From Sandaracinus amylolyticus (GTDB taxonomy: Bacteria > Myxococcota_A > Polyangia > Polyangiales > Sandaracinaceae), in the NCBI RefSeq assembly GCF_000737325.1, contig NZ_CP011125.1, positions 6,386,001 to 6,450,000 of the forward strand: 64,000 nucleotides of DNA, in the 5' to 3' direction. The position numbers were made by a program, and so were the translations under genes. The notes beneath the pieces are model-generated. The model saw only the letters and a program-made list of their open reading frames with translations. It ran no database searches and was not told the origin of the DNA. This document shows, in pieces, positions 1 through 64,000 of the stretch. Numbering within the stretch: the stretch's first letter is position 1; the number at the start of each line of letters is the position of its first letter.

Positions 1-675
1 CGCGAGGCGATGGCGCTCTCCGGGCACGACGAGGTGTTCCTCGTCGGCCACTCGATGGGCGGGCTCATCGCCTACGCCGTCGGCAGCACGTCGATGCGCG
101 AGCACGTGCGCGGCCTCGTGACGATCGGCTCGCCGTATCGCTTCGGTCAGGGCAGCGCGCTCTTGATGCTGCTCCGCGACGCGGCCGCGGCGATCGGCTG
201 GACTGGCCTCTTCGACTCGAACCCCGCGCTGCCGGTGCGCTTCGTCGGCAAGCACCTCCAGAAGCGCGCGGCGCTCTGGGACAACCGCATCCTGCCGCTG
301 CCGATCCGCGGCTGGGTGCCGGGCGGGGTCGAGAAGGAGGTACTCGACGAGTACCTCAGCAAGACGTTCGAGCACACGAGCCTCTCGGTCGCGCTCGACA
401 TCTTCAAGGCGGGCTCGCGCCAGGGCTTCAAGAGCCTCGACGGGATGATCGACTACTCGACGGCGTTCGAGATGCTCGACCGGCCGCTCTTGGTCATCGC
501 GGGCATCGAGGACCAGCTCGCGCCGCCGGAGTCGGTGAAGCCCGCGTTCGAGTCGAGCAAGTCGCACGACAAGACGTACCGAGCGTGGCCGCTGGGCCAC
601 CTGGATCTCGTGATGGGCCGCGAGGCGACGCGAACGGTGTGGCCGATGGTCCGCGACTGGCTCGCTCGGCGTTAG
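1..675 (+). CDS. alpha/beta-fold hydrolase, 5'-truncated by window edge
   Basis: The frame is open to the first base, so the true start lies upstream; about 224 codons are visible. A nucleophile elbow G-H-S-M-G-G occurs near the visible N-terminus. The acid is probably the Asp in G-I-E-D-Q (about residue 170) and the base the His in G-H-L-D-L near the C-terminus. Together these give the Ser-Asp-His triad of lipase/esterase-type alpha/beta hydrolases. The substrate cannot be told from sequence. The fold call is secure because all three triad elements are present in order with normal spacing. It ends with TAG, and 257 bp separate it from the next gene. Confidence 0.85.
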   Translation, partial: REAMALSGHDEVFLVGHSMGGLIAYAVGSTSMREHVRGLVTIGSPYRFGQGSALLMLLRDAAAAIGWTGLFDSNPALPVRFVGKHLQKRAALWDNRILPLPIRGWVPGGVEKEVLDEYLSKTFEHTSLSVALDIFKAGSRQGFKSLDGMIDYSTAFEMLDRPLLVIAGIEDQLAPPESVKPAFESSKSHDKTYRAWPLGHLDLVMGREATRTVWPMVRDWLARR

Positions 676-809
676 GCCACGGCCGCGCGGGGAGAGGCTT
701 CGGCGAGGGCGCGGGGAGAACGCACTCGCTCTCTATGACAGCGCGCGACGCGCGAGGTCGCGAAGCGCCCTCGCTCGTCACGCGCGATCCGGGCTCGCGC
801 TCCGCGCTC

Positions 810-869
810 GCCGTCGCCGTCGCACCCGCCGTCGCCGTCGCACCCGCCGTCGCCGTCGCACCCGCCGTC
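810..869. repeat. 18-bp tandem repeat, about 3.3 copies
   Basis: The unit gccgtcgccgtcgcaccc is repeated perfectly at 810-827, 828-845 and 846-863, with a partial fourth unit. It lies in the 257-bp gap upstream of the MYXO-CTERM protein gene. Nothing else is recognised in that gap. Confidence 0.9.
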
Positions 870-932
870 CATCCCGCACTCGACCGGGGCGCGCGCCGCT
901 GCGCGCGAACGCCTCGTGATAGCGTCCGACGC

Positions 933-3017
933 ATGCTCAGTGCGTCGCGGATCGCGCCGGCCTTGGCCCTCTCGCTGCTCGTCCTCGCGCCAGCGCTCGC
1001 CCGCGCGCAACACCCATTGGTCCGCGTGCAGGTCACACAGCGCGGCGACTTCGCGCTGATCGGCAACACGCTCGCCCACGATTGCTCTCCCGCGACGCCC
1101 GCGCCGCTCGTCGGCACCGTGGGCTCCTGCGGCACCCAGACCGGCGACCCCTCTCCCGACGTCTTCTGGACGACCGACGCCGGCGGCGCGACCGCGAGCG
1201 ACACGATCACGTCCGCCGCCGCCCGCAGCACCGCGGTCCTCGACCTCCCCGCGGGCGCCGTCGTCACGCACGCGTACCTCTACTGGGCCGCGATCCGCAC
1301 CGCTCCCGACGACACCGTCACGCTCGTGCGCCCCGACGGCTCCTCGGGCGACGTCACCGCGGTCAGCTTCTGGGTCGCCCCGCCGGACGTCTACCAGGGC
1401 GTCGCAGACGTCACCGCGATCGTTCGCGCCCACGGCGCCGGCGCCTACACCGTCGGCGACGTCGGCTCGCGGGAGATCGCCAACGTCGCCTCCCCGACCG
1501 CGTTCGCCGGCTGGTGGATGGTCGTGCTCCATCGCGTCGAGGGCGCGCCGCTCCGGCACCTCGCGGTGCTCGACGGGCTCGCTCCGGTCTCCAGCGGGAT
1601 CCGCCGGATCTCCATGCTGAGCGGCCTGCGCCCGCGCCCCGCGGGGTCCCCCGTGCGCCTCGGCGCGGTCACCTACGGGGGCGACGCCGTGTACACGGGC
1701 GACCAGCTCCTCTTCCAGAACGTGCCCGTCTTCGACGCGCAGAACCCCTTCGACAACTTCTTCAACGGCACGCGCAGCACGTCGGGCGCGCCGACGTCGT
1801 CGAGCGGCGATCTGCCCCGGCTCAGCGGCGCGGCCGCGAGCATGTCGGGCATGGACATCGACGTGGTCGACGTCCTCGCGCCGCTGCCGCCTGGCGCGAC
1901 CTCCGCGACGATCGAGGCGCGGGCGACGAGCGACGTGCTCCACCTCGCCGGCTTCGTCGCCTCGATCGCCGCGAGCGGCCCCGACTTCTCGGGAGCGACG
2001 CTGACCGTGACCGACCTCGACGGCGGCCGCGTGCTCCCCGGAGACGAGCTCGAGCACACGATCGCCATCGTGAACCGCGGTGACGGCGCCTCCACCGGCA
2101 CCGAGCTCCGCTACGTGCTTCCGCCCGAGCTCGACTACGAGCCGGGAAGCCTCGTGGTCGGCGCGGGGCCCGCGACCGACGCCGGGGGCGACGACGCGGC
2201 CGAGTACGACCCCGCCTCGCGCACGATCGTCGCCCGCCTCGGCGCCGGCGCGAACGCGGCCCAGGGCGGCTCGCTCGCGCCCACCGAGCCCGTCGCCGTC
2301 ACGCTCCGCGCCCGCCCGAGCCAGCGCGCGACGCTCACCCTGCAGGCGACGATCTTCGCGGTCGACGCCGGCGGCGACACGCCGACCGACGGCGATCCCC
2401 TCGTCGACGGAGCGCAGCCGACCACGCTCGTCGTCGACGCGTGCGCCGACGACACGCGCTGCGCCGCGCCGACGCCCTACTGCGACCTCGCGTCCTCGCC
2501 CACCGCGTGCGTCGAGTGCACGACCGACGCGCACTGCCCCGGCCTCGCGCCGACGTGCAGCGCGGGCGCGTGCGCGTGCGTCGCCTCGGGCGCCGAGGTC
2601 TGCAACGGTCGCGACGACGACTGCGACGGCGCGATCGACCAGGACGATCCCGGCGGCGGCGAGGCGTGCGAGAGCAGCCTCCCTGGCGCGTGCAGCGCAG
2701 GCGCGACCGCGTGCACCGAGGGCGAGCTCGTGTGCGTCGCCGTGATCGCGCCCGGCGAGACGACCGAGTCGTGCAACGGGATCGACGACGACTGCGACGA
2801 CGCGATCGACGAGGCCGTCTGCGCGGCCGACGCGTCGATCGACGTCGACGCGGGCCGCCCCGACGCCGCCGCTGCGGGCGATGCCGGCCACGACACCGGC
2901 GCGGGCGATGCGGGGTGCTCGTGCCGCGCCGCGGGCGCGCCGCGTGGTGGAGCCCACGCCGCGCTCGTCGCGCTCCTCGCGATCGCGCTCGCGCTGCGGT
3001 CGCGCCGGCGCCGGTGA
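933..3017 (+). CDS. secreted MYXO-CTERM-like surface protein with DUF11-like domain and MopE-type motifs
   Basis: 694 aa. The ATG at 933 is chosen because it opens a clean signal peptide (hydrophobic core, then A-R-A-Q) and upstream in-frame sequence is low complexity. Residues about 30-340 look like a beta-sandwich exoprotein. About 350-480 carries a DUF11-like pattern (D-E-L-E-H-T-I-A-I-V-N-R-G-D, then a predicted L-P-x-E-L-D-Y). Two Cys-rich C-N-G-x-D-D-D-C-D-x-A-I-D motifs, the MopE/putative metal-binding type, follow at about 550 and 610. The C-terminus is G-C-S-C-R, an Ala/Leu transmembrane segment and an Arg run, matching the MYXO-CTERM sorting signal. It is probably surface anchored or released after processing. 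The role is unknown. Confidence 0.85.
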   Translation: MLSASRIAPALALSLLVLAPALARAQHPLVRVQVTQRGDFALIGNTLAHDCSPATPAPLVGTVGSCGTQTGDPSPDVFWTTDAGGATASDTITSAAARSTAVLDLPAGAVVTHAYLYWAAIRTAPDDTVTLVRPDGSSGDVTAVSFWVAPPDVYQGVADVTAIVRAHGAGAYTVGDVGSREIANVASPTAFAGWWMVVLHRVEGAPLRHLAVLDGLAPVSSGIRRISMLSGLRPRPAGSPVRLGAVTYGGDAVYTGDQLLFQNVPVFDAQNPFDNFFNGTRSTSGAPTSSSGDLPRLSGAAASMSGMDIDVVDVLAPLPPGATSATIEARATSDVLHLAGFVASIAASGPDFSGATLTVTDLDGGRVLPGDELEHTIAIVNRGDGASTGTELRYVLPPELDYEPGSLVVGAGPATDAGGDDAAEYDPASRTIVARLGAGANAAQGGSLAPTEPVAVTLRARPSQRATLTLQATIFAVDAGGDTPTDGDPLVDGAQPTTLVVDACADDTRCAAPTPYCDLASSPTACVECTTDAHCPGLAPTCSAGACACVASGAEVCNGRDDDCDGAIDQDDPGGGEACESSLPGACSAGATACTEGELVCVAVIAPGETTESCNGIDDDCDDAIDEAVCAADASIDVDAGRPDAAAAGDAGHDTGAGDAGCSCRAAGAPRGGAHAALVALLAIALALRSRRRR

Positions 3018-3069
3018 AATCGCGGGGCGCGCTCGTCCGTACTCGCTCTTCGTGGGACGATCCCTCTCG

Positions 3070-3663
3070 ATGGAGCGCCACCTCGACGAGCACGCCAAGC
3101 GCATCACGGATCGCGCGGTCGACGAGGCGCTCGCGCGCATCGACGGCGGCGATCAGCTCTCGCCCGAGCTGCGCAAGCTCGCGACCCAGCAGCTCGCGCC
3201 GTGGGCCGAGAAGCTCGTGCGGTTCCTCGACGAGACGCTGCGCATCCCGGGCACGAACATCCACCTCGGGCTCGATCCGGTCATCGGCTTCCTCATCCCG
3301 GGCGCGGGCGACGCGATCACCAGCACCGGCTCGGTGTCGCTGCTCCTGCTCGCGCTGAAGGAGCGCGTCCCGACGATCGCGCTGCTGCGCATGCTGCTCA
3401 ACATCGCGATCGACACCGTCGTCGGCGCGATCCCGTTCCTCGGCGACGCGTTCGACATGTTCTTCCGCTCGAACCGCCGCAACCTCGAGATCATCCGCAA
3501 GTACCGCGACGACCCGAAGGCGAAGCCCGGCGCCGCCGACTACCTCGTCGTCGGCGCGGGCGTGCTCCTCGCGATCGCGGGCTTCGTGATCCCGGTGGTG
3601 ATCGTCTACGGCGTCGGCTTCGGCGTGCTCTACGAGCTCTGGCGCACGATCACCGGCAGCTGA
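3070..3663 (+). CDS. DUF4112 family membrane protein
   Basis: 197 aa. The ATG at 3070 starts M-E-R-H-L-D-E, after which conservation begins. The core I-H-L-G-L-D-P-V-I-G-F-L-I-P-G-A-G-D (about 60-78), followed by a hydrophobic helix and a second G-A-I-P-F-L-G-D-A-F-D-M-F-F block (about 119-132), is the DUF4112 signature. A C-terminal transmembrane hairpin spans about 160-190. Family function is unknown. It sits 52 bp after the MYXO-CTERM gene on the same strand. A degenerate dispersed repeat begins within about 20 bp of its stop codon. Confidence 0.88.
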   Translation: MERHLDEHAKRITDRAVDEALARIDGGDQLSPELRKLATQQLAPWAEKLVRFLDETLRIPGTNIHLGLDPVIGFLIPGAGDAITSTGSVSLLLLALKERVPTIALLRMLLNIAIDTVVGAIPFLGDAFDMFFRSNRRNLEIIRKYRDDPKAKPGAADYLVVGAGVLLAIAGFVIPVVIVYGVGFGVLYELWRTITGS

Positions 3664-3679
3664 GTGTCGTGGCGACCGT

Positions 3680-3838
3680 GCCGCTTCGGTGTGCACTCGC
3701 TCCAGGTGCGCGCTGCGCGCGCACGTCGCTCTGCTGGTTTCGAAGGGTCTCGACGAGCGGGCCGCTCGTAGTGGGGTTGCTCCGCGGTCGGCGCGATCTC
3801 GAGTCCCCGCAGATCGTGCTCGAGCGCGTGATCTCGAC
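3680..3838 (-). repeat. dispersed 190-bp repeat, copy C (degenerate)
   Basis: It shares gcttcggtgtgcac, the stretch encoding gagcgggccgctcgtagtgg and gatctcgagtccccgcagat with the better copies at 4544-4735 and 54617-54809. The first third is eroded. Strand is given relative to the four-helix-bundle gene orientation. It starts just after the DUF4112 stop codon and lies downstream of the broken four-helix-bundle gene. Confidence 0.8.
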
Positions 3839-3874
3839 GACACGTGGGCATCGACGCGCTCGCGATCGCGAGAA

Positions 3875-3916
3875 CCCGCACTCGCACCCGCACTCGCACT
3901 CGCACTCGCACTCGCA
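3875..3916. repeat. hexanucleotide array (CTCGCA)n, about 7 units
   Basis: Seven near-perfect c(t/c)cgca units occur in a row between the repeat copy and the terminator hairpin of the four-helix-bundle pseudogene. Similar hexamer runs accompany the second locus (17886-17962, 18241-18312, 18838-18870). Confidence 0.9.
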
Positions 3917-3952
3917 ACACGAGCCGGCGGCCTCGCGACCGCCGGCTCGTGT
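3917..3952 (-). terminator. strong hairpin, likely terminator of four-helix-bundle gene
   Basis: A perfect 14-bp inverted repeat (acacgagccggcgg at 3917-3930, complement at 3939-3952) with an 8-nt loop. It begins 4 bp after the TGA of the minus-strand pseudogene (3957-3959). There is no long T-tract, so termination is inferred from position and stem strength. Confidence 0.75.
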
Positions 3953-3956
3953 CGCT

Positions 3957-4248
3957 TCACCGCGTGCAGCGCACCAGCGTCCCGATGATCCGATCCAGCC
4001 GCGCGCGCATCGCGCCGTCCACCTTCGCCGCTCCGAGCGCCTCGGCGACGTCACAGCACGCGCTCACCTCCCGCGCGCTCCCGAGCGCCGTCAGGTTGCG
4101 CAGCCGTCGGTTCCCGCCGCGCACGCCGTCGGCCTCGGCCCGCCCGCTCGAGCTGTCGCGCCAGCTCCGCGCTGCGCGTCTTCACGGCCTCGCCGAGCCG
4201 CGCCGCATCGCGCACCAGCGCGACTGCGTCCGTGTAGATCCTGAGCAT
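3957..4248 (-). pseudogene. four-helix-bundle (S23/IVP-type) protein, frameshifted by internal deletion
   Basis: The N-terminal part (M-L-R-I-Y-T-D-A-V, then E-L-A-R-Q-L-E-R) is nearly identical to the gene at 18582. The C-terminal part reads A-L-G-S-A-R-E-V-S-A-C-C-D-V and ends R-L-D-R-I-I-G-T-L-V-R-C-T-R-stop, the typical end of this family. Between them about 29 nt that the other copy retains (encoding A-I-S-V-P-L-N-L) are missing, which shifts the frame. Restoring 29 nt gives a 106-aa protein, normal for the family. The family includes ORFs in 23S rRNA intervening sequences and resembles the Avd accessory protein of diversity-generating retroelements. It is flanked by repeat copies on both sides. 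Confidence 0.85.
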
Positions 4249-4520
4249 CGTCGTCTCCGCGCCCGGCTCGAAGCTCGACTCGCGTCAGTGCGAGCCGGCC
4301 CGAGCTCGGGTGCGCAGCACCTCCGCACCCGCGCGCAGGCGGGGTCGGGGCTCGCGAAGCGACCGTGCAGCGAAATCGATGGCGAGCCGCTGTTCGCTCG
4401 CTGTCGATTTCGTGGAGCGGCGGGCCCGCAGGGCCCGGCCTCGACGCCGCCGAGCACGCCGGCACGCTCGAGAAGCCCGAGCGACCCATCCCGGCTTCCA
4501 GGTGGTGTGATCTCGACGAC
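4249..4520 (-). ncRNA. conserved structured leader of the four-helix-bundle gene (locus 1)
   Basis: This stretch has no gene. It is an inverted copy of 18336-18581 and similar over most of its length. Two hairpins are conserved. One at 4421-4437 has 7-bp arms (cgggccc/gggcccg) around a 3-nt loop. One at 4371-4412 has outer arms cgaaatcga/tcgatttcg (9 bp), a 2-nt internal mismatch and an inner 6-bp stem. Conservation of non-coding hairpins between two loci suggests a structured RNA or DNA signal. Transcription is inferred, not seen. Confidence 0.55.
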
Positions 4521-4543
4521 GCGCTCGTCGCTCGCGGTGAGGT

Positions 4544-4735
4544 GACCTCGAGGACGATCTGGGTGCTCACCGTCAGGCTTCGGTGTGCACGTTCGCTCGA
4601 GGGCGCGCTGGCGCGCGCTCGCGCTCACAGCTGTTTCGTTCGAGCCGTGTCGAGCGGGCCGCTCGTGGTGGGGTTGCTTCGCGGTCGGCGCGATCTCGAG
4701 TCCCCGCGGATCGTGCTCGCGGGCGTGATCTCGAG
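4544..4735 (-). repeat. dispersed 190-bp repeat, copy B
   Basis: Near full length, bounded by acctcgag and gatctcgag. It contains the same order of blocks as the other copies: gggtgctcaccgtcaggctt, a GC hairpin around gagggcgcgctggcgcgcgc, cagctgtttcgtt, gcgggccgctcgtggtgggg and cgatctcgagtccccgcgga. Strand is relative to the four-helix-bundle gene. Its distal end truncates the gene fragment at 4625-5017. Confidence 0.88.
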
Positions 4736-5017
4736 CGCCAGCTCGGGCGCGCTCTCCGCGAGCCCGTGCACGAGCCACGGCACGACCGCGTACGCGCACG
4801 ACGTGATCGACAGCTGGTGCAAGAAGAGCTCGAAGAGCTCGCCATACTCGTCGCGCTCGAGGTCGCGGCCGCGCGCGCCGAGCCAGCGCTCGATCGCGAG
4901 CGGGACCTCGCCGCCGTCGCCGAAGTGCGTCTCCAGCTCCGCCCACCGCGGGCTCTCCAGGTCGAGCGGGCTCACGTCGTCGTCCTCCTGCGCTCGCCGA
5001 GCACGATATCCGAGCAT
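4625..5017 (-). pseudogene. N-terminal fragment of a conserved protein, truncated by repeat copy B
   Basis: From the ATG at 5017 about 94 codons look like genuine protein: M-L-G-Y-R-A, then S-P-R-W-A-E-L-E-T-H-F-G-D, Y-G-E-L-F-E-L-F-L-H-Q and Y-A-V-V-P-W-L-V. The spacing of R-W-x-E-L-E, L-x-H-Q and A-V-P-x-L-V resembles a myxobacterial family of HEAT/SMI1-neighbour-type proteins, from memory only. At about 4735 the frame runs into the repeat, and the last about 37 codons are repeat-encoded. The gene has therefore lost its 3' part at the repeat boundary. Confidence 0.6.
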
Positions 5018-5037
5018 CGCCCCTCCGAGCGGCGCCG

Positions 5038-5310
5038 GCGCCACGCACCACGCCCACGCTCGACCCTTCCCGCGATCCCGGCTCCACGCACCACGCCCAC
5101 GCTCGACCCTTCGCGCGATCCCCGCCTCACGCACTCCATCCACGCTCGACCCTTCGAGCGGTCCCTGCGCCACGCACCACGCGCACGCTCGACCCTTCCC
5201 GCAGCGCCCGCGCCACGCACCCCATCCACGCTCGGCCCTTCGCCCAGCGCCCGCACCACGCACCCATCCACGCTCGACCCGCGCCGCGATCCCGCGTCCA
5301 CGCTCGACCT
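5038..5310. repeat. imperfect tandem repeat, about 39-bp unit, about 7 copies
   Basis: The recurring core is cacgctcgacccttc, preceded by ccacgcacc(ac)gccc/atc and followed by a variable gcgatccc or agcgcccg block. Spacing is about 37-42 bp. There is no constant repeat plus unique spacer pattern, so it is not a CRISPR. It fills the gap upstream of the gene starting at 5389 and the start of the truncated gene at 5017. Confidence 0.8.
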
Positions 5311-5388
5311 CGCATGCGACTGCGGGGGCGAGCGCTTGATCGCGCGCTCGCGCCGCCGCTACCGTTCGCGCGAGGGGGGACGACGACG

Positions 5389-6165
5389 ATGGCGACCGCA
5401 CGACGCAGCACATCCAGCTCCGATCAGACCGAAGGGCTCGCGCAGTACGAAGAGCTCCTGCCGATCGCGCAGCGCGCGCTGGCAGACGGCCGAGCGAGCA
5501 CGTTCCGGCTCGACCCGGTCATCGCGCTGCAGAACGTGCGCGCCGGCGTGGACGCGGTGCTCGCGCACGAGCGGCGCGTGCGCGACGAGCTGCCGCGCCT
5601 CGAGCTCGCGCAGGTGCGGCGGCTGCCCGACGTCGCGCTCGCGGTGGCGTACGCCGCGCGCGCCGCGGAGCGCGCGAAGAACGCGAAGCCGCGCATCGTC
5701 GCACCGAAGCTGCAGCGCGCACACGAGCTGCGTCAGCTGCTGCTCACGAGCGCCGAGTCGCTCGCGCTCGCGGGGCTGCTCCCGGCCGCGCGCGTCGCGA
5801 AGATCCGCGAGGGTCGCGGCGCGCTCGACGTCGCGCGCGACTGCGTCGAGCTCTCGGCGCTCTTCCAGAAGAACGCGGCCGCGCTGCGCAATCGATCGCC
5901 GGTCACGCGCGAGCAGATCGCAGAAGCAGCGACGCTGGGCACCGAGCTGCTCGAGCTCGTGCGCCCCGCGCGGGTGCGCAAGACGACGAAGGACGATGCG
6001 GTGGTGGACGCGGCCGCGGCGCGCGATGCGCTCGGCGCGCTGCTGGCGAGCGACCACGAGCTGCTGCGTCGCGCCGGCGGATGGCTGTTCGGCAGCGATG
6101 CCGACGCGCACGTCCCGCCGCTCGCGTCGCGCCCGCTCGTGAGGAAGAAGAAGCCGAAGGAGTGA
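5389..6165 (+). CDS. hypothetical alpha-helical protein
   Basis: 258 aa, not recognised. The ATG at 5389 follows a purine-rich gaggggggacga. There is no signal peptide or membrane segment. The sequence is mostly Ala/Leu/Arg helices: an N-terminal linker with Q-Y-E-E-L-L, four or five amphipathic helices at about 20-240, and a basic tail R-K-K-K-P-K-E. The overall look is that of cytoplasmic helical-bundle proteins common in Myxococcota. It is convergent with the TPR gene; only 3 bp separate the stop codons. Confidence 0.75.
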   Translation: MATARRSTSSSDQTEGLAQYEELLPIAQRALADGRASTFRLDPVIALQNVRAGVDAVLAHERRVRDELPRLELAQVRRLPDVALAVAYAARAAERAKNAKPRIVAPKLQRAHELRQLLLTSAESLALAGLLPAARVAKIREGRGALDVARDCVELSALFQKNAAALRNRSPVTREQIAEAATLGTELLELVRPARVRKTTKDDAVVDAAAARDALGALLASDHELLRRAGGWLFGSDADAHVPPLASRPLVRKKKPKE

Positions 6166-6168
6166 TCG

Positions 6169-6813
6169 TCAGCGCGGCGCGCGCAGCTGCGCGATGCGGC
6201 GCTCGACGTACGCGCGGTCGGGGCCATCGGGGCGCGCGCGCAGGTACTCGCGGTAGTAGTCGATCGCGTCCTGCGTGTGCCCCGTGCGCTCGCTCGCGAC
6301 GGCGAGGTTGTAGACGACCTCGGGGAGCCTCGCGAAGTTGTACGCGGCGGTGAACGCCTGGAGCGCGGCGTCGTACTGGCGGCGGCGGAACATGGCGACG
6401 CCGCGCTCGAAGAAGACGCGCGCCTCCTGGGTCATCTCGTCGGTGCTGGGCGGCGTCGTCATGACCTGATCGCGCATGCGGCGATCGAGCTCGCGCATCG
6501 CGGTGATGCGGCGCTCGACGTCGGCGCGCTCGTCGCCCTCGGGACGCGCCTCGCGCAGGTAGCGCTCGAAGTGCCGGATGGCCTCGCGCGACTCGCCCAT
6601 GCGCTCGTACACGCGCGCGATGTTGAACGTCAGCTCGGGCGAGTGGACGATCGCGTCGGCGTCGCGCAAGAGGCGCACGGCCTCGTCGAGCCGCCCCGCG
6701 TCGTACGCCGCGATGCCCTGCTGGAAGAGCTCCTGCGCCCGCTGCACGTCCTGCGCGAGCGCTGGAGCCGAGACGAGCCACAGCGCGAGAGCGAGCGAGA
6801 TCAGCAGGCGCAT
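6169..6813 (-). CDS. exported TPR protein
   Basis: 214 aa. The start at 6813 gives a typical signal peptide (M-R-L-L-I-S-L-A-L-A-L-W-L, cleavage after A-L-A). A longer start at 6852 would add 13 polar residues before it. Mature residues contain two blocks of tetratricopeptide repeats: A-Q-E-L-F-Q-Q-G-I-A-A-Y-D-A-G-R-L-D-E-A near residue 28, and G-V-A-M-F-R-R-R-Q-Y-D-A-A-L-Q-A-F near 140. The two halves look like a duplication. It is probably a periplasmic protein-protein scaffold; the partner is unknown. Confidence 0.85.
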   Translation of the reverse strand: MRLLISLALALWLVSAPALAQDVQRAQELFQQGIAAYDAGRLDEAVRLLRDADAIVHSPELTFNIARVYERMGESREAIRHFERYLREARPEGDERADVERRITAMRELDRRMRDQVMTTPPSTDEMTQEARVFFERGVAMFRRRQYDAALQAFTAAYNFARLPEVVYNLAVASERTGHTQDAIDYYREYLRARPDGPDRAYVERRIAQLRAPR

Positions 6814-6895
6814 TCGGTCTCCATCGACGACGCAGCGCGCGCCGTCATTCACGGACCGATGGTGCCACGCCCGCGCGAGAGACTCTGCTCGCGCG

Positions 6896-7168
6896 TCACT
6901 CCTTCTTCGCGGCGTCCTGCTGCTTCTTCAGCTCGGTCTCGAGCTTCTTGATCGTGCGCTTCAGCTCGCGGACGTCGCTCTTGGTCACGAGGCCCAGCGA
7001 GTGCGCGACCTTCTCGACGTTGCCGTCGATCTGCTCCTGCACCTTCCCGCGCAGCTGGAAGGCCTGCATCGCCACCTTCATCACGCGCTCGTCCTGCATG
7101 AGCTTCGTGACCTTCGGGTCCTGCATCAGCTCCATGCCACGCTTCTTGAGAAAGTCCTTGATGGCCAC
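6896..7168 (-). CDS. phasin-like small coiled-coil protein
   Basis: 90 aa from the GTG at 7168 (V-A-I-K-D-F-L-K-K-R-G). An ATG at 7243 would add 25 low-complexity residues and is less likely. The C-terminal third (T-K-S-D-V-R-E-L-K-R-T-I-K-K-L-E-T-E-L-K) is a clear coiled coil. The pattern of an N-terminal amphipathic region and a C-terminal coiled coil resembles phasin-superfamily or poly-alanine granule-associated proteins. That assignment is by look only. Confidence 0.7.
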   Translation of the reverse strand: MAIKDFLKKRGMELMQDPKVTKLMQDERVMKVAMQAFQLRGKVQEQIDGNVEKVAHSLGLVTKSDVRELKRTIKKLETELKKQQDAAKKE

Positions 7169-7337
7169 GCGCGCTGTCTCCGATCGTCGGGAAGAAGGCG
7201 ACGGTCGTAGCACGACGTGGGGCGCCTTGACACCGTGCGGCATGGGGGTCTATGACCGCGACGCGCCCGCTGAATCGCCATTCAGTGCCGGTTCGGTGAT
7301 CGGGCGTTCGCGTTCAGGAACCTTCGGAGGACATCTC

Positions 7338-7661
7338 ATGGCCGACGCCCAGACCGATTTCGGAACCCGCCTCCCGCAGAAGATCGCCGCCAACCCCGAC
7401 AAGGCGAAGGCCATCGGCGCCGTCTTCCTCTTCAAGATCAACGGCGACGGCGGCGGCGTCTGGACGGTCGACTGCAAGAACGACGTCGGCGTGACCACCG
7501 GCGACAAGGGCGGCGCGGACTGCACGCTCGAGCTCTCGGCCGACGACTGGAAGACCATCTCCGACAACCCGGGCGCGGCGATGCAGCTCTTCTTCACCGG
7601 CAAGCTCAAGGTCACGGGCAACGCGATGCTCGCGACCAAGCTCCAGCAGATCCTCGCGTGA
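7338..7661 (+). CDS. SCP2 sterol-binding domain protein
   Basis: 107 aa. ATG at 7338, with ggagg at 7326-7330 as a well-placed ribosome binding site. The whole protein is a single SCP2 domain: F-L-F-K-I-N-G-D-G-G-G-V-W-T-V-D, then C-T-L-E-L-S-A-D-D-W (about 60-70), then a C-terminal L-F-F-T-G-K-L-K-V-T-G-N. SCP2 domains bind sterols or acyl-CoAs. The gene is 4 bp upstream of a CoA-transferase gene, which suggests a shared role in lipid-CoA metabolism. Confidence 0.92.
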   Translation: MADAQTDFGTRLPQKIAANPDKAKAIGAVFLFKINGDGGGVWTVDCKNDVGVTTGDKGGADCTLELSADDWKTISDNPGAAMQLFFTGKLKVTGNAMLATKLQQILA

Positions 7662-7665
7662 TTCC

Positions 7666-8886
7666 ATGACGGACGCGCACGGCCCGAACGCGGTCGATCG
7701 GCTGACACGACGCCCGCTCTCGGGCCTGCGCATCCTCGATCTCTCGCGCCTGCTCCCCGGCCCCTTCGCGTCGATGATCCTCGCGGATCTCGGCGCGGCC
7801 GTGGACAAGGTCGAGGATCCCAGCGGCGGCGACTACCTGCGCTTCATGCCGCCGATGGTCGGCGATGCCTCGAAGGGCACGCCGATGAACGCCGCGTTCC
7901 ACGCGCTGAACCGCGGCAAGCGCAGCCTCGTGCTCGACCTGAAGAAGCGCGAGGGACAGGAGGCGCTGCTGCGCCTCGCGCCGCGCTACGACGTGCTGAT
8001 CGAGAGCTTTCGCCCCGGCGTGATGGAGCGCCTCGGGCTCGGGTTCGATCGGCTGCGCGCGGCGAGCCCGGGGCTCGTGTACTGCGCGATCACGGGGTTC
8101 GGTCAGGACGGTCCGGCCGCGCAGCGCGCGGGGCACGACATCGGGTACATCGCGCGCGCGGGCGTGCTCGGGCTGACGGGCCCGGAGAGCGGTCCGCCCC
8201 AGGTGCCCGGCGTGCAGATGGCCGACATGGCGGGCGGCGCGCTCTTCGCGGTGAGCGGGATCCTCGCGGCGCTGCACGCGCGCACGACGACGGGCGCGGG
8301 ACGCTTCGTCGACGTGTCGATGTGCGAGGGCTCGATGGTGCTCGGCGCGTTCGGGCTGATGGCGGCGCTCGCGGGCGATGGATCGCACGCGCAGGGCGCG
8401 GGCGCGCTCAACGGAGGCATCGCGCCGTTCGGCACGTACCGCACGAAGGACGGGCGCGCGATGGCGCTCGGCGCGCTCGAGCCGAAGTTCTGGGTCGCGT
8501 TCTGCACCGGCGTGGGGATCGAGCCGGGCATGGACGCGCTGATGCCGGGGCCGCACCAGGAGACCTGGAAGGCGCGGCTGCGCGACGTCTTCGCGAGCAA
8601 GACGTTCGCGGAGTGGGTCGCGTTCGCCGAGAAGGTCGACTGCTGCCTCGAGCCGGTGCTGATGCCCGAGGAAGTGCCGAGCGACCCGCAGCACGTCGCG
8701 CGCGAGATGTTCGTCGCGCACGACGCGTCGGGCGTCACGCTGCCGGTGCCGCGCACCCCGATCGCGAGCGAGGCCGCGACGGGCCCGGCGCCGACGCAGG
8801 GGCGCGACACGCGCGCGGTGCTGCACGACGCAGGCTGGAGCGAGAGCGAGATCGACGCGCTGATCGCGACCGGCGCAGCGCGCTGA
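7666..8886 (+). CDS. CaiB/BaiF family CoA-transferase (alpha-methylacyl-CoA racemase-like)
   Basis: 406 aa, usual length for the family. N-terminal L-S-G-L-R-I-L-D-L-S-R-L-L-P-G-P and A-D-L-G-A-A-V-D-K-V-E-D-P are classic CoA-transferase family III motifs. The catalytic Asp is in A-G-H-D-I-G-Y (about residue 163). N-R-G-K-R-S and E-S-F-R-P-G-V are also present. Family members transfer CoA between acids or racemise 2-methylacyl-CoA. It is the second gene of a pair with the SCP2 protein (4-bp gap), so branched-chain or steroid side-chain CoA chemistry is plausible. Confidence 0.93.
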   Translation: MTDAHGPNAVDRLTRRPLSGLRILDLSRLLPGPFASMILADLGAAVDKVEDPSGGDYLRFMPPMVGDASKGTPMNAAFHALNRGKRSLVLDLKKREGQEALLRLAPRYDVLIESFRPGVMERLGLGFDRLRAASPGLVYCAITGFGQDGPAAQRAGHDIGYIARAGVLGLTGPESGPPQVPGVQMADMAGGALFAVSGILAALHARTTTGAGRFVDVSMCEGSMVLGAFGLMAALAGDGSHAQGAGALNGGIAPFGTYRTKDGRAMALGALEPKFWVAFCTGVGIEPGMDALMPGPHQETWKARLRDVFASKTFAEWVAFAEKVDCCLEPVLMPEEVPSDPQHVAREMFVAHDASGVTLPVPRTPIASEAATGPAPTQGRDTRAVLHDAGWSESEIDALIATGAAR

Positions 8887-8889
8887 TCG

Positions 8890-9600
8890 TCACTCCTTCT
8901 CGTCGAGGTCCTCGGCGAGGTAGCTCATGATCACTTCGTCGAGCGACTTCTCGCTGAGGATGTCGGCGCCGAAGAGCGACTCGTTCTGCTTCGGGGCGCG
9001 CGGGCGCACCGACGCGGGCTGCGTCGCCTGGTAGCGCGGGCGGTTGCTCGGCGGCTTCACCGCGGCAGCGGGCGTCACCGGGCGTGCTGCGGCGGCGACG
9101 GGCTGCGCCGCACGGCTCGGTGCGGGCGGGATCGGCGGGGACTTCGCGGCGGGCGCGGGCTTCGCGGGCGCGCTCGGGGGCGTGTAGCCGCCGGAGAGCT
9201 GCGCGGCGGCGCGCTCGAGCGCGTCGACGTCGACCTCGGGGCGCGATGCGGTCGGCGCGACCACCGACGTCGGCTGCGTCGCGTCCTCCTCGAGGACGAT
9301 CGGACGCTCGGCGAACGCACGCGCGCCCGCGACCTCGTCCTCGTCGAAGAGCCCGTCGCGCAGCGCGATGAACATCGCCTTGTGCTGCGCCTGCATCAGC
9401 TTCTTCACGATGCCCGGGAAGCGCTCCGTCCCGAGGTACTGCGCGTACGTCGTCTTCTTCGTCGCGATGATGCGCCCACCGTCGGCGAAGAGATGCGTGA
9501 AGATGTGCGCGTGCGTGACCCCCGAATCCTCGGTCTGGATGTGGAAGATCTTCCCGCGGTGCCGGACGTTGTTGTTGTATCCGAGGAGAGGGGACGGCAT
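8890..9600 (-). CDS. conserved Myxococcota protein of unknown function
   Basis: 236 aa from the ATG at 9600 (M-P-S-P-L-L-G-Y-N-N-N-V). The ordered N-terminal domain (1-110) has G-Y-N-N-N-V-R-H-R-G-K-x-F-H-I-Q-T-E-D-S-G and H-I-F-T-H-L-F-A-D-G-G, which I recall as a conserved myxobacterial block. A Pro/Ala-rich linker (about 125-200) follows. A conserved acidic C-terminal helix (S-E-K-S-L-D-E-V-I-M-S-Y-L) ends the protein. There is no signal peptide, so it is probably cytoplasmic. Function unknown. Confidence 0.85.
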   Translation of the reverse strand: MPSPLLGYNNNVRHRGKIFHIQTEDSGVTHAHIFTHLFADGGRIIATKKTTYAQYLGTERFPGIVKKLMQAQHKAMFIALRDGLFDEDEVAGARAFAERPIVLEEDATQPTSVVAPTASRPEVDVDALERAAAQLSGGYTPPSAPAKPAPAAKSPPIPPAPSRAAQPVAAAARPVTPAAAVKPPSNRPRYQATQPASVRPRAPKQNESLFGADILSEKSLDEVIMSYLAEDLDEKE

Positions 9601-9661
9601 CGGTGAGCGCTCGCTCCGCGAAGCTCCGAGCCTACCACGAGCATCCACGGTCCATGTGGAA

Positions 9662-10732
9662 CTAAACAGTGCCGGCGAGGCCTCGCGAGAGCGCGTCGAT
9701 CGCACGATCCACGGCCGTTCTCGCTGCGTCGATCACGCCGCCCATCGAGAAGAACCCGTGCACGAGGCCTTGCTCGCAGCGCACCTCGACGCGCACGCCC
9801 GCATCTCCGAGCTTCTTCGCGTACGCCTCGCCCTCGTCGCGCAGCGGATCGAAGCCCGCGGTGACGACGTACGCGGGCGCGACGTCGCGCACGTCGTCGG
9901 CGTGCAGCGGTGAGCCGAGCGGATGGCGCTCGTCCTCGACCCCGTAGTGGCCGAGGAACCAGTCCATCGTGTCCTTCTCGAGCAGGAACCCGCGCGCGAA
10001 GAGGCGATGCGACTCGTGCGTGCGCGTGAGATCGGTCGCCGGGTAGACGAGCAGCTGGAACGCGGGCGCGCGCGGCTCTCCCGACGCGGAGCGCAGCGCG
10101 CGCGCTTCGCGCGCGACGATCGCCGAGAGGTTCCCGCCCGCGCTGTCGCCCGCGACGGCGACGCGACGCGGATCGATCCCGAGCTCGCCCGCGTGCTCGA
10201 TCACCCACTGGAACGCGGCGATCGCATCGAGCGCCGCGGCGGGGAACACGTGCTCTGGCGCGAGCCGGTAGTCGACCGAGATCACGACGCAGCGCGCGCG
10301 CGTCGCGATCTTGCGGCACACCGCGTCGTACGACTCGAGGCTGCCGATCACCCAGCCGCCGCCGTGGAAGTAGACGCACGCCGGGCGGGCACGCGACGCG
10401 CGCGCCTCGGGCTCGTAGATGCGCACGCGGATCGCACCGTGCGCGCCGGGCACGAAGCGATCCTCGACGCGATGCACCGGCGCGGGCTCGACGTCGACGA
10501 GCGGCGCCTGCAGGTCGAAGTCGCGACGCATGCGCAGCGTGCCGAGCTCGTGCGGCGGCTCGCGCCAGTCGGCGAGCAGCCGCAGGATCGCCTGCGTCTG
10601 CAGGTCGAGCGGCGAGCCGCGATCGTTCACCGGCGCGGGGCCGAGCATGCGGCGCAGCACGGGCGCGGGGGTCGAGAGCGCAGCGCGCAGCACGCGGCGC
10701 GCGACGCGGCGAGGCAGGTTGCGTTCGGACAT
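9662..10732 (-). CDS. alpha/beta hydrolase, hormone-sensitive-lipase type esterase
   Basis: 356 aa from the ATG at 10732. Y-F-H-G-G-G-W-V (about residue 120) is the oxyanion motif. G-D-S-A-G-G-N-L (about 190) carries the nucleophile. The Asp in A-G-F-D-P-L-R-D and the His in L-V-H-G-F complete the triad. This is the HSL/bacterial family IV esterase group, acting on short to medium acyl esters. It is divergent from the SDR operon across 98 bp, suggesting common control with that lipid-type cluster. Confidence 0.93.
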   Translation of the reverse strand: MSERNLPRRVARRVLRAALSTPAPVLRRMLGPAPVNDRGSPLDLQTQAILRLLADWREPPHELGTLRMRRDFDLQAPLVDVEPAPVHRVEDRFVPGAHGAIRVRIYEPEARASRARPACVYFHGGGWVIGSLESYDAVCRKIATRARCVVISVDYRLAPEHVFPAAALDAIAAFQWVIEHAGELGIDPRRVAVAGDSAGGNLSAIVAREARALRSASGEPRAPAFQLLVYPATDLTRTHESHRLFARGFLLEKDTMDWFLGHYGVEDERHPLGSPLHADDVRDVAPAYVVTAGFDPLRDEGEAYAKKLGDAGVRVEVRCEQGLVHGFFSMGGVIDAARTAVDRAIDALSRGLAGTV

Positions 10733-10830
10733 CGCGATGCACGCATCGTAGAGGCCGCGCCGCGGTCGGAGAAGCGGTCGCGCTCTTGTTCGCACCACTC
10801 GTTGCGCGATCCCGTATGCTCCCGCGTCGC

Positions 10831-11904
10831 ATGGGGCTTCGCGATCTCTTGCGTCCACGCTACGACGGTGCCTTCGCTGCGACGATCGGTGGGATCGTCG
10901 ACCGAATCCGCGACCGCGCACCGCCGCTCGCACTCTCTCCCCACGAGCGCCTCGACGGGCGCACCGTGCTCGTCACGGGCGCGAACCGCGGGCTCGGCCT
11001 CGCGATCACCGTCGACCTCGTGCGCCGCGGCGCGCACGTCGTCATGGCGTGTCGCAGCGGCATCCCGGAGGTCATGGACGTCGTGCGCCGAGAGGCCGGC
11101 GCGGGCGCGGGCACGGTCGAGGCGGTCGGGCTCGATCTCGGGGATCTCGCGTCGATCGAGCGCATGGTCGCGGAGCTCGCGGAGGACGGCGTCGCGCTCG
11201 ACGCGGTGGTGCTCAACGCGGGGATCGTCCCGCGCGAGGCGCGACGCACCAAGCACGGGCTCGACGAGAGCTTCCAGGTGAACTTCCTGTCGAACGTGCT
11301 GCTCGTGCGGCGCCTGCTCGAGCGCGGCGTGATCGCGCGCGGGCCCGGCGCGCGCGCCGGCGACGATCCCGACGCGCGCGATCCCGGTCAGGACCATCGG
11401 CTGCCGCGCATCGTGTTCGTGTCGAGCGAGTCGCATCGCAGCGCGCCGCCGATCGACTTCTCGCGGCTCGGCTCGTTCCGCGCCTGGTCGATGCGCGAGG
11501 CGGTGCAGGAGTACGGCGCGACGAAGCTGCTCGCCGAGACGTGGTCGCACGAGCTCGCGAATCGGCTGCGCGGCGAGGTCGCCGTGCACACCGTCTGTCC
11601 GGGCGCGGTGAACACGGACATCGCGCGCGAGGCGCCGTCGTGGGCGAAGCCCGCGCTCGGCGCGACCATGAAGGCGTTCTTCAAGGACCCTGCGCTCGCC
11701 GCGAAGCCGATCGTCTATCTCGTCGGCGCGCGCGCGATCGAGGGCGACACCGGGCTCTACGTGCACGTCACGCGCGTGAAGGATCGCGCCGCGCAGGCGC
11801 GCGACGCCGAGCTCGGCAAGCGGCTCTGGGACGCGAGCGAGCGCTTGCTCGCGAGCACGGGTCACGCGCTCGGTCGTTCGGACGAGGGCGGAGAAGGACG
11901 ATGA
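10831..11904 (+). CDS. short-chain dehydrogenase/reductase (retinol dehydrogenase-like)
   Basis: 357 aa. The ATG at 10831 is chosen; an upstream frame start at 10786 is possible. The cofactor motif is T-G-A-N-R-G-L-G (about residue 52), followed by L-N-A-G and S-S-E-S. The catalytic Y-G-A-T-K follows in E-Y-G-A-T-K-L-L. A C-terminal extension is typical of the retinol-dehydrogenase/WWOX-like branch. The stop overlaps the next ATG (ATGA), so it is translationally coupled to the DUF1214 gene. Confidence 0.9.
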   Translation: MGLRDLLRPRYDGAFAATIGGIVDRIRDRAPPLALSPHERLDGRTVLVTGANRGLGLAITVDLVRRGAHVVMACRSGIPEVMDVVRREAGAGAGTVEAVGLDLGDLASIERMVAELAEDGVALDAVVLNAGIVPREARRTKHGLDESFQVNFLSNVLLVRRLLERGVIARGPGARAGDDPDARDPGQDHRLPRIVFVSSESHRSAPPIDFSRLGSFRAWSMREAVQEYGATKLLAETWSHELANRLRGEVAVHTVCPGAVNTDIAREAPSWAKPALGATMKAFFKDPALAAKPIVYLVGARAIEGDTGLYVHVTRVKDRAAQARDAELGKRLWDASERLLASTGHALGRSDEGGEGR

Positions 11905-13010
11905 GCGACAGCACGCAGCGAGTGATGGACGGAACGTCGTGGGCCGAGCTCTGCGACGCGCTCAAGGCCGCCGGGCAGATCGTGCAGGACGGGCCCGCGG
12001 ATCCGCTGACGCGCGCCGAGGGCTATCGCTATCTGTCGCGCATCCTGCGCGCCGCGCTCCAGACGTTCGTGGAGCACAACGATCCGCGCGCGCCGGTCCT
12101 GCAGCGGGTGGTCCACGAGACCGCGAAGATGGGCGCGGACAACCCGGACAACGTCTATCTCAACGCGGCGATCTCGGGCGAGCACGCGTATCGCATCGTG
12201 GGCGCGCGCGGCACGGTGCACTTCCTCTCGTTCGCGACGCAGATCGGGCACTACGGGCGCGGCAACGGGATGCCGCCGACCGGGCAGATCGACACGAGCG
12301 AGCTGCGCGTGCGCGAGGACGGAACGTTCGAGGTGATCGTCGCCTGCGAGAAGCCCGCGGCGCTCGAGCCCGGCCAGACGTGGCTCCCGATGACGAAGGA
12401 CTCGGGCACGCTGATCGTCCGGCAGTCGCGGCTCGATCCGAAGGAGCGCATCGCCGAGCTGCGCATCGAGCGCATCGGCGCGGATCGCGCGCTCGAGCCG
12501 CTCACGCCTGCGATGCTCGACGAGGGCTTCCAGAGCACCGCGATGCTGGTGCGCGGCGCGCCGATGCTCTTCGCGTCGTGGGCGCAGATGTTCCAGGCGC
12601 ACACGAACGAGCTGCCGCGCTTCGACCAGGAGATCTCGAACCGCTTCGGGGGGCTCGCGGACATCGCGTACTACCACTCGTACTGGCGCCTCGCGGACGA
12701 CGAGGCGCTGGTGATCGATGCGACACCGCCGAAGTGCGACCACTGGAACTTCCAGCTGAACAACCACTGGATGGAGTCGCTCGACTACCGCTACCACCGC
12801 ATCCACGTGAACACCGCGACCGCGACGACGCGCGACGACGGCAGCGTGCGCATCGTGGTCGCGCATCGCGATCCCGGCGTGCCCAACTGGATCGAGACCA
12901 CGGGGCACACGTTCGGCACGATGTGCTTCCGCTGGGTGCGGCCCGAGGGCGATCCCCCGCAGCCGCGCACGCGCGTGGTGAAGCTCTCCGACGTCCGAGG
13001 GCTCCCGTGA
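11901..13010 (+). CDS. DUF1214-type domain protein
   Basis: 369 aa. The ATG overlaps the SDR stop by 4 nt. The protein is soluble with no signal peptide. C-terminal landmarks C-D-H-W-N-F-Q-L-N-N-H-W and A-H-R-D-P-G-V-P-N-W fit the DUF1214 fold seen in many lipid and steroid gene clusters. The stop overlaps the GTG of the sulfotransferase gene. The role is unknown; context suggests a partner in modifying a hydrophobic substrate. Confidence 0.82.
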   Translation: MSDSTQRVMDGTSWAELCDALKAAGQIVQDGPADPLTRAEGYRYLSRILRAALQTFVEHNDPRAPVLQRVVHETAKMGADNPDNVYLNAAISGEHAYRIVGARGTVHFLSFATQIGHYGRGNGMPPTGQIDTSELRVREDGTFEVIVACEKPAALEPGQTWLPMTKDSGTLIVRQSRLDPKERIAELRIERIGADRALEPLTPAMLDEGFQSTAMLVRGAPMLFASWAQMFQAHTNELPRFDQEISNRFGGLADIAYYHSYWRLADDEALVIDATPPKCDHWNFQLNNHWMESLDYRYHRIHVNTATATTRDDGSVRIVVAHRDPGVPNWIETTGHTFGTMCFRWVRPEGDPPQPRTRVVKLSDVRGLP

Positions 13011-14290
13011 GGCGCGTGCGCCTCTTCGCGCGTCGGAGCGCGACGTCGACCGACTATCGCCGTCCGTATCGCCCGCGGGTGATCCGCCTCGCGAACCGGC
13101 TGATGCGCGGACTCGGCGGACGCGGATGGCGCATCTCGCTCGACGAGTCGTCGCTGATCGAGGCCGCGGAGGAGCGCACCGGGCTGCTCGACCTCGGCGA
13201 CGCGTCGTTCCGCCAGCCGATGCGCGTGCTGCTGCGCGCCATCGACGAAGAGGCGCGGCTGCACCCGATCGGTCGCTACATCACGCGCGAGCGGCTCATC
13301 TCGACGCTCGCGACGCGCATGCGGCTCGAGGAGCTGGTGCGCCGTCAGCCGCGCATCGAGTCGGAGCGCGTCGCGAAGCCGATCGTGATCGTCGGTCTGC
13401 CGCGCACCGGCACCACGCTGCTGCATCGCCTCCTCGCGAGCGACGCGCGCATCCGAACGCTCTCCTCGTGGGAGGCGCTCTCGCCGGTCCCTCTCGATCC
13501 CGCGGGCGCCGATCTCGAGGAGCGACAGAAGCGCGTCGCGAACGCGCAGCGCGCCGAGACCGGGCTGCGGTGGATGGCGCCCGACTTCTTCGCGGTGCAC
13601 CCGGTCGACGCGCTCGCGCCCGAAGAGGACGTGCTGCTGCTCGACCTCGCGTTCCGCAGCACCGTGCCCGAGAGCACGCTGCGCGTGCCGAGCTACGCGA
13701 TGTGGCTCGAGGAGCAGGATCAGACGCCCGCCTATCGCTACATGAAGCGCGTGCTGCAGTCGCTGCAGTGGCAGCGCCCCGCGGAGGGCGAGCACGCGCG
13801 CTGGGTGCTCAAGACGCCGCACCACCTCGAGTGGCTCGACGTCCTGCTCGACGTGTTCCCCGACGCGACGATCGTGTGGACGCACCGCGATCCGCAGCAG
13901 GTCGTGCCGAGCTTCTGCAGCATGCTCGCCCACGGTCGCGGCGTGTTCAGCGACGACGTCGACCCCCACGAGATCGGTCGCAGCTGGCTGCGCAAAGGCA
14001 CGCGCATGATGACGCGCGCGATGGACGTGCGGAAGCGCGTGGGCGCCTCGCGCTTCGTCGACGTGCGCTACGGCGAGCTGATGGAGAACCCGCTCGCGGT
14101 GGTGCGCGGCATCGAGGAGCGCACCGGCATGCCGTGGACGAAGGACGCCGAGACGCGGATGCGCGACACGCTGCGCAGCGAGGTGCAGCACCGGCACGGC
14201 GTGCACCGCTACCGGCTGAGCGACTTCGGGCTCGCGGAGCGCGACGTCGATCGCGCGCTCGAGCACTACCGCGACGCGTTCCGCGTCTAG
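13007..14290 (+). CDS. sulfotransferase-family protein
   Basis: 427 aa from the GTG at 13007, which overlaps the previous TGA (GTGA). The PAPS-binding P-loop-like motif is G-L-P-R-T-G-T-T-L-L-H (about residue 128). The 3'-phosphate-binding region appears as W-T-H-R-D-P-Q-Q-V-V-P-S (about 290). This long form (over 400 aa) matches the Sulfotransfer_3 family of bacterial lipid or sterol clusters. It is third in a tightly coupled SDR, DUF1214, sulfotransferase operon. Confidence 0.9.
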   Translation: MRRVRLFARRSATSTDYRRPYRPRVIRLANRLMRGLGGRGWRISLDESSLIEAAEERTGLLDLGDASFRQPMRVLLRAIDEEARLHPIGRYITRERLISTLATRMRLEELVRRQPRIESERVAKPIVIVGLPRTGTTLLHRLLASDARIRTLSSWEALSPVPLDPAGADLEERQKRVANAQRAETGLRWMAPDFFAVHPVDALAPEEDVLLLDLAFRSTVPESTLRVPSYAMWLEEQDQTPAYRYMKRVLQSLQWQRPAEGEHARWVLKTPHHLEWLDVLLDVFPDATIVWTHRDPQQVVPSFCSMLAHGRGVFSDDVDPHEIGRSWLRKGTRMMTRAMDVRKRVGASRFVDVRYGELMENPLAVVRGIEERTGMPWTKDAETRMRDTLRSEVQHRHGVHRYRLSDFGLAERDVDRALEHYRDAFRV

Positions 14291-14291
14291 C

Positions 14292-14379
14292 AGCCCGTCG
14301 AACGATGCCGCGATCGGAGCGGAGCCGGCATCGTCAGATGCTGGGATTCCGCGGAGAACGTGGTGTTGTTCGACGGGCT
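14292..14379. terminator. nested inverted repeats between convergent genes
   Basis: The outer arms agcccgtcgaac (14292-14303) and gttcgacgggct (14368-14379) are a perfect 12-bp pair. Just inside, gatgccg/cggcatc (14304-14310, 14326-14332) form a second stem. It lies directly after the sulfotransferase stop and before a converging gene, so a bidirectional terminator is likely. Confidence 0.6.
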
Positions 14380-14400
14380 GCGACGAAACACAAAAGGCAG

Positions 14401-14975
14401 CTAGGCCCGGAGATCGTCCTCGAGCGTGATCTCGCGCGTGGCGCGGAACTGCACCGAGGTCGGGCTCGCCGCGTCGCGATAGCCGCCGGTGGGCCCCGCT
14501 GGCTCGAGCCACGCGCGCAGGCGCAGCGTCTGGCCCGCCTGGATGCCGTGCTCGCGCACGAAGACCGGTCCCGCGCCCGCAGGCGCGCGCGACACGAGCG
14601 CGCCGTAGGCCGCCGACGACGCGGGGCTGGTGCCGAGCGGCGTCCCGTCCGCGGGATCGATCGGCGCGCGCAGGCGCGCGTCCGCGAGCGCGACGCCGAT
14701 CGTCCGACCGCACGCAGCGCGCAGCACGATCGACTCGCCGCGCCAGCCGCTCGCGAAAGCGCGCAGCGCGCTGTCGCGCCCTCCGCCGGCGCGCGACGAG
14801 CCGAGCTCGCTGTGCTCGTAGAGCAGCGTCCAGCGGATCGCGGCGGCGTGGGTCGGCGGATCGTGCTCGCGATCGCGTCGGCCGAGATCACGGTCGCGTC
14901 GACGAGGGCGTACGCGCCCGCGCCGACGTGGTCGAGCGCGCGAACGGGGAACCATCGTGTGAGCCAGCCGCGCAT
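14401..14975 (-). pseudogene. conserved hypothetical protein, single frameshift
   Basis: The first about 46 codons from the ATG at 14975 read M-R-G-W-L-T-R-W-F-P-V-R-A-L-D-H-V-G-A-G-A-Y-A-L-V-D-A. The good continuation A-A-A-I-R-W-T-L-L-Y-E-H and the rest to 14401 are in another frame. Total length is 575 nt, one base short of a multiple of three. The break is near 14845-14860. Both halves have protein-like composition and one coherent design: an entry motif, then two beta-rich blocks ending E-I-T-L-E-D-D. Either a real pseudogene or a sequencing error in a GC-rich stretch. Confidence 0.65.
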
Positions 14976-15041
14976 GCGTCGGTCATCACGTGTGTTGTTG
15001 CGCGCGCATCGCGGAGCGTCTACGTCCACGAGACGGACGCT

Positions 15042-15437
15042 GTGACGATTCCTTCGGTGAACGGGCCACTTCGCGGACGCACGGTGCTCGTGGTGGAGGA
15101 CCACGAGGACATGCGCGACCTGATCTCGCAGTACCTCGCGTCGGGCGGCGCGACGGTGATCGGCGCCTCGAACGGCGCGACCGCGCGCGAGGCGCTCGCG
15201 CAGCGCAGCGTCGACCTGATCGTCACCGACATCGCGATGCCGACCGAGAGCGGCATCGAGATGATGGAGCGCATCCGCGCCGCGGGCTGGCTCCGCGAGG
15301 TGCCCGCGATCGCGATCAGCGGCGAGATCAGGACCGACGAGCTCGTGCGGTTCCGTCCTTCGCTGTTCCAGGCCGTGCTCGCGAAGCCGTTCGACCCTGC
15401 GCGTCTCGTCGCGATCGCGTCCGAGCTGATCGGCTGA
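15042..15437 (+). CDS. stand-alone response regulator receiver protein
   Basis: 131 aa from the GTG at 15042. A longer frame from 14928 would add 38 residues without receiver similarity and overlap the opposite gene. The receiver signature is complete: V-V-E-D-H-E-D acidic pocket, phospho-acceptor Asp in I-V-T-D-I-A-M-P, Ser in I-A-I-S-G and Lys in A-K-P-F. There is no output domain, so it is a CheY/Spo0F-like phospho-relay or docking protein. No kinase gene is adjacent. It overlaps the 3' end of the opposite-strand beta-helix gene. Confidence 0.9.
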   Translation: MTIPSVNGPLRGRTVLVVEDHEDMRDLISQYLASGGATVIGASNGATAREALAQRSVDLIVTDIAMPTESGIEMMERIRAAGWLREVPAIAISGEIRTDELVRFRPSLFQAVLAKPFDPARLVAIASELIG

Positions 15438-16872
15438 GCACGACGAGCGCGAGCAGCGCGAGCCACGCGACGCGCGATCCGCCGCGACCGCCGGCGCGAC
15501 AGCCGCACCCGCCCGAGACCTCGCCCGCCGGCGCGCCGCCGTCCACGCGCGCGCTCGCATCGACGCCGGACGTGCCCGCGTCGACGCCGGAGGTGCTCGC
15601 GTCGACCATGCCCGCGTCGACCACGATGCCCGCGTCGACGCCCGGCGTCGTTCCACCGCCGCCGGGCATCGTGGTGTCGCACGGCCCGTCTCCGTCGTGC
15701 TCGACCGCGCCGAGATCGGGCATGCCGTCGTCGCGATCGTTGCCGCAGAAGTCGTCGGTCACCTCCGCGAGCGCAGCGCCGCGATCGACGATCTCCGCGC
15801 CGTCGCGCAGCGTGAAGTCCGCCTCGTCGGGCGACACGAACCACGCGGTCCACTCGGCCTCGGCGACCATCTCGCGGTTGCCGCTCGACGCGAGCGTCGC
15901 GCCGTCGCGCGCGCGGACGCGCCCCGAGAGCAGGTTGCCGATCACGCGCACGTCGCTCGCGGCGAAGCGCACGTCGATGCCGGTCGTGTCGTAGAGCGTG
16001 TTGTGCGCGACGAGGCAGTCGGCGCACTCGTTCACGTACACGCCGACGTCGCTCGGGCAGTGCACGATCACGTTGTTGCGCATGATGCCGCCCTGGTGCT
16101 CGGGCGAGCACGAGCCGCCCTCGCAGATCGAGTCGGGGCCGGTGCCGCCGCCGCCGAACGAGAGCCCGAGGCGCGTGCCGCCTGTGTGGAGCTGCTCGCA
16201 GACGACGAGGTTGCGCTCGATGATCCCGTCGTGCGAGTGGCCCTTCAGGAACGCGGCGTAGCTGATGCCGTCGCCCATGCCCTTGTGGTGGTCGTGGATG
16301 TAGTTGCCGCGGACGATCCAGCGACGACCCCCGACCACGTCGATCGGCGTGACGGGGTTGCTCGTCATGCGGGCGCGCGGGTTGAAGAATTCGTTGTCCT
16401 CGACGAGCACGTCGTCGGGCCACACGCGCGGGTCGCCCTCCCCGTTCGCCTTGATCTGCGCGTTGAAGCCGTGCGCGCGGTTGCCGCGGATCACCGTGAA
16501 GTCGGCGTCGCCGACGACGTGCCACGCGTGCTCGCACTCGCTGTCGACGGCGCACACGCCTTCGATCTCGAGATCCTCGAAGCGCCAGTGCGCGCCGCGC
16601 ACCACGAAGCCCTCGACGGCGTCGAAGCGGACGTGCGCGCCGAGCGCGGTCACGGCGCGCACGACGATCGGCGCCTCGGCGGTGCCGTCGGCGTCGCACC
16701 GCAGGTTCGCGTCGACGTCGTAGGTGCCGTCGGCGAGCAGGATGACGTCGCCGGGCTGCGCATCGGCGAGCGCGGCGCGGAGGGATGTCGCGTCGGACAC
16801 CGGGACGTCGCGCGCCAGCGCGCGCATCGGGACGAGCAGGAGCACCGCGAGGACGAGGGAGCGAGCCACCAT
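15328..16872 (-). CDS. exported right-handed beta-helix protein with MYXO-CTERM-like tail
   Basis: 514 aa from the ATG at 16872 with a signal peptide (hydrophobic core, A-L-A-R-D). Residues about 25-370 have the N-x-I/V repeats and D-G-T-Y pattern of parallel beta-helix proteins (PL6/NosD-like): Q-P-G-D-V-I-L-L-A-D-G-T-Y, then I-R-G-N, V-E-D-N-E-F, I-M-R-N-N-V. A Val-Asp-Ala-Gly-rich stalk follows, then G-C-G-C-R, a transmembrane helix and an Arg cluster (MYXO-CTERM). Unusually, about 30 basic residues continue past the Arg cluster, overlapping the receiver gene by 110 bp. It is possibly a surface polysaccharide lyase; the catalytic residues are not identified. Confidence 0.82.
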   Translation of the reverse strand: MVARSLVLAVLLLVPMRALARDVPVSDATSLRAALADAQPGDVILLADGTYDVDANLRCDADGTAEAPIVVRAVTALGAHVRFDAVEGFVVRGAHWRFEDLEIEGVCAVDSECEHAWHVVGDADFTVIRGNRAHGFNAQIKANGEGDPRVWPDDVLVEDNEFFNPRARMTSNPVTPIDVVGGRRWIVRGNYIHDHHKGMGDGISYAAFLKGHSHDGIIERNLVVCEQLHTGGTRLGLSFGGGGTGPDSICEGGSCSPEHQGGIMRNNVIVHCPSDVGVYVNECADCLVAHNTLYDTTGIDVRFAASDVRVIGNLLSGRVRARDGATLASSGNREMVAEAEWTAWFVSPDEADFTLRDGAEIVDRGAALAEVTDDFCGNDRDDGMPDLGAVEHDGDGPCDTTMPGGGGTTPGVDAGIVVDAGMVDASTSGVDAGTSGVDASARVDGGAPAGEVSGGCGCRAGGRGGSRVAWLALLALVVLSRSARTRSRRDAQGRTASRARPGTAKDGTARARRS

Positions 16873-17175
16873 CGGGGGATGCTCGCTCGCTCCTTCCCGC
16901 GTCGTCCAGACGCTGCGCGCGGTCCGAGCGGGCTCTCCGGAGAGCGAATTCGATACATGTGACGCGCCCGGGGCGCGATCCGGCGGCCGGGCGAGCTCCC
17001 GCGGGGCCGTGGGGGCCGGGATCTCGGCGCCGGAAGGGCCGGATCGGGCGTCCGAGAGCGCGTTCCGGGCGCCGGATCGGGCTCCGCGAGCGCGCGAGGG
17101 CGCCTGCCCGGGGTCGGGAGGCGCCCTCGCGGACGTCACGATCGTCGCTTCCGGCCTGCGGAGCGCGGGCTCCGA
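16873..17175. other. intergenic 303 bp with one strong hairpin
   Basis: No gene is seen. A perfect 13-bp inverted repeat (17093-17105 with 17119-17131; cgcgagggcgcct and its complement) with a 13-nt GC loop lies downstream of the minus-strand gene ending at 17176 and may terminate it. The remainder should hold the promoter of that gene's downstream neighbour (start 16872); no consensus is recognisable. Confidence 0.6.
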
Positions 17176-17844
17176 TCAGGAGGCGGGGCTCGGCGGGCCT
17201 TCGGGCTCGGCGTCGGGGTCACCGCGGCGGCGCTCGACGCGGAAGAAGCGCGCGGCCCAGTCGCGCGCGAGGCTGCGCTCGCCGGCTCGCTGCAGCAGCG
17301 CGGCGTACACGCCGTCGCGCTCGCGGGTCAGATCCTCGGCCAGCGACTCGCGCGCGATCTGCGCCGCGCCGCGGGTCTGCGCGCTCGCGGCGGTGCGGTC
17401 GAGGGCGACCTGCGCGGCCTCGCTCCACTGCGCGAGCGGCGCGCGGTGCGCCTCGAGCACGGGCTCGTCGGTGATCGCCAGCCACGCGCGGACCGCGGCG
17501 ACCTGGGCGACGAGGCGCTGCTCGATCCAGGAGGAGATCGCGGAGCCGAAGAAGCGCCGCCAGCGCGGCGAGGTCGTCGGCGTGTCGATCGCGAGCGTGC
17601 GACCGAAGCGGGTGCACGCGTCGTCGAGGCGTCCGTTCGCGACGATGCGCAGGGCGCTCGCGCTCGTGCCCGCGATGCGGGCCGTGCGATCGGTCGCGCG
17701 GGTGGCGTCGACCAGCGCGAGCCAGGAGTCGGTCATCGGGAGCAGATCCGCGGCGTCGGGGTCGGCCTCCAGGGCCGCGCGGGTGAAGAGGATCTCGTCC
17801 TCGATGGTGTCGAGTGTCTCTTGTGCTCTCAGCTTTCTCGGCAT
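17176..17844 (-). CDS. hypothetical alpha-helical protein
   Basis: 222 aa from the ATG at 17844 (M-P-R-K-L-R-A-Q-E-T-L-D-T-I-E-D). Upstream in-frame codons are repeat-derived and were rejected. There is no signal peptide. The sequence is helical, with W-x-A-L-V, W-I-E-Q-R-L-V-A-Q-V and a charged C-terminus R-R-R-G-D-P-D-A-E-P-E. Not recognised. It sits between a beta-helix protein gene and the second repeat island, whose G-rich hexamer array starts about 40 bp upstream of its start codon. Confidence 0.78.
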   Translation of the reverse strand: MPRKLRAQETLDTIEDEILFTRAALEADPDAADLLPMTDSWLALVDATRATDRTARIAGTSASALRIVANGRLDDACTRFGRTLAIDTPTTSPRWRRFFGSAISSWIEQRLVAQVAAVRAWLAITDEPVLEAHRAPLAQWSEAAQVALDRTAASAQTRGAAQIARESLAEDLTRERDGVYAALLQRAGERSLARDWAARFFRVERRRGDPDAEPEGPPSPAS

Positions 17845-17885
17845 GGCTGCCCTCCCGCGCGGGACGGTAACAACGGGCGCGAGAA

Positions 17886-17962
17886 GCGCGCCAGGGGCGG
17901 GAGGGGGCGGGGGCGAGTGCGAGGGCGGGGGCGAGGGCGAGTGCGGGGGCGGGGGCGGGAAG
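17886..17962 (+). repeat. G-rich hexamer array (GGGGGC/GCGAGT units)
   Basis: Runs of gggggcgggggcgagtgcg-like units with at least four G4-5 tracts on the plus strand. It lies between the hypothetical gene and repeat copy D. The array has G-quadruplex potential, inferred from tract spacing only. Confidence 0.85.
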
Positions 17963-18002
17963 CGCGTTCTCGAGATCGCGAGCGCGTCGAAGAGCGCGAC
18001 CG

Positions 18003-18195
18003 TTCTCGAGAGCGCGCCTCCGAGCACGATCCGCGGGGACTCGAGATCGCGCCCCTGCGAAGCAACCCCACCACGAGCGGCCCGCTCGACACGGCTCAAA
18101 CGAAACAGCGGTGAGCGCGAGCGCGCGCCAGCGCGCCCTCGCGCGAACGTGCACACCGAAGCCTCACGGTGAGCACCCAGCGCGCTCTCGAGATC
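18003..18195 (+). repeat. dispersed 190-bp repeat, copy D (upstream of four-helix-bundle locus 2)
   Basis: Bounded by ttctcgaga and ctcgagatcac. It contains cgcggggactcgagatcgcg, ccaccacgagcggcccgctc, aaacgaaacagcggtgagcg, the GC hairpin and cctcacggtgagcaccc. An extra partial unit (17968-18002) precedes it. It is in the same orientation as copy E, so the two bracket the gene at 18582 as direct repeats. Confidence 0.88.
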
Positions 18196-18240
18196 ACGCT
18201 CTCGAAGGCGACGAGCGCGTCCTCGAGATCACCCCAGCGC

Positions 18241-18312
18241 GAAGCAACCCCGCACCCGCACGCGCCCCCGCACCCGCACGCGCCCCCGCACCCATCCCCG
18301 CCCCCGCACCCC
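18241..18312. repeat. C-rich hexamer array upstream of the leader
   Basis: Repeated cccgcacccgcacgcgcccc-type units, the complement type of the array at 17886-17962. It separates copy D from the structured leader. Confidence 0.85.
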
Positions 18313-18335
18313 AAGCTCCATCACGCCGCCTGCAG

Positions 18336-18581
18336 GCCGGAGTGGGTCGCTCGGGCTTCTCGAGCGTGCTGGCGTGCTCGGCGGCGTCGAGGCCGGGCCC
18401 TGCGGGCCCGCCGCTCCGCGAAATCGACAGCGAGCAACAGCGGCTCGCCATCGATTTCGCTGCACGGTCGCTTCGCGAGCCTCGACCCCGCCTGCGCGCG
18501 CCTGCGGGGGTGCTGCGCACCCGAGCTCGGGTCGGCGCGCACTGACGCGAGTCGAGCTTCGAGCCGGGCGCGGAGACGACG
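18336..18581 (+). ncRNA. conserved structured leader of the four-helix-bundle gene (locus 2)
   Basis: It is collinear with the inverted copy at 4249-4520. Hairpin 1 is 18394-18410 (cgggccc-tgc-gggcccg). Hairpin 2 is 18419-18459: 9-bp outer stem, CA/CA internal loop, 6-bp inner stem gcgagc/gctcgc, 7-nt loop aacagcg. The internal-loop bases are the same in both loci when read in gene orientation. A third conserved block, acccgagctcgggt, contains a perfect palindrome, followed by cactgacgcgagtcgagcttcg just before the ATG. There is no ORF. RNA function is inferred from conservation and structure. Confidence 0.6.
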
Positions 18582-18836
18582 ATGCTCAGGATCTACACGG
18601 ACGCCGTCGAGCTGGTGCGCGACGCAGCGCGGCTGGGCGAAGCGGTGAAGACGCGCAGCGCGGAGCTGGCGCGACAGCTCGAGCGCGCGGCGATCAGCGT
18701 GCCGCTCAATCTCGCGGAGGCGGACGGCCTGCGCGGCGGGAATCGACGGCTGCGCAACCTGACGGCGCTCGGGAGCGCGCGGGAGGTGAGCGCGTGTCTG
18801 GACGTGATCGAAGCGCTCGGAGCGGGAGGGCGGGGG
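18582..18836 (+). pseudogene. four-helix-bundle (S23/IVP-type) protein, 3'-truncated
   Basis: The first 83 codons are intact: M-L-R-I-Y-T-D-A-V-E-L-V-R-D-A, L-A-R-Q-L-E-R-A-A-I-S-V-P-L-N-L-A-E-A, R-N-L-T-A-L-G-S-A-R-E-V-S-A-C-L-D-V-I. These are hallmarks of the family (A-x-S-V-P-x-N-x-A-E and A-L-G-S-x-R-E). The last about 23 residues, present in the 3957-4248 copy as a long helix ending in I-I-G-T-L-V-R, are replaced by a hexamer run. The frame then drifts on through copy E to 19247, making a chimeric 221-aa ORF unlikely to be native. The intact family is related to 23S-rRNA-IVS proteins and Avd. Confidence 0.82.
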
Positions 18837-18915
18837 AAGCGTGCGAGTGCGGAGCGAGCGTGCGAGTGCGAGTGCGCGTTCTCGAGATCGCCAGCGCGTC
18901 GAAGATCGCGACCGT

Positions 18916-19109
18916 CCTCGAGATCACATCGCCGAGCACGATCTGCGGGGACTCGAGATCGCGCCCCTGCGAAGCAACCCCACCACGAGCGGCCCGCTCG
19001 ACGAGACCCAAACGAAACAGCTGTGAGCGCGAGCGCGCGCCAGCGCGCCCTCGCGCGAACGTGCACACCGAAGCCTCACGGTGAGCACCTAGATCGTTCT
19101 CGAGATCAC
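18916..19109 (+). repeat. dispersed 190-bp repeat, copy E (downstream of four-helix-bundle locus 2)
   Basis: Bounded by cctcgagatcac and ctcgagatcacg. About 90% identical by eye to copy D over the core. Its terminal ctcgagatcac supplies the TGA stop (19106-19108, minus strand) of the large lipoprotein gene that ends there. Confidence 0.88.
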
Positions 19110-21661
19110 GGCGCCAGCACGACTGCCGCGTCGGTGCCGTTCGTGCCGTCCGTGCCCGACATGCCCGGCGAGAAGCCGCCGCGGCCGCCGCGGCCCGCGA
19201 CGCCCGCGCGCTCGATCATCACCGAGCCCGCGACCGCGTCGCGATAGCCCCCATCCGCGCCGCTGATGTACACGCCGTGGCTGCCGCCGCCGCATCCACC
19301 ACCGCCGCCGCCGCCCGAGCCGCCACGGCCGCCGTCGCCGCCGCGGCCGCCCATGCGCGCGCACCAGAAGCGGCCCACCCCGCCGCCCGCGCCCGTGCCG
19401 CCCGCGCCGCCCGCCGCGCCGACGCCGCCGTCGCCGCCGCGGCCGCCGCTCGAGGTCACGACGCGCACCGTGCTCTCGAACGTCGGCCCGGCGCCGCCGC
19501 GCGCGATGACGAGCACGCCGACCGAGTAGCCCGCGCCGCCGCCGCCGTCGGCCTGGGGCGCGCCGCAGCCGCCGCTGCCGCCGCCGCCTCCGCTGCCGCC
19601 GCTGCGATCGATGCAGCTGCCCGACGTGCCGCCGATCACCTCGTACCCGCCGCCCGCCGTCGCGCCGCCACCGCCGCTGCCGTCGCTGCCCGGCGTGCCG
19701 TCGCTGCCGCGACGACCGGCGAGCCGCCCCTGCACGTCGACGATCGGAGGCGCGCTGCACCCGAGCCCGCCCCCGCCGTTCGCGCCGCTGCCGCCGTCGA
19801 CGCCGTTGCCGCCGTCGCGGAGCAGCGTCGGGTTGTCGTCGCAGAAGTTGCAGACGCCGCGGTTGGTCGGCGCGTTGAACGAGAGCTCGCCCGCCGCGCC
19901 CGGCGTCGGGCCGCGGCCCGTCTGCGCGGCGGGGTTCGGCGTCGCGAGCGCGAGCACGCGATCGATGTCGCAGACGCCGCCGCTCGTGAAGTCGGTGCAG
20001 CCCGCGTTCGCGCACGCCGCGCCGTTCGTGCAGATGTTCCCCGGGCACTCCGCGGCACCACCGCGACCGCCGCTCACGTCGACCGCGCGGCACGCGTGAC
20101 GACCGCCCGCGCCGCCCTCGACGCGACGGCACGCGACGCCGTCGGTGTTGCCCGGCGCGCCCTCGGCGCCGCGCGTTCCGTCGAGCTGGGTGAGCGTGCT
20201 GAGGCCCCAGTCGCGCAGGTTCGTGCTCGAGTCGTCGCCGCGCACGCCGTCGGCGCCACGCCCCGCGAGCACCGTGAGCGACGCGAAGCGCACCGCGGGC
20301 CCGCAGCCGTCGACGAGCACCGCGGTGCTGCCCGCGCCCTCGCGCGTCGCGTCGCTGCCCTGGATGACGAAGCCCTCGATGCGCGTGGCCGCCGTCACGT
20401 TGCGGCAGGTGAGCGGCGGCGTGCCCGCCTCGGCGGCGCTGCGCTCGATGAGCACCGGGTAGAGCTCGAGGTCGCGATCGCGGAAGTCCGGCGAGTACCC
20501 GCCGAACACGCTCACGCCGCCGACGACGTCGAAGGGCCCGTCGTAGATGCCGCGCGAGACGAGCACGTCCTTGCCCTGCGCGCGCGCGCGCTCCTGCGCC
20601 GCGGTCAGCGTGCGCATCGGACGCGCGAGCGTGCCGGGGTTGGTGTCGCTGCCGGTGACGCTCACGTAGACGAAGTCCGACGTGTCGTCGGGCACGCCGT
20701 CGCAGTCCGCGTCGCCGCCGACGGCGGGCGGCGGTCCGCTGCCGTCCCAGCGCTCGCACTCGCAGCCGTTCGCGAGGATGCGATCGACGTCGACGAAGCC
20801 CTCGAGGCACTCGACCTCGCAGCGCACGCTCGGCGCGGCGCCGTCGGGGAGGCACTCCGCGATCATGTTCGGCCCCGGCTCGACGCACGGGGTCGCGCAG
20901 CCGCCGCAGTGCAGGCGCGCGATGTAGCGGCCCTCTTCGTCGCGGAAGTCCTCGTCGAGCGCGCCGTCGCAGTCGTCGTCCTGCGCGTTGCAGACCTCGG
21001 TGAGCGCGGGCTCGCACTCGCTCGGTCCGTCGGCGCCGCAGCGCTGGATGCCGGCGCAGCGCTGGCCGTCGTCGGGGCTCTCGAGGATGCACGCGAGCTC
21101 CACGCCCTCCGTGCCCTCGCCGCACGCGCAGATGCCGCTGAGCGGGACGCACTGGCCGGGATCGCCCTCGGGCATGCCGGGCAGGCACTCGAAGCCCTCG
21201 GGGCAGAGCGCGGTGTCGTCGCACGGCTGGCCGCAGCGCATCGCGCCGGTCGCGGTCTCGAGGCAGCGGGCGCCGGGCAGGCGCAGGCCGCAGTCGTCGT
21301 CGGTCGTGCAGGGCAGACAGAGCGAGGGCACGTCGGGCACGCACGCGCCGTCGCCGGCGCGATGGAAGCCCTCGGCGCAGGTGATGATCACGCACGTCGG
21401 ACCGTTCTCCTCGTCGTCGACGCACTCGACGAGCTCGGCGGTCGGGAAGACGTCGGCGCAGACGATGCCGCACTGCCCGCACGCCTCGACGCTGCGGTAG
21501 ACGCCGTCGTCGTCGACGAAGCCCTCGTCGGCGCGGCCGTCGCAGTCGTCGTCGCGCAGGTTGCAGACCTCGGGCGTGCCGCAGAGGTGCGCCTCGTAGC
21601 AGCCGCTCAGCGCGACCAGCGCGACCAGGAGCAGGAGCGAACGCTCAACGAACGACGACAT
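19106..21661 (-). CDS. large Cys- and Gly-rich MopE-type lipoprotein (paralogue 2)
   Basis: 851 aa. The start at 21661 gives a lipoprotein signal with V-A-L-S-G-C (Cys21). Residues 30-330 hold repeated Cys-rich modules with C-N-L-R-D-D-D-C-D-G-R-A-D-E and C-N-A-Q-D-D-D-C-D-G-A-L-D-E, the MopE metal-binding type. About 340-480 contains S-V-T-G-S-D-T-N-P-G-T-L-A-R-P, typical of DUF1565/parallel beta-helix proteins. From about 500 to the end it is Gly-rich (collagen/PGRS-like), with R-G-G-D-G-G-x-G-G blocks. It is probably outer-membrane anchored and Ca-binding. It overlaps the upstream paralogue by 17 nt. Its stop codon lies inside the end of repeat copy E. Confidence 0.85.
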   Translation of the reverse strand: MSSFVERSLLLLVALVALSGCYEAHLCGTPEVCNLRDDDCDGRADEGFVDDDGVYRSVEACGQCGIVCADVFPTAELVECVDDEENGPTCVIITCAEGFHRAGDGACVPDVPSLCLPCTTDDDCGLRLPGARCLETATGAMRCGQPCDDTALCPEGFECLPGMPEGDPGQCVPLSGICACGEGTEGVELACILESPDDGQRCAGIQRCGADGPSECEPALTEVCNAQDDDCDGALDEDFRDEEGRYIARLHCGGCATPCVEPGPNMIAECLPDGAAPSVRCEVECLEGFVDVDRILANGCECERWDGSGPPPAVGGDADCDGVPDDTSDFVYVSVTGSDTNPGTLARPMRTLTAAQERARAQGKDVLVSRGIYDGPFDVVGGVSVFGGYSPDFRDRDLELYPVLIERSAAEAGTPPLTCRNVTAATRIEGFVIQGSDATREGAGSTAVLVDGCGPAVRFASLTVLAGRGADGVRGDDSSTNLRDWGLSTLTQLDGTRGAEGAPGNTDGVACRRVEGGAGGRHACRAVDVSGGRGGAAECPGNICTNGAACANAGCTDFTSGGVCDIDRVLALATPNPAAQTGRGPTPGAAGELSFNAPTNRGVCNFCDDNPTLLRDGGNGVDGGSGANGGGGLGCSAPPIVDVQGRLAGRRGSDGTPGSDGSGGGGATAGGGYEVIGGTSGSCIDRSGGSGGGGGSGGCGAPQADGGGGAGYSVGVLVIARGGAGPTFESTVRVVTSSGGRGGDGGVGAAGGAGGTGAGGGVGRFWCARMGGRGGDGGRGGSGGGGGGGCGGGSHGVYISGADGGYRDAVAGSVMIERAGVAGRGGRGGFSPGMSGTDGTNGTDAAVVLAP

Positions 21662-24377
21662 CGCTCGACCCTCCCGCCGCACCGTCGCGCGCCGCCGCCG
21701 CACCGCCACCACCACGCCCCGCGAGCCCACCGCGACCGAGCTCGAACGTGTTCCCGGAGCGCCACGCGCCGACCCCGGAGGGCTCGCTCGAGACGCCGGT
21801 GATCCACACGCCGACCGACGCGCCGCCGCAGCCCGCGCCGCCGCCGCCACCCGCGCCGCCGTTGCCACCCTGCCCGCCGCGCGCGCCGGCGAAGGGCCCG
21901 GCGAGCGTCGGCGTCGTGCGCGACGCGCGATCGAGCGCGCCACCGAACGCGCCGTTCGCGCCCTGTCCGCCGTCACCGCCCGCGCCGCCGTCGCCGCCGC
22001 GACCACCGTCGGCCGGTGCGATGGTCACGCCCGAGATCGTCGGCACGCTCGTGGGCGCGCCCGCGGTGTAGCGCACGAGGATCGCGACCGAGGGCGCGCC
22101 GCTCGTCCCGGCGCGACCGGGCTGACCGCCGCATCCGCCGGCGCCGCCACCGCCGCCGCCGCCGCCGAGCCCGTCGACGAACTCGCACGAGCGATCGAAC
22201 CACTGCATCTCGGCGCCGCCGCCCGCGCCGCCGCCGCCGCCGCCGCTGCCGGGGCGTCCCACCGAGCCCGCGGTCGCGTCGACGCCGACCCAGCGATCGT
22301 CATCGAAGCGACCGAAGGGCTCGGCGCACGAATTCCCGGCAGTCCCGTTCACGCCGTCGTTGCCCGGGCGGCCCGGCTCCGGCCCGGTGAAGTCGGTCGG
22401 CACCGAGAAGTCCGCGAGCCCGCAGCACACCGCGGTCGGGCACGTGCCGGTCTCGCGCGTGATCGGACCGCGCGAGTCCTGACCGCCGTTGCCGCCCCCG
22501 CCGCCCGACGCGGCGCCCGCGCTGCGTCCGACCACGCCGGCGGGCTGGAACGTCGACATCATCGGGCAGCGCGGCGAGCCGCCGTCGCCGCCGTGTGTCT
22601 CGACTCCGTCGCACACGTTCCGTCCTCCGCGCCCGCCGCGCACGACGTTGCGCGCGTCGCCCGGTAGACAGCGATGCGCCCCGTCCTCGACCGCACCGCG
22701 CGGAACCTCGCCGACCTCCGGCATCGACATCGAGCCGACGCCCGCGACGCCGTTCGCGCCCCCGACGCCGCTGCCCGGCACGCCCGCGCGCACCGTCATG
22801 TCGCGCATGACGAAGCGCGGCCCGGGATCGAGCAGGTACGCGCCGAACGCCGCCTCCGAGGGCCCGTCCGCGTCGACGCCGCGCAGCGAGATCCACTCGA
22901 TCACGGTCTCGCGCGCGCCCGCGCCGCGCACCTCCATCGCCGCGCCGCCGGGCGCAGTGGTGTCACTCGGCGCGCGCACCTCGACGCGGAAGCCGTCGGG
23001 GTCGAGCGAGAGGAAGTCGCGTCGATAGCCGCCGTGCAGCTGCACTCCGTCGGGCACGTGCAGCGTCTCGGTGTAGAGCCCGACCGCGACGAACACGTGC
23101 GGCCGCGGGCTCGCGGTCTCGAGCGACATCGCGGCGCGCTCCAGCGCGACGTCGATGTGGCGCAGCGGACGCGTCGGCGATCCCGGCCACGCGTCGTTGC
23201 CGTCGGCCGCGACGTAGAAGCTCTGCACGACGATGCCGTCCGCGCCGTCGCAGTTCACGTCGAGCATCTCGCCGGTCGCGCGCACCGGGCCCGGCACGTC
23301 GGAGAGCGACGTCACGGTGCACTCGCAGCCGGTCGCGATGTCGCGATCGCCGTCGATCTCGTCGCCGGGCTGGATGCCGTCTTCCGCGTCGGGGCACGAG
23401 AGCACGCACGTCGGCACGAAGGGATCGCCTCCGCACACGAGATCGCCCTCGGGCACCGTGCTCAGCGTGCAGTCGACGCCGCACTCGCCGCAGTGGTGGA
23501 TGTCGAGGATGTACGCGCCGCGCGCGTCGCGATAGCCCTCGTCGATCGTGCCGTCGCAGTCGTTGTCGACCTCGTCGCACACCTCGTCGGGCGCGACGCA
23601 CTCGCTGAGCGTTCCGTCGTCGCACGACGCGCTCCCGGCGCAGCGCCGGCCCTCGGGATCGATCAGCGCGCACGCGAGGTCGAAGTCGTCGCCGGGATCG
23701 CACGAGCAGCTGCCGCCCTCGGGCGCGCACACGCCCTCGAGGCACGCGTAGCCGTCGGGGCAGCCGAGCGCGCAGTCGACGGTGCAGCGCCGCTCGCCCG
23801 CGAGGAACGAGCAGCTGGCGCCCATCGCGAGATCACCGCAGTCGCCGTCGTCGGCGCACGAGAGGCAGAGGCGATCCCAGATCGGCACGCAGCGTCCGGT
23901 GCTCGACGGCGCGAACCCGGGCTCGCACGCGAGCGCGACGCACACCGGGCTCTCCTCGACGACGCCGCAGGTCACCTCGACCGAGTGCTCGACGCTCTCC
24001 ACGGTGCACGCGCGACCGCACGCGCCGCAGTGCTCGGGGTGCACGTAGCGGCCGAGATCGTCGCGGAAGTCCTCGTCGACGCGCTGATCGACGTCGCACC
24101 CTCCGTCGCCGTCGCAGACCGCGCCGTCGCGCCGACTGCCGTCGAGCACGCCGCCGTCGAGCACGCCGCTCGCGACGAGCCCGTCGAGATCGTCGTCGAT
24201 GCCGTTGCATCGCTCGGGCGACGGGACCGGGCCCGGGCCGGAGTCCCACTGGTGGATCTCGAGCGTCGATCGCGCGCCGCACGACGCGCTCGCGATCGCG
24301 AACAGCGCGACGAGGACTGGCACGAGCGCGCGCAGACCGCGAGCACCGGGGCCGACGCCCCGCAGGCCAAGAAGCAT
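21645..24377 (-). CDS. large Cys- and Gly-rich MopE-type lipoprotein (paralogue 1)
   Basis: 910 aa from the ATG at 24377; lipobox-like I-A-S-A-S-C (Cys33). It has the same architecture as the next gene: Cys-rich modules with C-N-G-I-D-D-D-L-D-G and C-D-E-V-D-N-D-C-D-G-T-I-D-E (about 60-300), a beta-helix-like middle starting Y-V-A-A-D-G-N-D-A-W-P-G-S-P-T-R-P, and a long Gly-rich C-terminal half. The first MopE loop has Leu for Cys (D-D-D-L-D). Tandem placement and shared design indicate duplication. The function is not known. Likely a cell-surface lipoprotein binding divalent cations. Confidence 0.85.
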   Translation of the reverse strand: MLLGLRGVGPGARGLRALVPVLVALFAIASASCGARSTLEIHQWDSGPGPVPSPERCNGIDDDLDGLVASGVLDGGVLDGSRRDGAVCDGDGGCDVDQRVDEDFRDDLGRYVHPEHCGACGRACTVESVEHSVEVTCGVVEESPVCVALACEPGFAPSSTGRCVPIWDRLCLSCADDGDCGDLAMGASCSFLAGERRCTVDCALGCPDGYACLEGVCAPEGGSCSCDPGDDFDLACALIDPEGRRCAGSASCDDGTLSECVAPDEVCDEVDNDCDGTIDEGYRDARGAYILDIHHCGECGVDCTLSTVPEGDLVCGGDPFVPTCVLSCPDAEDGIQPGDEIDGDRDIATGCECTVTSLSDVPGPVRATGEMLDVNCDGADGIVVQSFYVAADGNDAWPGSPTRPLRHIDVALERAAMSLETASPRPHVFVAVGLYTETLHVPDGVQLHGGYRRDFLSLDPDGFRVEVRAPSDTTAPGGAAMEVRGAGARETVIEWISLRGVDADGPSEAAFGAYLLDPGPRFVMRDMTVRAGVPGSGVGGANGVAGVGSMSMPEVGEVPRGAVEDGAHRCLPGDARNVVRGGRGGRNVCDGVETHGGDGGSPRCPMMSTFQPAGVVGRSAGAASGGGGGNGGQDSRGPITRETGTCPTAVCCGLADFSVPTDFTGPEPGRPGNDGVNGTAGNSCAEPFGRFDDDRWVGVDATAGSVGRPGSGGGGGGAGGGAEMQWFDRSCEFVDGLGGGGGGGGAGGCGGQPGRAGTSGAPSVAILVRYTAGAPTSVPTISGVTIAPADGGRGGDGGAGGDGGQGANGAFGGALDRASRTTPTLAGPFAGARGGQGGNGGAGGGGGAGCGGASVGVWITGVSSEPSGVGAWRSGNTFELGRGGLAGRGGGGAAAARDGAAGGSSDVVVR

Positions 24378-24416
24378 GGCGCAGTATACGAAGGCCGCGC
24401 GTGGTATGTAGGCGCG

Positions 24417-25742
24417 GTGCGCGCGTTTTCGCCGCCCGCGATGGGGCTCGTGGTCGTGTCGCTCTGTGCCGCGTGCGGAAGCGAACGCGCCGTCCGGGTG
24501 CTCTTGGAAATCGACGACCGCGACGGCGACTCCGTGTGCCTCGTCGCGTCCGCGGCGGACGAGATGGTGTTCGCCTCGTCGTACGAGGTCGCGGCGCTGC
24601 CCGCGGGCGAGCGCTCGCTGACGTTCGTCGCGGGCGAGCGGGTGAACGACACGCTCGTCCTGAGCGCGCGGGTGTCGCGCGACGGGCGCACCGTCGCCCG
24701 CGCGTCGAGCGAGGCGCGCTTCGGGGATCAGGGCGTCGTCGAGCAGCGCCTCCGTGCCGTGCGCTGCGTCACGCGCGACGTCGATCCCATCGCGCCGCGC
24801 GAGGTCGGCGCGTTCGATGCGCTGCCCGACGGCGCGCGGATGCTCGCGGCGGACGTCGACGCCGATGGTCGCGACGAGCTGCTCGCGATCGACGCGGAGG
24901 GCGCGCTGGTCGCGCTCGAGGGCGGGCTCGTCGCGGAGCTCGGGGCGGTCGGTGCGCTCGCGGTCGCGAGCGGCGACCTCGACGACGACTGTCTCGTCGA
25001 CGTCGTGATCGCAGGCGCCGACGGCGCGCGGGTGGTGCGCGGCGACGATCCCGGCGCGGGCTCGACGACGCTCGGTGCGTCGGCGCGCGACGTCGCGCTC
25101 GGGGTGCGCACCGACGACGGCGCGCGCGGCGTCGCGATCGCGAGCGACACCGGGCTCGCGATCAGCGCGTGGGACGAGGATGCTCCGCGCAGCATCGCCA
25201 CGGGATCGTTCACGCGCGTGCTCGCGGGCGATCTCACGGGCGACGGTCGCGACGATCTCGTCGCGACGAGCGACACCGCGACCCGCGTGCTGCTCGCGCT
25301 CGAGGCGGGGTTCCGCGACGAGCCCGGCGCGCTGCCAGCGTCGATCGCGACCGCGACGGGGCCGATCACGCTGGGCGATCTCGACGGCGACGGCACGCTC
25401 GATCTCGCGAGCGCGACGGGCGCGACCTTGCGCATCGCGCTCAACCGCGGCGACGGGCTGCTCGAGGATCGCACCGGCGCGACCCCACCGATGCTCGCGG
25501 CCGATGCGCGCCGCCTCGAGGCGGTCGATCTCGACGGCGACTGCGTCGACGAGATCGTCGCGCTCGACGCCGCGGGCGCGGTGAGCGTGTGGGCGCGCGA
25601 CGCGCGCGGGCTCTGGGTCGCCTCGACCGAGACGCTCGACGCGGTCGCGATCGATCTCGCGGTGCTCGACGCCGACGGCGACGGCGCGCGCGAGATCGCA
25701 GTGCGGGACGCGAGCTCGACGGTGACGACGTGGCGACCCTGA
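24417..25742 (+). CDS. FG-GAP/VCBS-type repeat lipoprotein
   Basis: 441 aa from the GTG at 24417, which supplies the basic residue before a short hydrophobic stretch ending L-C-A-A-C (Cys20); the ATG at 24441 would leave none. At least six D-x-D-x-D-G-x-D loops occur, such as A-D-V-D-A-D-G-R-D-E-L, G-D-L-D-D-D-C-L-V-D, G-D-L-T-G-D-G-R-D-D-L and G-D-L-D-G-D-G-T-L-D-L. They are spaced about 45-60 residues and match calcium-binding FG-GAP blades of a beta-propeller. It is divergent from the giant lipoprotein genes with only 39 bp between starts, so expression is probably linked. Confidence 0.87.
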   Translation: MRAFSPPAMGLVVVSLCAACGSERAVRVLLEIDDRDGDSVCLVASAADEMVFASSYEVAALPAGERSLTFVAGERVNDTLVLSARVSRDGRTVARASSEARFGDQGVVEQRLRAVRCVTRDVDPIAPREVGAFDALPDGARMLAADVDADGRDELLAIDAEGALVALEGGLVAELGAVGALAVASGDLDDDCLVDVVIAGADGARVVRGDDPGAGSTTLGASARDVALGVRTDDGARGVAIASDTGLAISAWDEDAPRSIATGSFTRVLAGDLTGDGRDDLVATSDTATRVLLALEAGFRDEPGALPASIATATGPITLGDLDGDGTLDLASATGATLRIALNRGDGLLEDRTGATPPMLAADARRLEAVDLDGDCVDEIVALDAAGAVSVWARDARGLWVASTETLDAVAIDLAVLDADGDGAREIAVRDASSTVTTWRP

Positions 25743-26590
25743 GCACACGCATCGCGCTCGCCGTGCTCGTGATGACCGCTGCGCAAGCGCACGCGCAGGC
25801 GCCGAGCGACGCGCAGCGGCTCGTCGACGACGCGCGCCGCCTCTACGCGGAGCTCGAGTTCGCCGGCGCGGTCGACGCCGCACGGCGCGCGCTCGGCACG
25901 CCCGGGGTGCGCGACGTCGAGCGCGCGAGCGCGCTCGAGACGATGGGCTCGGCGCTGGTGGTGCTCGATCGCGAAGAGGCGGCGCGCGAGGCGTTCGAGT
26001 CGCTCTTCCGCATCGATCCGTACTGGTCGGTGCGCGAGCCCAGCGGCTCGCCGCGCATTCGTCGCTTCGTCGAGACCGTGCGCGCGCGGATGGTCCCCGA
26101 TGCCGCGCTCGATCCCGAGATCGCGCTCCGCCTCGAAGCGCCGAGCGCAGCGCGCGCGGGCTCGAGCACGCGCGTCGCGATCGACGTGGAAGGCGACGCG
26201 AGCGATCGCGCCACCGTGCGCGTGCTCGCGCGCGCCGAGGGCGAGCTCGAGTGGCGCAGCATCGACGCGCAGCGCGACGGCGAGCGGTTCGTCGCGTCGG
26301 TGGACGTGCCCGAAGGCGTCGGATCGATCGAGCTCTACGCCGAGCTGCGCGACGCGCGCGATCGTGTCGTCGCGCGCGCAGGTGGCCCGCTCGTGCCCTC
26401 GTCGGTCCCGGTGCGCACCGGTGACGGCGGCTCGGTGATCGAGGAGTGGTGGTTCTGGGCGCTGATCGGCGGCGCGGTGATCGTGGTCGGCGCCGGCGTC
26501 GCGATCGGCGTCGCGGCGAGCGACGGAGGACAAACGCCCGGGGGCACGTTGCCTCCCGGGCGCGTCGAGCTCCCTCTGCTGCGCTTCTGA
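25730..26590 (+). CDS. exported TPR-like protein with C-terminal membrane anchor
   Basis: 286 aa. The GTG at 25730 overlaps the preceding gene by 13 nt and starts a signal peptide (A-L-A-V-L-V, then A-H-A-Q-A). Residues 25-110 form TPR-like helices (A-R-R-L-Y-A-E-L-E-F, then E-E-A-A-R-E-A-F-E-S-L). About 120-215 is a beta-rich domain. A transmembrane helix W-W-F-W-A-L-I-G-G-A-V-I-V-V-G-A lies near 235-255 with a short tail. The pattern recurs in myxobacterial envelope proteins of unknown role. It is convergent with pilQ; the stop codons abut. Confidence 0.82.
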   Translation: MATLSTRIALAVLVMTAAQAHAQAPSDAQRLVDDARRLYAELEFAGAVDAARRALGTPGVRDVERASALETMGSALVVLDREEAAREAFESLFRIDPYWSVREPSGSPRIRRFVETVRARMVPDAALDPEIALRLEAPSAARAGSSTRVAIDVEGDASDRATVRVLARAEGELEWRSIDAQRDGERFVASVDVPEGVGSIELYAELRDARDRVVARAGGPLVPSSVPVRTGDGGSVIEEWWFWALIGGAVIVVGAGVAIGVAASDGGQTPGGTLPPGRVELPLLRF

Positions 26591-28852
26591 CTACCGCCGC
26601 AGCGCTTCGTCGCGGTTCACGATGCGCGGCGTGAGGAAGATCAGCAGCTCGCTGCGCTCGTCTCGCACGCGGCGGCGCTGGAAGAGCACGCCGAGGATCG
26701 GGATGTCGCCGAAGAACGGCACCTGATCGACGTTGCGGCCCGTCGTGCGCGTGTAGATGCCGCCGATGACCGCGGTGTGCCCGTCGTCGACGAGCAGATC
26801 GGTCTCCGCCTCGCGCTTGAGGATCGTCGGGTCACCGCGCACCGACGTCCGCGTGAAGTCGGGCTCGTCGCGCGTGATGCGCACGTGCATCGCGACGCTG
26901 CCGTCGCTCGTCACGTGCGGGCGCACGCGCAGCTCGAGCTTCGCTTCCTGGAACGCGGTCTGGACGCCCTGCGCGCTGATCTGCGAGTACGGGATCAGGG
27001 TGCCCTGCGCGATGTGCGCCTCGTGGTTGTCGAGCGTCAGGATGCGCGGGCTCGAGATGATGCGGACGGTGCCGCTGGCCTCCGCGGCGCTGAGGCGCAC
27101 CGCGAGGTGCACGTTGCCGCCGAGCGATCCGAGCGTGAGGCCGATGGCGCCGCCGTTGCCGGTGCCGACCGTCGCCGGGAGGTTCACGCCGAAGTTCGGC
27201 ACCGCGACCTGACGCGAGAACGGCGAGAGGCCCGCGGTCGGCGTCGTCTGATCGGACGCACCACCCGCGACGCCCACCGACGACGGGAACACGAGGCCCG
27301 TCGGGTTGCCCGTCGCGGTGCTCATCGTCACGTCGCCACCCCACTGGATGCCGACGTCGCGGATGTACTGGCTCGTCGCCTCGACGATGCGCGCTTCGAC
27401 GAGCACCTGTGGCGTCTGCGTGTCGAGCGTGCGGACGAGCTCCTCGACGTCGTCGAGCGCCTCGACCATGTCGCGCACGATCAGCACGTTGGTGCGCTCG
27501 TCGACGCTCACGGTGCCGCGCGGCGAGAGCAGCTCGCGCACGCGGGGCTCGAGCTCGCTCGCGGTCGCGTAGCTCACCGGCACCAGGCGCGTCTCGAGCG
27601 GCGCGAGCTCCACCTGCTGCTTGCGTCGCGCGATCGCGGCCTCGCGCTCCTTCTCGAGCGTCGAGAGCGGCGCGACGCGGATCAGGTTCCCGCGGCGCAC
27701 CATGCCGAGGCCCTTCGCCTGCAGCACGACCTCGAGCGCCTGGTCCCACGGCACGTTCCGCATGCGGATCGTGACGGTGCCGCTCACGTCGTCGCTGGTG
27801 ACGATGTTGACGCCGCCGACCTCCGCGAGGAGCCGCAGGATGTTGTGGATGTCGGCGTTGTTGAAGTCGAGATCGATGCGGCGCCCGCGGTACTGGCGCG
27901 ATCCGCGCGCGGCATCGACCTGCAGCGGGACGTCGGTGAGGAACGCCGCTGCTTCCTCCGACTCGATCTCGCTCGCGCCCGCGTCCTCGAGCGTCCCGAG
28001 CTCGTCGTCGAGGTGCGTCTCGCGCGCGATGGTGCGCGAGCGGGGGCGCGTGTCGGCGCTCGGCGGCGGCGCTGCGAAGAGCCACACGATGCGATCACCT
28101 TCGCGGATCGCAGTGCCCGTCGCGCCCTCCGCGCGATCGACCTCGACGATCGTGCGTCCGTCGCTGCTGCGCACGCGCACGCTGCGCACGACCGCGCCGT
28201 CCCCCTCGACGCGCACCTCGCGACGCGCGCCCGGCGCGATCTCCGCCGCGGGCAGCTCGAGCCGCGCCGGCCCGACGCGCCCCGGAAGCAGCCGGAACTC
28301 CGCGCCGCGGCTCAGCGACACGACGACGCGATCACGTCCGTCGCGACGCTCCACGCTCACGCCGCGCACCGCGAGCGGCGCGTCCGCCGCGGGCTCGCTC
28401 GCGGGCTCCTCCGCGCCCGACACGACCGGGACCGCGCTCTCGCTCTCGTCGCTCGCGTCGGGCAGCGCCTCGAGCCGCAGCTGGATGCGCCCCGACGACG
28501 CGCGCACGCGATACGAGACCGCGCTCCGCGTCTCCAGCTCGATGCGCACGCCGTGCGCGCTCGTGCTCGACGTCGTCCGCGTGATCAGCGACGCATCGCC
28601 CTCGAGCGACGCGCCCGCATCGGCGAGCGACGCGCCCTGCACGTCGACGACGACGACGCGCCCACCCTCGCGACTGCGCACCGCGTAGACCGGCACGTCG
28701 AACGCGCCGCGGATCACGACATCGGCGCGAGTCTCGTCGCCTCGCAGCGCGAGCGCTTCGACGCGCGCCGAGGACGCCGGCTGCGCGCGCACCGCGCTCG
28801 TGCCCTGCCAGAGCAGCGCGACGATCGCCACGATCGGGAACAGCCGACGCAT
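26591..28852 (-). CDS. pilQ: type IV pilus secretin PilQ
   Basis: 753 aa from the ATG at 28852 with a signal peptide. Two AMIN-type segments (about 30-130 and 170-270) would bind peptidoglycan. An STN-like domain starts with I-D-L-D-F-N-N-A-D-I-H-N-I-L-R-L-L (about 325) and includes V-P-W-D-Q-A-L. Secretin N0/N1 motifs follow. The C-terminal secretin core contains V-L-V-E-A-R-I-V-E-A, S-S-P-R-I-L-T-L-D-N and V-P-F-F-G-D-I-P-I-L-G-V-L-F. PilQ forms the outer-membrane channel for the pilus. It is the last gene of pilM-N-O-P-Q, with 147 bp after pilP. Confidence 0.96.
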   Translation of the reverse strand: MRRLFPIVAIVALLWQGTSAVRAQPASSARVEALALRGDETRADVVIRGAFDVPVYAVRSREGGRVVVVDVQGASLADAGASLEGDASLITRTTSSTSAHGVRIELETRSAVSYRVRASSGRIQLRLEALPDASDESESAVPVVSGAEEPASEPAADAPLAVRGVSVERRDGRDRVVVSLSRGAEFRLLPGRVGPARLELPAAEIAPGARREVRVEGDGAVVRSVRVRSSDGRTIVEVDRAEGATGTAIREGDRIVWLFAAPPPSADTRPRSRTIARETHLDDELGTLEDAGASEIESEEAAAFLTDVPLQVDAARGSRQYRGRRIDLDFNNADIHNILRLLAEVGGVNIVTSDDVSGTVTIRMRNVPWDQALEVVLQAKGLGMVRRGNLIRVAPLSTLEKEREAAIARRKQQVELAPLETRLVPVSYATASELEPRVRELLSPRGTVSVDERTNVLIVRDMVEALDDVEELVRTLDTQTPQVLVEARIVEATSQYIRDVGIQWGGDVTMSTATGNPTGLVFPSSVGVAGGASDQTTPTAGLSPFSRQVAVPNFGVNLPATVGTGNGGAIGLTLGSLGGNVHLAVRLSAAEASGTVRIISSPRILTLDNHEAHIAQGTLIPYSQISAQGVQTAFQEAKLELRVRPHVTSDGSVAMHVRITRDEPDFTRTSVRGDPTILKREAETDLLVDDGHTAVIGGIYTRTTGRNVDQVPFFGDIPILGVLFQRRRVRDERSELLIFLTPRIVNRDEALRR

Positions 28853-28999
28853 GGAGCTCTCCTCTCGTCCCACGTCGTGATCTTCGAACGCGCGTCGCGC
28901 GATTCGCAAAAAAGCGGCGAGACGCGATCTCGCTCGTGCAGCGCGCGCACGTCGTCCTCCACCCCGCGAGAGCGTGCGGACGACGCTGCGGCGCGCGCG

Positions 29000-29620
29000 T
29001 CAGAGCGTCGCTTCGGCCGACTCGGAGTGCAGCGGGAGCACGCGCGTGAGCGGCGGCCGATTGGGCGCCGTCGGGTCCTCGCGCGTCAGCACGACTTCGC
29101 CGGGACGGATCCGATCCACACGCCAGTTCAGCGTGATCGGCACCGCGTCCTCGCCGCCCGTCTGCACGACCTCGGGCCGCCCGAGGTAGTCACCGCGATG
29201 CACCGTGTGCCCGGTGCCGTCGGTGTCGACGAGCATCGCGCTCGGGTTCGCCATCCCGCTCACGATCGCGATCAGACGCATGTCGTCGATCGCGGTGCGC
29301 GGCATCACGACCTCGCGCTGCACGGGCTCGCGCGTCGGGCGCGTGACGAAGATCTCCGCGAACGAGCGGAACGGATCGCGGTTCGTCTCCGCCTCGACGA
29401 AGTCGTCGTCGCGGTACGAGAGCCCCACGCCCGCATCGGGCGCGGCCGCAGGCGCCGTGGGCGTGACGTCGGGAGGCGGCGTCGGCGTCGTCGCGCCTCC
29501 ACCCGCCGCAGGCGGGACACCGCGGCCGACCTGGATGTCCTCTTCGCATCCCGCGAGCGCGAGCGCGCACACGAGCACGCGCAGCGTCCGCAGCGACACG
29601 TGATCTCCGACGAGGCGCAT
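29000..29620 (-). CDS. pilP: type IV pilus assembly lipoprotein PilP
   Basis: 206 aa from the ATG at 29620; lipobox A-L-A-G-C (Cys25). A Pro/Ala-rich spacer is followed by a beta-domain with D-M-R-L-I-A-I-V-S-G and A-M-L-V-D-T-D-G-T-G-H-T-V-H-R-G-D-Y-L-G, the PilP signature. PilP links the inner-membrane PilN/PilO dimer to PilQ. It starts 3 bp after the pilO stop. Confidence 0.95.
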   Translation of the reverse strand: MRLVGDHVSLRTLRVLVCALALAGCEEDIQVGRGVPPAAGGGATTPTPPPDVTPTAPAAAPDAGVGLSYRDDDFVEAETNRDPFRSFAEIFVTRPTREPVQREVVMPRTAIDDMRLIAIVSGMANPSAMLVDTDGTGHTVHRGDYLGRPEVVQTGGEDAVPITLNWRVDRIRPGEVVLTREDPTAPNRPPLTRVLPLHSESAEATL

Positions 29621-29623
29621 CGC

Positions 29624-30271
29624 TCAGCCCCCCTGCGGCGCGGACGCCGCCCCTTCCGGTGCCGCGGCCGGCTCGGTCGGTCGCCGGTACGTCGTCGCGA
29701 GCACGCCCACGTCGAGCACCACGTCCTCGCCGCTCACCGTCGGGTCGCTCAGCTCGATGTTCTCCATGCTGATCGCGCGCTCGAGCCGGCTCACGTTGTA
29801 GAAGAAGCGCGCGAGCTGGTGATAACGACCGCGCACGCGCAGCGCGACCGGCAGCCGCACGTAGTGCGTGTCGGGCTCTTCGGGGCGCGGCTCGACGAGC
29901 CGCATCTGGAGGCCGCTCGTCTCCGCGAGCCGGTTCAGATCCTGGAGGAACGCCGCGATCTCCGCCTGCTCGGGGAGCACGCGCATGTTCGCGCGATCGA
30001 GCCCCTCGCGCGACGCGACCTCCTCGCGCAGACGGATGAACTCGCGCTGCCGCTCCTCGGCCTCGCGCATGTCGTTCTGCAGCTGCCCGAAGCGCCCCTG
30101 CTCGTTCGCGATGGCCTCTTCCATCGGCGTGTGCAGCGCGAAGTAGTAGATCGCGCCGAGGATCGCGACGATGAACACCGCGAGCATCACCTTCACGGCG
30201 GTGGGCTGCGCGGCGAACGTCTGCGGCTGCTTGGCGCCCCCGGCGGCCTTTGCGGTCGGTGCAGCGGCCAT
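29624..30271 (-). CDS. pilO: type IV pilus assembly protein PilO
   Basis: 215 aa. One transmembrane helix (about 28-48: V-M-L-A-V-F-I-V-A-I-L-G-A) is followed by a coiled coil (about 55-90) and a ferredoxin-like periplasmic domain with L-P-V-A-L-R-V-R-G-R-Y-H-Q-L-A-R-F-F-Y. This is the standard PilO design. It forms the alignment subcomplex with PilN. The gene lies 1 bp after the pilN stop. Confidence 0.95.
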   Translation of the reverse strand: MAAAPTAKAAGGAKQPQTFAAQPTAVKVMLAVFIVAILGAIYYFALHTPMEEAIANEQGRFGQLQNDMREAEERQREFIRLREEVASREGLDRANMRVLPEQAEIAAFLQDLNRLAETSGLQMRLVEPRPEEPDTHYVRLPVALRVRGRYHQLARFFYNVSRLERAISMENIELSDPTVSGEDVVLDVGVLATTYRRPTEPAAAPEGAASAPQGG

Positions 30272-30272
30272 C

Positions 30273-30926
30273 TCAGTACCTCACCGTCGCCGTGAGCTCG
30301 AACGAGATCAGCGCGAGGTGCGTCTCGCGATCTTCGACCGCCTCGGTCTTCTGCAGGTTCACGCCCTCGAACGAGTCCGAGAGCGCGAGGCGCCGGAGGA
30401 ATTCCGCGACGTCCTCGTTGGTGCGCCCGACACCGCGGATCCGCACCTGTCGATCCTGCTCCTCGAACGACGTCAGCCAGAGCCGTCGCGCGTCCCAGCC
30501 GCGATTGAACCCCGCGAGCGGGTTGCCGCGACGCAGCTCCTCGAGCCGCTGCGGATCGATCGAGGGCCCACCGCCCGCGCTCAGGATGCGCGAGAGCTCC
30601 ATCAGCACGCGCGTCGGTCCGAAGCGCGCGCGCTGCAGCTCGGCGACGACCTGCTCGAGCTCCTGGCTGCGCGCGAGCTGCGCGCGCACCTCGTCGATGC
30701 TCGCGCTCTGCGCGGTGAGCTGTCGGATCTGCGTCTCGAGCGCGGTGTTGCGCGCGCGCTGCTCCTCGAGCTCGCTCTCCTTGCCGAAGTACACGACCGC
30801 GAGCACCACGCACGTGAGCAGCGCCGCCGCCGCGTACCCGACCGCCCAGGGCGTCGCAGCGCCGCCGCCCGCGCTCGTCCCGCGCGCCTGCTTCTTCGCA
30901 GCGGGCAGCAGGTTGATGCGGATCAT
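30273..30926 (-). CDS. pilN: type IV pilus assembly protein PilN
   Basis: 217 aa. It begins M-I-R-I-N-L-L-P, the conserved PilN cytoplasmic tail that docks into PilM. A transmembrane helix (about 30-47), a coiled coil and a periplasmic ferredoxin-like domain follow. The ATG overlaps the pilM stop (ATGA), so translation is coupled. Confidence 0.96.
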   Translation of the reverse strand: MIRINLLPAAKKQARGTSAGGGAATPWAVGYAAAALLTCVVLAVVYFGKESELEEQRARNTALETQIRQLTAQSASIDEVRAQLARSQELEQVVAELQRARFGPTRVLMELSRILSAGGGPSIDPQRLEELRRGNPLAGFNRGWDARRLWLTSFEEQDRQVRIRGVGRTNEDVAEFLRRLALSDSFEGVNLQKTEAVEDRETHLALISFELTATVRY

Positions 30927-31981
30927 TGCAGCTTCTCCCGCTCACGACGCAGCGCGAGGCCGAACGCGACCGCCGCCTGCGCCGCGCGCGCCTGGAGCAG
31001 CGACGCATCGTCGGCCTTCGGCGCGGCCTCCGCGATGCGCAGCGGATCGAGCAGCTCGACGGGAACGCGCGCGCGCCGCTCGATCGCGTCGAGCAGCGCG
31101 CGGATGTTCGCGGTCCCGCCCGACACCACGACGCGGTGCACCTCGCCCTCGCCGCTCGTCGCTAGATAGAAGTCGAGCGAGCGCTGGATCTCTCCCGCGA
31201 GCTGCTCGACGACCTGCTGCACGATCTCCGGGACCTCGCGCGGGACGAGCCCGCGCCCGTCGCCGCCGCACTTGTAGGCCTCGGCCTCTTCGGCGCTGAT
31301 CCCGAGTGAGCGCTGGATCTCCTCGGTGATCTGGTTGCCGCCGTTCGCGATGTCGCGCGTGAACGCGGTCGTGCCGGCGCTGAGGATGTTCAGCGTCGTC
31401 AGCGAGGCGCCCACGTGGATCAGCGCAATCGTCCTGTCCGTCGGGATGCCGCCCTGCTGCGTGACCTCGAAGGCGTTCTGCACGGTGAACGCATCGAGAT
31501 CGACCACGCGTGGGCGCAGCTTCGCCTCGGCGGCGATGTTCGTGAGGTCGTTGACCTCTTCCTTCTTCGCCGCGACGAGGAGCACGTCCATCTGGCCCTG
31601 CTCCTGCCGCTGCTGGAGCACCTGCCAGTCGATCTCGACCTCCGCGAGATCGAACGGGATGTGCTGCTCCGCCTCCCAGTTGATCTGCTCGCGGAGCTCG
31701 GCGCTCGTCATCAGCGGCATGGTGATCTTCTTGATGATCACCGAGTGCCCGCTCACGCGCAGCGCGACGTCGCGGTTCTTCTGTTTGTGGAAGAGCTTGT
31801 CGAGCCCTTCCACCACCGCCGCGGAGTTGATGATGTGGCCGTCGACGATGGTCTGCGGAGGAAGCGGGTGATACGCGAAGCGCACCAGCTGGCGCGCGCC
31901 CCTGCGGCCCTCCTTCAGCTCACAGACCTTGATCGAGCTCGACCCGATGTCGACCCCGACCAGGTGCTTCCCCTCGGACAT
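30923..31981 (-). CDS. pilM: type IV pilus assembly protein PilM
   Basis: 352 aa. It is actin-like: V-G-V-D-I-G-S-S-S-I-K (phosphate 1), then I-H-V-G-A-S-L-T (phosphate 2) and V-V-S-G-G-T-A-N-I (adenosine). PilM is the cytoplasmic ATP-binding ring component that binds PilN. First pil gene of the operon, 9 bp downstream of the small HTH regulator gene. An internal C-terminal A-E-A-A-P-K-A-D-D linker is not unusual. Confidence 0.96.
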   Translation of the reverse strand: MSEGKHLVGVDIGSSSIKVCELKEGRRGARQLVRFAYHPLPPQTIVDGHIINSAAVVEGLDKLFHKQKNRDVALRVSGHSVIIKKITMPLMTSAELREQINWEAEQHIPFDLAEVEIDWQVLQQRQEQGQMDVLLVAAKKEEVNDLTNIAAEAKLRPRVVDLDAFTVQNAFEVTQQGGIPTDRTIALIHVGASLTTLNILSAGTTAFTRDIANGGNQITEEIQRSLGISAEEAEAYKCGGDGRGLVPREVPEIVQQVVEQLAGEIQRSLDFYLATSGEGEVHRVVVSGGTANIRALLDAIERRARVPVELLDPLRIAEAAPKADDASLLQARAAQAAVAFGLALRREREKLQ

Positions 31982-31990
31982 CGGGCTTCA

Positions 31991-32563
31991 TCACTCCTCC
32001 TCGCCGAACACGCGTACGCGGTCCGCGAGGCTCAAGCCGAGTGCCTCGAGGATCTTTCTCTTCGAATCCATCCGGCACCCGTATCCCTTCTCGACGCGAT
32101 CGATCGTCAGCACCGAGAGGTTCGCACGACGTGCCAGCTCCGCCTTCGACATCATTCGCTCGATGCGCAGGCGGCGAACGTTGTTGGGCTGGCGCTTGCC
32201 CTTCTCCGAGCCTTTGTCGGAGTTGGAGCCCTTTTCGGCTCCGCGCCCAGAATCTCCACGACCGCGCGCCTTGCGAGGCGCCTCGTCGTCCTCTTCTCCC
32301 TCGACCGCCTCGTTCGCGGCGGCGTCCGGCCCGTCGGAGCCACCGGGCTCACGCTGCGCCGAGGCGCGCTCGCCCGCGCTCGCCTTCGCCGGCTCGCTCG
32401 ACTTCGCGGGCGCGACCGCGCCGCCACCCGAGCCCGTCTCGAGCTCCGGCGAGACCGCGACCGCTTCTCCGCCCGTGATCGACCCACCGGTGATCACGGA
32501 TCCGTCTCCCGGCCCAACGGAGGAGCCCGGCACGATCGCGGCGAACTTGTCGTCGTGCTCCAT
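31991..32563 (-). CDS. HTH (XRE-type) regulator linked to pilM operon
   Basis: 190 aa from the ATG at 32563; an alternative ATG at 32662 adds 33 Pro-rich residues. The first about 115 residues are disordered and acidic. A Lys-rich stretch is followed by a C-terminal helix-turn-helix (about 125-185: R-L-R-I-E-R-M-M-S-K-A-E-L-A-R-R-A-N-L-S-V-L-T-I-D-R-V-E-K-G). Position 9 bp before pilM suggests it is co-transcribed with and regulates pil genes. The palindrome at 32666-32689 is a candidate binding site. Confidence 0.82.
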   Translation of the reverse strand: MEHDDKFAAIVPGSSVGPGDGSVITGGSITGGEAVAVSPELETGSGGGAVAPAKSSEPAKASAGERASAQREPGGSDGPDAAANEAVEGEEDDEAPRKARGRGDSGRGAEKGSNSDKGSEKGKRQPNNVRRLRIERMMSKAELARRANLSVLTIDRVEKGYGCRMDSKRKILEALGLSLADRVRVFGEEE

Positions 32564-32948
32564 GGCGAAAGGCGGAACCCGCAAAGGCGGAAAAGGCGGA
32601 TGCGGAACGGGAGGCCGAGCCTCTCCCCCGTCTTGGCGCGGATCGGCGGGAACGTCAAGCATTTCGCGTCAATTCAAATCCATTGACGCTGAAGTTAGAT
32701 GGAACTGACGTCTAATTGATATCCCACGCCGGGAGCCTCGCGGATCCCGGGGCGATCCGTCGCGTCGCACGGCACGTCACGCGTTCCTCTCGGTTGTCAA
32801 CGAGCGAAGGTCGGAGTCGCCATGTTCGCAGAGCGGTCCGCTCGAATCAAAAAAAGCGGACGCGAGCACCGACCGCTCGTTCGACGCGCGAGCGCTCCCG
32901 CCGTTTGCCTCGGACGCGAGCCCGCGTAACCTGCGCGCCCTCGACGTG
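32564..32948. other. regulatory gap upstream of HTH-pil operon
   Basis: 385 bp without a gene between divergent genes. Base composition dips to AT-rich at 32655-32730, unusual here. It contains the inverted repeat annotated at 32666-32689 and related half-sites (tgacgtc at 32706-32712, gtcaagc at 32654-32660). The promoters of the HTH-pil operon and the LysM/M15 gene must lie here; no clear -35/-10 was identified. Confidence 0.55.
32666..32689. promoter_or_regulatory. palindromic candidate operator
   Basis: Perfect 8-bp arms gcgtcaat (32666-32673) and attgacgc (32682-32689) with an 8-bp AT-rich spacer. It lies about 100 bp upstream of the HTH regulator start, in the only AT-rich stretch nearby. 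Size and symmetry suit an XRE-type dimer. Binding is inferred. Confidence 0.5.
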
Positions 32949-33986
32949 ATGACGCCGTTCCGTCTCCTCCTCGCGATGCTCGGGCTCGCGCTGGCCGTGC
33001 TCGCGATGCCCGGCGCGGCGAGCGCCCAGCGCAGCCACACCGTTCGCGAGGGACAGAGCCTCGCGCGCATCGCGCGCCGCTACGACGTGCGCGTGTCGGA
33101 CCTCGCCGCCGCGAACGGGCTCCGGCCCGACGCCCAGGTGCGCCCCGGCCAGGAGCTGCGCGTTCCGGAAGCGGGCGTCACCTACGTGCGCGAAGGCCAG
33201 ACGCTCAGCGAGATCGCGCACGACGCCGGGTGCAGCATCGCGGACCTCCAGCGGCTCAACAGGCTGCGCGACGGGCAGTCGCTGCGGGTCGGTCAGCGCA
33301 TCGTGCTGCCCGGGCACGTCGCGCAGGCCGAGGTCGAGCGCGCCGCGTCGCGCTGGGGACGACCGCGCACGCCGGGTGTCGCGACCATCTACCGCACCGC
33401 GACCCGCACGCGCACCCGCATCCGGCTCGTCGATACCCGCGGGCGCGCGCCGCGCGCGTCGCTGCGGCGCATGCAGGAGCTGATGCGTCCGCGCGGCGCG
33501 ACCCGGCGCGACCGGTATCCGCAGCCGCCGTCGCGTCTCCTCGAGCTGCTGGCGCGCGTGTCCGATCACTTCGGTGGGCGCACCATCCACGTGGTGAGCG
33601 GGTTCCGCTCGGCGGGCGGCTACACGCGCGAGACGAGCCAGCACGTCGCCGGTCACGCGATCGACATCCGGATCGACGGCGTGCCGAACACCGTGCTCCG
33701 CGACTACCTGCGCACGCTCGATCGCGTGGGCGTCGGCTACTACCCGCGCAGCACGTTCGTGCACTTCGACGTCCGAGACCGCACCACTTACTGGGTCGAC
33801 TGGTCGCGGCCGGGCGAGGCGCCGCGCTACCAGCGCCGTGGCGAGGCGCCGCCCGCGGATGCGACGAGCGACGAGCGCTCGCGCGTGGGCGAGGGTGGCG
33901 ACGACGTGTCCGACGAGGGCGCCGAGGGCGCGGTCGCGGCCGAGGAGGACGCCGAAGCCGCCGCTCCGACCGCGGCCACCGAGTAG
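32949..33986 (+). CDS. LysM-domain exported peptidase, M15/DUF882 type
   Basis: 345 aa from the ATG at 32949 (a GTG directly precedes it). Signal peptide to about residue 26 (A-S-A-Q). Two LysM domains follow: H-T-V-R-E-G-Q-S-L-A-R-I-A-R-R-Y at about 29-73 and Y-V-R-E-G-Q-T-L-S-E-I-A at about 78-120. About 175-290 is a DUF882/peptidase M15 domain with S-G-F-R-S, H-V-A-G-H-A-I-D-I (zinc ligands) and F-V-H-F-D. These enzymes cleave peptidoglycan cross-links or peptides. The tail is acidic and disordered. Confidence 0.9.
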   Translation: MTPFRLLLAMLGLALAVLAMPGAASAQRSHTVREGQSLARIARRYDVRVSDLAAANGLRPDAQVRPGQELRVPEAGVTYVREGQTLSEIAHDAGCSIADLQRLNRLRDGQSLRVGQRIVLPGHVAQAEVERAASRWGRPRTPGVATIYRTATRTRTRIRLVDTRGRAPRASLRRMQELMRPRGATRRDRYPQPPSRLLELLARVSDHFGGRTIHVVSGFRSAGGYTRETSQHVAGHAIDIRIDGVPNTVLRDYLRTLDRVGVGYYPRSTFVHFDVRDRTTYWVDWSRPGEAPRYQRRGEAPPADATSDERSRVGEGGDDVSDEGAEGAVAAEEDAEAAAPTAATE

Positions 33987-33987
33987 C

Positions 33988-34266
33988 TCAGTCGGTCTCG
34001 ACCTCGGGCTCCGGGATCACGATGGGCACGCCATCACCGGGGCACGGGATCGCGAACGTCGTCGACTCCTCGCAGAACCCACCGACGCAGAGCGCGAGCT
34101 CGCCGCAGCTGCGCCCGGCGTTGCAGTCCTCGAGCGTCTCGCATGCAGCCGCGTCGCCCGGCGGTGGCGGCTGCAGCTCCCGCGGGCAACCCGCGAGCAG
34201 GGTCGCCGCGAGCAGGGTCGCCCCGAGCGCGATCGACACGAAGAGCGCCGGTGTCCGCGCACGCAT
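33988..34266 (-). CDS. small Cys-containing lipoprotein
   Basis: 92 aa from the ATG at 34266 (M-R-A-R-T-P-A-L-F), with a hydrophobic core and lipobox L-L-A-G-C (Cys27); starts at 34278 or 34314 are also possible. The mature part has six further Cys (C-E-T-L-E-D-C-N, C-G-E-L-A-L-C, C-E-E, C-P-G-D), the spacing seen in myxobacterial Dickkopf-like Cys motifs. It is convergent with the M15 gene. No function can be assigned. Confidence 0.75.
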   Translation of the reverse strand: MRARTPALFVSIALGATLLAATLLAGCPRELQPPPPGDAAACETLEDCNAGRSCGELALCVGGFCEESTTFAIPCPGDGVPIVIPEPEVETD

Positions 34267-34317
34267 GCGATCGAGCATAGCTCCCGCACCTCGTTCCGTC
34301 GCGTGCGCCCGCAAGCG

Positions 34318-36755
<2,438 letters not shown>

Positions 36756-36759
<4 letters not shown>

Positions 36760-38246
36760 CGATGGTCGTCGTCGTCGCGAGCGAGCCGCTTCTCCAGCTC
36801 GCGCACGTAGTCACGCCCGCTCGGCGACATGCTCGGCGTGCTCTTCTTCTTCGGCGCGCCGAGCAGCACGACGGGGCGCTGCTCTTCTTCGTGCTCGAGC
36901 TCCGCCGCGGTCAGCGGCACGACGCCCGGCGGAAGGTACGACGGGCGCGGCGGGCGCGTGCTCACCGGCTCGGTCGCGAGCAGATCCGCCAGGCCCATCG
37001 CCTCGGGCGTCGCGTCGTCGGCGCGACGCGGCGGCTCGGAGGGCGTCGTCACGCGATCGCCGTCGACGTCGTCGAGATCGATGTCCTCGTCGGCGACCTC
37101 GTGGCCGTCGAACGCGATCGGCGCGGGCGTGTCCTCGCCGTCGTCGAGCGCGCCGTCGTCGGCGTCGGGCGGCAGGCTGAGCAGCTGCAGATCCTCGAGC
37201 AGACCCTCGTCGTCGACGAGCTCCTGCACGTTCTCGCTCTCCGGCGGGGGCGCCGCGTCGATCTCCTGCGCGATGTCGTCGGGCGGCGTCGCGTCGGGGC
37301 GCACCAGCGCGAGATCCTCCTCGAGGATCGGCTCCGCCGGGATGACCTGCGAGACGTACCGCGCGACCGCGCGCGGACCGACCAGGAACCCGTTGCGCTG
37401 CGCGAGCTCCTCGAGCTTCCACGCGATGTGCGCCGCCGACGGAGTGCGCCGACCGCGATCACGCTGCAGCGCGCCGAGCACGATCTCCTCGAGGTCGTGC
37501 GGATACTCCGCGATGCGCGTCGAGGGCGGCGCGACGTCCTGCTCCACGACCTGCGTCATGATCTGCACGTCGCTGCCGCGGAAGAGACGCGAGCCCGTGG
37601 TCAGCTCGTAGAGGATCACGCCGAGCGCGAACACGTCGGCGCGCTTGTCGAGCGGCTTCGCGCGCACCTGCTCCGGCGCCATGTACGAGAACGTCCCGCG
37701 CACCGCGCCCGCCTCGGTGTCCTTGCGCGCCGTGGTCTGCGCGACCCCGAAGTCCATCAGCTTCACGACGCCGTCGCGCGTGAGCATCAGGTTCTGCGGC
37801 GTCACGTCGCGATGCACGATCCGCAGCGGACGGCGCGCGCGATCGGCGCGCTCGTGCGCGTGGTGCAGCGCTTCGCACGCCTGCATCACGATGCCGAGCG
37901 CGACCTGCATCGGCATCGTCTGCCCGGTCTTCGCGCCTTGCCTCCAGACGTCGGCGACGTTCCAGCCGTCGACGTACTCCATCGCGATGTACCAGTGCCC
38001 GTCGGCGAACCCGAGGTCGAACACCTGCGGGATGTTCGGGTGCGAGAGCGCGGCGAGCAGGCGCCCTTCGTCCTGGAACATGCGCAGCTGGCGCGGGTGC
38101 TCCGCGAGGTGCTTGAAGAGCCGCTTGATGACGACGTCGCGGAAGAACCCGCCCGCGCCCCACTGACGCGCGAGGAAGATCTCCGCCATCCCGCCGGCGG
38201 CGATCTTCCTCACGAGCTCGTAGCGTCCGAGTCGAGGCGCGCTCAT
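36756..38246 (-). CDS. eukaryote-like Ser/Thr protein kinase
   Basis: 496 aa. The kinase domain spans residues 8-285. Motifs: glycine loop I-A-A-G-G-M-A-E, catalytic Lys in V-V-I-K-R, H-R-D-V-T-P-Q-N, D-F-G, and A-P-E with G-T-F-S-Y-M. The C-terminal about 200 residues are acidic and disordered with D-D-x repeats and no transmembrane segment, so the kinase is cytoplasmic. It overlaps the sigma-54 activator gene by 4 nt (ATGA). The coupling suggests the activator is its target or partner, as in other myxobacterial kinase-activator pairs. Confidence 0.93.
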
Positions 38247-38360
38247 CCGATCACTCGCGGCCGGCCTTCGGGCGGCGTCAAGGACAACAAGGCAATCAAG
38301 GGCGGAATCCTGACCTATTCCCCTGCCCTCGCCCACGTATACTCCGACACCGTGCCGCAA

Positions 38361-40265
38361 ATGAAGTGGAAGCGTACGAGCGCCGTGACCGCGCTCTCGC
38401 TCGTCGCGCTCCTCGTGATCGCGTGCGATTCGGATGGACCCGGCTACGGCGCCGCGTGCGGCGAGTGTGCCGACGGTCTCGCGTGCGTCGGCGGCGCGAC
38501 CTTCCCAGGCGGCTATTGCTCGCGCATCTGCGAGGACGGGATGTGCGGCGAGGGCGCGATCTGCGCGACCGAGCTCGGCCCGCCGCTCTGCCTGCTCGCG
38601 TGCGACGCGCCCTCCGACTGCCGCGACGGCTACCAGTGCTGGCGCGGCGCCTGCCGCGCGACCTGCGACGTCGATCCGAGCACGTGCGGCGCGGGCGCGA
38701 CCTGCGTCGCCGGACGCTGCCAGGCGAACGGGTGCACCAGCGACCCCGACTGCGGCGCGGGCGGGCGCTGCGTCGACGGCGCGTGCGTCACCACGCCGCC
38801 CGACGACGCCGGCGGCGATCGTCCGCACGGCGCCGCGTGCGAGAGCGACGGCGAGTGCGCCTCGGGCCTGTGCTTGCCGCCCGAGCGCGGCGGCGTCTGC
38901 ACCGCGCCGTGCGAGTCGCTCTTCGACTGCATCGAGCGCGTCGAGATCGACGCGCTGTGCGCGCCCGTCGCGCGCGGCGGCGCGCTCGTCACCGCGTGCG
39001 TGCCCACGATGCCCGGCGGCGCGGATCCCGCACGCCCCTGCGCGAGCGACGACGACTGTCTCGCGCGCACCTGCGTCGACGGCCAGTGCACCGTCTCGTG
39101 CAGCGACGTGTCCGACTGCATCGACGGTCAGCGCTGCGGCGACGTCAGCTGGAGCGGCGCGACGTTCCAGGGCTGCGGCTACGCGCCCGGCACCGGCGTC
39201 ACGACGATCGATCTCGGCGAGCACGAGCTCGCGGCGGGCGCGGGCACGACCGATCTCGAGTTCGCGACCCCGCCCGACTCCGTGAGCGTGACGCTCGTCG
39301 CGCGCACGCTCTCGGGCGACTCGCTGCCGCTCGCGTTCTACGACGTCCACGATCCGCGCGAGACACAGATCTTCTCGTTCGACGAGATCGCGGAGCTGCG
39401 CGACACGCCCGATCGCTGGCTCCCGATCGACACCGAAGAGGCGATCGCGATGCTGGTCCCGAACGCGACGCGCGAGCGCCTGCCCTACGTGCCGGGCGCG
39501 CATCGCGTCCGCGTGATCACGATGCAGCGCACGGAGGGCGACACCGGACGCGCGCGGGTGCAGGTCAGCGCGCTCGTGCGGCGCGCGCCGGGCGGAACGG
39601 TCTCGTCGGGCACGCTGGATCTCGACGTGTTCCTCGTCGGCGTCGGGGTGACCGCGTCGCAGGCGGGATCCAATGCGCGGGTGCAGAACGCCCTCTCGCG
39701 CTTCCGCAGCGTGATGTCGCGCGCGTCGATCACGGTGGGCAACGTCGCGTACCACGACGTCTCGAGCGCCGACGCGACGCGCTACCAGATCATCGACTCG
39801 CGCGAGGGATCGAGCAGCGAGCTCGCGGGGCTCTTCCGGCTGAGCGCGTCGCGCAGCGGACAGCGCGTCTCGATCTTCTTCGTGCGGTCCATCGGCGGCG
39901 GAGGCGGCACGCTCGGCATCGCGGGCGGCATCCCCGGCCCGCCCGGCGTGCACGGCACGATGCACAGCGGCGTGGTCGTGTCGTTCGACTCCGGCGTCGT
40001 CGGCGACGGAACGCTTGCGGGCCACATCATGGCGCACGAGGTCGGGCACTTCCTCGGCCTCTTCCACACGACCGAGCAAGCGCGCCCGTGCACCGGCGAG
40101 CCGACGTCCGACTGCGCGCCCTTCGGCGCGACCGACGTGATCGGCGACACGCGCTACGGCGACATGACGAACCTGATGCACTGGTCGGTCGTCGGCGACG
40201 GGAGCAACGATCGGCTCACGCCGGGTCAGGCGTTCGTCCTGCAGCGCAGCGCGCTCGTCCGCTGA
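38361..40265 (+). CDS. Cys-rich lipoprotein metalloprotease (metzincin type)
   Basis: 634 aa from the ATG at 38361 (a GTG at 38352 is in frame). Lipobox L-V-I-A-C (Cys22). Residues 25-275 are a Cys-rich stalk of repeated C-x3-C-D-x-G modules. About 280-425 is a beta-sandwich. The C-terminal catalytic domain has H-E-V-G-H-F-L-G-L-F-H (from His559), the full HExxHxxGxxH zinc site, with a Met-turn N-L-M-H-W (Met606), giving a metzincin most like pappalysins. It is presumably tethered to the outer membrane and acts outside. It is divergent from the kinase operon. Confidence 0.9.
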   Translation: MKWKRTSAVTALSLVALLVIACDSDGPGYGAACGECADGLACVGGATFPGGYCSRICEDGMCGEGAICATELGPPLCLLACDAPSDCRDGYQCWRGACRATCDVDPSTCGAGATCVAGRCQANGCTSDPDCGAGGRCVDGACVTTPPDDAGGDRPHGAACESDGECASGLCLPPERGGVCTAPCESLFDCIERVEIDALCAPVARGGALVTACVPTMPGGADPARPCASDDDCLARTCVDGQCTVSCSDVSDCIDGQRCGDVSWSGATFQGCGYAPGTGVTTIDLGEHELAAGAGTTDLEFATPPDSVSVTLVARTLSGDSLPLAFYDVHDPRETQIFSFDEIAELRDTPDRWLPIDTEEAIAMLVPNATRERLPYVPGAHRVRVITMQRTEGDTGRARVQVSALVRRAPGGTVSSGTLDLDVFLVGVGVTASQAGSNARVQNALSRFRSVMSRASITVGNVAYHDVSSADATRYQIIDSREGSSSELAGLFRLSASRSGQRVSIFFVRSIGGGGGTLGIAGGIPGPPGVHGTMHSGVVVSFDSGVVGDGTLAGHIMAHEVGHFLGLFHTTEQARPCTGEPTSDCAPFGATDVIGDTRYGDMTNLMHWSVVGDGSNDRLTPGQAFVLQRSALVR

Positions 40266-40289
40266 CGCGCGCCTGCTAGCTTCGCTCGC

Positions 40290-41168
40290 GTGAGCAGCGA
40301 CTCGTCACCGTCGGAGCTCGAGGGTCCGGTCCTCGGAGGAAAGGTCGTCGTCGTCACCGGCGGAGGCCGCGGCATCGGGCGTGCGATCGCCCTGGCGTGT
40401 GCAGCCGAAGGCGCGAAGGTGCTCGTCAACGATCTCGGCTGCGACCTCGTCGGTGAGGGCGTGGACCCCACCGTCGCCGACGCGGTCGTCGCGGAGATCC
40501 GCGGGGCGGGCGGCACCGCGATCGCCGACGCGCACGACGTCTCCGCGCCCGGCGCCGCGAGCGCGATCGTCGATCGCGCCGTCAGCGAGCTCGGCCGCCT
40601 CGACGCGCTGATCTCCTGCGCGGGGATCGTCGCCGATCGATCGGTGCTGAAGACCGACGACGCGCTGCTCTCTCGCGTGCTCGACGTGCACGTGAAGGGC
40701 TCGTTCGCGCTCGTGCGCGCGGCGGGCCAGGTGATGGTCGACCGCAAGGAGGGCGGCGCGATCGTGCTCTGCACGGGACCGTCGGCGTTCTTCGGCGCGC
40801 GAGGTCAGTCCGCGATCGGCGCCGCTTCGGCGGCGGTCGTCGCGCTCACCCGCTCCGCCGCGCTCGAGCTGCGCAAGCATCGCGTGCGCGTGAACGCGCT
40901 CGCGCCCACGGCGCGCACCCGGCAGACCGAGGAGCTCCCGACCTTCCAGGGGATCCAGGAGGGGTCCATGAGCCCCGGTCACGTCGCCCCGCTCGCGGTC
41001 TTCCTGTCCTCGTCGCTGGCCGAGGACGTCCACGGCGAGGTGCTCGGGATCGCGGGCGCTCGCGCCTATGCCTTTCGCGCGCGAGAGACGACTGGATCTT
41101 TCAGCGATGGAAGACCTCTTTCCGTTCGTGAACTGCGAGACGTGTGGCGAGACATCACGCGTGCGTGA
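40290..41168 (+). CDS. SDR-family protein lacking the catalytic Tyr/Lys
   Basis: 292 aa from the GTG at 40290. The Rossmann motif T-G-G-G-R-G-I-G and C-A-G are intact, as is N-A-L-A-P. The usual Y-x-x-x-K is replaced: where G-Q-x-x-Y-x-A-A-K is expected, the sequence reads G-Q-S-A-I-G-A-A-S-A. Closest in style to 3-oxoacyl-ACP reductase/peroxisomal MFE-type dehydrogenases (V-N-D-L-G, then G-x-G-V-D-P). It probably binds NAD(P) but may not catalyse; a sensor or structural role is possible. Confidence 0.85.
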   Translation: MSSDSSPSELEGPVLGGKVVVVTGGGRGIGRAIALACAAEGAKVLVNDLGCDLVGEGVDPTVADAVVAEIRGAGGTAIADAHDVSAPGAASAIVDRAVSELGRLDALISCAGIVADRSVLKTDDALLSRVLDVHVKGSFALVRAAGQVMVDRKEGGAIVLCTGPSAFFGARGQSAIGAASAAVVALTRSAALELRKHRVRVNALAPTARTRQTEELPTFQGIQEGSMSPGHVAPLAVFLSSSLAEDVHGEVLGIAGARAYAFRARETTGSFSDGRPLSVRELRDVWRDITRA

Positions 41169-41209
41169 GCGACCGGGCGGAAACGCGTCGGAAGCAGTTG
41201 GCTAGACAC

Positions 41210-41225
41210 TGGCACCTGCGTTGCT
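41210..41225 (+). promoter_or_regulatory. sigma-54 (-24/-12) promoter
   Basis: tggcac-ctgcg-ttgct matches the TGGCAC-N5-TTGCW consensus at every specified base, with the required 10-bp GG-to-GC spacing. It lies in an intergenic region about 108 bp upstream of the 54-aa protein gene on the same strand, with predicted transcription start near 41237. A sigma-54 activator is encoded 4.5 kb away. Confidence 0.85.
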
Positions 41226-41333
41226 ATCATCGCTCGTCAGGTGCTCTGTGCGAGGCGGGCAGCCGGCTTGCGGAGAACGCCGTTCCCCTCGATCGGGAGG
41301 CCCAGCCCTCCCCGGGAAGGAAGGAGCTGGCCG

Positions 41334-41498
41334 ATGTTGCCCCCCTACATCATCGAGCAGATCCGCAGGCGCGAGCAGGAGGAGGCGCAGGAAGCGCCGG
41401 TGATCCAGCTCCCGCTCCCCGAGCCTCGTCGTCGTCGAGAGCAGAAGCCCGCGACGGAGGAATCGGACCGAGGCGTGATCATCATCGACCTCGCCTGA
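41334..41498 (+). CDS. small conserved Myxococcota protein (54 aa)
   Basis: 54 aa from the ATG at 41334; aaggaagga at 41318-41326 is a strong ribosome binding site. Ordered ends (M-L-P-P-Y-I-I-E-Q-I-R-R-R-E-Q-E and G-V-I-I-I-D-L) flank a Pro/Arg-rich middle. I recall near-identical termini in other myxobacterial small proteins; function unknown. It has its own sigma-54 promoter and downstream terminator, so it is a monocistronic, regulated unit. Confidence 0.85.
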   Translation: MLPPYIIEQIRRREQEEAQEAPVIQLPLPEPRRRREQKPATEESDRGVIIIDLA

Positions 41499-41547
41499 TA
41501 GCGACATTCGGATCGTGGTGAGCATTCCTGCTCACCCGCGATTCCTG

Positions 41548-41590
41548 GAACGGCGGCGCGACCGAGAGGTCTCGCCGCCGTTCTCGTTTT
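41548..41590 (+). terminator. rho-independent terminator after the small protein
   Basis: Arms gaacggcggcg (41548-41558) and cgccgccgttc (41573-41583), 11 bp perfect, are followed by tcgtttt. This is the only clear stem plus T-run terminator in the window. It is 50 bp after the small protein stop. A smaller stem (tgagca-ttcc-tgctca, 41519-41534) precedes it. Confidence 0.88.
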
Positions 41591-41720
41591 CTGCACCGTC
41601 CGGCTCCGCAGCCGGAACGCTCCGGGCGCCGAGCCGGAACGCGCGCGGCGCCCGCGTCCCGCACCGGACGTCGACCGCGACCCGGACCACGACCCCGTTC
41701 TTCGCTATTCTCCGCGCGCG

Positions 41721-42965
41721 GTGTCGTCGCGTCCTCGTCATCTCCTCGTCGCGCTGCTCGCGCTCGCGCTCGTCGCGATCGCCGCGCGCGCCGGAGCGCA
41801 GGACGAGGACTTCTCGCCCGAGAGCGACGCATGGAACGGCCTCGGGCGCTTCGCCGCCATCGCGCGCGAGCGCGGGGTCACCCTCGAGATCCCCGCGCGC
41901 CTCGACGTCGGCACGCTCCAGCCCGCCGACGCGCTCATCGTCGTCTCACCGAACGACGAGCTCCCCGCCGCGAGCCTCACCGACTTCATGCGCGCCGGCG
42001 GGCGCGTCGCGCTGGGTGACGACTTCGGGCGCGGCGACACGCTGCTGCGCACGTTCCGCATCGGACGCGGCCGTCCGAACCGCGCCGACGCGCTGCGCCT
42101 CCGCGGCAACGACGAGCTGCTCGTCGCGCGGCCCAGCGCCGGTCATCCGCTGACCGAAGGCGTCAGCGCGCTCGTCACGAACCACCCGATGGTCGTCTAC
42201 CACCCCGAGCTCGAGCCGATCTTCTCGTTCGGCGAGCGCGACGCCGTGGTCCTCGCGGGCGCGGTCGGGGCGGGCCGCCTCGTCGCCATCGGGGATCCCA
42301 GCGTGCTCATCGCCAACATGCTCGAGCTGCGCGGCAACCAGCGCTTCGCGGAGAACCTCGTCGACTATCTCGACGGCGGGCGCGGCGGACGCCTCTTCTT
42401 GATCACACCGGGCGCGGTGATGGTCGGGCGCTACGGCGAGCCGGGCGCCGATCGTCCGCTCCACGACGTGCGCGCCATGCTCGAGCGGCTCGCCGACGTC
42501 GAGCTGCCCGAGACCGCGCTGCGCATCGCGGCCGCCGCGATCGCCGGCATCTTGATGGTGCTCGCCGCGGGCGTGCTCCCTCGGAGCTCACCCTACGTCG
42601 GTGCCGCGATGTTCGCGCGCCCGAGCGTCCCGGGCGGCTTCGCGGGGCGCATCGAGTGGTTCTCGCAGCGACCTGCGAACCTCGGCGACCCTGCGATGGT
42701 CTACAAGCTCGAGCTCGAGATCGAGCTGCACCGGCGCCTCGGACTGATCGCGCCGGTGTCGATCGACGACGTCGCGAACCGGATGAAGGCCAGAGGGATG
42801 CGATCGACCGACGTGGAGAGCGCACGCAGGCTGCTCGGCGAGCTCGCCGAGCTGCGCGAGGAGTGGGAGCGCGGTACGCGTGGGGACGCGCTGCCCGAGG
42901 CGCGCTTCCGGAAGATCCTGGCGTCCGGCGAGGCGCTGCTCGAGAAGGTGCGGAACCTGGGATGA
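41721..42965 (+). CDS. DUF4350 domain membrane protein
   Basis: 414 aa from the GTG at 41721 with a signal peptide/transmembrane segment (A-L-L-A-L-A-L-V). Residues 35-230 are a DUF4350/GATase-like fold (D-A-L-I-V-V-S-P, G-G-R-V-A-L-G-D-D-F-G, A-I-G-D-P-S-V-L). A transmembrane segment lies near 270-290. The cytoplasmic tail has R-R-L-L-G-E-L-A. DUF4350 proteins occur with MoxR and DUF58 genes; here MoxR follows 30 bp later. Confidence 0.87.
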   Translation: MSSRPRHLLVALLALALVAIAARAGAQDEDFSPESDAWNGLGRFAAIARERGVTLEIPARLDVGTLQPADALIVVSPNDELPAASLTDFMRAGGRVALGDDFGRGDTLLRTFRIGRGRPNRADALRLRGNDELLVARPSAGHPLTEGVSALVTNHPMVVYHPELEPIFSFGERDAVVLAGAVGAGRLVAIGDPSVLIANMLELRGNQRFAENLVDYLDGGRGGRLFLITPGAVMVGRYGEPGADRPLHDVRAMLERLADVELPETALRIAAAAIAGILMVLAAGVLPRSSPYVGAAMFARPSVPGGFAGRIEWFSQRPANLGDPAMVYKLELEIELHRRLGLIAPVSIDDVANRMKARGMRSTDVESARRLLGELAELREEWERGTRGDALPEARFRKILASGEALLEKVRNLG

Positions 42966-42995
42966 AGCCCCGTGCTCGCTGGAGACACTGACAAG

Positions 42996-43955
42996 ATGAG
43001 CGCGCCGATCGAGCCTCGTACGCTCGCCCACGTCGCGGAGCGCGCCCACGCCGTCGTCGACGAGGTGCAGCGCGTGTACGTCGGTCCGCGCACCGTGCCC
43101 GAGCTCTTGCTCATCACGTTGCTCGCCAAGGGCCACGCGCTGCTCGAGGGCGTGCCCGGCGTCGCGAAGACGACGCTGTGCAAGGCGTTCGCGTCGACGC
43201 TCGGCGCGGGCTTCCGGCGGATCCAATTCACGCCGGATCTCCTGCCCGCCGACATCACCGGCACGTACGTCTTCTCGCCGCGCGAAGGAACGTTCCAGCT
43301 CCGCGAGGGCCCGATCTTCACGAACGTCCTCCTGGGCGACGAGATCAACCGCGCGCCCGCGAAGACCCAGAGCGCGCTCCTCGAGGCGATGCAGGAGCAC
43401 CAAGCGACGATCGAGGGCGACACGCGCCCGCTGCCGACGCCGTTCATCGTGCTCGCCACGCAGAACCCGGTGGAGCAGGCCGGCACGTACCCGCTGCCCG
43501 AGGCGCAGATCGATCGCTTCCTCGTGCGGCTGCTGATCGGCTATCCGAGCGCGCGCGACGAGCGCGGCATCCTCCGCCGCTTCCTCGAGGGCTCGCCGCA
43601 GCCGCAGCAGGTGCTCGCGCCCGAGCAGATCCTCGCGATGCAGCAGATGGTCGGCCAGGTGCACGTCGAGGAGGAGATCCTCGACTACGTCGTCCGCCTC
43701 TCGACCGCGACGCGTCAACAGGCGCGCGTCTTCCTCGGCGCCTCGCCGCGCGCGTCGCTCGCGCTGGTGCAGGCGGCGCGCGCGAGGGCGCTGATCCAGG
43801 GGCGCCCGTTCGTCATCCCCGACGACATCAAGGCGCTCGCGGTGCCGGTGCTCGCGCATCGCCTCGTGCTCACGCCCGAGGCCGAGATGGAAGGCACGCA
43901 GCGCGAGGCGCTCATCCAGAAGGCGCTCGAGCAGACGCCGCACCGCTCGGCCTGA
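42996..43955 (+). CDS. MoxR-family AAA+ ATPase
   Basis: 319 aa from the ATG at 42996. Walker A is G-V-P-G-V-A-K-T-T; Walker B is L-L-G-D-E-I-N-R-A-P-A-K-T-Q-S-A-L-L-E-A-M-Q-E, both diagnostic. Sensor 1 is A-T-Q-N-P-V-E. MoxR ATPases act as chaperones or activators with vWA/DUF58 partners. The expected DUF58 gene is displaced to 49310. The last 12 codons are partly duplicated at 44861-44885. Confidence 0.95.
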   Translation: MSAPIEPRTLAHVAERAHAVVDEVQRVYVGPRTVPELLLITLLAKGHALLEGVPGVAKTTLCKAFASTLGAGFRRIQFTPDLLPADITGTYVFSPREGTFQLREGPIFTNVLLGDEINRAPAKTQSALLEAMQEHQATIEGDTRPLPTPFIVLATQNPVEQAGTYPLPEAQIDRFLVRLLIGYPSARDERGILRRFLEGSPQPQQVLAPEQILAMQQMVGQVHVEEEILDYVVRLSTATRQQARVFLGASPRASLALVQAARARALIQGRPFVIPDDIKALAVPVLAHRLVLTPEAEMEGTQREALIQKALEQTPHRSA

Positions 43956-44057
43956 GCGCAGACGCGCGTGATGCGATGTGCGCGGCTCGCGCCCTCGCGT
44001 GAGCGAGCGCCGAATCGCCGCGTGCTCGGACGCGCCCGCGGAGTACCCTCGCGCGCC

Positions 44058-44858
44058 ATGACGGCCCCCCGTTCCCTTCGCCCAGCTCTCCTCGTCCTTG
44101 GTGCCGCGCTCCTCGCGATCGCGACCGCGCTCGTTGCACCGACCGGCGCGCTCGCGCAGACGACGCCCCCCGACGTCGTGCGACTCCGCGACGGCAGCTT
44201 CCTCCGCGGCACGATCGTCGAGCGCACCCCCGAGCGCGTCGTCGTGATGCTCCCCACCGGCGAGACCCGGACGTACGCGGCCGCCGAGGTCGAGTCCGCG
44301 GGGCCGGCGGAGATGATGCTCGCCACGCCCGTCGCGCCGCCGCCGGTCGTCGCGCTGCCAGCCGCGCCGATCGGTCCGCCGATGGCGCGGCTGCGCGTCA
44401 CCACCGACGACGAAGAGCTCTCGCTCCACCAGCTCACCGGCAGCGCCACCGTCGCGGTGTGGACCGGGCGCGGCACGGGCACGGCGCGGATCGATCAATA
44501 CGCCGTCATCTGCAACGCCCCCTGCGACACCGAGATCCCCGCGGGCACGTACCAGCTCGGGATCGCGCACGGCACCGGCGACGCGCAGCGCTCCGGACGG
44601 CCGATCGACCTTCGCGGCGACGTGGACCTCTTCCTCGAGTACGAGGACCGGACGGGCATCCGTGTGGCGGGCTGGATGGTGTTCATCGGCGGGATGATCG
44701 GCGGCACGCTGCTGATGACCTTGCCGGTGCTCACCGGCTCGTACGGCGACAACACCGGATACCTGATCGGCGGTGGTGTCCTCGCGGGCGTGAGCATGGC
44801 GGTCGGTTTCCCGCTCATCTTCATGAACAACCACGCCGAAGCCGTCGTGCGGTTCTGA
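44058..44858 (+). CDS. exported protein with V-R-L-R-D-G-x-x-L-R-G motif (paralogue A)
   Basis: 266 aa from the ATG at 44058; signal peptide to L-A-Q. Mature N-terminus D-V-V-R-L-R-D-G-S-F-L-R-G-T-I-V-E, then V-V-V-M-L-P-T-G-E-T-R. A PEGA-like beta block (C-D-T-E-I-P-A-G-T-Y-Q-L-G-I) follows at about 155-170. Two transmembrane helices lie near 205-260. Family not recognised. Homologous in N-terminus and layout to 46997-48061 and in C-terminus to 44946-45554. Confidence 0.8.
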   Translation: MTAPRSLRPALLVLGAALLAIATALVAPTGALAQTTPPDVVRLRDGSFLRGTIVERTPERVVVMLPTGETRTYAAAEVESAGPAEMMLATPVAPPPVVALPAAPIGPPMARLRVTTDDEELSLHQLTGSATVAVWTGRGTGTARIDQYAVICNAPCDTEIPAGTYQLGIAHGTGDAQRSGRPIDLRGDVDLFLEYEDRTGIRVAGWMVFIGGMIGGTLLMTLPVLTGSYGDNTGYLIGGGVLAGVSMAVGFPLIFMNNHAEAVVRF

Positions 44859-44860
44859 TG

Positions 44861-44885
44861 CAGAAGGCGCACCGCTCGGCCTGAG
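44861..44885 (+). repeat. duplicated moxR 3'-end scar
   Basis: cagaaggcgcaccgctcgg plus cctgag repeats the end of moxR (43917-43956) with an internal 14-15-nt gap. The following sequence to the next ATG also resembles the moxR-paralogue A spacer (gagtacgctcccgcgctcatg against gagtaccctcgcgcgccatg). It marks the junction of a tandem duplication. Confidence 0.85.
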
Positions 44886-44945
44886 GCGCGTCCCCGGATC
44901 GCGGCATCGCGCGCGAGCCCCGACTGCGAGTACGCTCCCGCGCTC

Positions 44946-45554
44946 ATGGGGGGCAAGGCGGTCGCGACGTGCGTCGTGATCGCCGCGATCGTCACGATCG
45001 CGGCGGCGGAGCGCGCGTCGGCGCAGGAGGCACGCGCGCTCGGTGTGCCGGTCGCGCCGATCGCCATGATCGGCGAGGTCGCGCCGGGTGTCGCGCGGAC
45101 GCGCGTGCACGTCACGTCGAGCGAGCGCGGGCTCGTGCTCTATCGCGTCACGCGCGACGTGCGCGCGTGGGAGCCGCCGGAGGACGGAGACTTCGAGCGC
45201 GTGTGCGACGCGCCGTGCGACATCGACGTCGCGCCGGGCGCGCACCGGCTCACGCTCGGGCGCGGCGAGGACCCACCCGATCCGTCGTACCGCGCGCTCG
45301 ACATCGCGCAGCCGGCCGAGCTCGAGCTGCGCTACGACGATCGCCGCGACGTGCGCACCGCCGGATGGATCACGCTGGGCGTGGGGCTCGATGCCGGCAG
45401 CCTGGTGCTCGCGGGCGCGATGATGGCGGGCCAGGACGAGGCGCTCGCGACGAGCCTCGTCGTCACGGGCACGATCGTGATGAGCGTCGGCGTGCTCGTC
45501 GGGTTGTCGCTGGCGTGCCTGGGCGACGCGTCGGACCTGCGCGTTCGCTTCTGA
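44946..45554 (+). CDS. exported membrane protein (paralogue B of 44058 family)
   Basis: 202 aa with a signal peptide (A-S-A-Q-E). It lacks the R-L-R-D-G block, but keeps the beta module with C-D-A-P-C-D-I-D-V-A-P-G-A-H-R-L-T-L-G (PEGA-like, about 85-105) and two C-terminal transmembrane helices, ending R-V-R-F like the neighbours (V-V-R-F, V-E-V-R-F). It was probably produced by the duplication marked at 44861. Role unknown. Confidence 0.8.
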   Translation: MGGKAVATCVVIAAIVTIAAAERASAQEARALGVPVAPIAMIGEVAPGVARTRVHVTSSERGLVLYRVTRDVRAWEPPEDGDFERVCDAPCDIDVAPGAHRLTLGRGEDPPDPSYRALDIAQPAELELRYDDRRDVRTAGWITLGVGLDAGSLVLAGAMMAGQDEALATSLVVTGTIVMSVGVLVGLSLACLGDASDLRVRF

Positions 45555-45600
45555 GCGGCGCGATCGCGATCGACTGCGCCGGTGCCGGCGAGCCGCGCAA

Positions 45601-46923
45601 TCACGACGGCGGAACGTACTTTCCTCGGCGTGACGCGTGCGGATCCGCTGCGATCTCGTGGAGGATTGTGCCGCCGCCGAGATAGCGTCGGATCGCGACG
45701 ACCGCCTCGTCCAAGGTCGGCCAGTGCGCGAAGACGTGCTCGGTGTGATGAGAGAACGTGACGAACAAACCGTCCACGTCGCATTGCTTCACGCCGCTCG
45801 AGTCCGCCACGACGAGTCGATGGAATTCGCCGGTTCGGACCAGCTCCGGGCGCAGCGCGCTTCCCTGCCGCGCCAGAGCCTCGGTGAGCAGTGGTAGCTC
45901 CCAGTGCGGCGCCGAGCCGAAGAACGGCGGGACCTTCGATCGCGCGAGCGTCGCTTCGACGCGCTCGACCGCACGACGAAGACCGCAGCGCTCGGGCTCA
46001 CCGTCGCGATCGTGGACGAGGTAGGTCCCATCGCGGCCCGGCGCGATCACCGGCAAGTCGGCGTCGACCCACGGATGGTGCGAGCTCGCCGAGAAGCAGA
46101 GTTGAGAGAGGCTCGAGTACGAGTAGAACCGCGTCGCGATCGGGCTCTGTGCCAGCGCTGCCAGCAGCTCTCGCAGCGGCGCGAGGACGTCGTGCGGATT
46201 CGCGATGCGATCCCGGACGTGAAGCCAGTGCCATCGTGCCGGATCGGTCTCGAGCACCTCAGCGTGGCGCTCGATCTCCACGCCGGCGACGCGCGCGAGC
46301 GCCGCGACCGAGAGCCCGTCGAGCAGCCACGCGGCGACCGCGCCGGGAACGTCGTCCACTGGCGCTCCGAGAGCCACCTGCACCTGCCCGACGAGGAACC
46401 GGCACGCCATGCCTTCGGGCCGCAGCGTCACTTCGCACGCGCGATCCTCGGCGTATGCCCAGAGATCCCCGCCGACGACGAGGTGCAGCCGCGGGTCGAT
46501 GCGTCGGGCGAGCGCGCGCATCGCGCGTGGATGCTCGTCGATGAACGGCACGTGTCGCACGAGCTCGTCGAGCCCGACGCCCGCGGACCACAGGCGGGCG
46601 CACAGGACGGCCTCGGCCGCATCGCGCGTCCGCCCGTCCGCGACGTCGACGCCGTGATCGCGCACGATCACCAGGTACTCCGGCCCTTCGTACGGCGCGC
46701 ACGGCGCGTGGAGACGGCTGCGCGCGTTCGCGGGGTTGAGCCCGATCATCCGCCCCGCGATTGCCCGCTCGTACCAGAAGCAATGCACGAGCACGCTGCG
46801 CCCCTCGACGGGCGTGCTCACGACGCGACGGTGCACGCCCTCGCCGCGAACGCTCGCATCGATCCCCGCCGCGGCGAGCTGCTCGGCGAGCGCACGTGCG
46901 GAAGCGTGCAGCTCCTCCTCCAT
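45601..46923 (-). CDS. hypothetical protein, unrecognised
   Basis: 440 aa from the ATG at 46923. No signal peptide or transmembrane segment. N-terminal half: A-E-Q-L-A-A-A-G-I-D-A, then V-H-R-R-V-V-S-T-P, F-W-Y-E-R, G-P-E-Y-L-V-I-V-R-D-H-G. C-terminal half: F-Y-S-Y-S-S-L-S-Q-L-C-F-S-A-S-S-H-H-P-W and V-F-A-H-W-P-T-L-D-E-A-V. Composition is ordinary, not repeat-like, so it is real. It lies in opposite orientation between paralogues B and C; perhaps an insertion. Confidence 0.75.
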   Translation of the reverse strand: MEEELHASARALAEQLAAAGIDASVRGEGVHRRVVSTPVEGRSVLVHCFWYERAIAGRMIGLNPANARSRLHAPCAPYEGPEYLVIVRDHGVDVADGRTRDAAEAVLCARLWSAGVGLDELVRHVPFIDEHPRAMRALARRIDPRLHLVVGGDLWAYAEDRACEVTLRPEGMACRFLVGQVQVALGAPVDDVPGAVAAWLLDGLSVAALARVAGVEIERHAEVLETDPARWHWLHVRDRIANPHDVLAPLRELLAALAQSPIATRFYSYSSLSQLCFSASSHHPWVDADLPVIAPGRDGTYLVHDRDGEPERCGLRRAVERVEATLARSKVPPFFGSAPHWELPLLTEALARQGSALRPELVRTGEFHRLVVADSSGVKQCDVDGLFVTFSHHTEHVFAHWPTLDEAVVAIRRYLGGGTILHEIAADPHASRRGKYVPPS

Positions 46924-46996
46924 CCCCTTCGAGTACCACGCCGAGCGCGCCGATTGCGGTCCTGCACGGCTGGCGGAAACAGTAGATTTGCGCACG

Positions 46997-48061
46997 GTGA
47001 GCTGCTCCCGCTGGTTCAACCCACGCGTCCTCGTCCTTGCTCTCGCCCTCTTCGCGCTGACCCAGGCGCGCATCGCGCCCAGTCGCGCCCACGCCCAAGA
47101 GGTGCCGCCCGACGTCGTCCGATTGCGAGACGGCACGTTCCTCCGCGGGATCGTGGTCGAGCGCTCCCCCGAGCGCGTCGTGGTGATGCTGCCGACGGGC
47201 GAGACGCGTGTTTACGCGGCCACGGAGGTCGAAGCTGCGGGGCCCGCCGAGGACGTCCTCTCCGCGCCCGCGGCACCGACCGCCGATGCGCCGTCGTCGC
47301 CGACGCTCGCCCCGCGCGAGGCCGAACCGCCATCGTCGCCGCCCACTCCGCCGCGAGGCCGCCATCCCGACGCCGTGCGCCTCCACGACGGCACATCGCT
47401 TCGCGGCACGATCACCGAGCGTGACGCGGAGCACATCGTCATCGTGCTGCCGACGGGCGCGGCTCGGACGCTCTCGATGACCGACGTCGCGGCCGCCGGC
47501 CCCGCGGACGAAGTGCTCGAGGCTGCGCCGCGACGTGCGTCGTCGGCACGCAGCGGCTCCGGCGCCCTCCTCGCGCGTGTGCGAGTGACCTCCGATCAAC
47601 CCGATCTGTCGCTCCACCGGGTGACGCAGACCACGGCAGTCCCGACGATGGTCGGGAACGTGGCTGGCAGCATCGACGTCGACACCCACGAGCTCGTCTG
47701 CAGCGCGCCATGCACCACCGAGCTCGCGGCCGGCACGTACCAGCTCGCCATCGCGCGCGGCGACGGCAGCCCGCACCGTGCGGGCCCTCCCGTCGGAGTG
47801 TTCGACGGGGCGGAGCTGGTGCTCCACTACCAGAATCGCAGCGCCGTCCGGACCGCAGGCGCGCTCACCTGGATCGGCGGAGGTGCGGCCGGTCTCGGGC
47901 TCGTGCTCGCCGGGATGGTCGGCGGGCCCTCCGACGAGCACGGCCGGATCATCGACGTGCCGCTGGTCGTCGGCGGTGCCGTCACGATCGCGGTCGCGAT
48001 GCTCATCGGCATCCCGCTCGCGTTCTGGAACGACGGCGGTCGTGTGGAGGTGCGCTTCTGA
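46997..48061 (+). CDS. exported protein with duplicated R-L-x-D-G-T domain (paralogue C)
   Basis: 354 aa from the GTG at 46997 with a signal peptide (L-V-L-A-L-A-L-F-A-L, cleaved near A-H-A-Q-E). The motif V-R-L-R-D-G-T-F-L-R-G-I-V-V-E, then V-V-V-M-L-P-T-G-E-T-R occurs at about 40, and again as V-R-L-H-D-G-T-S-L-R-G-T-I-T-E, then I-V-I-V-L-P-T-G-A-A-R at about 128, separated by a Pro-rich linker. The PEGA-like block and two transmembrane helices follow as in paralogue A. The internal duplication distinguishes it. Confidence 0.82.
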   Translation: MSCSRWFNPRVLVLALALFALTQARIAPSRAHAQEVPPDVVRLRDGTFLRGIVVERSPERVVVMLPTGETRVYAATEVEAAGPAEDVLSAPAAPTADAPSSPTLAPREAEPPSSPPTPPRGRHPDAVRLHDGTSLRGTITERDAEHIVIVLPTGAARTLSMTDVAAAGPADEVLEAAPRRASSARSGSGALLARVRVTSDQPDLSLHRVTQTTAVPTMVGNVAGSIDVDTHELVCSAPCTTELAAGTYQLAIARGDGSPHRAGPPVGVFDGAELVLHYQNRSAVRTAGALTWIGGGAAGLGLVLAGMVGGPSDEHGRIIDVPLVVGGAVTIAVAMLIGIPLAFWNDGGRVEVRF

Positions 48062-48082
48062 CGATCGGCCGCGTCGGACCGC

Positions 48083-49228
48083 TCACGATGGCGAGTCCTC
48101 GCGGCCGGCGACGAACACCGTGCGTCGCCACGCCCAGCGCGCTTCGCGCTCCGCGTGACGACCGCACTCCGGGCAGCGCAGGCGATCGACCTCCGCATCG
48201 CCATCCCACGCCCGCGCCAGCAGCCCCCACGCCGAGGCGGAGAGGTACACGCCGCCGTTCGCGTAGACGCGATCGGCGCGCCTGCCGAGCGCGTCCGCGA
48301 GCGGCGCGCAGCGCGAGCAACGCGCGACGAACGCGCGATCGCGACCGAGCACCACGACGATGGCGTCGCTGCGCTCGAGCTCGCGCTCGACCTGCGGCGC
48401 ATCGACGAACGATCGCCCGCCCGGGACGCCGCCGACGCCGCTGCCGTCGTTCGACGTCGACGAGACCCCGCGCACGTAGCGCCCGTGCGCGCCGGGCTCG
48501 TAGAGGACGTGCTCCATCCAATCGCTCGTCGCGGGCCACGACGCCTCGACCGCGAGGCCCCGATCGATCATCGCGCGGAGCGCCGGCCCCAGGCGCTCGA
48601 GGCCCCCGGGCGGAACGGGCGCCGGCTCCGGCGATCGCGCCGGAGCCGGGCGGATCGCGACCGCCGCCGCGACCGCCGCCGCGACCGGCGTCGACACAAC
48701 GGGAACGGCCGGTGCGTCGGTCGCCACCGGTGCTGCCGGCGCGGGCGCGCCCGTCTGCTGCAGGAACACCAGCCGATCCGCCAGAATGCGCGAGACGTCG
48801 ACGACCGCGCTGCGGACGCGATGGAACGGCACGACCGGGATCGCCTGCCCCGCGGCGTCGCGACGGATCGCGACGATGCGATGCCCGAGCCCGGGCTCCT
48901 CCCGCGCTTCGATGCGCGCGAGCTCGGCGACGGCGATCGGCTCGAACGGCTCCGCCCACGGCGCCTCCGCGCGGAGGTCGCGGTGGAACGTGATGGTCGC
49001 CACCCGCCGCGCCCGCACCACGGTCCAGACCAGCACGACGAGCGATGCCAGCGCGATCACGGCGCCGAGCGCTCCGATCGACGGCACGGCCACCGCGCCG
49101 CCGATCGCCGCGGCCGCCGCGATGATCGCGGTGCCCGCGTCGGAGGGAGCCGAGTAGCGGAGCGTGATCCGCAGCCCGTCGTCGGTGCGCTCCACCGAGC
49201 CCCAGCGCCTTCGGTCCGTCGAGCGCAC
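48083..49228 (-). CDS. membrane protein with C-terminal CxxC pairs
   Basis: 381 aa from the GTG at 49228. A transmembrane hairpin (about 32-70: I-I-A-A-A-A-A-I-G-G, L-A-S-L-V-V-L-V-W-T-V-V) follows a short N-terminus. About 160-220 is Ala/Pro-rich. The C-terminal domain has C-S-R-C and C-P-E-C about 45 residues apart, a plausible zinc ribbon, with A-I-V-V-V-L-G-R-D-R between. Not recognised. Divergent from the DUF58 gene (82 bp). Confidence 0.77.
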   Translation of the reverse strand: MRSTDRRRWGSVERTDDGLRITLRYSAPSDAGTAIIAAAAAIGGAVAVPSIGALGAVIALASLVVLVWTVVRARRVATITFHRDLRAEAPWAEPFEPIAVAELARIEAREEPGLGHRIVAIRRDAAGQAIPVVPFHRVRSAVVDVSRILADRLVFLQQTGAPAPAAPVATDAPAVPVVSTPVAAAVAAAVAIRPAPARSPEPAPVPPGGLERLGPALRAMIDRGLAVEASWPATSDWMEHVLYEPGAHGRYVRGVSSTSNDGSGVGGVPGGRSFVDAPQVERELERSDAIVVVLGRDRAFVARCSRCAPLADALGRRADRVYANGGVYLSASAWGLLARAWDGDAEVDRLRCPECGRHAEREARWAWRRTVFVAGREDSPS

Positions 49229-49309
49229 GTCCGCGCAGGATAGCGCCGACGCGCCCGCGCTCGCGTGGGGCGTCGAACTTCGACGCGCGCGTACTAGAGT
49301 GAGCGGCTC

Positions 49310-50965
49310 GTGCTCCCGATCCCCACGCGCACCGCGGTCGCGGTGTTCTTCGCGGTCCTGGTGTGCCTGGTCGTCGGCGCGCTCGCGGGCTCGCTCGCCG
49401 CGACCGTCGTCGGCGCGACCGGGATGATCGGGCTCGCGGCCGCGCTCGCGGCGACCATGCCGGTCGGGCGGCGGGTGCGGCGGCAGCGCCTCGAGTTCGC
49501 GTGGTGGCTCGGGCACGGAGATCCCGGCGCGGGGGGCGGCGCGGTCGTGCCCGGCGCGCCCTTCGACGTGCGCTGCTTCATGCGCCATCGCGGCACCGAG
49601 CCGCTGCTGCTCGCGTCGCTCGAGCCGATCGTGCCGGGCGGCGCCACGCGCGTCGACGACGAGGCCGACTCGCTGGCGCTCGCGGCGTCGGCGCGCACCG
49701 AGTTCACGTTCCGCTTCGTCGCGCCCGCCGTGGGGCGCGTCGTGCTCCACGGGCTCGCGGTCACGCTGCACGGACCGCTCGGGCTCTTCGCGGTGCCGCT
49801 CTACTTCCCGAACCCGCTCGTCATCAAGGTCCTGCCCCAGGCCGCGGCGCGCATGCCCACCCAGGCGCGCGTCATGCCCGGTCTGCCCGTCGAGCGCAGC
49901 GGCGCCGCGCTCTTGGCCCCCCACGGAGGCGGCACCGAGCTCCGCGAGCTGCGGGAGATGCGTCCCGGCGATCCCTTCAAGTCGATCGCGTGGAAGCCCA
50001 GCGCGCGCCGCGGAAAGCTCCTGGTGCGCGAGGTCGACCAAGAAGTGCAGGAGACGCGCTACGTCGTGCTCGACGTCAGCGGCACGATGCGCGGCGGCGA
50101 GCCCGGACGGCGCAAGCTCGACCACGCGATCGAGGCGGTCGCCGCCGAGGCCCGCCGCACGCTCGCGAGCGGCGATCGCTTCGGCGTCATCACCGTCGAC
50201 GGCCGGGTGCTCGCGCACGTCGCGCCGCGCGACGGAGCCGCGCACGTGCTCCGGGTGTTCGACGCGCTGCTCGCGGCGACCGAGGTCGTCGATCAAGATC
50301 TCACCGACGTCGACGACGACGAGGTCTGCGCGATCGTCGGCCGCTACGTGCGGCAGCAGGACGGCGTCGACTTCTCGGTCGCGCCCTCCGGCCGTCCCGG
50401 CAGCGGCGCGTGGAACGTCTCGTTGCTCGTCCGGCACGTCGGCAAGGCGCTCGCCGCCGAAGAGGCGAAGGAGGAGCCGGTCGTCGCGTCCTCGCCCGCG
50501 ACCGCCATGCTGCGCCGCTTCTGCCGCGTGCGCGGCATCCCCCTGCCCTATCGTCCCGATCCGCGCGACGGCTCGAAGGGCCCCGGGCTCGCGGCGAGCC
50601 TGCGCGAGCTGGTGCAGAAGAGCCTCGGCCCGATGTCGATCACCGTCATCACCGACCTCGACGGGCTCGGCGATCCCGCGCCGCTGGTCGCCGCGGTGAA
50701 GCTGCTGCGCCTGCACGGCCACGACGTGACGTTCGTGGTGCCCGACGGGCCGAGCTTCGCGAGCGCGCCCCGCACGCCGCTCGAGAAGGACCTCTTCGAG
50801 GTGTACGCGCGCGGCGAGCGACGCCGCGCCGAGGAGATGCGCGTGCTGCTCGCGCCGATGGGTATCTCGCTGACGATCGCGGCCGCGAGCGACGCGCCCG
50901 CGATGCTGCTGTGGAAGGCGACGAACCGACGCGGCGGACGCGCACGCGTGGCGGTGGGCGCTTGA
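49310..50965 (+). CDS. DUF58 domain membrane protein (MoxR partner)
   Basis: 551 aa from the GTG at 49310. Two N-terminal transmembrane helices (about 8-50). A beta region follows, then the DUF58 signature G-D-P-F-K-S-I-A-W-K-P-S-A-R-R-G-K-L (about 223-240) and a vWA-like fold with V-L-D-V-S-G-T-M (MIDAS D-x-S-G-T). A second half has V-I-T-D-L-D-G-L. DUF58 proteins act with MoxR ATPases and are often co-transcribed; here 5.3 kb intervenes between them. Confidence 0.9.
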   Translation: MLPIPTRTAVAVFFAVLVCLVVGALAGSLAATVVGATGMIGLAAALAATMPVGRRVRRQRLEFAWWLGHGDPGAGGGAVVPGAPFDVRCFMRHRGTEPLLLASLEPIVPGGATRVDDEADSLALAASARTEFTFRFVAPAVGRVVLHGLAVTLHGPLGLFAVPLYFPNPLVIKVLPQAAARMPTQARVMPGLPVERSGAALLAPHGGGTELRELREMRPGDPFKSIAWKPSARRGKLLVREVDQEVQETRYVVLDVSGTMRGGEPGRRKLDHAIEAVAAEARRTLASGDRFGVITVDGRVLAHVAPRDGAAHVLRVFDALLAATEVVDQDLTDVDDDEVCAIVGRYVRQQDGVDFSVAPSGRPGSGAWNVSLLVRHVGKALAAEEAKEEPVVASSPATAMLRRFCRVRGIPLPYRPDPRDGSKGPGLAASLRELVQKSLGPMSITVITDLDGLGDPAPLVAAVKLLRLHGHDVTFVVPDGPSFASAPRTPLEKDLFEVYARGERRRAEEMRVLLAPMGISLTIAAASDAPAMLLWKATNRRGGRARVAVGA

Positions 50966-51010
50966 TGCCAGGCCCCGACTCCGCGCGAACCTGCCCTCGT
51001 CCCTGGGGAT

Positions 51011-51092
51011 TCACCGCAGAGGGCCACAGAGGGCCGCAGAGGACGAATGGGAAGCGAATCCTCTGTGGCTCTCCGCGGCCCTCCGCGGTTGA
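51011..51092. terminator. long imperfect inverted repeat
   Basis: Arms of about 33 bp (51011-51043 and 51059-51092) match at about 27 positions around a 15-nt loop; each arm is itself a run of ccgcagagggccacagaggg-type purine units. Such ccgcagaggac repeats recur in many genomes. Located between the DUF58 and rsmA genes; it could terminate or stabilise. Confidence 0.6.
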
Positions 51093-51122
51093 TCCGTCGT
51101 TCTGGAAGGAGCGCTCGTCGCG

Positions 51123-51956
51123 ATGAGCAGCGCGCCGGAGTGGGAAGATCCGCGCAAGGTCCTCGCGCGGCACGGCCTCGCGCCGAAGAAGGCGTTCTCC
51201 CAGAACTTCCTCGTCTCGCGTCACGTCGTCGACGGCATCGTGCGCGCGATCGCGCCGCGCGACGGCGAGCGCGTGATCGAATTGGGCCCCGGGCTCGGCA
51301 CGCTCACGGGCGCGCTGCTCGGTGCCGGCGCGCGCGTCGTCGCGATCGAGAAGGACCGCGAGATGATCGCGGTGCTGCGCGCCGAGCTGGGATCCAACGA
51401 GCGCTTCGAGGTCATCGAGGGCGACGCCGCCGCGGTCGACCTCGCGACGCTCGCGGGCGGGGAGCGCATCGCGCTCGCGGGCAATCTCCCGTACGCGATC
51501 ACCGGCGGCATCGTCCGCAACCTCTGCGAGCACGCCGCGAGCCTCTCGCGCGCCGTCATCATGGTGCAGAAGGAAGTGCGCGATCGCCTGATCGCGAAGC
51601 CCGACACCAACGACTACGGCGCGCTCACCGTGTTCGTTCAAGCGCGCTTCGACGTGAAGCCCGTGCTCAAGGTGCCCGCGGGCTCGTTCCATCCGCCGCC
51701 CAAGGTGGAGAGCGCGGTCGTGATGCTCGTCCCGCGCGACGTGCCGCGCGCGGAGGAGACCGACGCGTTCCGCACCGTCGTGCGCGCCGCGTTCCAGGCG
51801 CGCCGCAAGACGCTGCGCAACGCACTCGGTCAGGCGGTGGGCGTCGAGCGCGCCGAGCGCGCGCTCGCGGCCGCGGGGATCGACCCCAAGCGGCGCGGCG
51901 AGACGCTCTCGATCGAAGAGCTCGCGAAGGTCGGCGAGGCGATCGAGGCGCCGTGA
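51123..51956 (+). CDS. rsmA: 16S rRNA dimethyladenosine transferase RsmA (KsgA)
   Basis: 277 aa, standard length. K-A-F-S-Q-N-F-L (about 23-30) and the SAM motif I-E-L-G-P-G-L-G-T-L-T are diagnostic, as is the catalytic N-L-P-Y-A-I. The C-terminus has F-H-P-P-P-K-V-E-S-A-V. It dimethylates two adjacent adenosines near the 3' end of 16S rRNA in ribosome biogenesis. It appears monocistronic after a hairpin. Confidence 0.97.
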   Translation: MSSAPEWEDPRKVLARHGLAPKKAFSQNFLVSRHVVDGIVRAIAPRDGERVIELGPGLGTLTGALLGAGARVVAIEKDREMIAVLRAELGSNERFEVIEGDAAAVDLATLAGGERIALAGNLPYAITGGIVRNLCEHAASLSRAVIMVQKEVRDRLIAKPDTNDYGALTVFVQARFDVKPVLKVPAGSFHPPPKVESAVVMLVPRDVPRAEETDAFRTVVRAAFQARRKTLRNALGQAVGVERAERALAAAGIDPKRRGETLSIEELAKVGEAIEAP

Positions 51957-52010
51957 ACGAAGACCCGCGGCGCGCGGAGGAACGAGCTCCGCGCGCCGCG
52001 CCCCCGTCGC

Positions 52011-52787
52011 TCACGGCTCGGCGCCACCTCCGTTGCCGCCCTCGCCCTCGTCCTCCTCGGCGCCCTGATCGAGCAGACCGGGGCGGCGCGGCGACGGCTT
52101 GATGCGCTCGGCGACCTGCTCGAGCCCGCCGAGCTGGAAGAGCGCCATCCCGAGGCTCGTCGCGATGCGGAACGTCCGATCGTAGGCCGCCATCGCCGCG
52201 TCCTTGCGCGACTGGGTGCCCTTCGCCGCGCTCTCCTCGCGAGCGACGTGATCGACCGCGGCCTGCAGCACGTCGACCCGCGCCCGGAGATCCGCCGCCA
52301 GCGCGTCGCGCTCGAAGCCCACCTCGGCGATCAGCGGCTCGGGCATCACGGTGCTCGGCGCGGCGAGCGCCGCCGCGAGGTTCCGCGCGTACGTCAGCGT
52401 GCCCTGCGGGTCGGGCGGCGAGGGGTCCCAGAGGCCGAGCGTCTTGAGCCCGACGTCGCCGAAGTTCGCCTGCACGATCCCGCGGACCGAGATGACGCGC
52501 TGGTAGAGGCCGCGGTGCACGCGATCGCGCTCGTCGCGCACCCGCGGGTCGCCGTTGATCTCGTGCTCGTGCGCGCGGTCGGCGTCGCGCAGCTCCGCGG
52601 TCCGGCGCTCGAGCGTTCGCGCCGCGACGCGGATCATCAGCTCGACGTCGGGCATCACCTCGCGCAGCTCGAGCACTGCGCGGATGGCGTCGTGCGCGCC
52701 GCGCCCCGCCTCCGGCGCGTACCGCTCGAGCGTCGCGACCACCGTCCGGCTCGAGCGCTCTCGATCGATCACCTGCTTGCTGGCCAT
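52011..52787 (-). CDS. hypothetical helical protein
   Basis: 258 aa from the ATG at 52787 (M-A-S-K-Q-V-I-D-R-E-R-S-S). No signal or transmembrane segment. Predicted long helices with R-T-L-E-R-R-T-A-E-L-R-D-A-D, A-L-A-A-D-L-R-A-R-V-D-V-L-Q-A-A-V-D-H and an acidic Gly-rich tail. Unrecognised. Convergent with rsmA. Confidence 0.77.
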   Translation of the reverse strand: MASKQVIDRERSSRTVVATLERYAPEAGRGAHDAIRAVLELREVMPDVELMIRVAARTLERRTAELRDADRAHEHEINGDPRVRDERDRVHRGLYQRVISVRGIVQANFGDVGLKTLGLWDPSPPDPQGTLTYARNLAAALAAPSTVMPEPLIAEVGFERDALAADLRARVDVLQAAVDHVAREESAAKGTQSRKDAAMAAYDRTFRIATSLGMALFQLGGLEQVAERIKPSPRRPGLLDQGAEEDEGEGGNGGGAEP

Positions 52788-53160
52788 GTCGTGTCTCCGT
52801 GGGAACCGTCGCGCGGCACCGCCGCCGCTGCGTACGGCCCCTCATCGGAGCGCCCTCACGACCGTTGCGTGCGATCTGCGCGCGCCGATCACCGGGAACG
52901 GCCATGCCGCGCGACGTCCCGGCGCACCTCGCGCGAAATGGCGAATTCGCGCGAGTTTCGCTCCCCAGAGGCCCGAATTGGCCATTTGACGCGAGTGGGG
53001 AGCGTTGTGCCGAACCAACCGGTCACGACAACGCTCCCCAGACGCCCGAAATGGTCATTTCGCGCGAGTTGACCAGCAGAATCACTCGACTTTCCGGAGA
53101 TCGCCGCGGGCGGTCGCGAGGGCGACGGCGTGCGGCGGTGCCGGCGGGCGCGCGGAGGAG
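52788..53160. other. intergenic repeat region
   Basis: 373 bp without a gene. Two 38-bp direct repeats (52959-52996 and 53032-53069) share cgctccccaga-gcccgaa-tgg-cattt-gcgcgagt; a half copy lies at 52932-52956. A perfect 13-bp inverted repeat (tggggagcgttgt at 52996-53008, complement at 53028-53040) sits between them. Local AT content is higher than in flanking genes. No promoter is assigned. Confidence 0.7.
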
Positions 53161-53643
53161 TCACTCGATCTGCGCGCGAATCTCGCCGGGCGCGCACGCC
53201 TCGGTGTGGATGTTGACGTAGGTCTCCCCGCGGCGGACCGCGTCGACGAACGCGGTGAAGTCGGCGGGGGCTCCCTCGGGCGGCGACGCCGGGTAGTCGG
53301 CCGCGGTGAAGGTCTCGTCGATCGGGCTGGTCACGTCGGCGAAGGGGAGGATCACCGGGCCTGCCTCCCCGCGATCGCCGAAGTGGATGTGCCCCGCGGT
53401 CGCCGGGCCCGAGAGGCCCGAATAGAAGAGGTTCATGACGCGGATGCTCGTGCCGTCGGCGTCGATGAGGACGTCTCCGGAGCCCATCGCGTCGGCGCCC
53501 GCGGCCGGGCAGACGGGGACTTCCTCTACGGTCGTCAGCGAGAGCATCGACGTGAACGCCGCGTCCTCGTCGTCGTCGCCGCAGCCGACGACCGCGAGCC
53601 CGATCACGACGACGCCAACCAGTGTCCGCGCGTTGCTCGACAT
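53161..53643 (-). CDS. CHRD domain lipoprotein
   Basis: 160 aa from the ATG at 53643; lipobox A-V-V-G-C (Cys21). The mature domain has A-G-H-I-H-F-G-D-R-G-E-A-G-P-V-I and ends Y-V-N-I-H-T-E-A-C-A-P-G-E-I-R-A-Q-I, the CHRD (chordin-like) signature. Bacterial CHRD proteins are exported, of unknown function. Confidence 0.92.
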   Translation of the reverse strand: MSSNARTLVGVVVIGLAVVGCGDDDEDAAFTSMLSLTTVEEVPVCPAAGADAMGSGDVLIDADGTSIRVMNLFYSGLSGPATAGHIHFGDRGEAGPVILPFADVTSPIDETFTAADYPASPPEGAPADFTAFVDAVRRGETYVNIHTEACAPGEIRAQIE

Positions 53644-53744
53644 GCCGTGCTCATAGCCACCTGCCGTCGCCGCCAATCCCAAGGCGGACGAGCCGACGGC
53701 GCGGGGGGCGTGCACGCGCGCGAGAGACGAAGGATGCTGCGCCC

Positions 53745-54242
53745 GTGCGCGCGAGGACGACGAAGCGGGCGTGGATCGGCATCGGGATCGCGGTGATCGC
53801 GGCGAGCGCGAGCGCGCAGGACACGGACCCGCTGCTCGCGGCGCGATCGAGCGATCCGCTGGAGCTCGCGCGAGTCGTGGACCGGCTGGGCGACGACGCG
53901 ATCGTCGCGCGCATCGCGAGCGAGGAGCAGGGCGCGGACGTGCGTCTCGCTGCGGTGCGCGCCGCGCCCGCGATGCATGCGCCGGAGCGCGCGCTCGAGG
54001 CGCTCGCGGCGGTCGCCGCGGGCCGCGATCCCGACCTCGCGCCGGCCGCGGCGCACGCGATGCTCGACATCGCGCGCGCGCTCGATCCCCAGGCGCTCGA
54101 CGCCCGCGAGGTGCTGCGCGAGGAGCTCGCCCCGGCGCGCGCGGCGATCGCGGCGATCGTCGACGACGAGAGCGCCCGCGGCGACATCCGCCGCGCGGCG
54201 GGGATCAGCGTCGAGATCCTGACGTCGTTGGGCGTGTCGTGA
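53745..54242 (+). CDS. exported HEAT-like repeat protein
   Basis: 165 aa from the GTG at 53745 (V-R-A-R-T-T-K-R-A-W), giving a signal peptide ending A-S-A-Q-D. The mature part has helical repeats: L-E-L-A-R-V-V-D-R-L-G-D-D-A-I, D-V-R-L-A-A-V-R-A-A, A-A-A-H-A-M-L-D-I-A. The style is like the HEAT protein at 58799. Its stop overlaps the next gene's GTG. Confidence 0.8.
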   Translation: MRARTTKRAWIGIGIAVIAASASAQDTDPLLAARSSDPLELARVVDRLGDDAIVARIASEEQGADVRLAAVRAAPAMHAPERALEALAAVAAGRDPDLAPAAAHAMLDIARALDPQALDAREVLREELAPARAAIAAIVDDESARGDIRRAAGISVEILTSLGVS

Positions 54243-54601
54243 CGCGCGTCGCGCTCGCGATCGTCGCGCTGCTGTTCGGCGCGTGCGGAACGCCGTGCGG
54301 CGACTGCGGGGCCTGCTACCCGCCTCTCCAGCTGCGCGTGTCGCGCGCGGGCGGCGAGTTGCTCTCGCCCGTGATGATCGAGGGCGCGGACGCGCATTGC
54401 GGCGGCGGAGCCGGCGAAGCGGTTTGCACGGTCGACGAGCTCGCGCTGGGCACGCACACGTTGGTCGTGCGCACCGACGGCGAGGCGCCGGTCACGCTCA
54501 CCGTCACGCTCGAGCGCGACGGCGGTGGGTGCTGCAGCTGCGGATACCAGCCGATCGTTCGCGAGGTGGTCCTCGGCGCGACGGGCGACAGCGGCGTGTA
54601 G
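54239..54601 (+). CDS. small Cys-rich lipoprotein
   Basis: 120 aa from the GTG at 54239 (GTGA overlap with the upstream stop). Lipobox L-F-G-A-C (Cys16), followed by C-G-D-C-G-A-C-Y. One beta-domain follows with C-T-V-D-E-L-A-L-G-T-H-T-L-V-V-R and terminal C-C-S-C-G-Y. Unrecognised. It is an operon partner of the HEAT protein. Repeat copy A begins 16 bp after the stop. Confidence 0.82.
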   Translation: MTRVALAIVALLFGACGTPCGDCGACYPPLQLRVSRAGGELLSPVMIEGADAHCGGGAGEAVCTVDELALGTHTLVVRTDGEAPVTLTVTLERDGGGCCSCGYQPIVREVVLGATGDSGV

Positions 54602-54616
54602 TCGCTTTCGAGCGCG

Positions 54617-54809
54617 CGATCTCGAGAACGAGCTGGGTGCTCACCGTGAGGCTTCGGTGTGCGCGTTCGCGCGAGGGCGCGCTGGCGCGCGCTCGCGCTC
54701 ACAGCTGTTTCGTTTGGGTCTCGTCGAGCGGGCCGCTCGTGGTGGGGTTGCTTCGCGGTTGGCGCGATCTCGAGTCCCCGCAGATCGTGCTCGGGGGCGT
54801 GACTCGAGG
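54617..54809 (-). repeat. dispersed 190-bp repeat, copy A (solo)
   Basis: Full-length and well preserved, bounded by atctcgagaacg and gactcgagg, with no four-helix-bundle gene nearby. The GC hairpin is clear: 14-bp arms (54669-54682 and 54685-54698) with one mismatch and a 2-nt loop. Blocks cagctgtttcgtttgggtct and cgatctcgagtccccgcaga match the other copies. Confidence 0.9.
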
Positions 54810-54821
54810 ACGTGCTCGGTC

Positions 54822-54965
54822 GTGACGCTCGTCGCGTCGCGCTCCGCGCGCCGAGACGAACGCTCGCACGCACGTTCGTGATGCTCTGTCCGTCGCGCTC
54901 CGCGCGCCGGACAGAGCACTCGCTCTCCGTGACGCTCGTTCGATCGCGCTTCGCGCGCTCGCCCG
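54822..54965. repeat. short tandem hairpin units
   Basis: Three imperfect units share gtc-gcgctccgcgcgcc-type loops. The clearest is gctctgtccg (54883-54892) pairing with cggacagagc (54908-54917) around tcgcgctccgcgcgc. Located between copy A and the IS flank. No gene. Confidence 0.65.
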
Positions 54966-55004
54966 AGCGACTCAATCACCGCACGTCCGCGCCCTCCTCA
55001 ATCC

Positions 55005-55284
55005 CGCGCGACAGCGCGCACACGCGCGGAGCGCGGTGCTACACGCGAGCGTCGGGGCCGCGGCGGAGCGCGGACCCGTCGCGAGCCATCGTCCACATCA
55101 CCTCGCGAGGCGGCAGAACCGCGGTACCGGGGGCGAGGGTGTGGGTCCGGCGGCCCCGTGCGACGGGGGCTCGCAGACTCCGACCACAGCCTGACGACAG
55201 CGTCACGGCAGAGCGCGAAGCGCGCGCCGCGACGCGTCCAACCTCGCCCGACGCTCGCGCCCTCTTCGAACAGCAGCCCGCGAG
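55005..55284 (+). repeat. 280-bp direct repeat, first copy (duplicated IS110 left flank)
   Basis: About 97% identical by eye to 55354-55632. It contains gacagcgcgcacacgcgcgg, gtgctacacgcgagcgtcgg, ccatcgtccacatcacctcg and ctcgcagactccgaccacag. It is followed by a 25-bp motif (55291-55315) that also occurs at the IS right end (57387-57411), as if a whole element had lost its middle. Confidence 0.9.
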
Positions 55285-55353
55285 CACTCAGGCCGCCGGA
55301 CCCACACCCTCGCCCCTCGCGCCGAAGCCTCTGCTCGATCGGGGCTCCATCCT

Positions 55354-55632
55354 CGCGCGACAGCGCGCACACGCGCGGAGCGCGGTGCTACACGCGAGCG
55401 TCGGGGCCGCGGCGAAGCGCGGACCCGTCGCGAGCCATCGTCCACATCACCTCGCGAGGCGGCAGAACCGCGGTACCGGGGGCGAGGGTGTGGGTCCGGC
55501 GGCCTCGTGCGACGGGGGCTCGCAGACTCCGACCACAGACTGACGACAGCGTCGCGGCAGAGCGCGAAGCGCGCGCCGCGACGCGTCCAACCTCGCCCGA
55601 CGCTCGCGCCCTCTCGTACAGCAGCCCGCGAG
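55354..55632 (+). repeat. 280-bp direct repeat, second copy (IS110 left flank)
   Basis: Second copy of the above, ending 67 bp before the transposase start. No ORF. In IS110 elements the left non-coding end encodes the guide (bridge) RNA; this repeat is the candidate region. It contains one inverted copy of the 25-bp motif at 55480-55504. Confidence 0.88.
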
Positions 55633-55699
55633 TCGGCTGTAGGAGAGTTGGGGACGCCTCGAAGAGACAGTCGAAACTGCCGTGCAGGAGGTCGTCCCC

Positions 55700-57019
55700 G
55701 TGGCCAAGCGTACCTATCGGACCGTCGAGATCCAACACGTCGACGCGAGCAAGCTCGCCACTGCGCTCGGAGCGTGCTGCATCGTCGCGATCGACCTCGC
55801 GAAGACGAAGATGTTCGCCGGCTTCGCGAGCGCAGCGGGTCGCTGTATCGAGATCGTCCGCTTCGAGCACCCGAAGCAGACGCGCCTGTTCCTCGAGCTG
55901 CTCTGCCGTCTTCGTGAGCTCGGCGTCGCGCTCGAGGTCGCGATGGAGCCGACGGGCGTCTACGGCGACGCGCTCCGCTATCAGCTGACTCTGCGCGACA
56001 TCCCCGTGTTCCGCGTCGACGCCAAGAAGGTCCACGATGCGGCCGCGCTGCTCGACGGAGTGCCGAGCCTGCACGACGCCAAGGCGTGCACGCTGCTCGC
56101 GCATCTTCACGCGCAAGGCATCTCGAAGCGCTGGAAAGAGCGGAGCGCAGTCCAGAGGGCGATGCGCAGTCTGATCGACGAGCGCGACCTCTACGCTCGA
56201 CCTTTCGAGACCGCGTACGGACGGCTCGAAGCGCTCGTCGCGCGTCACTGGCCCGAGCTCTCCCAGCACCTCGACATGGACGCCGCGTGGCACCTGCACT
56301 TGCTCTGCGAGATGCCCGGCCCTGCCGAGGTCCGCGCCAGACGCGGCGATGCAGTCGCGCTGCTCCGACGCGTCTCGCGCGCGGCGCTCTCCTTCGAGCG
56401 CATCGAGCAGATCGTCGGCTGCGCCGTCAGCTCGCTCGGCGAGTCGATGCACGATCAGGAGCGCTCGTTCCTGCGCTCGCTCGCGCGTCACATGCTCGCG
56501 TTGCGCGAGCACATCCGCGATGTCGACAAGCGCATCGAGGCCGAGCTCGCCAATCATCGCGAGCTCCACTCGATCCGCGCCGCGTTCGGCGCCGTCACGA
56601 CCGCTGCGCTCGTCGCCGACCTCGGCAATCCCGCCGACTACGAATCGTCCGCGTCCTTCGAGAAGGCGATGGGCCTCAACCTCAGGGTCCAGAGCAGCGG
56701 CAACAACGCCGGGCAGCACACGATCCACATCACGAAGCGAGGTCCCGGACGCGCGCGTCGGTACCTCTTCCTCGCAGCGCTGCGCTTCGTGCAGAGCGAC
56801 CCCGTCGCGCGTGAGTGGTACCGAGCGCGAAAGGGCTACCGCGCCGACATCAAGCTCAAGGCCGTCGTCGCGCTGATGCGAAAGCTCGCGCGCGCGATGG
56901 TGCACGTCGCGCGAGGAGCGCCCTTCGATGCGACCAAGCTCTTCGACACGCGCTCGATGACCGCTGTGACCGCGTCGCCCTCGCGCGACGCCGGACAATC
57001 TTCGCTCGCCGGCTCCTGA
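55700..57019 (+). CDS. IS110-family transposase
   Basis: 439 aa. The GTG at 55700 is preceded by aggagg at 55686-55691; an upstream GTG at 55682 is less well placed. The N-terminal RuvC-like DEDD domain has A-I-D-L-A-K-T (Asp), M-E-P-T-G-V-Y (Glu) and S-L-H-D-A-K (Asp). The C-terminal Tnp domain has F-G-A-V-T-T-A-A-L, L-R-V-Q-S-S-G with the presumed nucleophilic Ser, and G-P-G-R-A-R-R-Y-L. The ORF is intact, so the copy may be active. IS110 enzymes are guided by a bridge RNA and leave no inverted terminal repeats. Confidence 0.94.
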   Translation: MAKRTYRTVEIQHVDASKLATALGACCIVAIDLAKTKMFAGFASAAGRCIEIVRFEHPKQTRLFLELLCRLRELGVALEVAMEPTGVYGDALRYQLTLRDIPVFRVDAKKVHDAAALLDGVPSLHDAKACTLLAHLHAQGISKRWKERSAVQRAMRSLIDERDLYARPFETAYGRLEALVARHWPELSQHLDMDAAWHLHLLCEMPGPAEVRARRGDAVALLRRVSRAALSFERIEQIVGCAVSSLGESMHDQERSFLRSLARHMLALREHIRDVDKRIEAELANHRELHSIRAAFGAVTTAALVADLGNPADYESSASFEKAMGLNLRVQSSGNNAGQHTIHITKRGPGRARRYLFLAALRFVQSDPVAREWYRARKGYRADIKLKAVVALMRKLARAMVHVARGAPFDATKLFDTRSMTAVTASPSRDAGQSSLAGS

Positions 57020-57412
57020 CGGCGAGCTTCGCGCTCTCTTCTCTTCGCTTCCGCTCCAAGGCGCGAAGATCGAGCGGGTGACGCTCACCTGGGGTGCTCG
57101 AGCCCGCGAGGCTGCACCGCGAGTCCCAGCGCACCCTCGAGATCGACGCGGCGGGCGAAATGCCCAACGAGGCCGACCCGACGCCGCTCACGCGGACGTC
57201 CGACAAGACAGTTCGGGCCTATCCGTCCCGTCGCTCTCCGATCCGACCGCCTGAAGCCACCGCACACCAACCCTCGTTCGCGGCGAGCCACCTCGCGCAA
57301 GAAGGGCCCGGTGTGCGGATCAGCGGGTGCGAGACGCGCCCGATCCGGCGATCACACGCGTCCGCACTTGACTACGACAGCACCCCGGCCGCCGGACCCA
57401 CACCCTCGCCCC
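57020..57412. other. IS110 right flank / gap
   Basis: 393 bp without a gene. An 8-bp stem cttcgcgc/gcgcgaag lies near 57027-57069. The 25-bp motif ggccgccggacccacaccct-cgccc (57387-57411) ends 1 bp before the stop codon of the minus-strand PFKFB gene and matches 55291-55315. The exact right end of the IS cannot be placed. Confidence 0.55.
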
Positions 57413-58678
57413 TTACGTGGGGGCCTCCGCCCGATCCGGCTCGGGCCCCAGCTCGAAGCGTTCCTCCATCACCCCGTACGTCTGCGGCGTCAGCTTCACC
57501 AGCGTGTGCAGCGGAACGCTGAGGTGCGGGCAGTCCCGCGGCGGCTTGTCCATCAGGTACGCGTAGAGCGCGCGCAGGATCGCCTGGTGCGCGATGATCA
57601 GCACCGGGCTGCGCTCGCGCTCCAGTTCGACGATCACCGGCTCGAGCCTTCGGATGACGTCGCGATAGCTCTCGCCGCGCGGGTAGCGATAGTCGAACTT
57701 GTCGCCGCTGCGCGCCTCGAACTCCTTCGGCATCGCGGCGCGGATCTCGTCGTACGTCATCCCGTCGCAGTCGCCCGCGTCGATCTCGTCGAGCGCGCGC
57801 CACTCGACCGTGCCGCGACCCAGCGGCCGCGCGGTCTCGATCGTCCTGCGCAGCGTGCTCGTCCAGATGCGGATCTCGCCCTCGCCGACCTCGCCCTCGA
57901 CGTAGCGCCCGAGGTTCTGCGCGAAGCGGCGGCCCTGCGGCGAGAGCGGCGAGTCGCCGCCGATGCGGTGCGCGACGTTGTACTCGCTCTCCCCGTGCCG
58001 CGAGAGATAGATGGGCCGCGGGATCGTGTGGATGTTCATCAGGAAGAAGACGAGCCGCGACGGCAGGAACCCGTCGACGCGCGACGCGACGAGCTTCCTG
58101 CCGACGTCGATCAGCTTCACGAAGCTGCCCTCGTCCTCCTCGACCGTCTCGTAGACCTTCTCGTACTGCGCGATGCGGGCGCGGAAGTCGGCGACGGCCT
58201 GCTCGGGGTCCATGCCGACGTAGTCCGGCATGTGCAGCTTCGTCTGCCGGATGTTCGACGCGATGACCGTCTCGTCCTCGCAGATCGACTCGACGAACAC
58301 GACCTGCAGGCCCTGCGCGCGGCAGCGGTCGGCGACCAGCGCGCGCCGCTCGCGCGTCGAGTTCGTCGCGTCGTAGATGCCGACCTCGCCGCCGTTCGCG
58401 AACCACGCGAGCATGTCGGCGAGCGCGGCCATCGCGACCTCGGCGCGCGCCGCGCGTCCCTCGGGGTTCGTCGGATCGAAGAACGTGTGGCTCATCTGCG
58501 AGCCGACGCGCTCGCGCCGGTAGTTGCCGACGTTGAAGACGCGCGTGCGATAGCCGAGCCACGAGAGGTAGCGCATCACGCGCCGCGCGATGTGCGTCTT
58601 GCCGCGCGCGGGAAGGCCCACCATCACGAGCGCCAGCCGGACGGACGCCGGACGATCCCGGCGCGGTGCATTCGCCAT
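57413..58678 (-). CDS. PFKFB-like 6-phosphofructo-2-kinase/fructose-2,6-bisphosphatase
   Basis: 421 aa from the ATG at 58678. Kinase half (1-205): Walker A G-L-P-A-R-G-K-T (22-29), then G-Y-R-T-R-V-F-N-V-G-N-Y-R-R and I-Y-D-A-T-N-S-T-R-E-R-R, matching the 6PF2K domain. Phosphatase half (215-410): Y-L-S-R-H-G-E-S-E-Y-N-V (phospho-His), then S-L-R-R-T-I-type and I-I-A-H-Q-A-I-L-R-A-L (second His). Both halves are complete and in the eukaryotic order. In eukaryotes it sets fructose-2,6-bisphosphate, an activator of glycolysis; such bifunctional genes are uncommon in bacteria. Confidence 0.92.
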   Translation of the reverse strand: MANAPRRDRPASVRLALVMVGLPARGKTHIARRVMRYLSWLGYRTRVFNVGNYRRERVGSQMSHTFFDPTNPEGRAARAEVAMAALADMLAWFANGGEVGIYDATNSTRERRALVADRCRAQGLQVVFVESICEDETVIASNIRQTKLHMPDYVGMDPEQAVADFRARIAQYEKVYETVEEDEGSFVKLIDVGRKLVASRVDGFLPSRLVFFLMNIHTIPRPIYLSRHGESEYNVAHRIGGDSPLSPQGRRFAQNLGRYVEGEVGEGEIRIWTSTLRRTIETARPLGRGTVEWRALDEIDAGDCDGMTYDEIRAAMPKEFEARSGDKFDYRYPRGESYRDVIRRLEPVIVELERERSPVLIIAHQAILRALYAYLMDKPPRDCPHLSVPLHTLVKLTPQTYGVMEERFELGPEPDRAEAPT

Positions 58679-58798
58679 CGGGGGACGATGACACGCGAGG
58701 CGCCGCGTCGGAACGGCGATCCACGCGCCGCGCGGGAGCGTCTTGCGCCCGAGGCCGAGGCCTCGATACACATCGCGCTTCTCCCGGGGGAATCGTCG

Positions 58799-59584
58799 AT
58801 GCTGCGCATAGCCATCTCCGCCGCGATCGTCGCGGCGCTGTCGGGTCTCGCGCTCGCTCCAGCGCGCGCCACGGCCCAGGACCTCACGCTCGATCAGGCG
58901 ACCCAGATGCTGCGCTCGTCGGATCACGACGAGGTGCAGACCGCCATCCAGTCGATCGGCCTGCTCGGAAGCCCGCGCGGCGTGGAGCCGCTCGCGGCGC
59001 GCATCCGCGACGGACTGGCGCCCGATCTGCTCGAGTCGGCGATCGACACGCTGACCGTGCTCGGGCGCGCGGAAGCGGGGCCGGTGCTCTTCGAGCTCGT
59101 CACGCACCGGCGGCCCGAGGTGCGGCTGCGCGCGGTGCAGGCGATCGCGGCGACGCGGCCTCGCGGCGCGGACCGCGCGCTGGTGAGCGCGCTGTCGGAC
59201 AGCAGCGCCGAGGTGCGGAGCGCCGCGGCGACGGCGCTCGGTGATCTCGGCGCGGTGAGCGCCGTGGAGTCGCTCTTCCTCGCGCTCGATCGCGGCGTGC
59301 CCGAGGCGGGCCCCGCGCTGGGCAAGGTGGTGCGCGCGGAGCACGTCGGGCGGGTGCTCGAGTACCTCGGGCGCCTTCCGTTCTCGCAGATGCAGGGCGT
59401 GCTCGAGGAGATGCTGCGGCGGCGCGATCTGCCGTCGCGCAGCCGGCTCGACGTGGTGGCGCGGCTCGGAGAGCTCGCGACGCCCGAGGTGCGGACGTTC
59501 CTGAGCGAGTGGGCGAGCGCGCAGCCGGCGAACGACCCGGTGCGGCGCTCGGCGGAGGACGTCGTGGCGAGGATCGCGCAATGA
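58799..59584 (+). CDS. exported HEAT-repeat protein
   Basis: 261 aa from the ATG at 58799 with a signal peptide ending A-T-A-Q-D. HEAT repeats at about 30-190: V-Q-T-A-I-Q-S-I-G-L-L-G, E-V-R-L-R-A-V-Q-A-I-A-A, E-V-R-S-A-A-A-T-A-L-G-D-L-G. The stop overlaps the next ATG (ATGA). It is probably a periplasmic scaffold acting with the downstream lipoprotein. Confidence 0.88.
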   Translation: MLRIAISAAIVAALSGLALAPARATAQDLTLDQATQMLRSSDHDEVQTAIQSIGLLGSPRGVEPLAARIRDGLAPDLLESAIDTLTVLGRAEAGPVLFELVTHRRPEVRLRAVQAIAATRPRGADRALVSALSDSSAEVRSAAATALGDLGAVSAVESLFLALDRGVPEAGPALGKVVRAEHVGRVLEYLGRLPFSQMQGVLEEMLRRRDLPSRSRLDVVARLGELATPEVRTFLSEWASAQPANDPVRRSAEDVVARIAQ

Positions 59585-61665
59585 CGGCGAGCCGATGGAT
59601 GGGCGCGATCGCGATCGCGCTGGTGGGCTGCGGCGGCTCGCAGGGGCTCGCGGTCGACTTCCCCGACGATCGCCCGGACGACGTGCGCGCCGTGCTCGAT
59701 CGCGTCGCGGCGGCGCCGCCGCGGCAGGAGCCGGAGATCGTGGTGGGCCTCACGCCCGCGCCGATGCGGCTCTGGGCGTACGACGCCGCGGCGGGGCGCG
59801 CGCTCTGGGAGCAGACGGTCGAGGCGGAGACGACGCCGCAGGTCGCGGGCGACTACGTCGTGACGCAGGAGCCCTCGGGCATCGTGGTGCGGCGCCTGTC
59901 CGACGGGAGCGTGGCGACGCGGTTCGGCGACGACGAGCTCTCGATGACCGGCGCCGACGGCGAAGGCGCGCTCGCGGCGATCGCGCTGTCGACCGGCGGC
60001 GCGGTGGGAGCGCGCTCGCGGCTCGTCGTCGTGTCGAACGGCGGTGTCGCGTGGCAGCTCGGGGTCGAGCAGGCGGTCGGCGAGCCCGCGGTGCGCGCGG
60101 GGATGATCTTCCTGCCCTGGGCGCAGCAGAACCTCTCGGTGCTCGACGCGAGCGGCGCGGAGCTCGCGCGGGTGCGCTTCACGCGCGGCGTGGTCGGGCA
60201 CGCGCTGGCCGACGAGCGCGCGATCTTCTTCGGGCAGCAAGGGCTGGCGCAGCTGAGCGAGCGGACGACGTCGGCGCCCGACGCGCCGTGGTTCCAGCCG
60301 GTCGCGCGAGAGCTCCCGGGCAACCCGGGCCTGCTGCGCAACGCGTACGAGCCGCCGCCTTCGCCGACGAGCGCGACGCACCGCGTGCGCTTGGTGTGGC
60401 GCGCGGTGCCGCGCGACGGAGACGTGTCGCTCCAGGACGACACGATCTACTTCGTGTCGTACCGGCTCGTCTTCGCGCTCGGAGCGAGCAACGAGAGCGT
60501 GCGCTGGGTGCAGCAGCTGCCGGCGGACGTGGTCGGGGCGCGCGCGGCCGAGGGCGGCGTCTTCGTGGTCGACGACGCGGGCAACGTGTACGGGCTGTCG
60601 CGGGAGGACGGGCGCATCGTGTCGCGCGCGCAGACCGGGATGGCCGCGACGTGGGCCCACGTGTCGAACGTCGCGCTCCGCGGCGGCGCGCCCGAGGGCG
60701 ACGCGATGCCGCTGCGCGATCAGCTGCTCGCGGCGACGCAGAACACCGACGCGCGGCTGGTGCCGGCGCGCGCGTACGCGGCGCGGCTGCTCGCGTCGAT
60801 GCCGGAGCCCGACGTGACGGCGAGCCTGGTCGCGCTGTGCGACGACCGTTCGCTGCCGGCGCAGCTGCACGCGGCGGCGTGCGACGCGCTGGCGATGCGC
60901 GAGAGCGGGATCGAGCACGTGACGAGCGCGCTCGAGCGCCACGCGTCGTACCTCGCGGGGACGAGCGCGCCGCCGGTCGGTCCGCTGGCGCGCGCCGCGG
61001 CGCGGGCGAACGAGCGCCGCGCGGTGCCGCTGCTGATCGCGCAGCTGCGTGATCCGCAGACGCCGGCCGAGGATCTCGCCGCGGTGGCGGAGGCGCTGCA
61101 GGCGCTCGGCGACGCGAGCGCGCGCGAGCCGCTCGAAGATTTCGTGCGGCTCTATCACGCGGAGAACGACGAGACGCTGGGGCGCGCGCTCGCGGCGGCG
61201 ATCACGGCGTACGCGGCGCTCGCCGGGCCGGCGTCGCAGGACACGCTGCGCTGGGTGATCGACGATCCGATGTCGATGCAGGCGGCGCGGGCGGCGGCGC
61301 AGCAGGCGCTCACCGCGCTGAGCGCGGCGCCCGCGAGCGAGCCGACGCGGAGCGCGCCGACGAGCGAGGCGGCGACGACGAGCGAAGAGACGACGACCGA
61401 GCTGCCGGCGCGCATCACGGGGCCGCTGCTCGATCAGCTCATGGCGCCGATCGACGACGACCTCGACGCGTGCCTCACGACGCCCGAGCGCTCGCACACC
61501 CAGGCGCGCGTGGTGATCGCGGTCGAGCCCGACGGCACGATCACGACGGTCACCGCGACGCCGAGCGAGCTCGCGCCGTGCCTCGAACCGGTCGTGCGCT
61601 CGCGGCAGTTCCCCGCGACGCGCGCCCGCGCGCGGCAGAGCGTGACGTACACCGTGCGTCGCTGA
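59581..61665 (+). CDS. lipoprotein with PQQ-like beta-propeller and HEAT region
   Basis: 694 aa; ATG overlaps the previous stop. Lipobox A-L-V-G-C (Cys17). Residues about 60-380 hold beta-propeller blades with W-A-Y-D-A-A-A-G-R-A-L-W-E and Y-G-L-S-R-E-D-G-R-I, PQQ/BamB-like. About 400-590 is HEAT-like (A-A-R-L-L-A, A-V-A-E-A-L-Q-A-L-G-D). A Ser/Thr/Glu linker precedes a TonB-C-like end (V-V-I-A-V-E-P-D-G-T-I-T). Likely anchored in the outer membrane, periplasmic side. Confidence 0.85.
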   Translation: MTASRWMGAIAIALVGCGGSQGLAVDFPDDRPDDVRAVLDRVAAAPPRQEPEIVVGLTPAPMRLWAYDAAAGRALWEQTVEAETTPQVAGDYVVTQEPSGIVVRRLSDGSVATRFGDDELSMTGADGEGALAAIALSTGGAVGARSRLVVVSNGGVAWQLGVEQAVGEPAVRAGMIFLPWAQQNLSVLDASGAELARVRFTRGVVGHALADERAIFFGQQGLAQLSERTTSAPDAPWFQPVARELPGNPGLLRNAYEPPPSPTSATHRVRLVWRAVPRDGDVSLQDDTIYFVSYRLVFALGASNESVRWVQQLPADVVGARAAEGGVFVVDDAGNVYGLSREDGRIVSRAQTGMAATWAHVSNVALRGGAPEGDAMPLRDQLLAATQNTDARLVPARAYAARLLASMPEPDVTASLVALCDDRSLPAQLHAAACDALAMRESGIEHVTSALERHASYLAGTSAPPVGPLARAAARANERRAVPLLIAQLRDPQTPAEDLAAVAEALQALGDASAREPLEDFVRLYHAENDETLGRALAAAITAYAALAGPASQDTLRWVIDDPMSMQAARAAAQQALTALSAAPASEPTRSAPTSEAATTSEETTTELPARITGPLLDQLMAPIDDDLDACLTTPERSHTQARVVIAVEPDGTITTVTATPSELAPCLEPVVRSRQFPATRARARQSVTYTVRR

Positions 61666-61671
61666 GCTTAC

Positions 61672-61695
61672 GGAGGGGTCTTGGAAGACCCCTCC
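61672..61695. terminator. bidirectional terminator hairpin
   Basis: Perfect 11-bp stem ggaggggtctt (61672-61682) / complement (61685-61695) with a 2-nt loop, followed by further GC stems. Located between converging genes ending at 61665 and 61792. Confidence 0.8.
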
Positions 61696-61791
61696 CCCCG
61701 ACCGGCGAAGCCGGATCGGGTCCCCCACCCCAAACGCTGCGCGCGGGGCCCCAGCCCCGCTTGCTCTCATTCGGTTCGCGGCGTCGAGGCG

Positions 61792-63024
61792 TCAGGCAGG
61801 CGGCGGCGGGTCCTGAGGTTTGGTCCACGCCGCCTCGCCGGGTGCGAGCGTCGGACGCTCGCGCGATTCCGTCGATCCCACGAACGGGAAGGCGAGCTGC
61901 TTGAGGAAGCCGAGCGGCACGTAGTCGCCGACCACGCCGTAGCGGTTGGGCCACTTGCGATCCGCGGTGACCGCGGTGCCGAAGAGGTAGTCGAGGAACG
62001 CGAAGTGCGCGGCGTAGTTCCGATCGATCGCCTCGGTGTCACGCGAGTGATGCCAGTGATGGAAGTTCGGCGTGACGATCAGATAGCGCAGCGGCCCGAG
62101 CCGCACGTCGACGTTGGCGTGGTTGAACACGGCCTGGAAGCCGACGACGATCACGTAGACGTCGATCACGCGCTGCGAGAACCCGAGCACGAAGATCGGC
62201 GCGAGCACCATGATGCGCGTGGCGATCAGCTCGAGCAGGTGCTGACGCGATCCCGCGAGCCAGTCCATGTGCTCGGCGCTGTGGTGCACCGAGTGGAAGC
62301 GCCAGAGGAACGGGACCTCGTGGTAGGCGCGGTGCGTCCAGTACTGCACGAGATCGGCGACGAGGATCACGAGGAAGAGCTGCGCGAGGAACGGCAGCGA
62401 CGCGACGAACGACTGCACCGTGGTGCTGACCGCCCAGCCGAACGCGCCGTGCACGACGCGGTTCGTGATCAGCAGCACGAGCCCGACGATCAGGTGGTTC
62501 ACGAAGAAGTGCGTCAGGTCGTTCTGCCACTCGGCGCGGAAGATCGGCTGGTCGCGGCGCAGCGGGAACAGCTTCTCGAGGAAGACGAAGACGAGCGTCG
62601 AGCCGAGGAGATCGAGCACGAAGAAGTCGAGCCCGACGTACGGCGTGTGATCGGGGAAATCGCCGATCGGCACGGTGGGCCCGCCGAGCGCTTCCGCGAG
62701 CGCGACGATCGCGAAGGCGGACGCGGCGAGCCAGCGGCGGCGCCCGAAGACGATGTTGACGAGCGAGAGCGCGCCCGAGACGACCATCGCGCCGAAGAGC
62801 ACGTAGCGCAGCGTCTGGACGTCGTAGACGTGGCGAAGCTCGGGCGTCGAGAGGTAGGCCGGGAAGTGGAAGCCGATCACCGCGAGCACCGAGAGGATCG
62901 CGAGCACGAGCGCGATGACGCCGGTGAGCAGGCCGGTCCCGGGCGCGAGCGCGCCGTGCGAGGTGGCGAGGCGCTCGAGCTTCTCGACCGTGGGCGCGAC
63001 CACGAGCTTCGGTTCGTCGGACAT
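61792..63024 (-). CDS. sterol desaturase/fatty acid hydroxylase family protein
   Basis: 410 aa. Six or so transmembrane helices. Di-iron His motifs H-R-A-Y-H (HxxxH), H-S-V-H-H-S (HxxHH) and H-H-W-H-H-S are present in order at about 232, 245 and 317. Family members hydroxylate or desaturate sterols, carotenoids or fatty acids using electrons from a reductase. The N-terminal 130 residues (extra helices) make it longer than the about 270-aa core. Divergent from a flavin reductase gene that could supply electrons. Confidence 0.93.
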   Translation of the reverse strand: MSDEPKLVVAPTVEKLERLATSHGALAPGTGLLTGVIALVLAILSVLAVIGFHFPAYLSTPELRHVYDVQTLRYVLFGAMVVSGALSLVNIVFGRRRWLAASAFAIVALAEALGGPTVPIGDFPDHTPYVGLDFFVLDLLGSTLVFVFLEKLFPLRRDQPIFRAEWQNDLTHFFVNHLIVGLVLLITNRVVHGAFGWAVSTTVQSFVASLPFLAQLFLVILVADLVQYWTHRAYHEVPFLWRFHSVHHSAEHMDWLAGSRQHLLELIATRIMVLAPIFVLGFSQRVIDVYVIVVGFQAVFNHANVDVRLGPLRYLIVTPNFHHWHHSRDTEAIDRNYAAHFAFLDYLFGTAVTADRKWPNRYGVVGDYVPLGFLKQLAFPFVGSTESRERPTLAPGEAAWTKPQDPPPPA

Positions 63025-63187
63025 GGCTGACGGCGATTCTGCCCGAAGGTGCGGCGCACCCGCCGACGATCGTGCGACGCTCGGCAGGCGCGGTCGCCGG
63101 TGAGGTGCGCTTGCGATCGCGCGCGGATCGCCCGAGAGAGGGCTCGACGCGCACGATTTCCGACGTCAGCCTGCGCGCCCTCTCGTC

Positions 63188-63916
63188 ATGCGCCGAATCC
63201 CCGCCGAGCTGCGAACCGTCGAGCTGACCGATGCGAGGATGCTCTCGCCCACGGTGCGCGAGCTGGTGTTCCGCACCACCGACGGACGCGCGTTCGACTT
63301 CCTCGCCGGACAGTGGGTCAAGCTGCACCTCGGGGGCGGGATCGATCGCGACTACTCGATCGCGAGCGCGCCCGACGCGAGCGCGCCCGATCGCTTCGCG
63401 CTCGCGGTGACGCTCGTCGAGGGCGGGCCGGGCTCGGAGCGCCTGCACGCGATGGAGCTCGGGACGCGCGTCGACGCGCGCGGGCCGAACGGGCTCTTCG
63501 TGCGCGAGGACGCGGAGCGCGACGCGCCGGCGCTCTACGTGGGCACCGGCACCGGGCTCGCGCCGCTGCGCGCGATGCTGCAGGAAGAGCTGCGCCGCGA
63601 GGACGGACCGCCGCAGGTGCTGCTCTTCGGCTCGCGCACCGAGGAGGACATCCTGTGGCGCGAGGAGCTCGAGGGCTGGGCCGCGCGCCACCCGCGCTTC
63701 CGCCTCGAGCTGACGCTGTCGCGCGCCGACACGCGCATCTGGAAGGGGCGCTGCGGCTGGGTGCAGCACCACCTCCACGAGCTGTTGCCCACGATGCCGG
63801 GCGCGCCGCACGTGTACGTCTGCGGGCTGTCGAAGATGGTGAGCGAGGTGCGCCGCACGCTGAAGGACGAGCTGCGCCTGGATCGCCGCCACGTGCACTC
63901 GGAACGCTACGACTGA
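63188..63916 (+). CDS. FAD/NAD(P)-binding oxidoreductase (ferredoxin reductase-like)
   Basis: 242 aa. The FAD-binding motif R-D-Y-S-I-A-S lies at about 57-63, followed by the NAD(P)H motif G-T-G-T-G-L-A-P-L-R (about 118) and C-terminal Y-V-C-G-L-S-K-M-V. It lacks a [2Fe-2S] domain, so it is a two-domain FNR-type reductase. Divergent (163 bp) from the di-iron desaturase-family gene; an electron-donor role is an inference. Confidence 0.92.
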   Translation: MRRIPAELRTVELTDARMLSPTVRELVFRTTDGRAFDFLAGQWVKLHLGGGIDRDYSIASAPDASAPDRFALAVTLVEGGPGSERLHAMELGTRVDARGPNGLFVREDAERDAPALYVGTGTGLAPLRAMLQEELRREDGPPQVLLFGSRTEEDILWREELEGWAARHPRFRLELTLSRADTRIWKGRCGWVQHHLHELLPTMPGAPHVYVCGLSKMVSEVRRTLKDELRLDRRHVHSERYD

Positions 63917-64000
63917 GGCGGTCTGCAACCCGTCGAGCTCCGGGCTGCCTACATGTCGTTTCCTTGATCCCACGCTCGCCCTCTGGCACGCCCGGCGGCA

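What the first reader, a model, noticed from the sequence alone, without database searches (positions are those of the whole stretch)
18003..19109. Candidate undescribed element: structured leader plus S23/Avd-like four-helix-bundle gene bracketed by 190-bp direct repeats
Seen: copies D and E of a about 190-bp repeat, in the same orientation, bracket a hexamer array, a two-hairpin leader (18394-18410 and 18419-18459) and a four-helix-bundle gene. Known: this fold is encoded inside 23S rRNA intervening sequences, and Avd of diversity-generating retroelements shares it and binds nucleic acid. Inferred: the protein may bind the conserved leader RNA or DNA, and the whole unit may be mobile. No transposase or reverse transcriptase is part of the unit.
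Basis: partly seen in the sequence, partly recalled or inferred. Interest (0 to 1): 0.75.

Follow-up and report, generated by a model that had tools for sequence, protein, structure and literature searches.

The report
Mobile unit with inverted hexamer-array ends
The window carries a worn-out copy of an apparently undescribed kind of bacterial mobile DNA unit: a small helical-bundle (S23/IVP) gene behind a structured leader, whose ends are long, oppositely oriented runs of a 6-letter repeat, with cousins built on a 7-letter repeat across many bacterial phyla.

Summary
The 190-bp repeats are not the ends of the unit: they occur about 30 times in the genome, mostly without the gene. The general unit is [hexamer array] - leader - PF05635 (23S-rRNA-IVP/S23) gene - terminator hairpin - [same hexamer array, inverted].

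In Polyangia, lag-6 arrays lie within 800 bp on 98 of 184 IVP flanks, against 3 of 127 flanks 1.6-2.4 kb away. Among 80 IVP loci from other phyla only lag 7 (and 14) gives signal: TCAGCNN upstream, its reverse complement downstream. Two family-III elements of a congener are absent at orthologous sites of the window genome; at one the flanks meet at a single base, so the 1,230-bp unit including both arrays is the polymorphic piece. Another genome holds about 14 near-identical copies.

The leader has a conserved long-range stem with 11 doubly compensated pairs. The window copy is decayed: fourth helix and terminator are lost. No transposase or reverse transcriptase lies in the unit. The fold matches S23 structures and DGR Avd. 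I found no paper linking IVP genes to these arrays (open-licence library only). How it moves, and what the protein binds, is inferred.

The parts
17897..17961 (+). hexamer array (GGGCGG/GAGGGC type) outside repeat D; its orthologue in the congener G008 stands beside one repeat, without the gene
   Evidence: lag-6 scan; G008 orthologous site
17962..18200 (+). dispersed 190-240-bp repeat, copy D
   Evidence: 32 hits in the genome
18249..18311 (+). upstream hexamer array (CCCGCA type), inverted relative to the array after the gene
   Evidence: TRF; duplex energy (weak for this copy)
18336..18581 (+). structured leader, conserved in element families I, II and III of Sandaracinus
18349..18365 (+). 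leader hairpin 1, GCTCGGGCTTCTCGAGC
   Evidence: helix 1
18368..18393 (+). 5' arm of the covarying long-range stem
   Evidence: helix 2, 8 pairs changed on both sides
   Evidence: helix 3, 3 pairs changed on both sides
18418..18460 (+). second hairpin, family I only
18479..18505 (+). 3' arm of the covarying long-range stem
18582..18825 (+). IVP/S23 gene remnant (PF05635, codons 1-81); fourth helix and terminator deleted; the frame stays open into the array and repeat to 19247
18841..18876 (+). downstream hexamer array (GTGCGA type)
   Evidence: L001 2006-2041
18874..19110 (+). dispersed repeat, copy E; orthologue of the single repeat at the G008 site
4249..4495 (-). second copy of the leader in the window (96% identical)
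4028..4248 (-). second, decayed IVP gene copy; only profile positions 32-105 match in one frame
   Evidence: L308
3868..3924 (-). hexamer array of the second copy

Best explanation
The window unit is a decayed member of a class of small mobile DNA elements built around an S23/IVP gene. An intact member is a unit of about 1.0-1.2 kb: an array of short repeats (5 fixed plus 1 variable nucleotide in the clearest Polyangia arrays), in Sandaracinus families I-III a structured leader of about 180-240 nt, one IVP gene, a terminator hairpin, and the same array type in inverted orientation. Shown: this anatomy recurs; array polarity relative to the gene is conserved; hexamer type goes with element family in one genus; leader pairing covaries; whole units including the arrays are present or absent between two congeners; one genome holds many near-identical copies. 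Inferred: the array ends are the element's recognition ends and pair with each other as DNA or RNA; the IVP protein, which has the Avd fold and no known catalytic site, binds the leader RNA and/or the arrays; cutting and joining are done in trans by host or other-element enzymes; new copies land in, or grow from, short hexamer-like palindromes. In the window the unit sits in a hexamer array next to the dispersed repeat and has since lost the 3' end of the gene.
For: Association: 63 of 82 Polyangia IVP genes with full flanks have a lag-6 array within 1.2 kb; near flanks 98/184 against far flanks 3/127, lags 4, 5, 7, 8, 10, 11 near zero (Fisher p 7e-25); control 4 arrays in 400 kb. GCGTCN x4 gives 77 hits in 10.3 Mb, 72 at three family-II IVP loci, reversed control 0. 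Inversion: clear array pairs in the window's genus are inverted. Other phyla: only lags 7 and 14; TCAGC-like upstream 23:5, downstream 3:20. Units: the L010 upstream array has five invariant positions over 29 units and a nearly random sixth. Mobility: L083:2044-3273 (1,230 bp) is absent at G000 7145256 where the flanks meet; L044:1262-2288 (1,027 bp) is absent at G000 1954115-1954119, which holds only GTGAGCGTGAGC-CCC-CACGCTCACGCTCAC; window leader and gene are absent at the syntenic G008 locus, which keeps an array and one repeat; about 14 near-identical copies in G007. Leader: 95.0% of cells paired against at most 44% in slid controls, 11 pairs changed on both sides. Protein: pLDDT 95 four-helix model; VIA Z 17.3 to 2rld, 16.9 to 2gsc, 14.2 to DGR Avd 8ub7.
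Against: Gain and loss are not polarised by an outgroup; a precise loss would look the same. No target-site duplication is visible. 19 of 82 Polyangia IVP genes and 34 of 75 in other phyla show no array by these criteria. In some lineages (G007, G029, G005, G126) array pairs are direct, not inverted. Solo arrays without any IVP remnant exist. The leader is absent in the heptamer elements inspected, so it is not essential to the class. No binding, transcription or movement was measured.
Confidence: 0.72

Rival explanations
1. Array-first: short tandem arrays are independent, expanding repeats that act as landing pads or recombination hot spots, and IVP genes with their leader are inserted in or lost from them by homologous recombination; arrays and gene are separate things that co-occur.
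For: The G008 site orthologous to the window holds an array and one repeat without the gene; solo arrays exist; the L044 empty site keeps a minimal inverted hexamer pair.
Against: The L083 empty site has no array at all; the L012/L085 sites lack arrays when the element is absent; in the own genome GCGTCN arrays sit almost only at family-II IVP loci; array polarity relative to the gene is conserved across phyla.
Confidence: 0.15
2. Host regulatory or chromatin module: IVP is a host DNA-binding protein and the arrays are its binding sites (centromere-like or operator-like), spread by selection, with no mobility of its own.
For: Five invariant positions and one free position per unit look like repeated protein-binding sites; inverted arrangement.
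Against: Copy number differs sharply between relatives (0 to 31 per genome in one family); presence/absence sites; decayed copies in the window.
Confidence: 0.08
3. The window feature is a composite unit mobilised by the 190-bp direct repeats (recombination or a MITE-like transposition).
For: All four family-I copies (window, 6390k, 6312k, G008 L087) are flanked by the repeat in the same orientation.
Against: The other families have the same anatomy without the repeat, and family III shows presence/absence sites; the repeat occurs mostly without the gene.
Confidence: 0.05

Closest known systems
Intervening sequences (IVS) of 23S rRNA genes encoding S23/IVP protein, e.g. Coxiella burnetii (PMC4990558)
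   Same: Same protein family; terminal inverted repeats that can pair (28-bp stem in Coxiella); called selfish; the 1993 proposal cited there, that the ORF serves mobility, fits this unit.
   Different: IVS sit inside 23S rRNA and are cut out of the RNA by RNase III; these units are intergenic, multi-copy, have short-repeat arrays as ends and, in some Polyangia families, a structured leader.
RAYT transposases with REP/REPIN sequences (PMC3116915 describes REPINs; RAYT details from own knowledge)
   Same: One small gene bracketed by inverted short repeats of its own type, plus solo copies of the repeats elsewhere.
   Different: No transposase: a helical bundle of about 105 aa with no known catalytic site; repeat units are 6-7 nt in arrays, not REP hairpins.
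Avd of diversity-generating retroelements (4dwl, 8ub7)
   Same: Same fold (Z 13-14), and a structured RNA-like leader close by.
   Different: No reverse transcriptase within the unit; template and variable repeats were not sought.
Heptameric simple sequence repeats of bacteria (TAACTGA of Beggiatoaceae, PMC4679880; GGGAATC and GGGGA(T/C)T of Xanthomonas and Nostoc, PMC4692102)
   Same: Seven-base units, mostly intergenic; TAACTGA is the reverse complement of TCAGTTA, close to the TCAGCNN/TCAGTNN arrays found here beside IVP genes.
   Different: Those papers leave the origin open (the second generally found no association with mobile elements), and no mention of S23 or helix-bundle proteins was found in either.

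Membership tests
PF05635 23S_rRNA_IVP / S23 protein family | Profile match above curated cut-off | tested here: met
   window ORF 40.3 bits against 33.8, positions 3-84/106; intact relatives over the cut-off
PF05635 23S_rRNA_IVP / S23 protein family | S23 four-helix fold | tested here: met
   L087 model pLDDT 95, four helices; 2rld Z 17.3, 2gsc Z 16.9; the window copy lacks helix 4
23S rRNA intervening sequence (IVS) | Lies inside a 23S rRNA gene | tested here: not met
   No Rfam match in the whole window; no rRNA match in eight related loci
23S rRNA intervening sequence (IVS) | Terminal inverted repeats | tested here: met
   Inverted arrays
23S rRNA intervening sequence (IVS) | RNase III excision from the transcript | not testable with these tools
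   needs RNA work
RAYT/REPIN | Encodes a Y1 (REP-associated) tyrosine transposase | tested here: not met
   The 1,230-bp polymorphic piece holds arrays, a leader and one PF05635 gene, with no room for another of that size
RAYT/REPIN | Gene flanked by inverted copies of its own short repeat | tested here: met
Diversity-generating retroelement | Avd-like accessory protein | tested here: met
   fold only, Z 13-14
Diversity-generating retroelement | Reverse transcriptase in the unit | tested here: not met
   the polymorphic pieces have room for the IVP gene only; the wider genome was not searched for RT genes
Diversity-generating retroelement | Template and variable repeats | not tested
   not sought
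Transposon (IS/MITE) with target-site duplication | Target-site duplication at the insertion | tested here: inconclusive
   flanks meet at one base at one site and within 3 bp at the other; repetitive ends hide short duplications

The most novel reading that the evidence does not exclude
IVP/S23 genes define a widespread class of mobile element with no catalytic protein of its own, whose ends are inverted arrays of units of five fixed nucleotides plus one or two free ones, made or kept by an element-specific, possibly RNA-directed process. The 23S rRNA intervening sequences are members that landed in rRNA, and many of the unexplained heptamer repeats of bacterial genomes are their footprints.
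Probability: 0.4. Interest if true: 0.95.

Novelty: categorically new. Interest (0 to 1): 0.85.

Why it matters
It would give the S23/IVP family, of unknown function since intervening sequences were found in 23S rRNA, a genomic setting and a testable role. It would offer a source for at least part of the over-represented hexamer and heptamer repeats of bacterial genomes. It would add a mobile element whose ends are short-repeat arrays and whose only protein is a non-catalytic relative of the DGR accessory protein Avd. A free position beside five invariant ones is not what simple replication slippage predicts and asks for a mechanism.

Tried and rejected
Rfam families for the leader: none at gathering scores in the window, only sub-threshold chance-like hits in eight related loci. 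190-bp repeat as the element end: rejected, mostly solo. IVP remnants at solo hexamer arrays of G000/G008 (L294-L306): none found. A further presence/absence site in G007 against G006 (L097): uninformative, contigs break in the arrays. L088 against G000: not a clean site. Scans of genome contigs with two diverse alignments failed for lack of a conserved stretch; a consensus-like single sequence worked, so that sample favours canonical IVPs. Considered and dropped from inspection only: telomere-like linear ends (no constant strand skew) and a telomerase-like template in the leader (no match spanning more than one repeat unit seen); neither was tested formally.

Full report
1. What is in the window. 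Repeat copies D (17962-18200) and E (18874-19110) are direct repeats, 92% identical. Between them are a hexamer array (18249-18311), a leader and an ORF from ATG 18582 that matches PF05635, the 23S-rRNA intervening-sequence protein, at 40.3 bits but only over profile positions 3-84 of 106. A second array (GTGCGA type, about 18841-18876) follows the gene, reverse-complementary in type to the one before the leader. The genome is one contig of 10,327,335 bp, which agrees with the 10.33 Mb reported for Sandaracinus amylolyticus DSM 53668 (PMC5010890); the name is an inference.

2. The window copy is worn out. Intact relatives (L003 in this genome, L087 in the congener G008) end ...RIIGTLVRCTR and are followed by a terminator-like hairpin and then the array. 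In the window, homology stops at codon 81 and the sequence jumps straight into the array, so the fourth helix and terminator are gone. A second copy in the window (leader 4249-4495, minus strand) has only profile positions 32-105 in one frame.

3. The 190-bp repeat is not the end of the unit. It has 32 hits in the genome, most without the gene. All four family-I copies do carry it on both sides, but it was not seen in the other families of IVP units.

4. The common ends are inverted short-repeat arrays. In this genome the IVP genes at L010, L011, L015, L016 and L003 have a hexamer array on each side, the second in reverse complement. By family the hexamers are GCGTCN (II), GCGTGN (III), GAGTCC (IV) and G-rich mixed units (I). 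Of 82 IVP genes from Polyangia with full flanks, 30 have lag-6 arrays on both sides and 33 on one. In a test with its own control, near flanks (0-800 bp) score 98 of 184 and far flanks (1.6-2.4 kb) 3 of 127, while lags 4, 5, 7, 8, 10 and 11 stay near zero (Fisher p 7e-25). Flanks of neighbouring genes are not fully independent. In 400 kb of control sequence of this genome there are 4 lag-6 arrays totalling 201 bp. The pattern GCGTCN x4 occurs 77 times in the whole genome, 72 of them at three family-II IVP loci, with 0 for the reversed pattern. Clear array pairs in the window's genus are inverted. In G007, G029, G005 and G126 pairs are direct, and those loci are often clusters.

5. Beyond Polyangia the unit is a heptamer. 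Eighty IVP loci from cyanobacteria, Chloroflexi, Nitrospirota, Acidobacteriota, Bacteroidota, Planctomycetota, Proteobacteria and others were fetched with one query. Of all lags from 4 to 14, only 7 and its multiple 14 show signal beside the gene: 30 of 78 upstream and 23 of 77 downstream, against 7 of 71 and 8 of 73 farther out. The unit is mostly TCAGCNN before the gene and its reverse complement after it: upstream 23 against 5, downstream 3 against 20. Nearly half of these loci show no array by this criterion (34 of 75).

6. The units are odd for slippage products. In the upstream array of L010, five positions are identical in all 29 units and the sixth is nearly random (0.2 bit); several heptamer arrays have two freer positions. 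Other arrays are less regular.

7. The whole unit is mobile, or at least comes and goes as a whole. In G008 a family-III unit (L083:2044-3273, 1,230 bp with both arrays) lies between flanks that meet at one base, 7145256, in the window genome; that site has no array, only GAGCGTCACGC. A second unit (L044:1262-2288, 1,027 bp) is absent at 1954115-1954119, where only a minimal inverted pair GTGAGCGTGAGC-CCC-CACGCTCACGCTCAC remains. The window's own leader and gene (18198-18827) are absent at the syntenic G008 locus, which keeps a hexamer array and one repeat, the orthologue of E. At L012 the element interrupts a gene that is intact in G008, while G008 has its element at another site, though this locus is rearranged. 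G007 holds about 14 near-identical copies with differing arrays. Whether each difference is a gain or a loss is not settled.

8. The leader is a structured element. Leaders of families I-III share one architecture although the proteins are only about 40-50% identical to family I: a hairpin, then a three-part long stem with a conserved internal loop, closed by an inner hairpin. On the MAFFT alignment, 95.0% of cells form standard pairs against at most 44% when one arm is slid; 11 pairs change on both sides; no shuffle of 500 reaches the covariation score, though shuffles reach the count of changed pairs in 65 of 500. One segment reads GACC/GGTC, GGAC/GTCC or GGCG/CGCC depending on family. The G007 leaders covary in a hairpin between copies in one genome. 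No Rfam family matches. The two heptamer elements read closely have no room for such a leader, so it is an addition of some lineages. Structure as RNA is assumed; the covariation would fit folded single-stranded DNA as well.

9. The protein. The intact family-I protein is predicted with high confidence as four helices and matches the S23-family structures 2rld (Z 17.3) and 2gsc (16.9), then DGR Avd in the 8ub7 complex (14.2) and alone in 4dwl (13.3), with unrelated helical bundles just below (12.6 and under). The Avd match alone would be modest; Avd's kinship with PF05635 has been noted before (PMC10053308). A shared fold is not a shared function.

10. How it may work. Shown: anatomy, polarity, presence/absence, covariation. 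Inferred: the array ends serve as the element's recognition ends; the IVP protein binds the leader and/or the arrays; cutting and joining come from elsewhere, since the polymorphic piece has room for no further enzyme. The empty sites suggest that insertion happens at, or arrays grow from, short hexamer-like palindromes, but two sites are few. The two arms of intact elements can pair far better than shuffled arms (L010 -527 against -258 kcal/mol), while the worn window copy shows little.

11. What is known. IVS elements in 23S rRNA carry the same protein and paired ends and have been called selfish, with mobility proposed for their ORF (PMC4990558). Heptamer repeats are known to be common and unexplained (PMC4679880, PMC4692102). 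I found no paper that ties the gene to the arrays; the library is open-licence only and no preprints are held, so absence there is weak evidence.

Noticed in passing
G118 (L105, L106, L107), G029 (L112), G107, G105 (L162): Pairs of different IVP genes in convergent orientation about 40-150 bp apart, repeated at several loci; possibly a two-gene version of the element.
   Followed up: no
L118 (G139:C1:5664008): The IVP reading frame runs into its GCAGCA array and would add a tail of about 70 alanines.
   Followed up: no
L009 and L037: Canonical IVP gene next to a tRNA-like sequence in both Sandaracinus genomes, with short CACGTG-type repeats on both sides.
   Followed up: no
L294-L306: Solo hexamer arrays of the same types without any IVP remnant in G000 and G008; one (L304) has inverted arrays with no gene found between.
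   Followed up: partly
window 54614-54836 (minus), 3675-3879, 4542-4735: Further copies of the 190-bp dispersed repeat; the copy at 54614-54836 stands alone, away from any IVP gene found.
   Followed up: partly
window 5017-5303: Tandem array of a 43-bp unit (about 6 copies), not related to the hexamers.
   Followed up: no
L085 2378-2558: This family-II leader has lost the 3' arm of the conserved stem although its IVP gene looks intact.
   Followed up: no
PMC10910872 figure legend: 23S rRNA IVP is listed among proteins shown in the figures of a CRISPR-linked gene survey; short arrays beside IVP genes might be one reason. Not checked.
   Followed up: no
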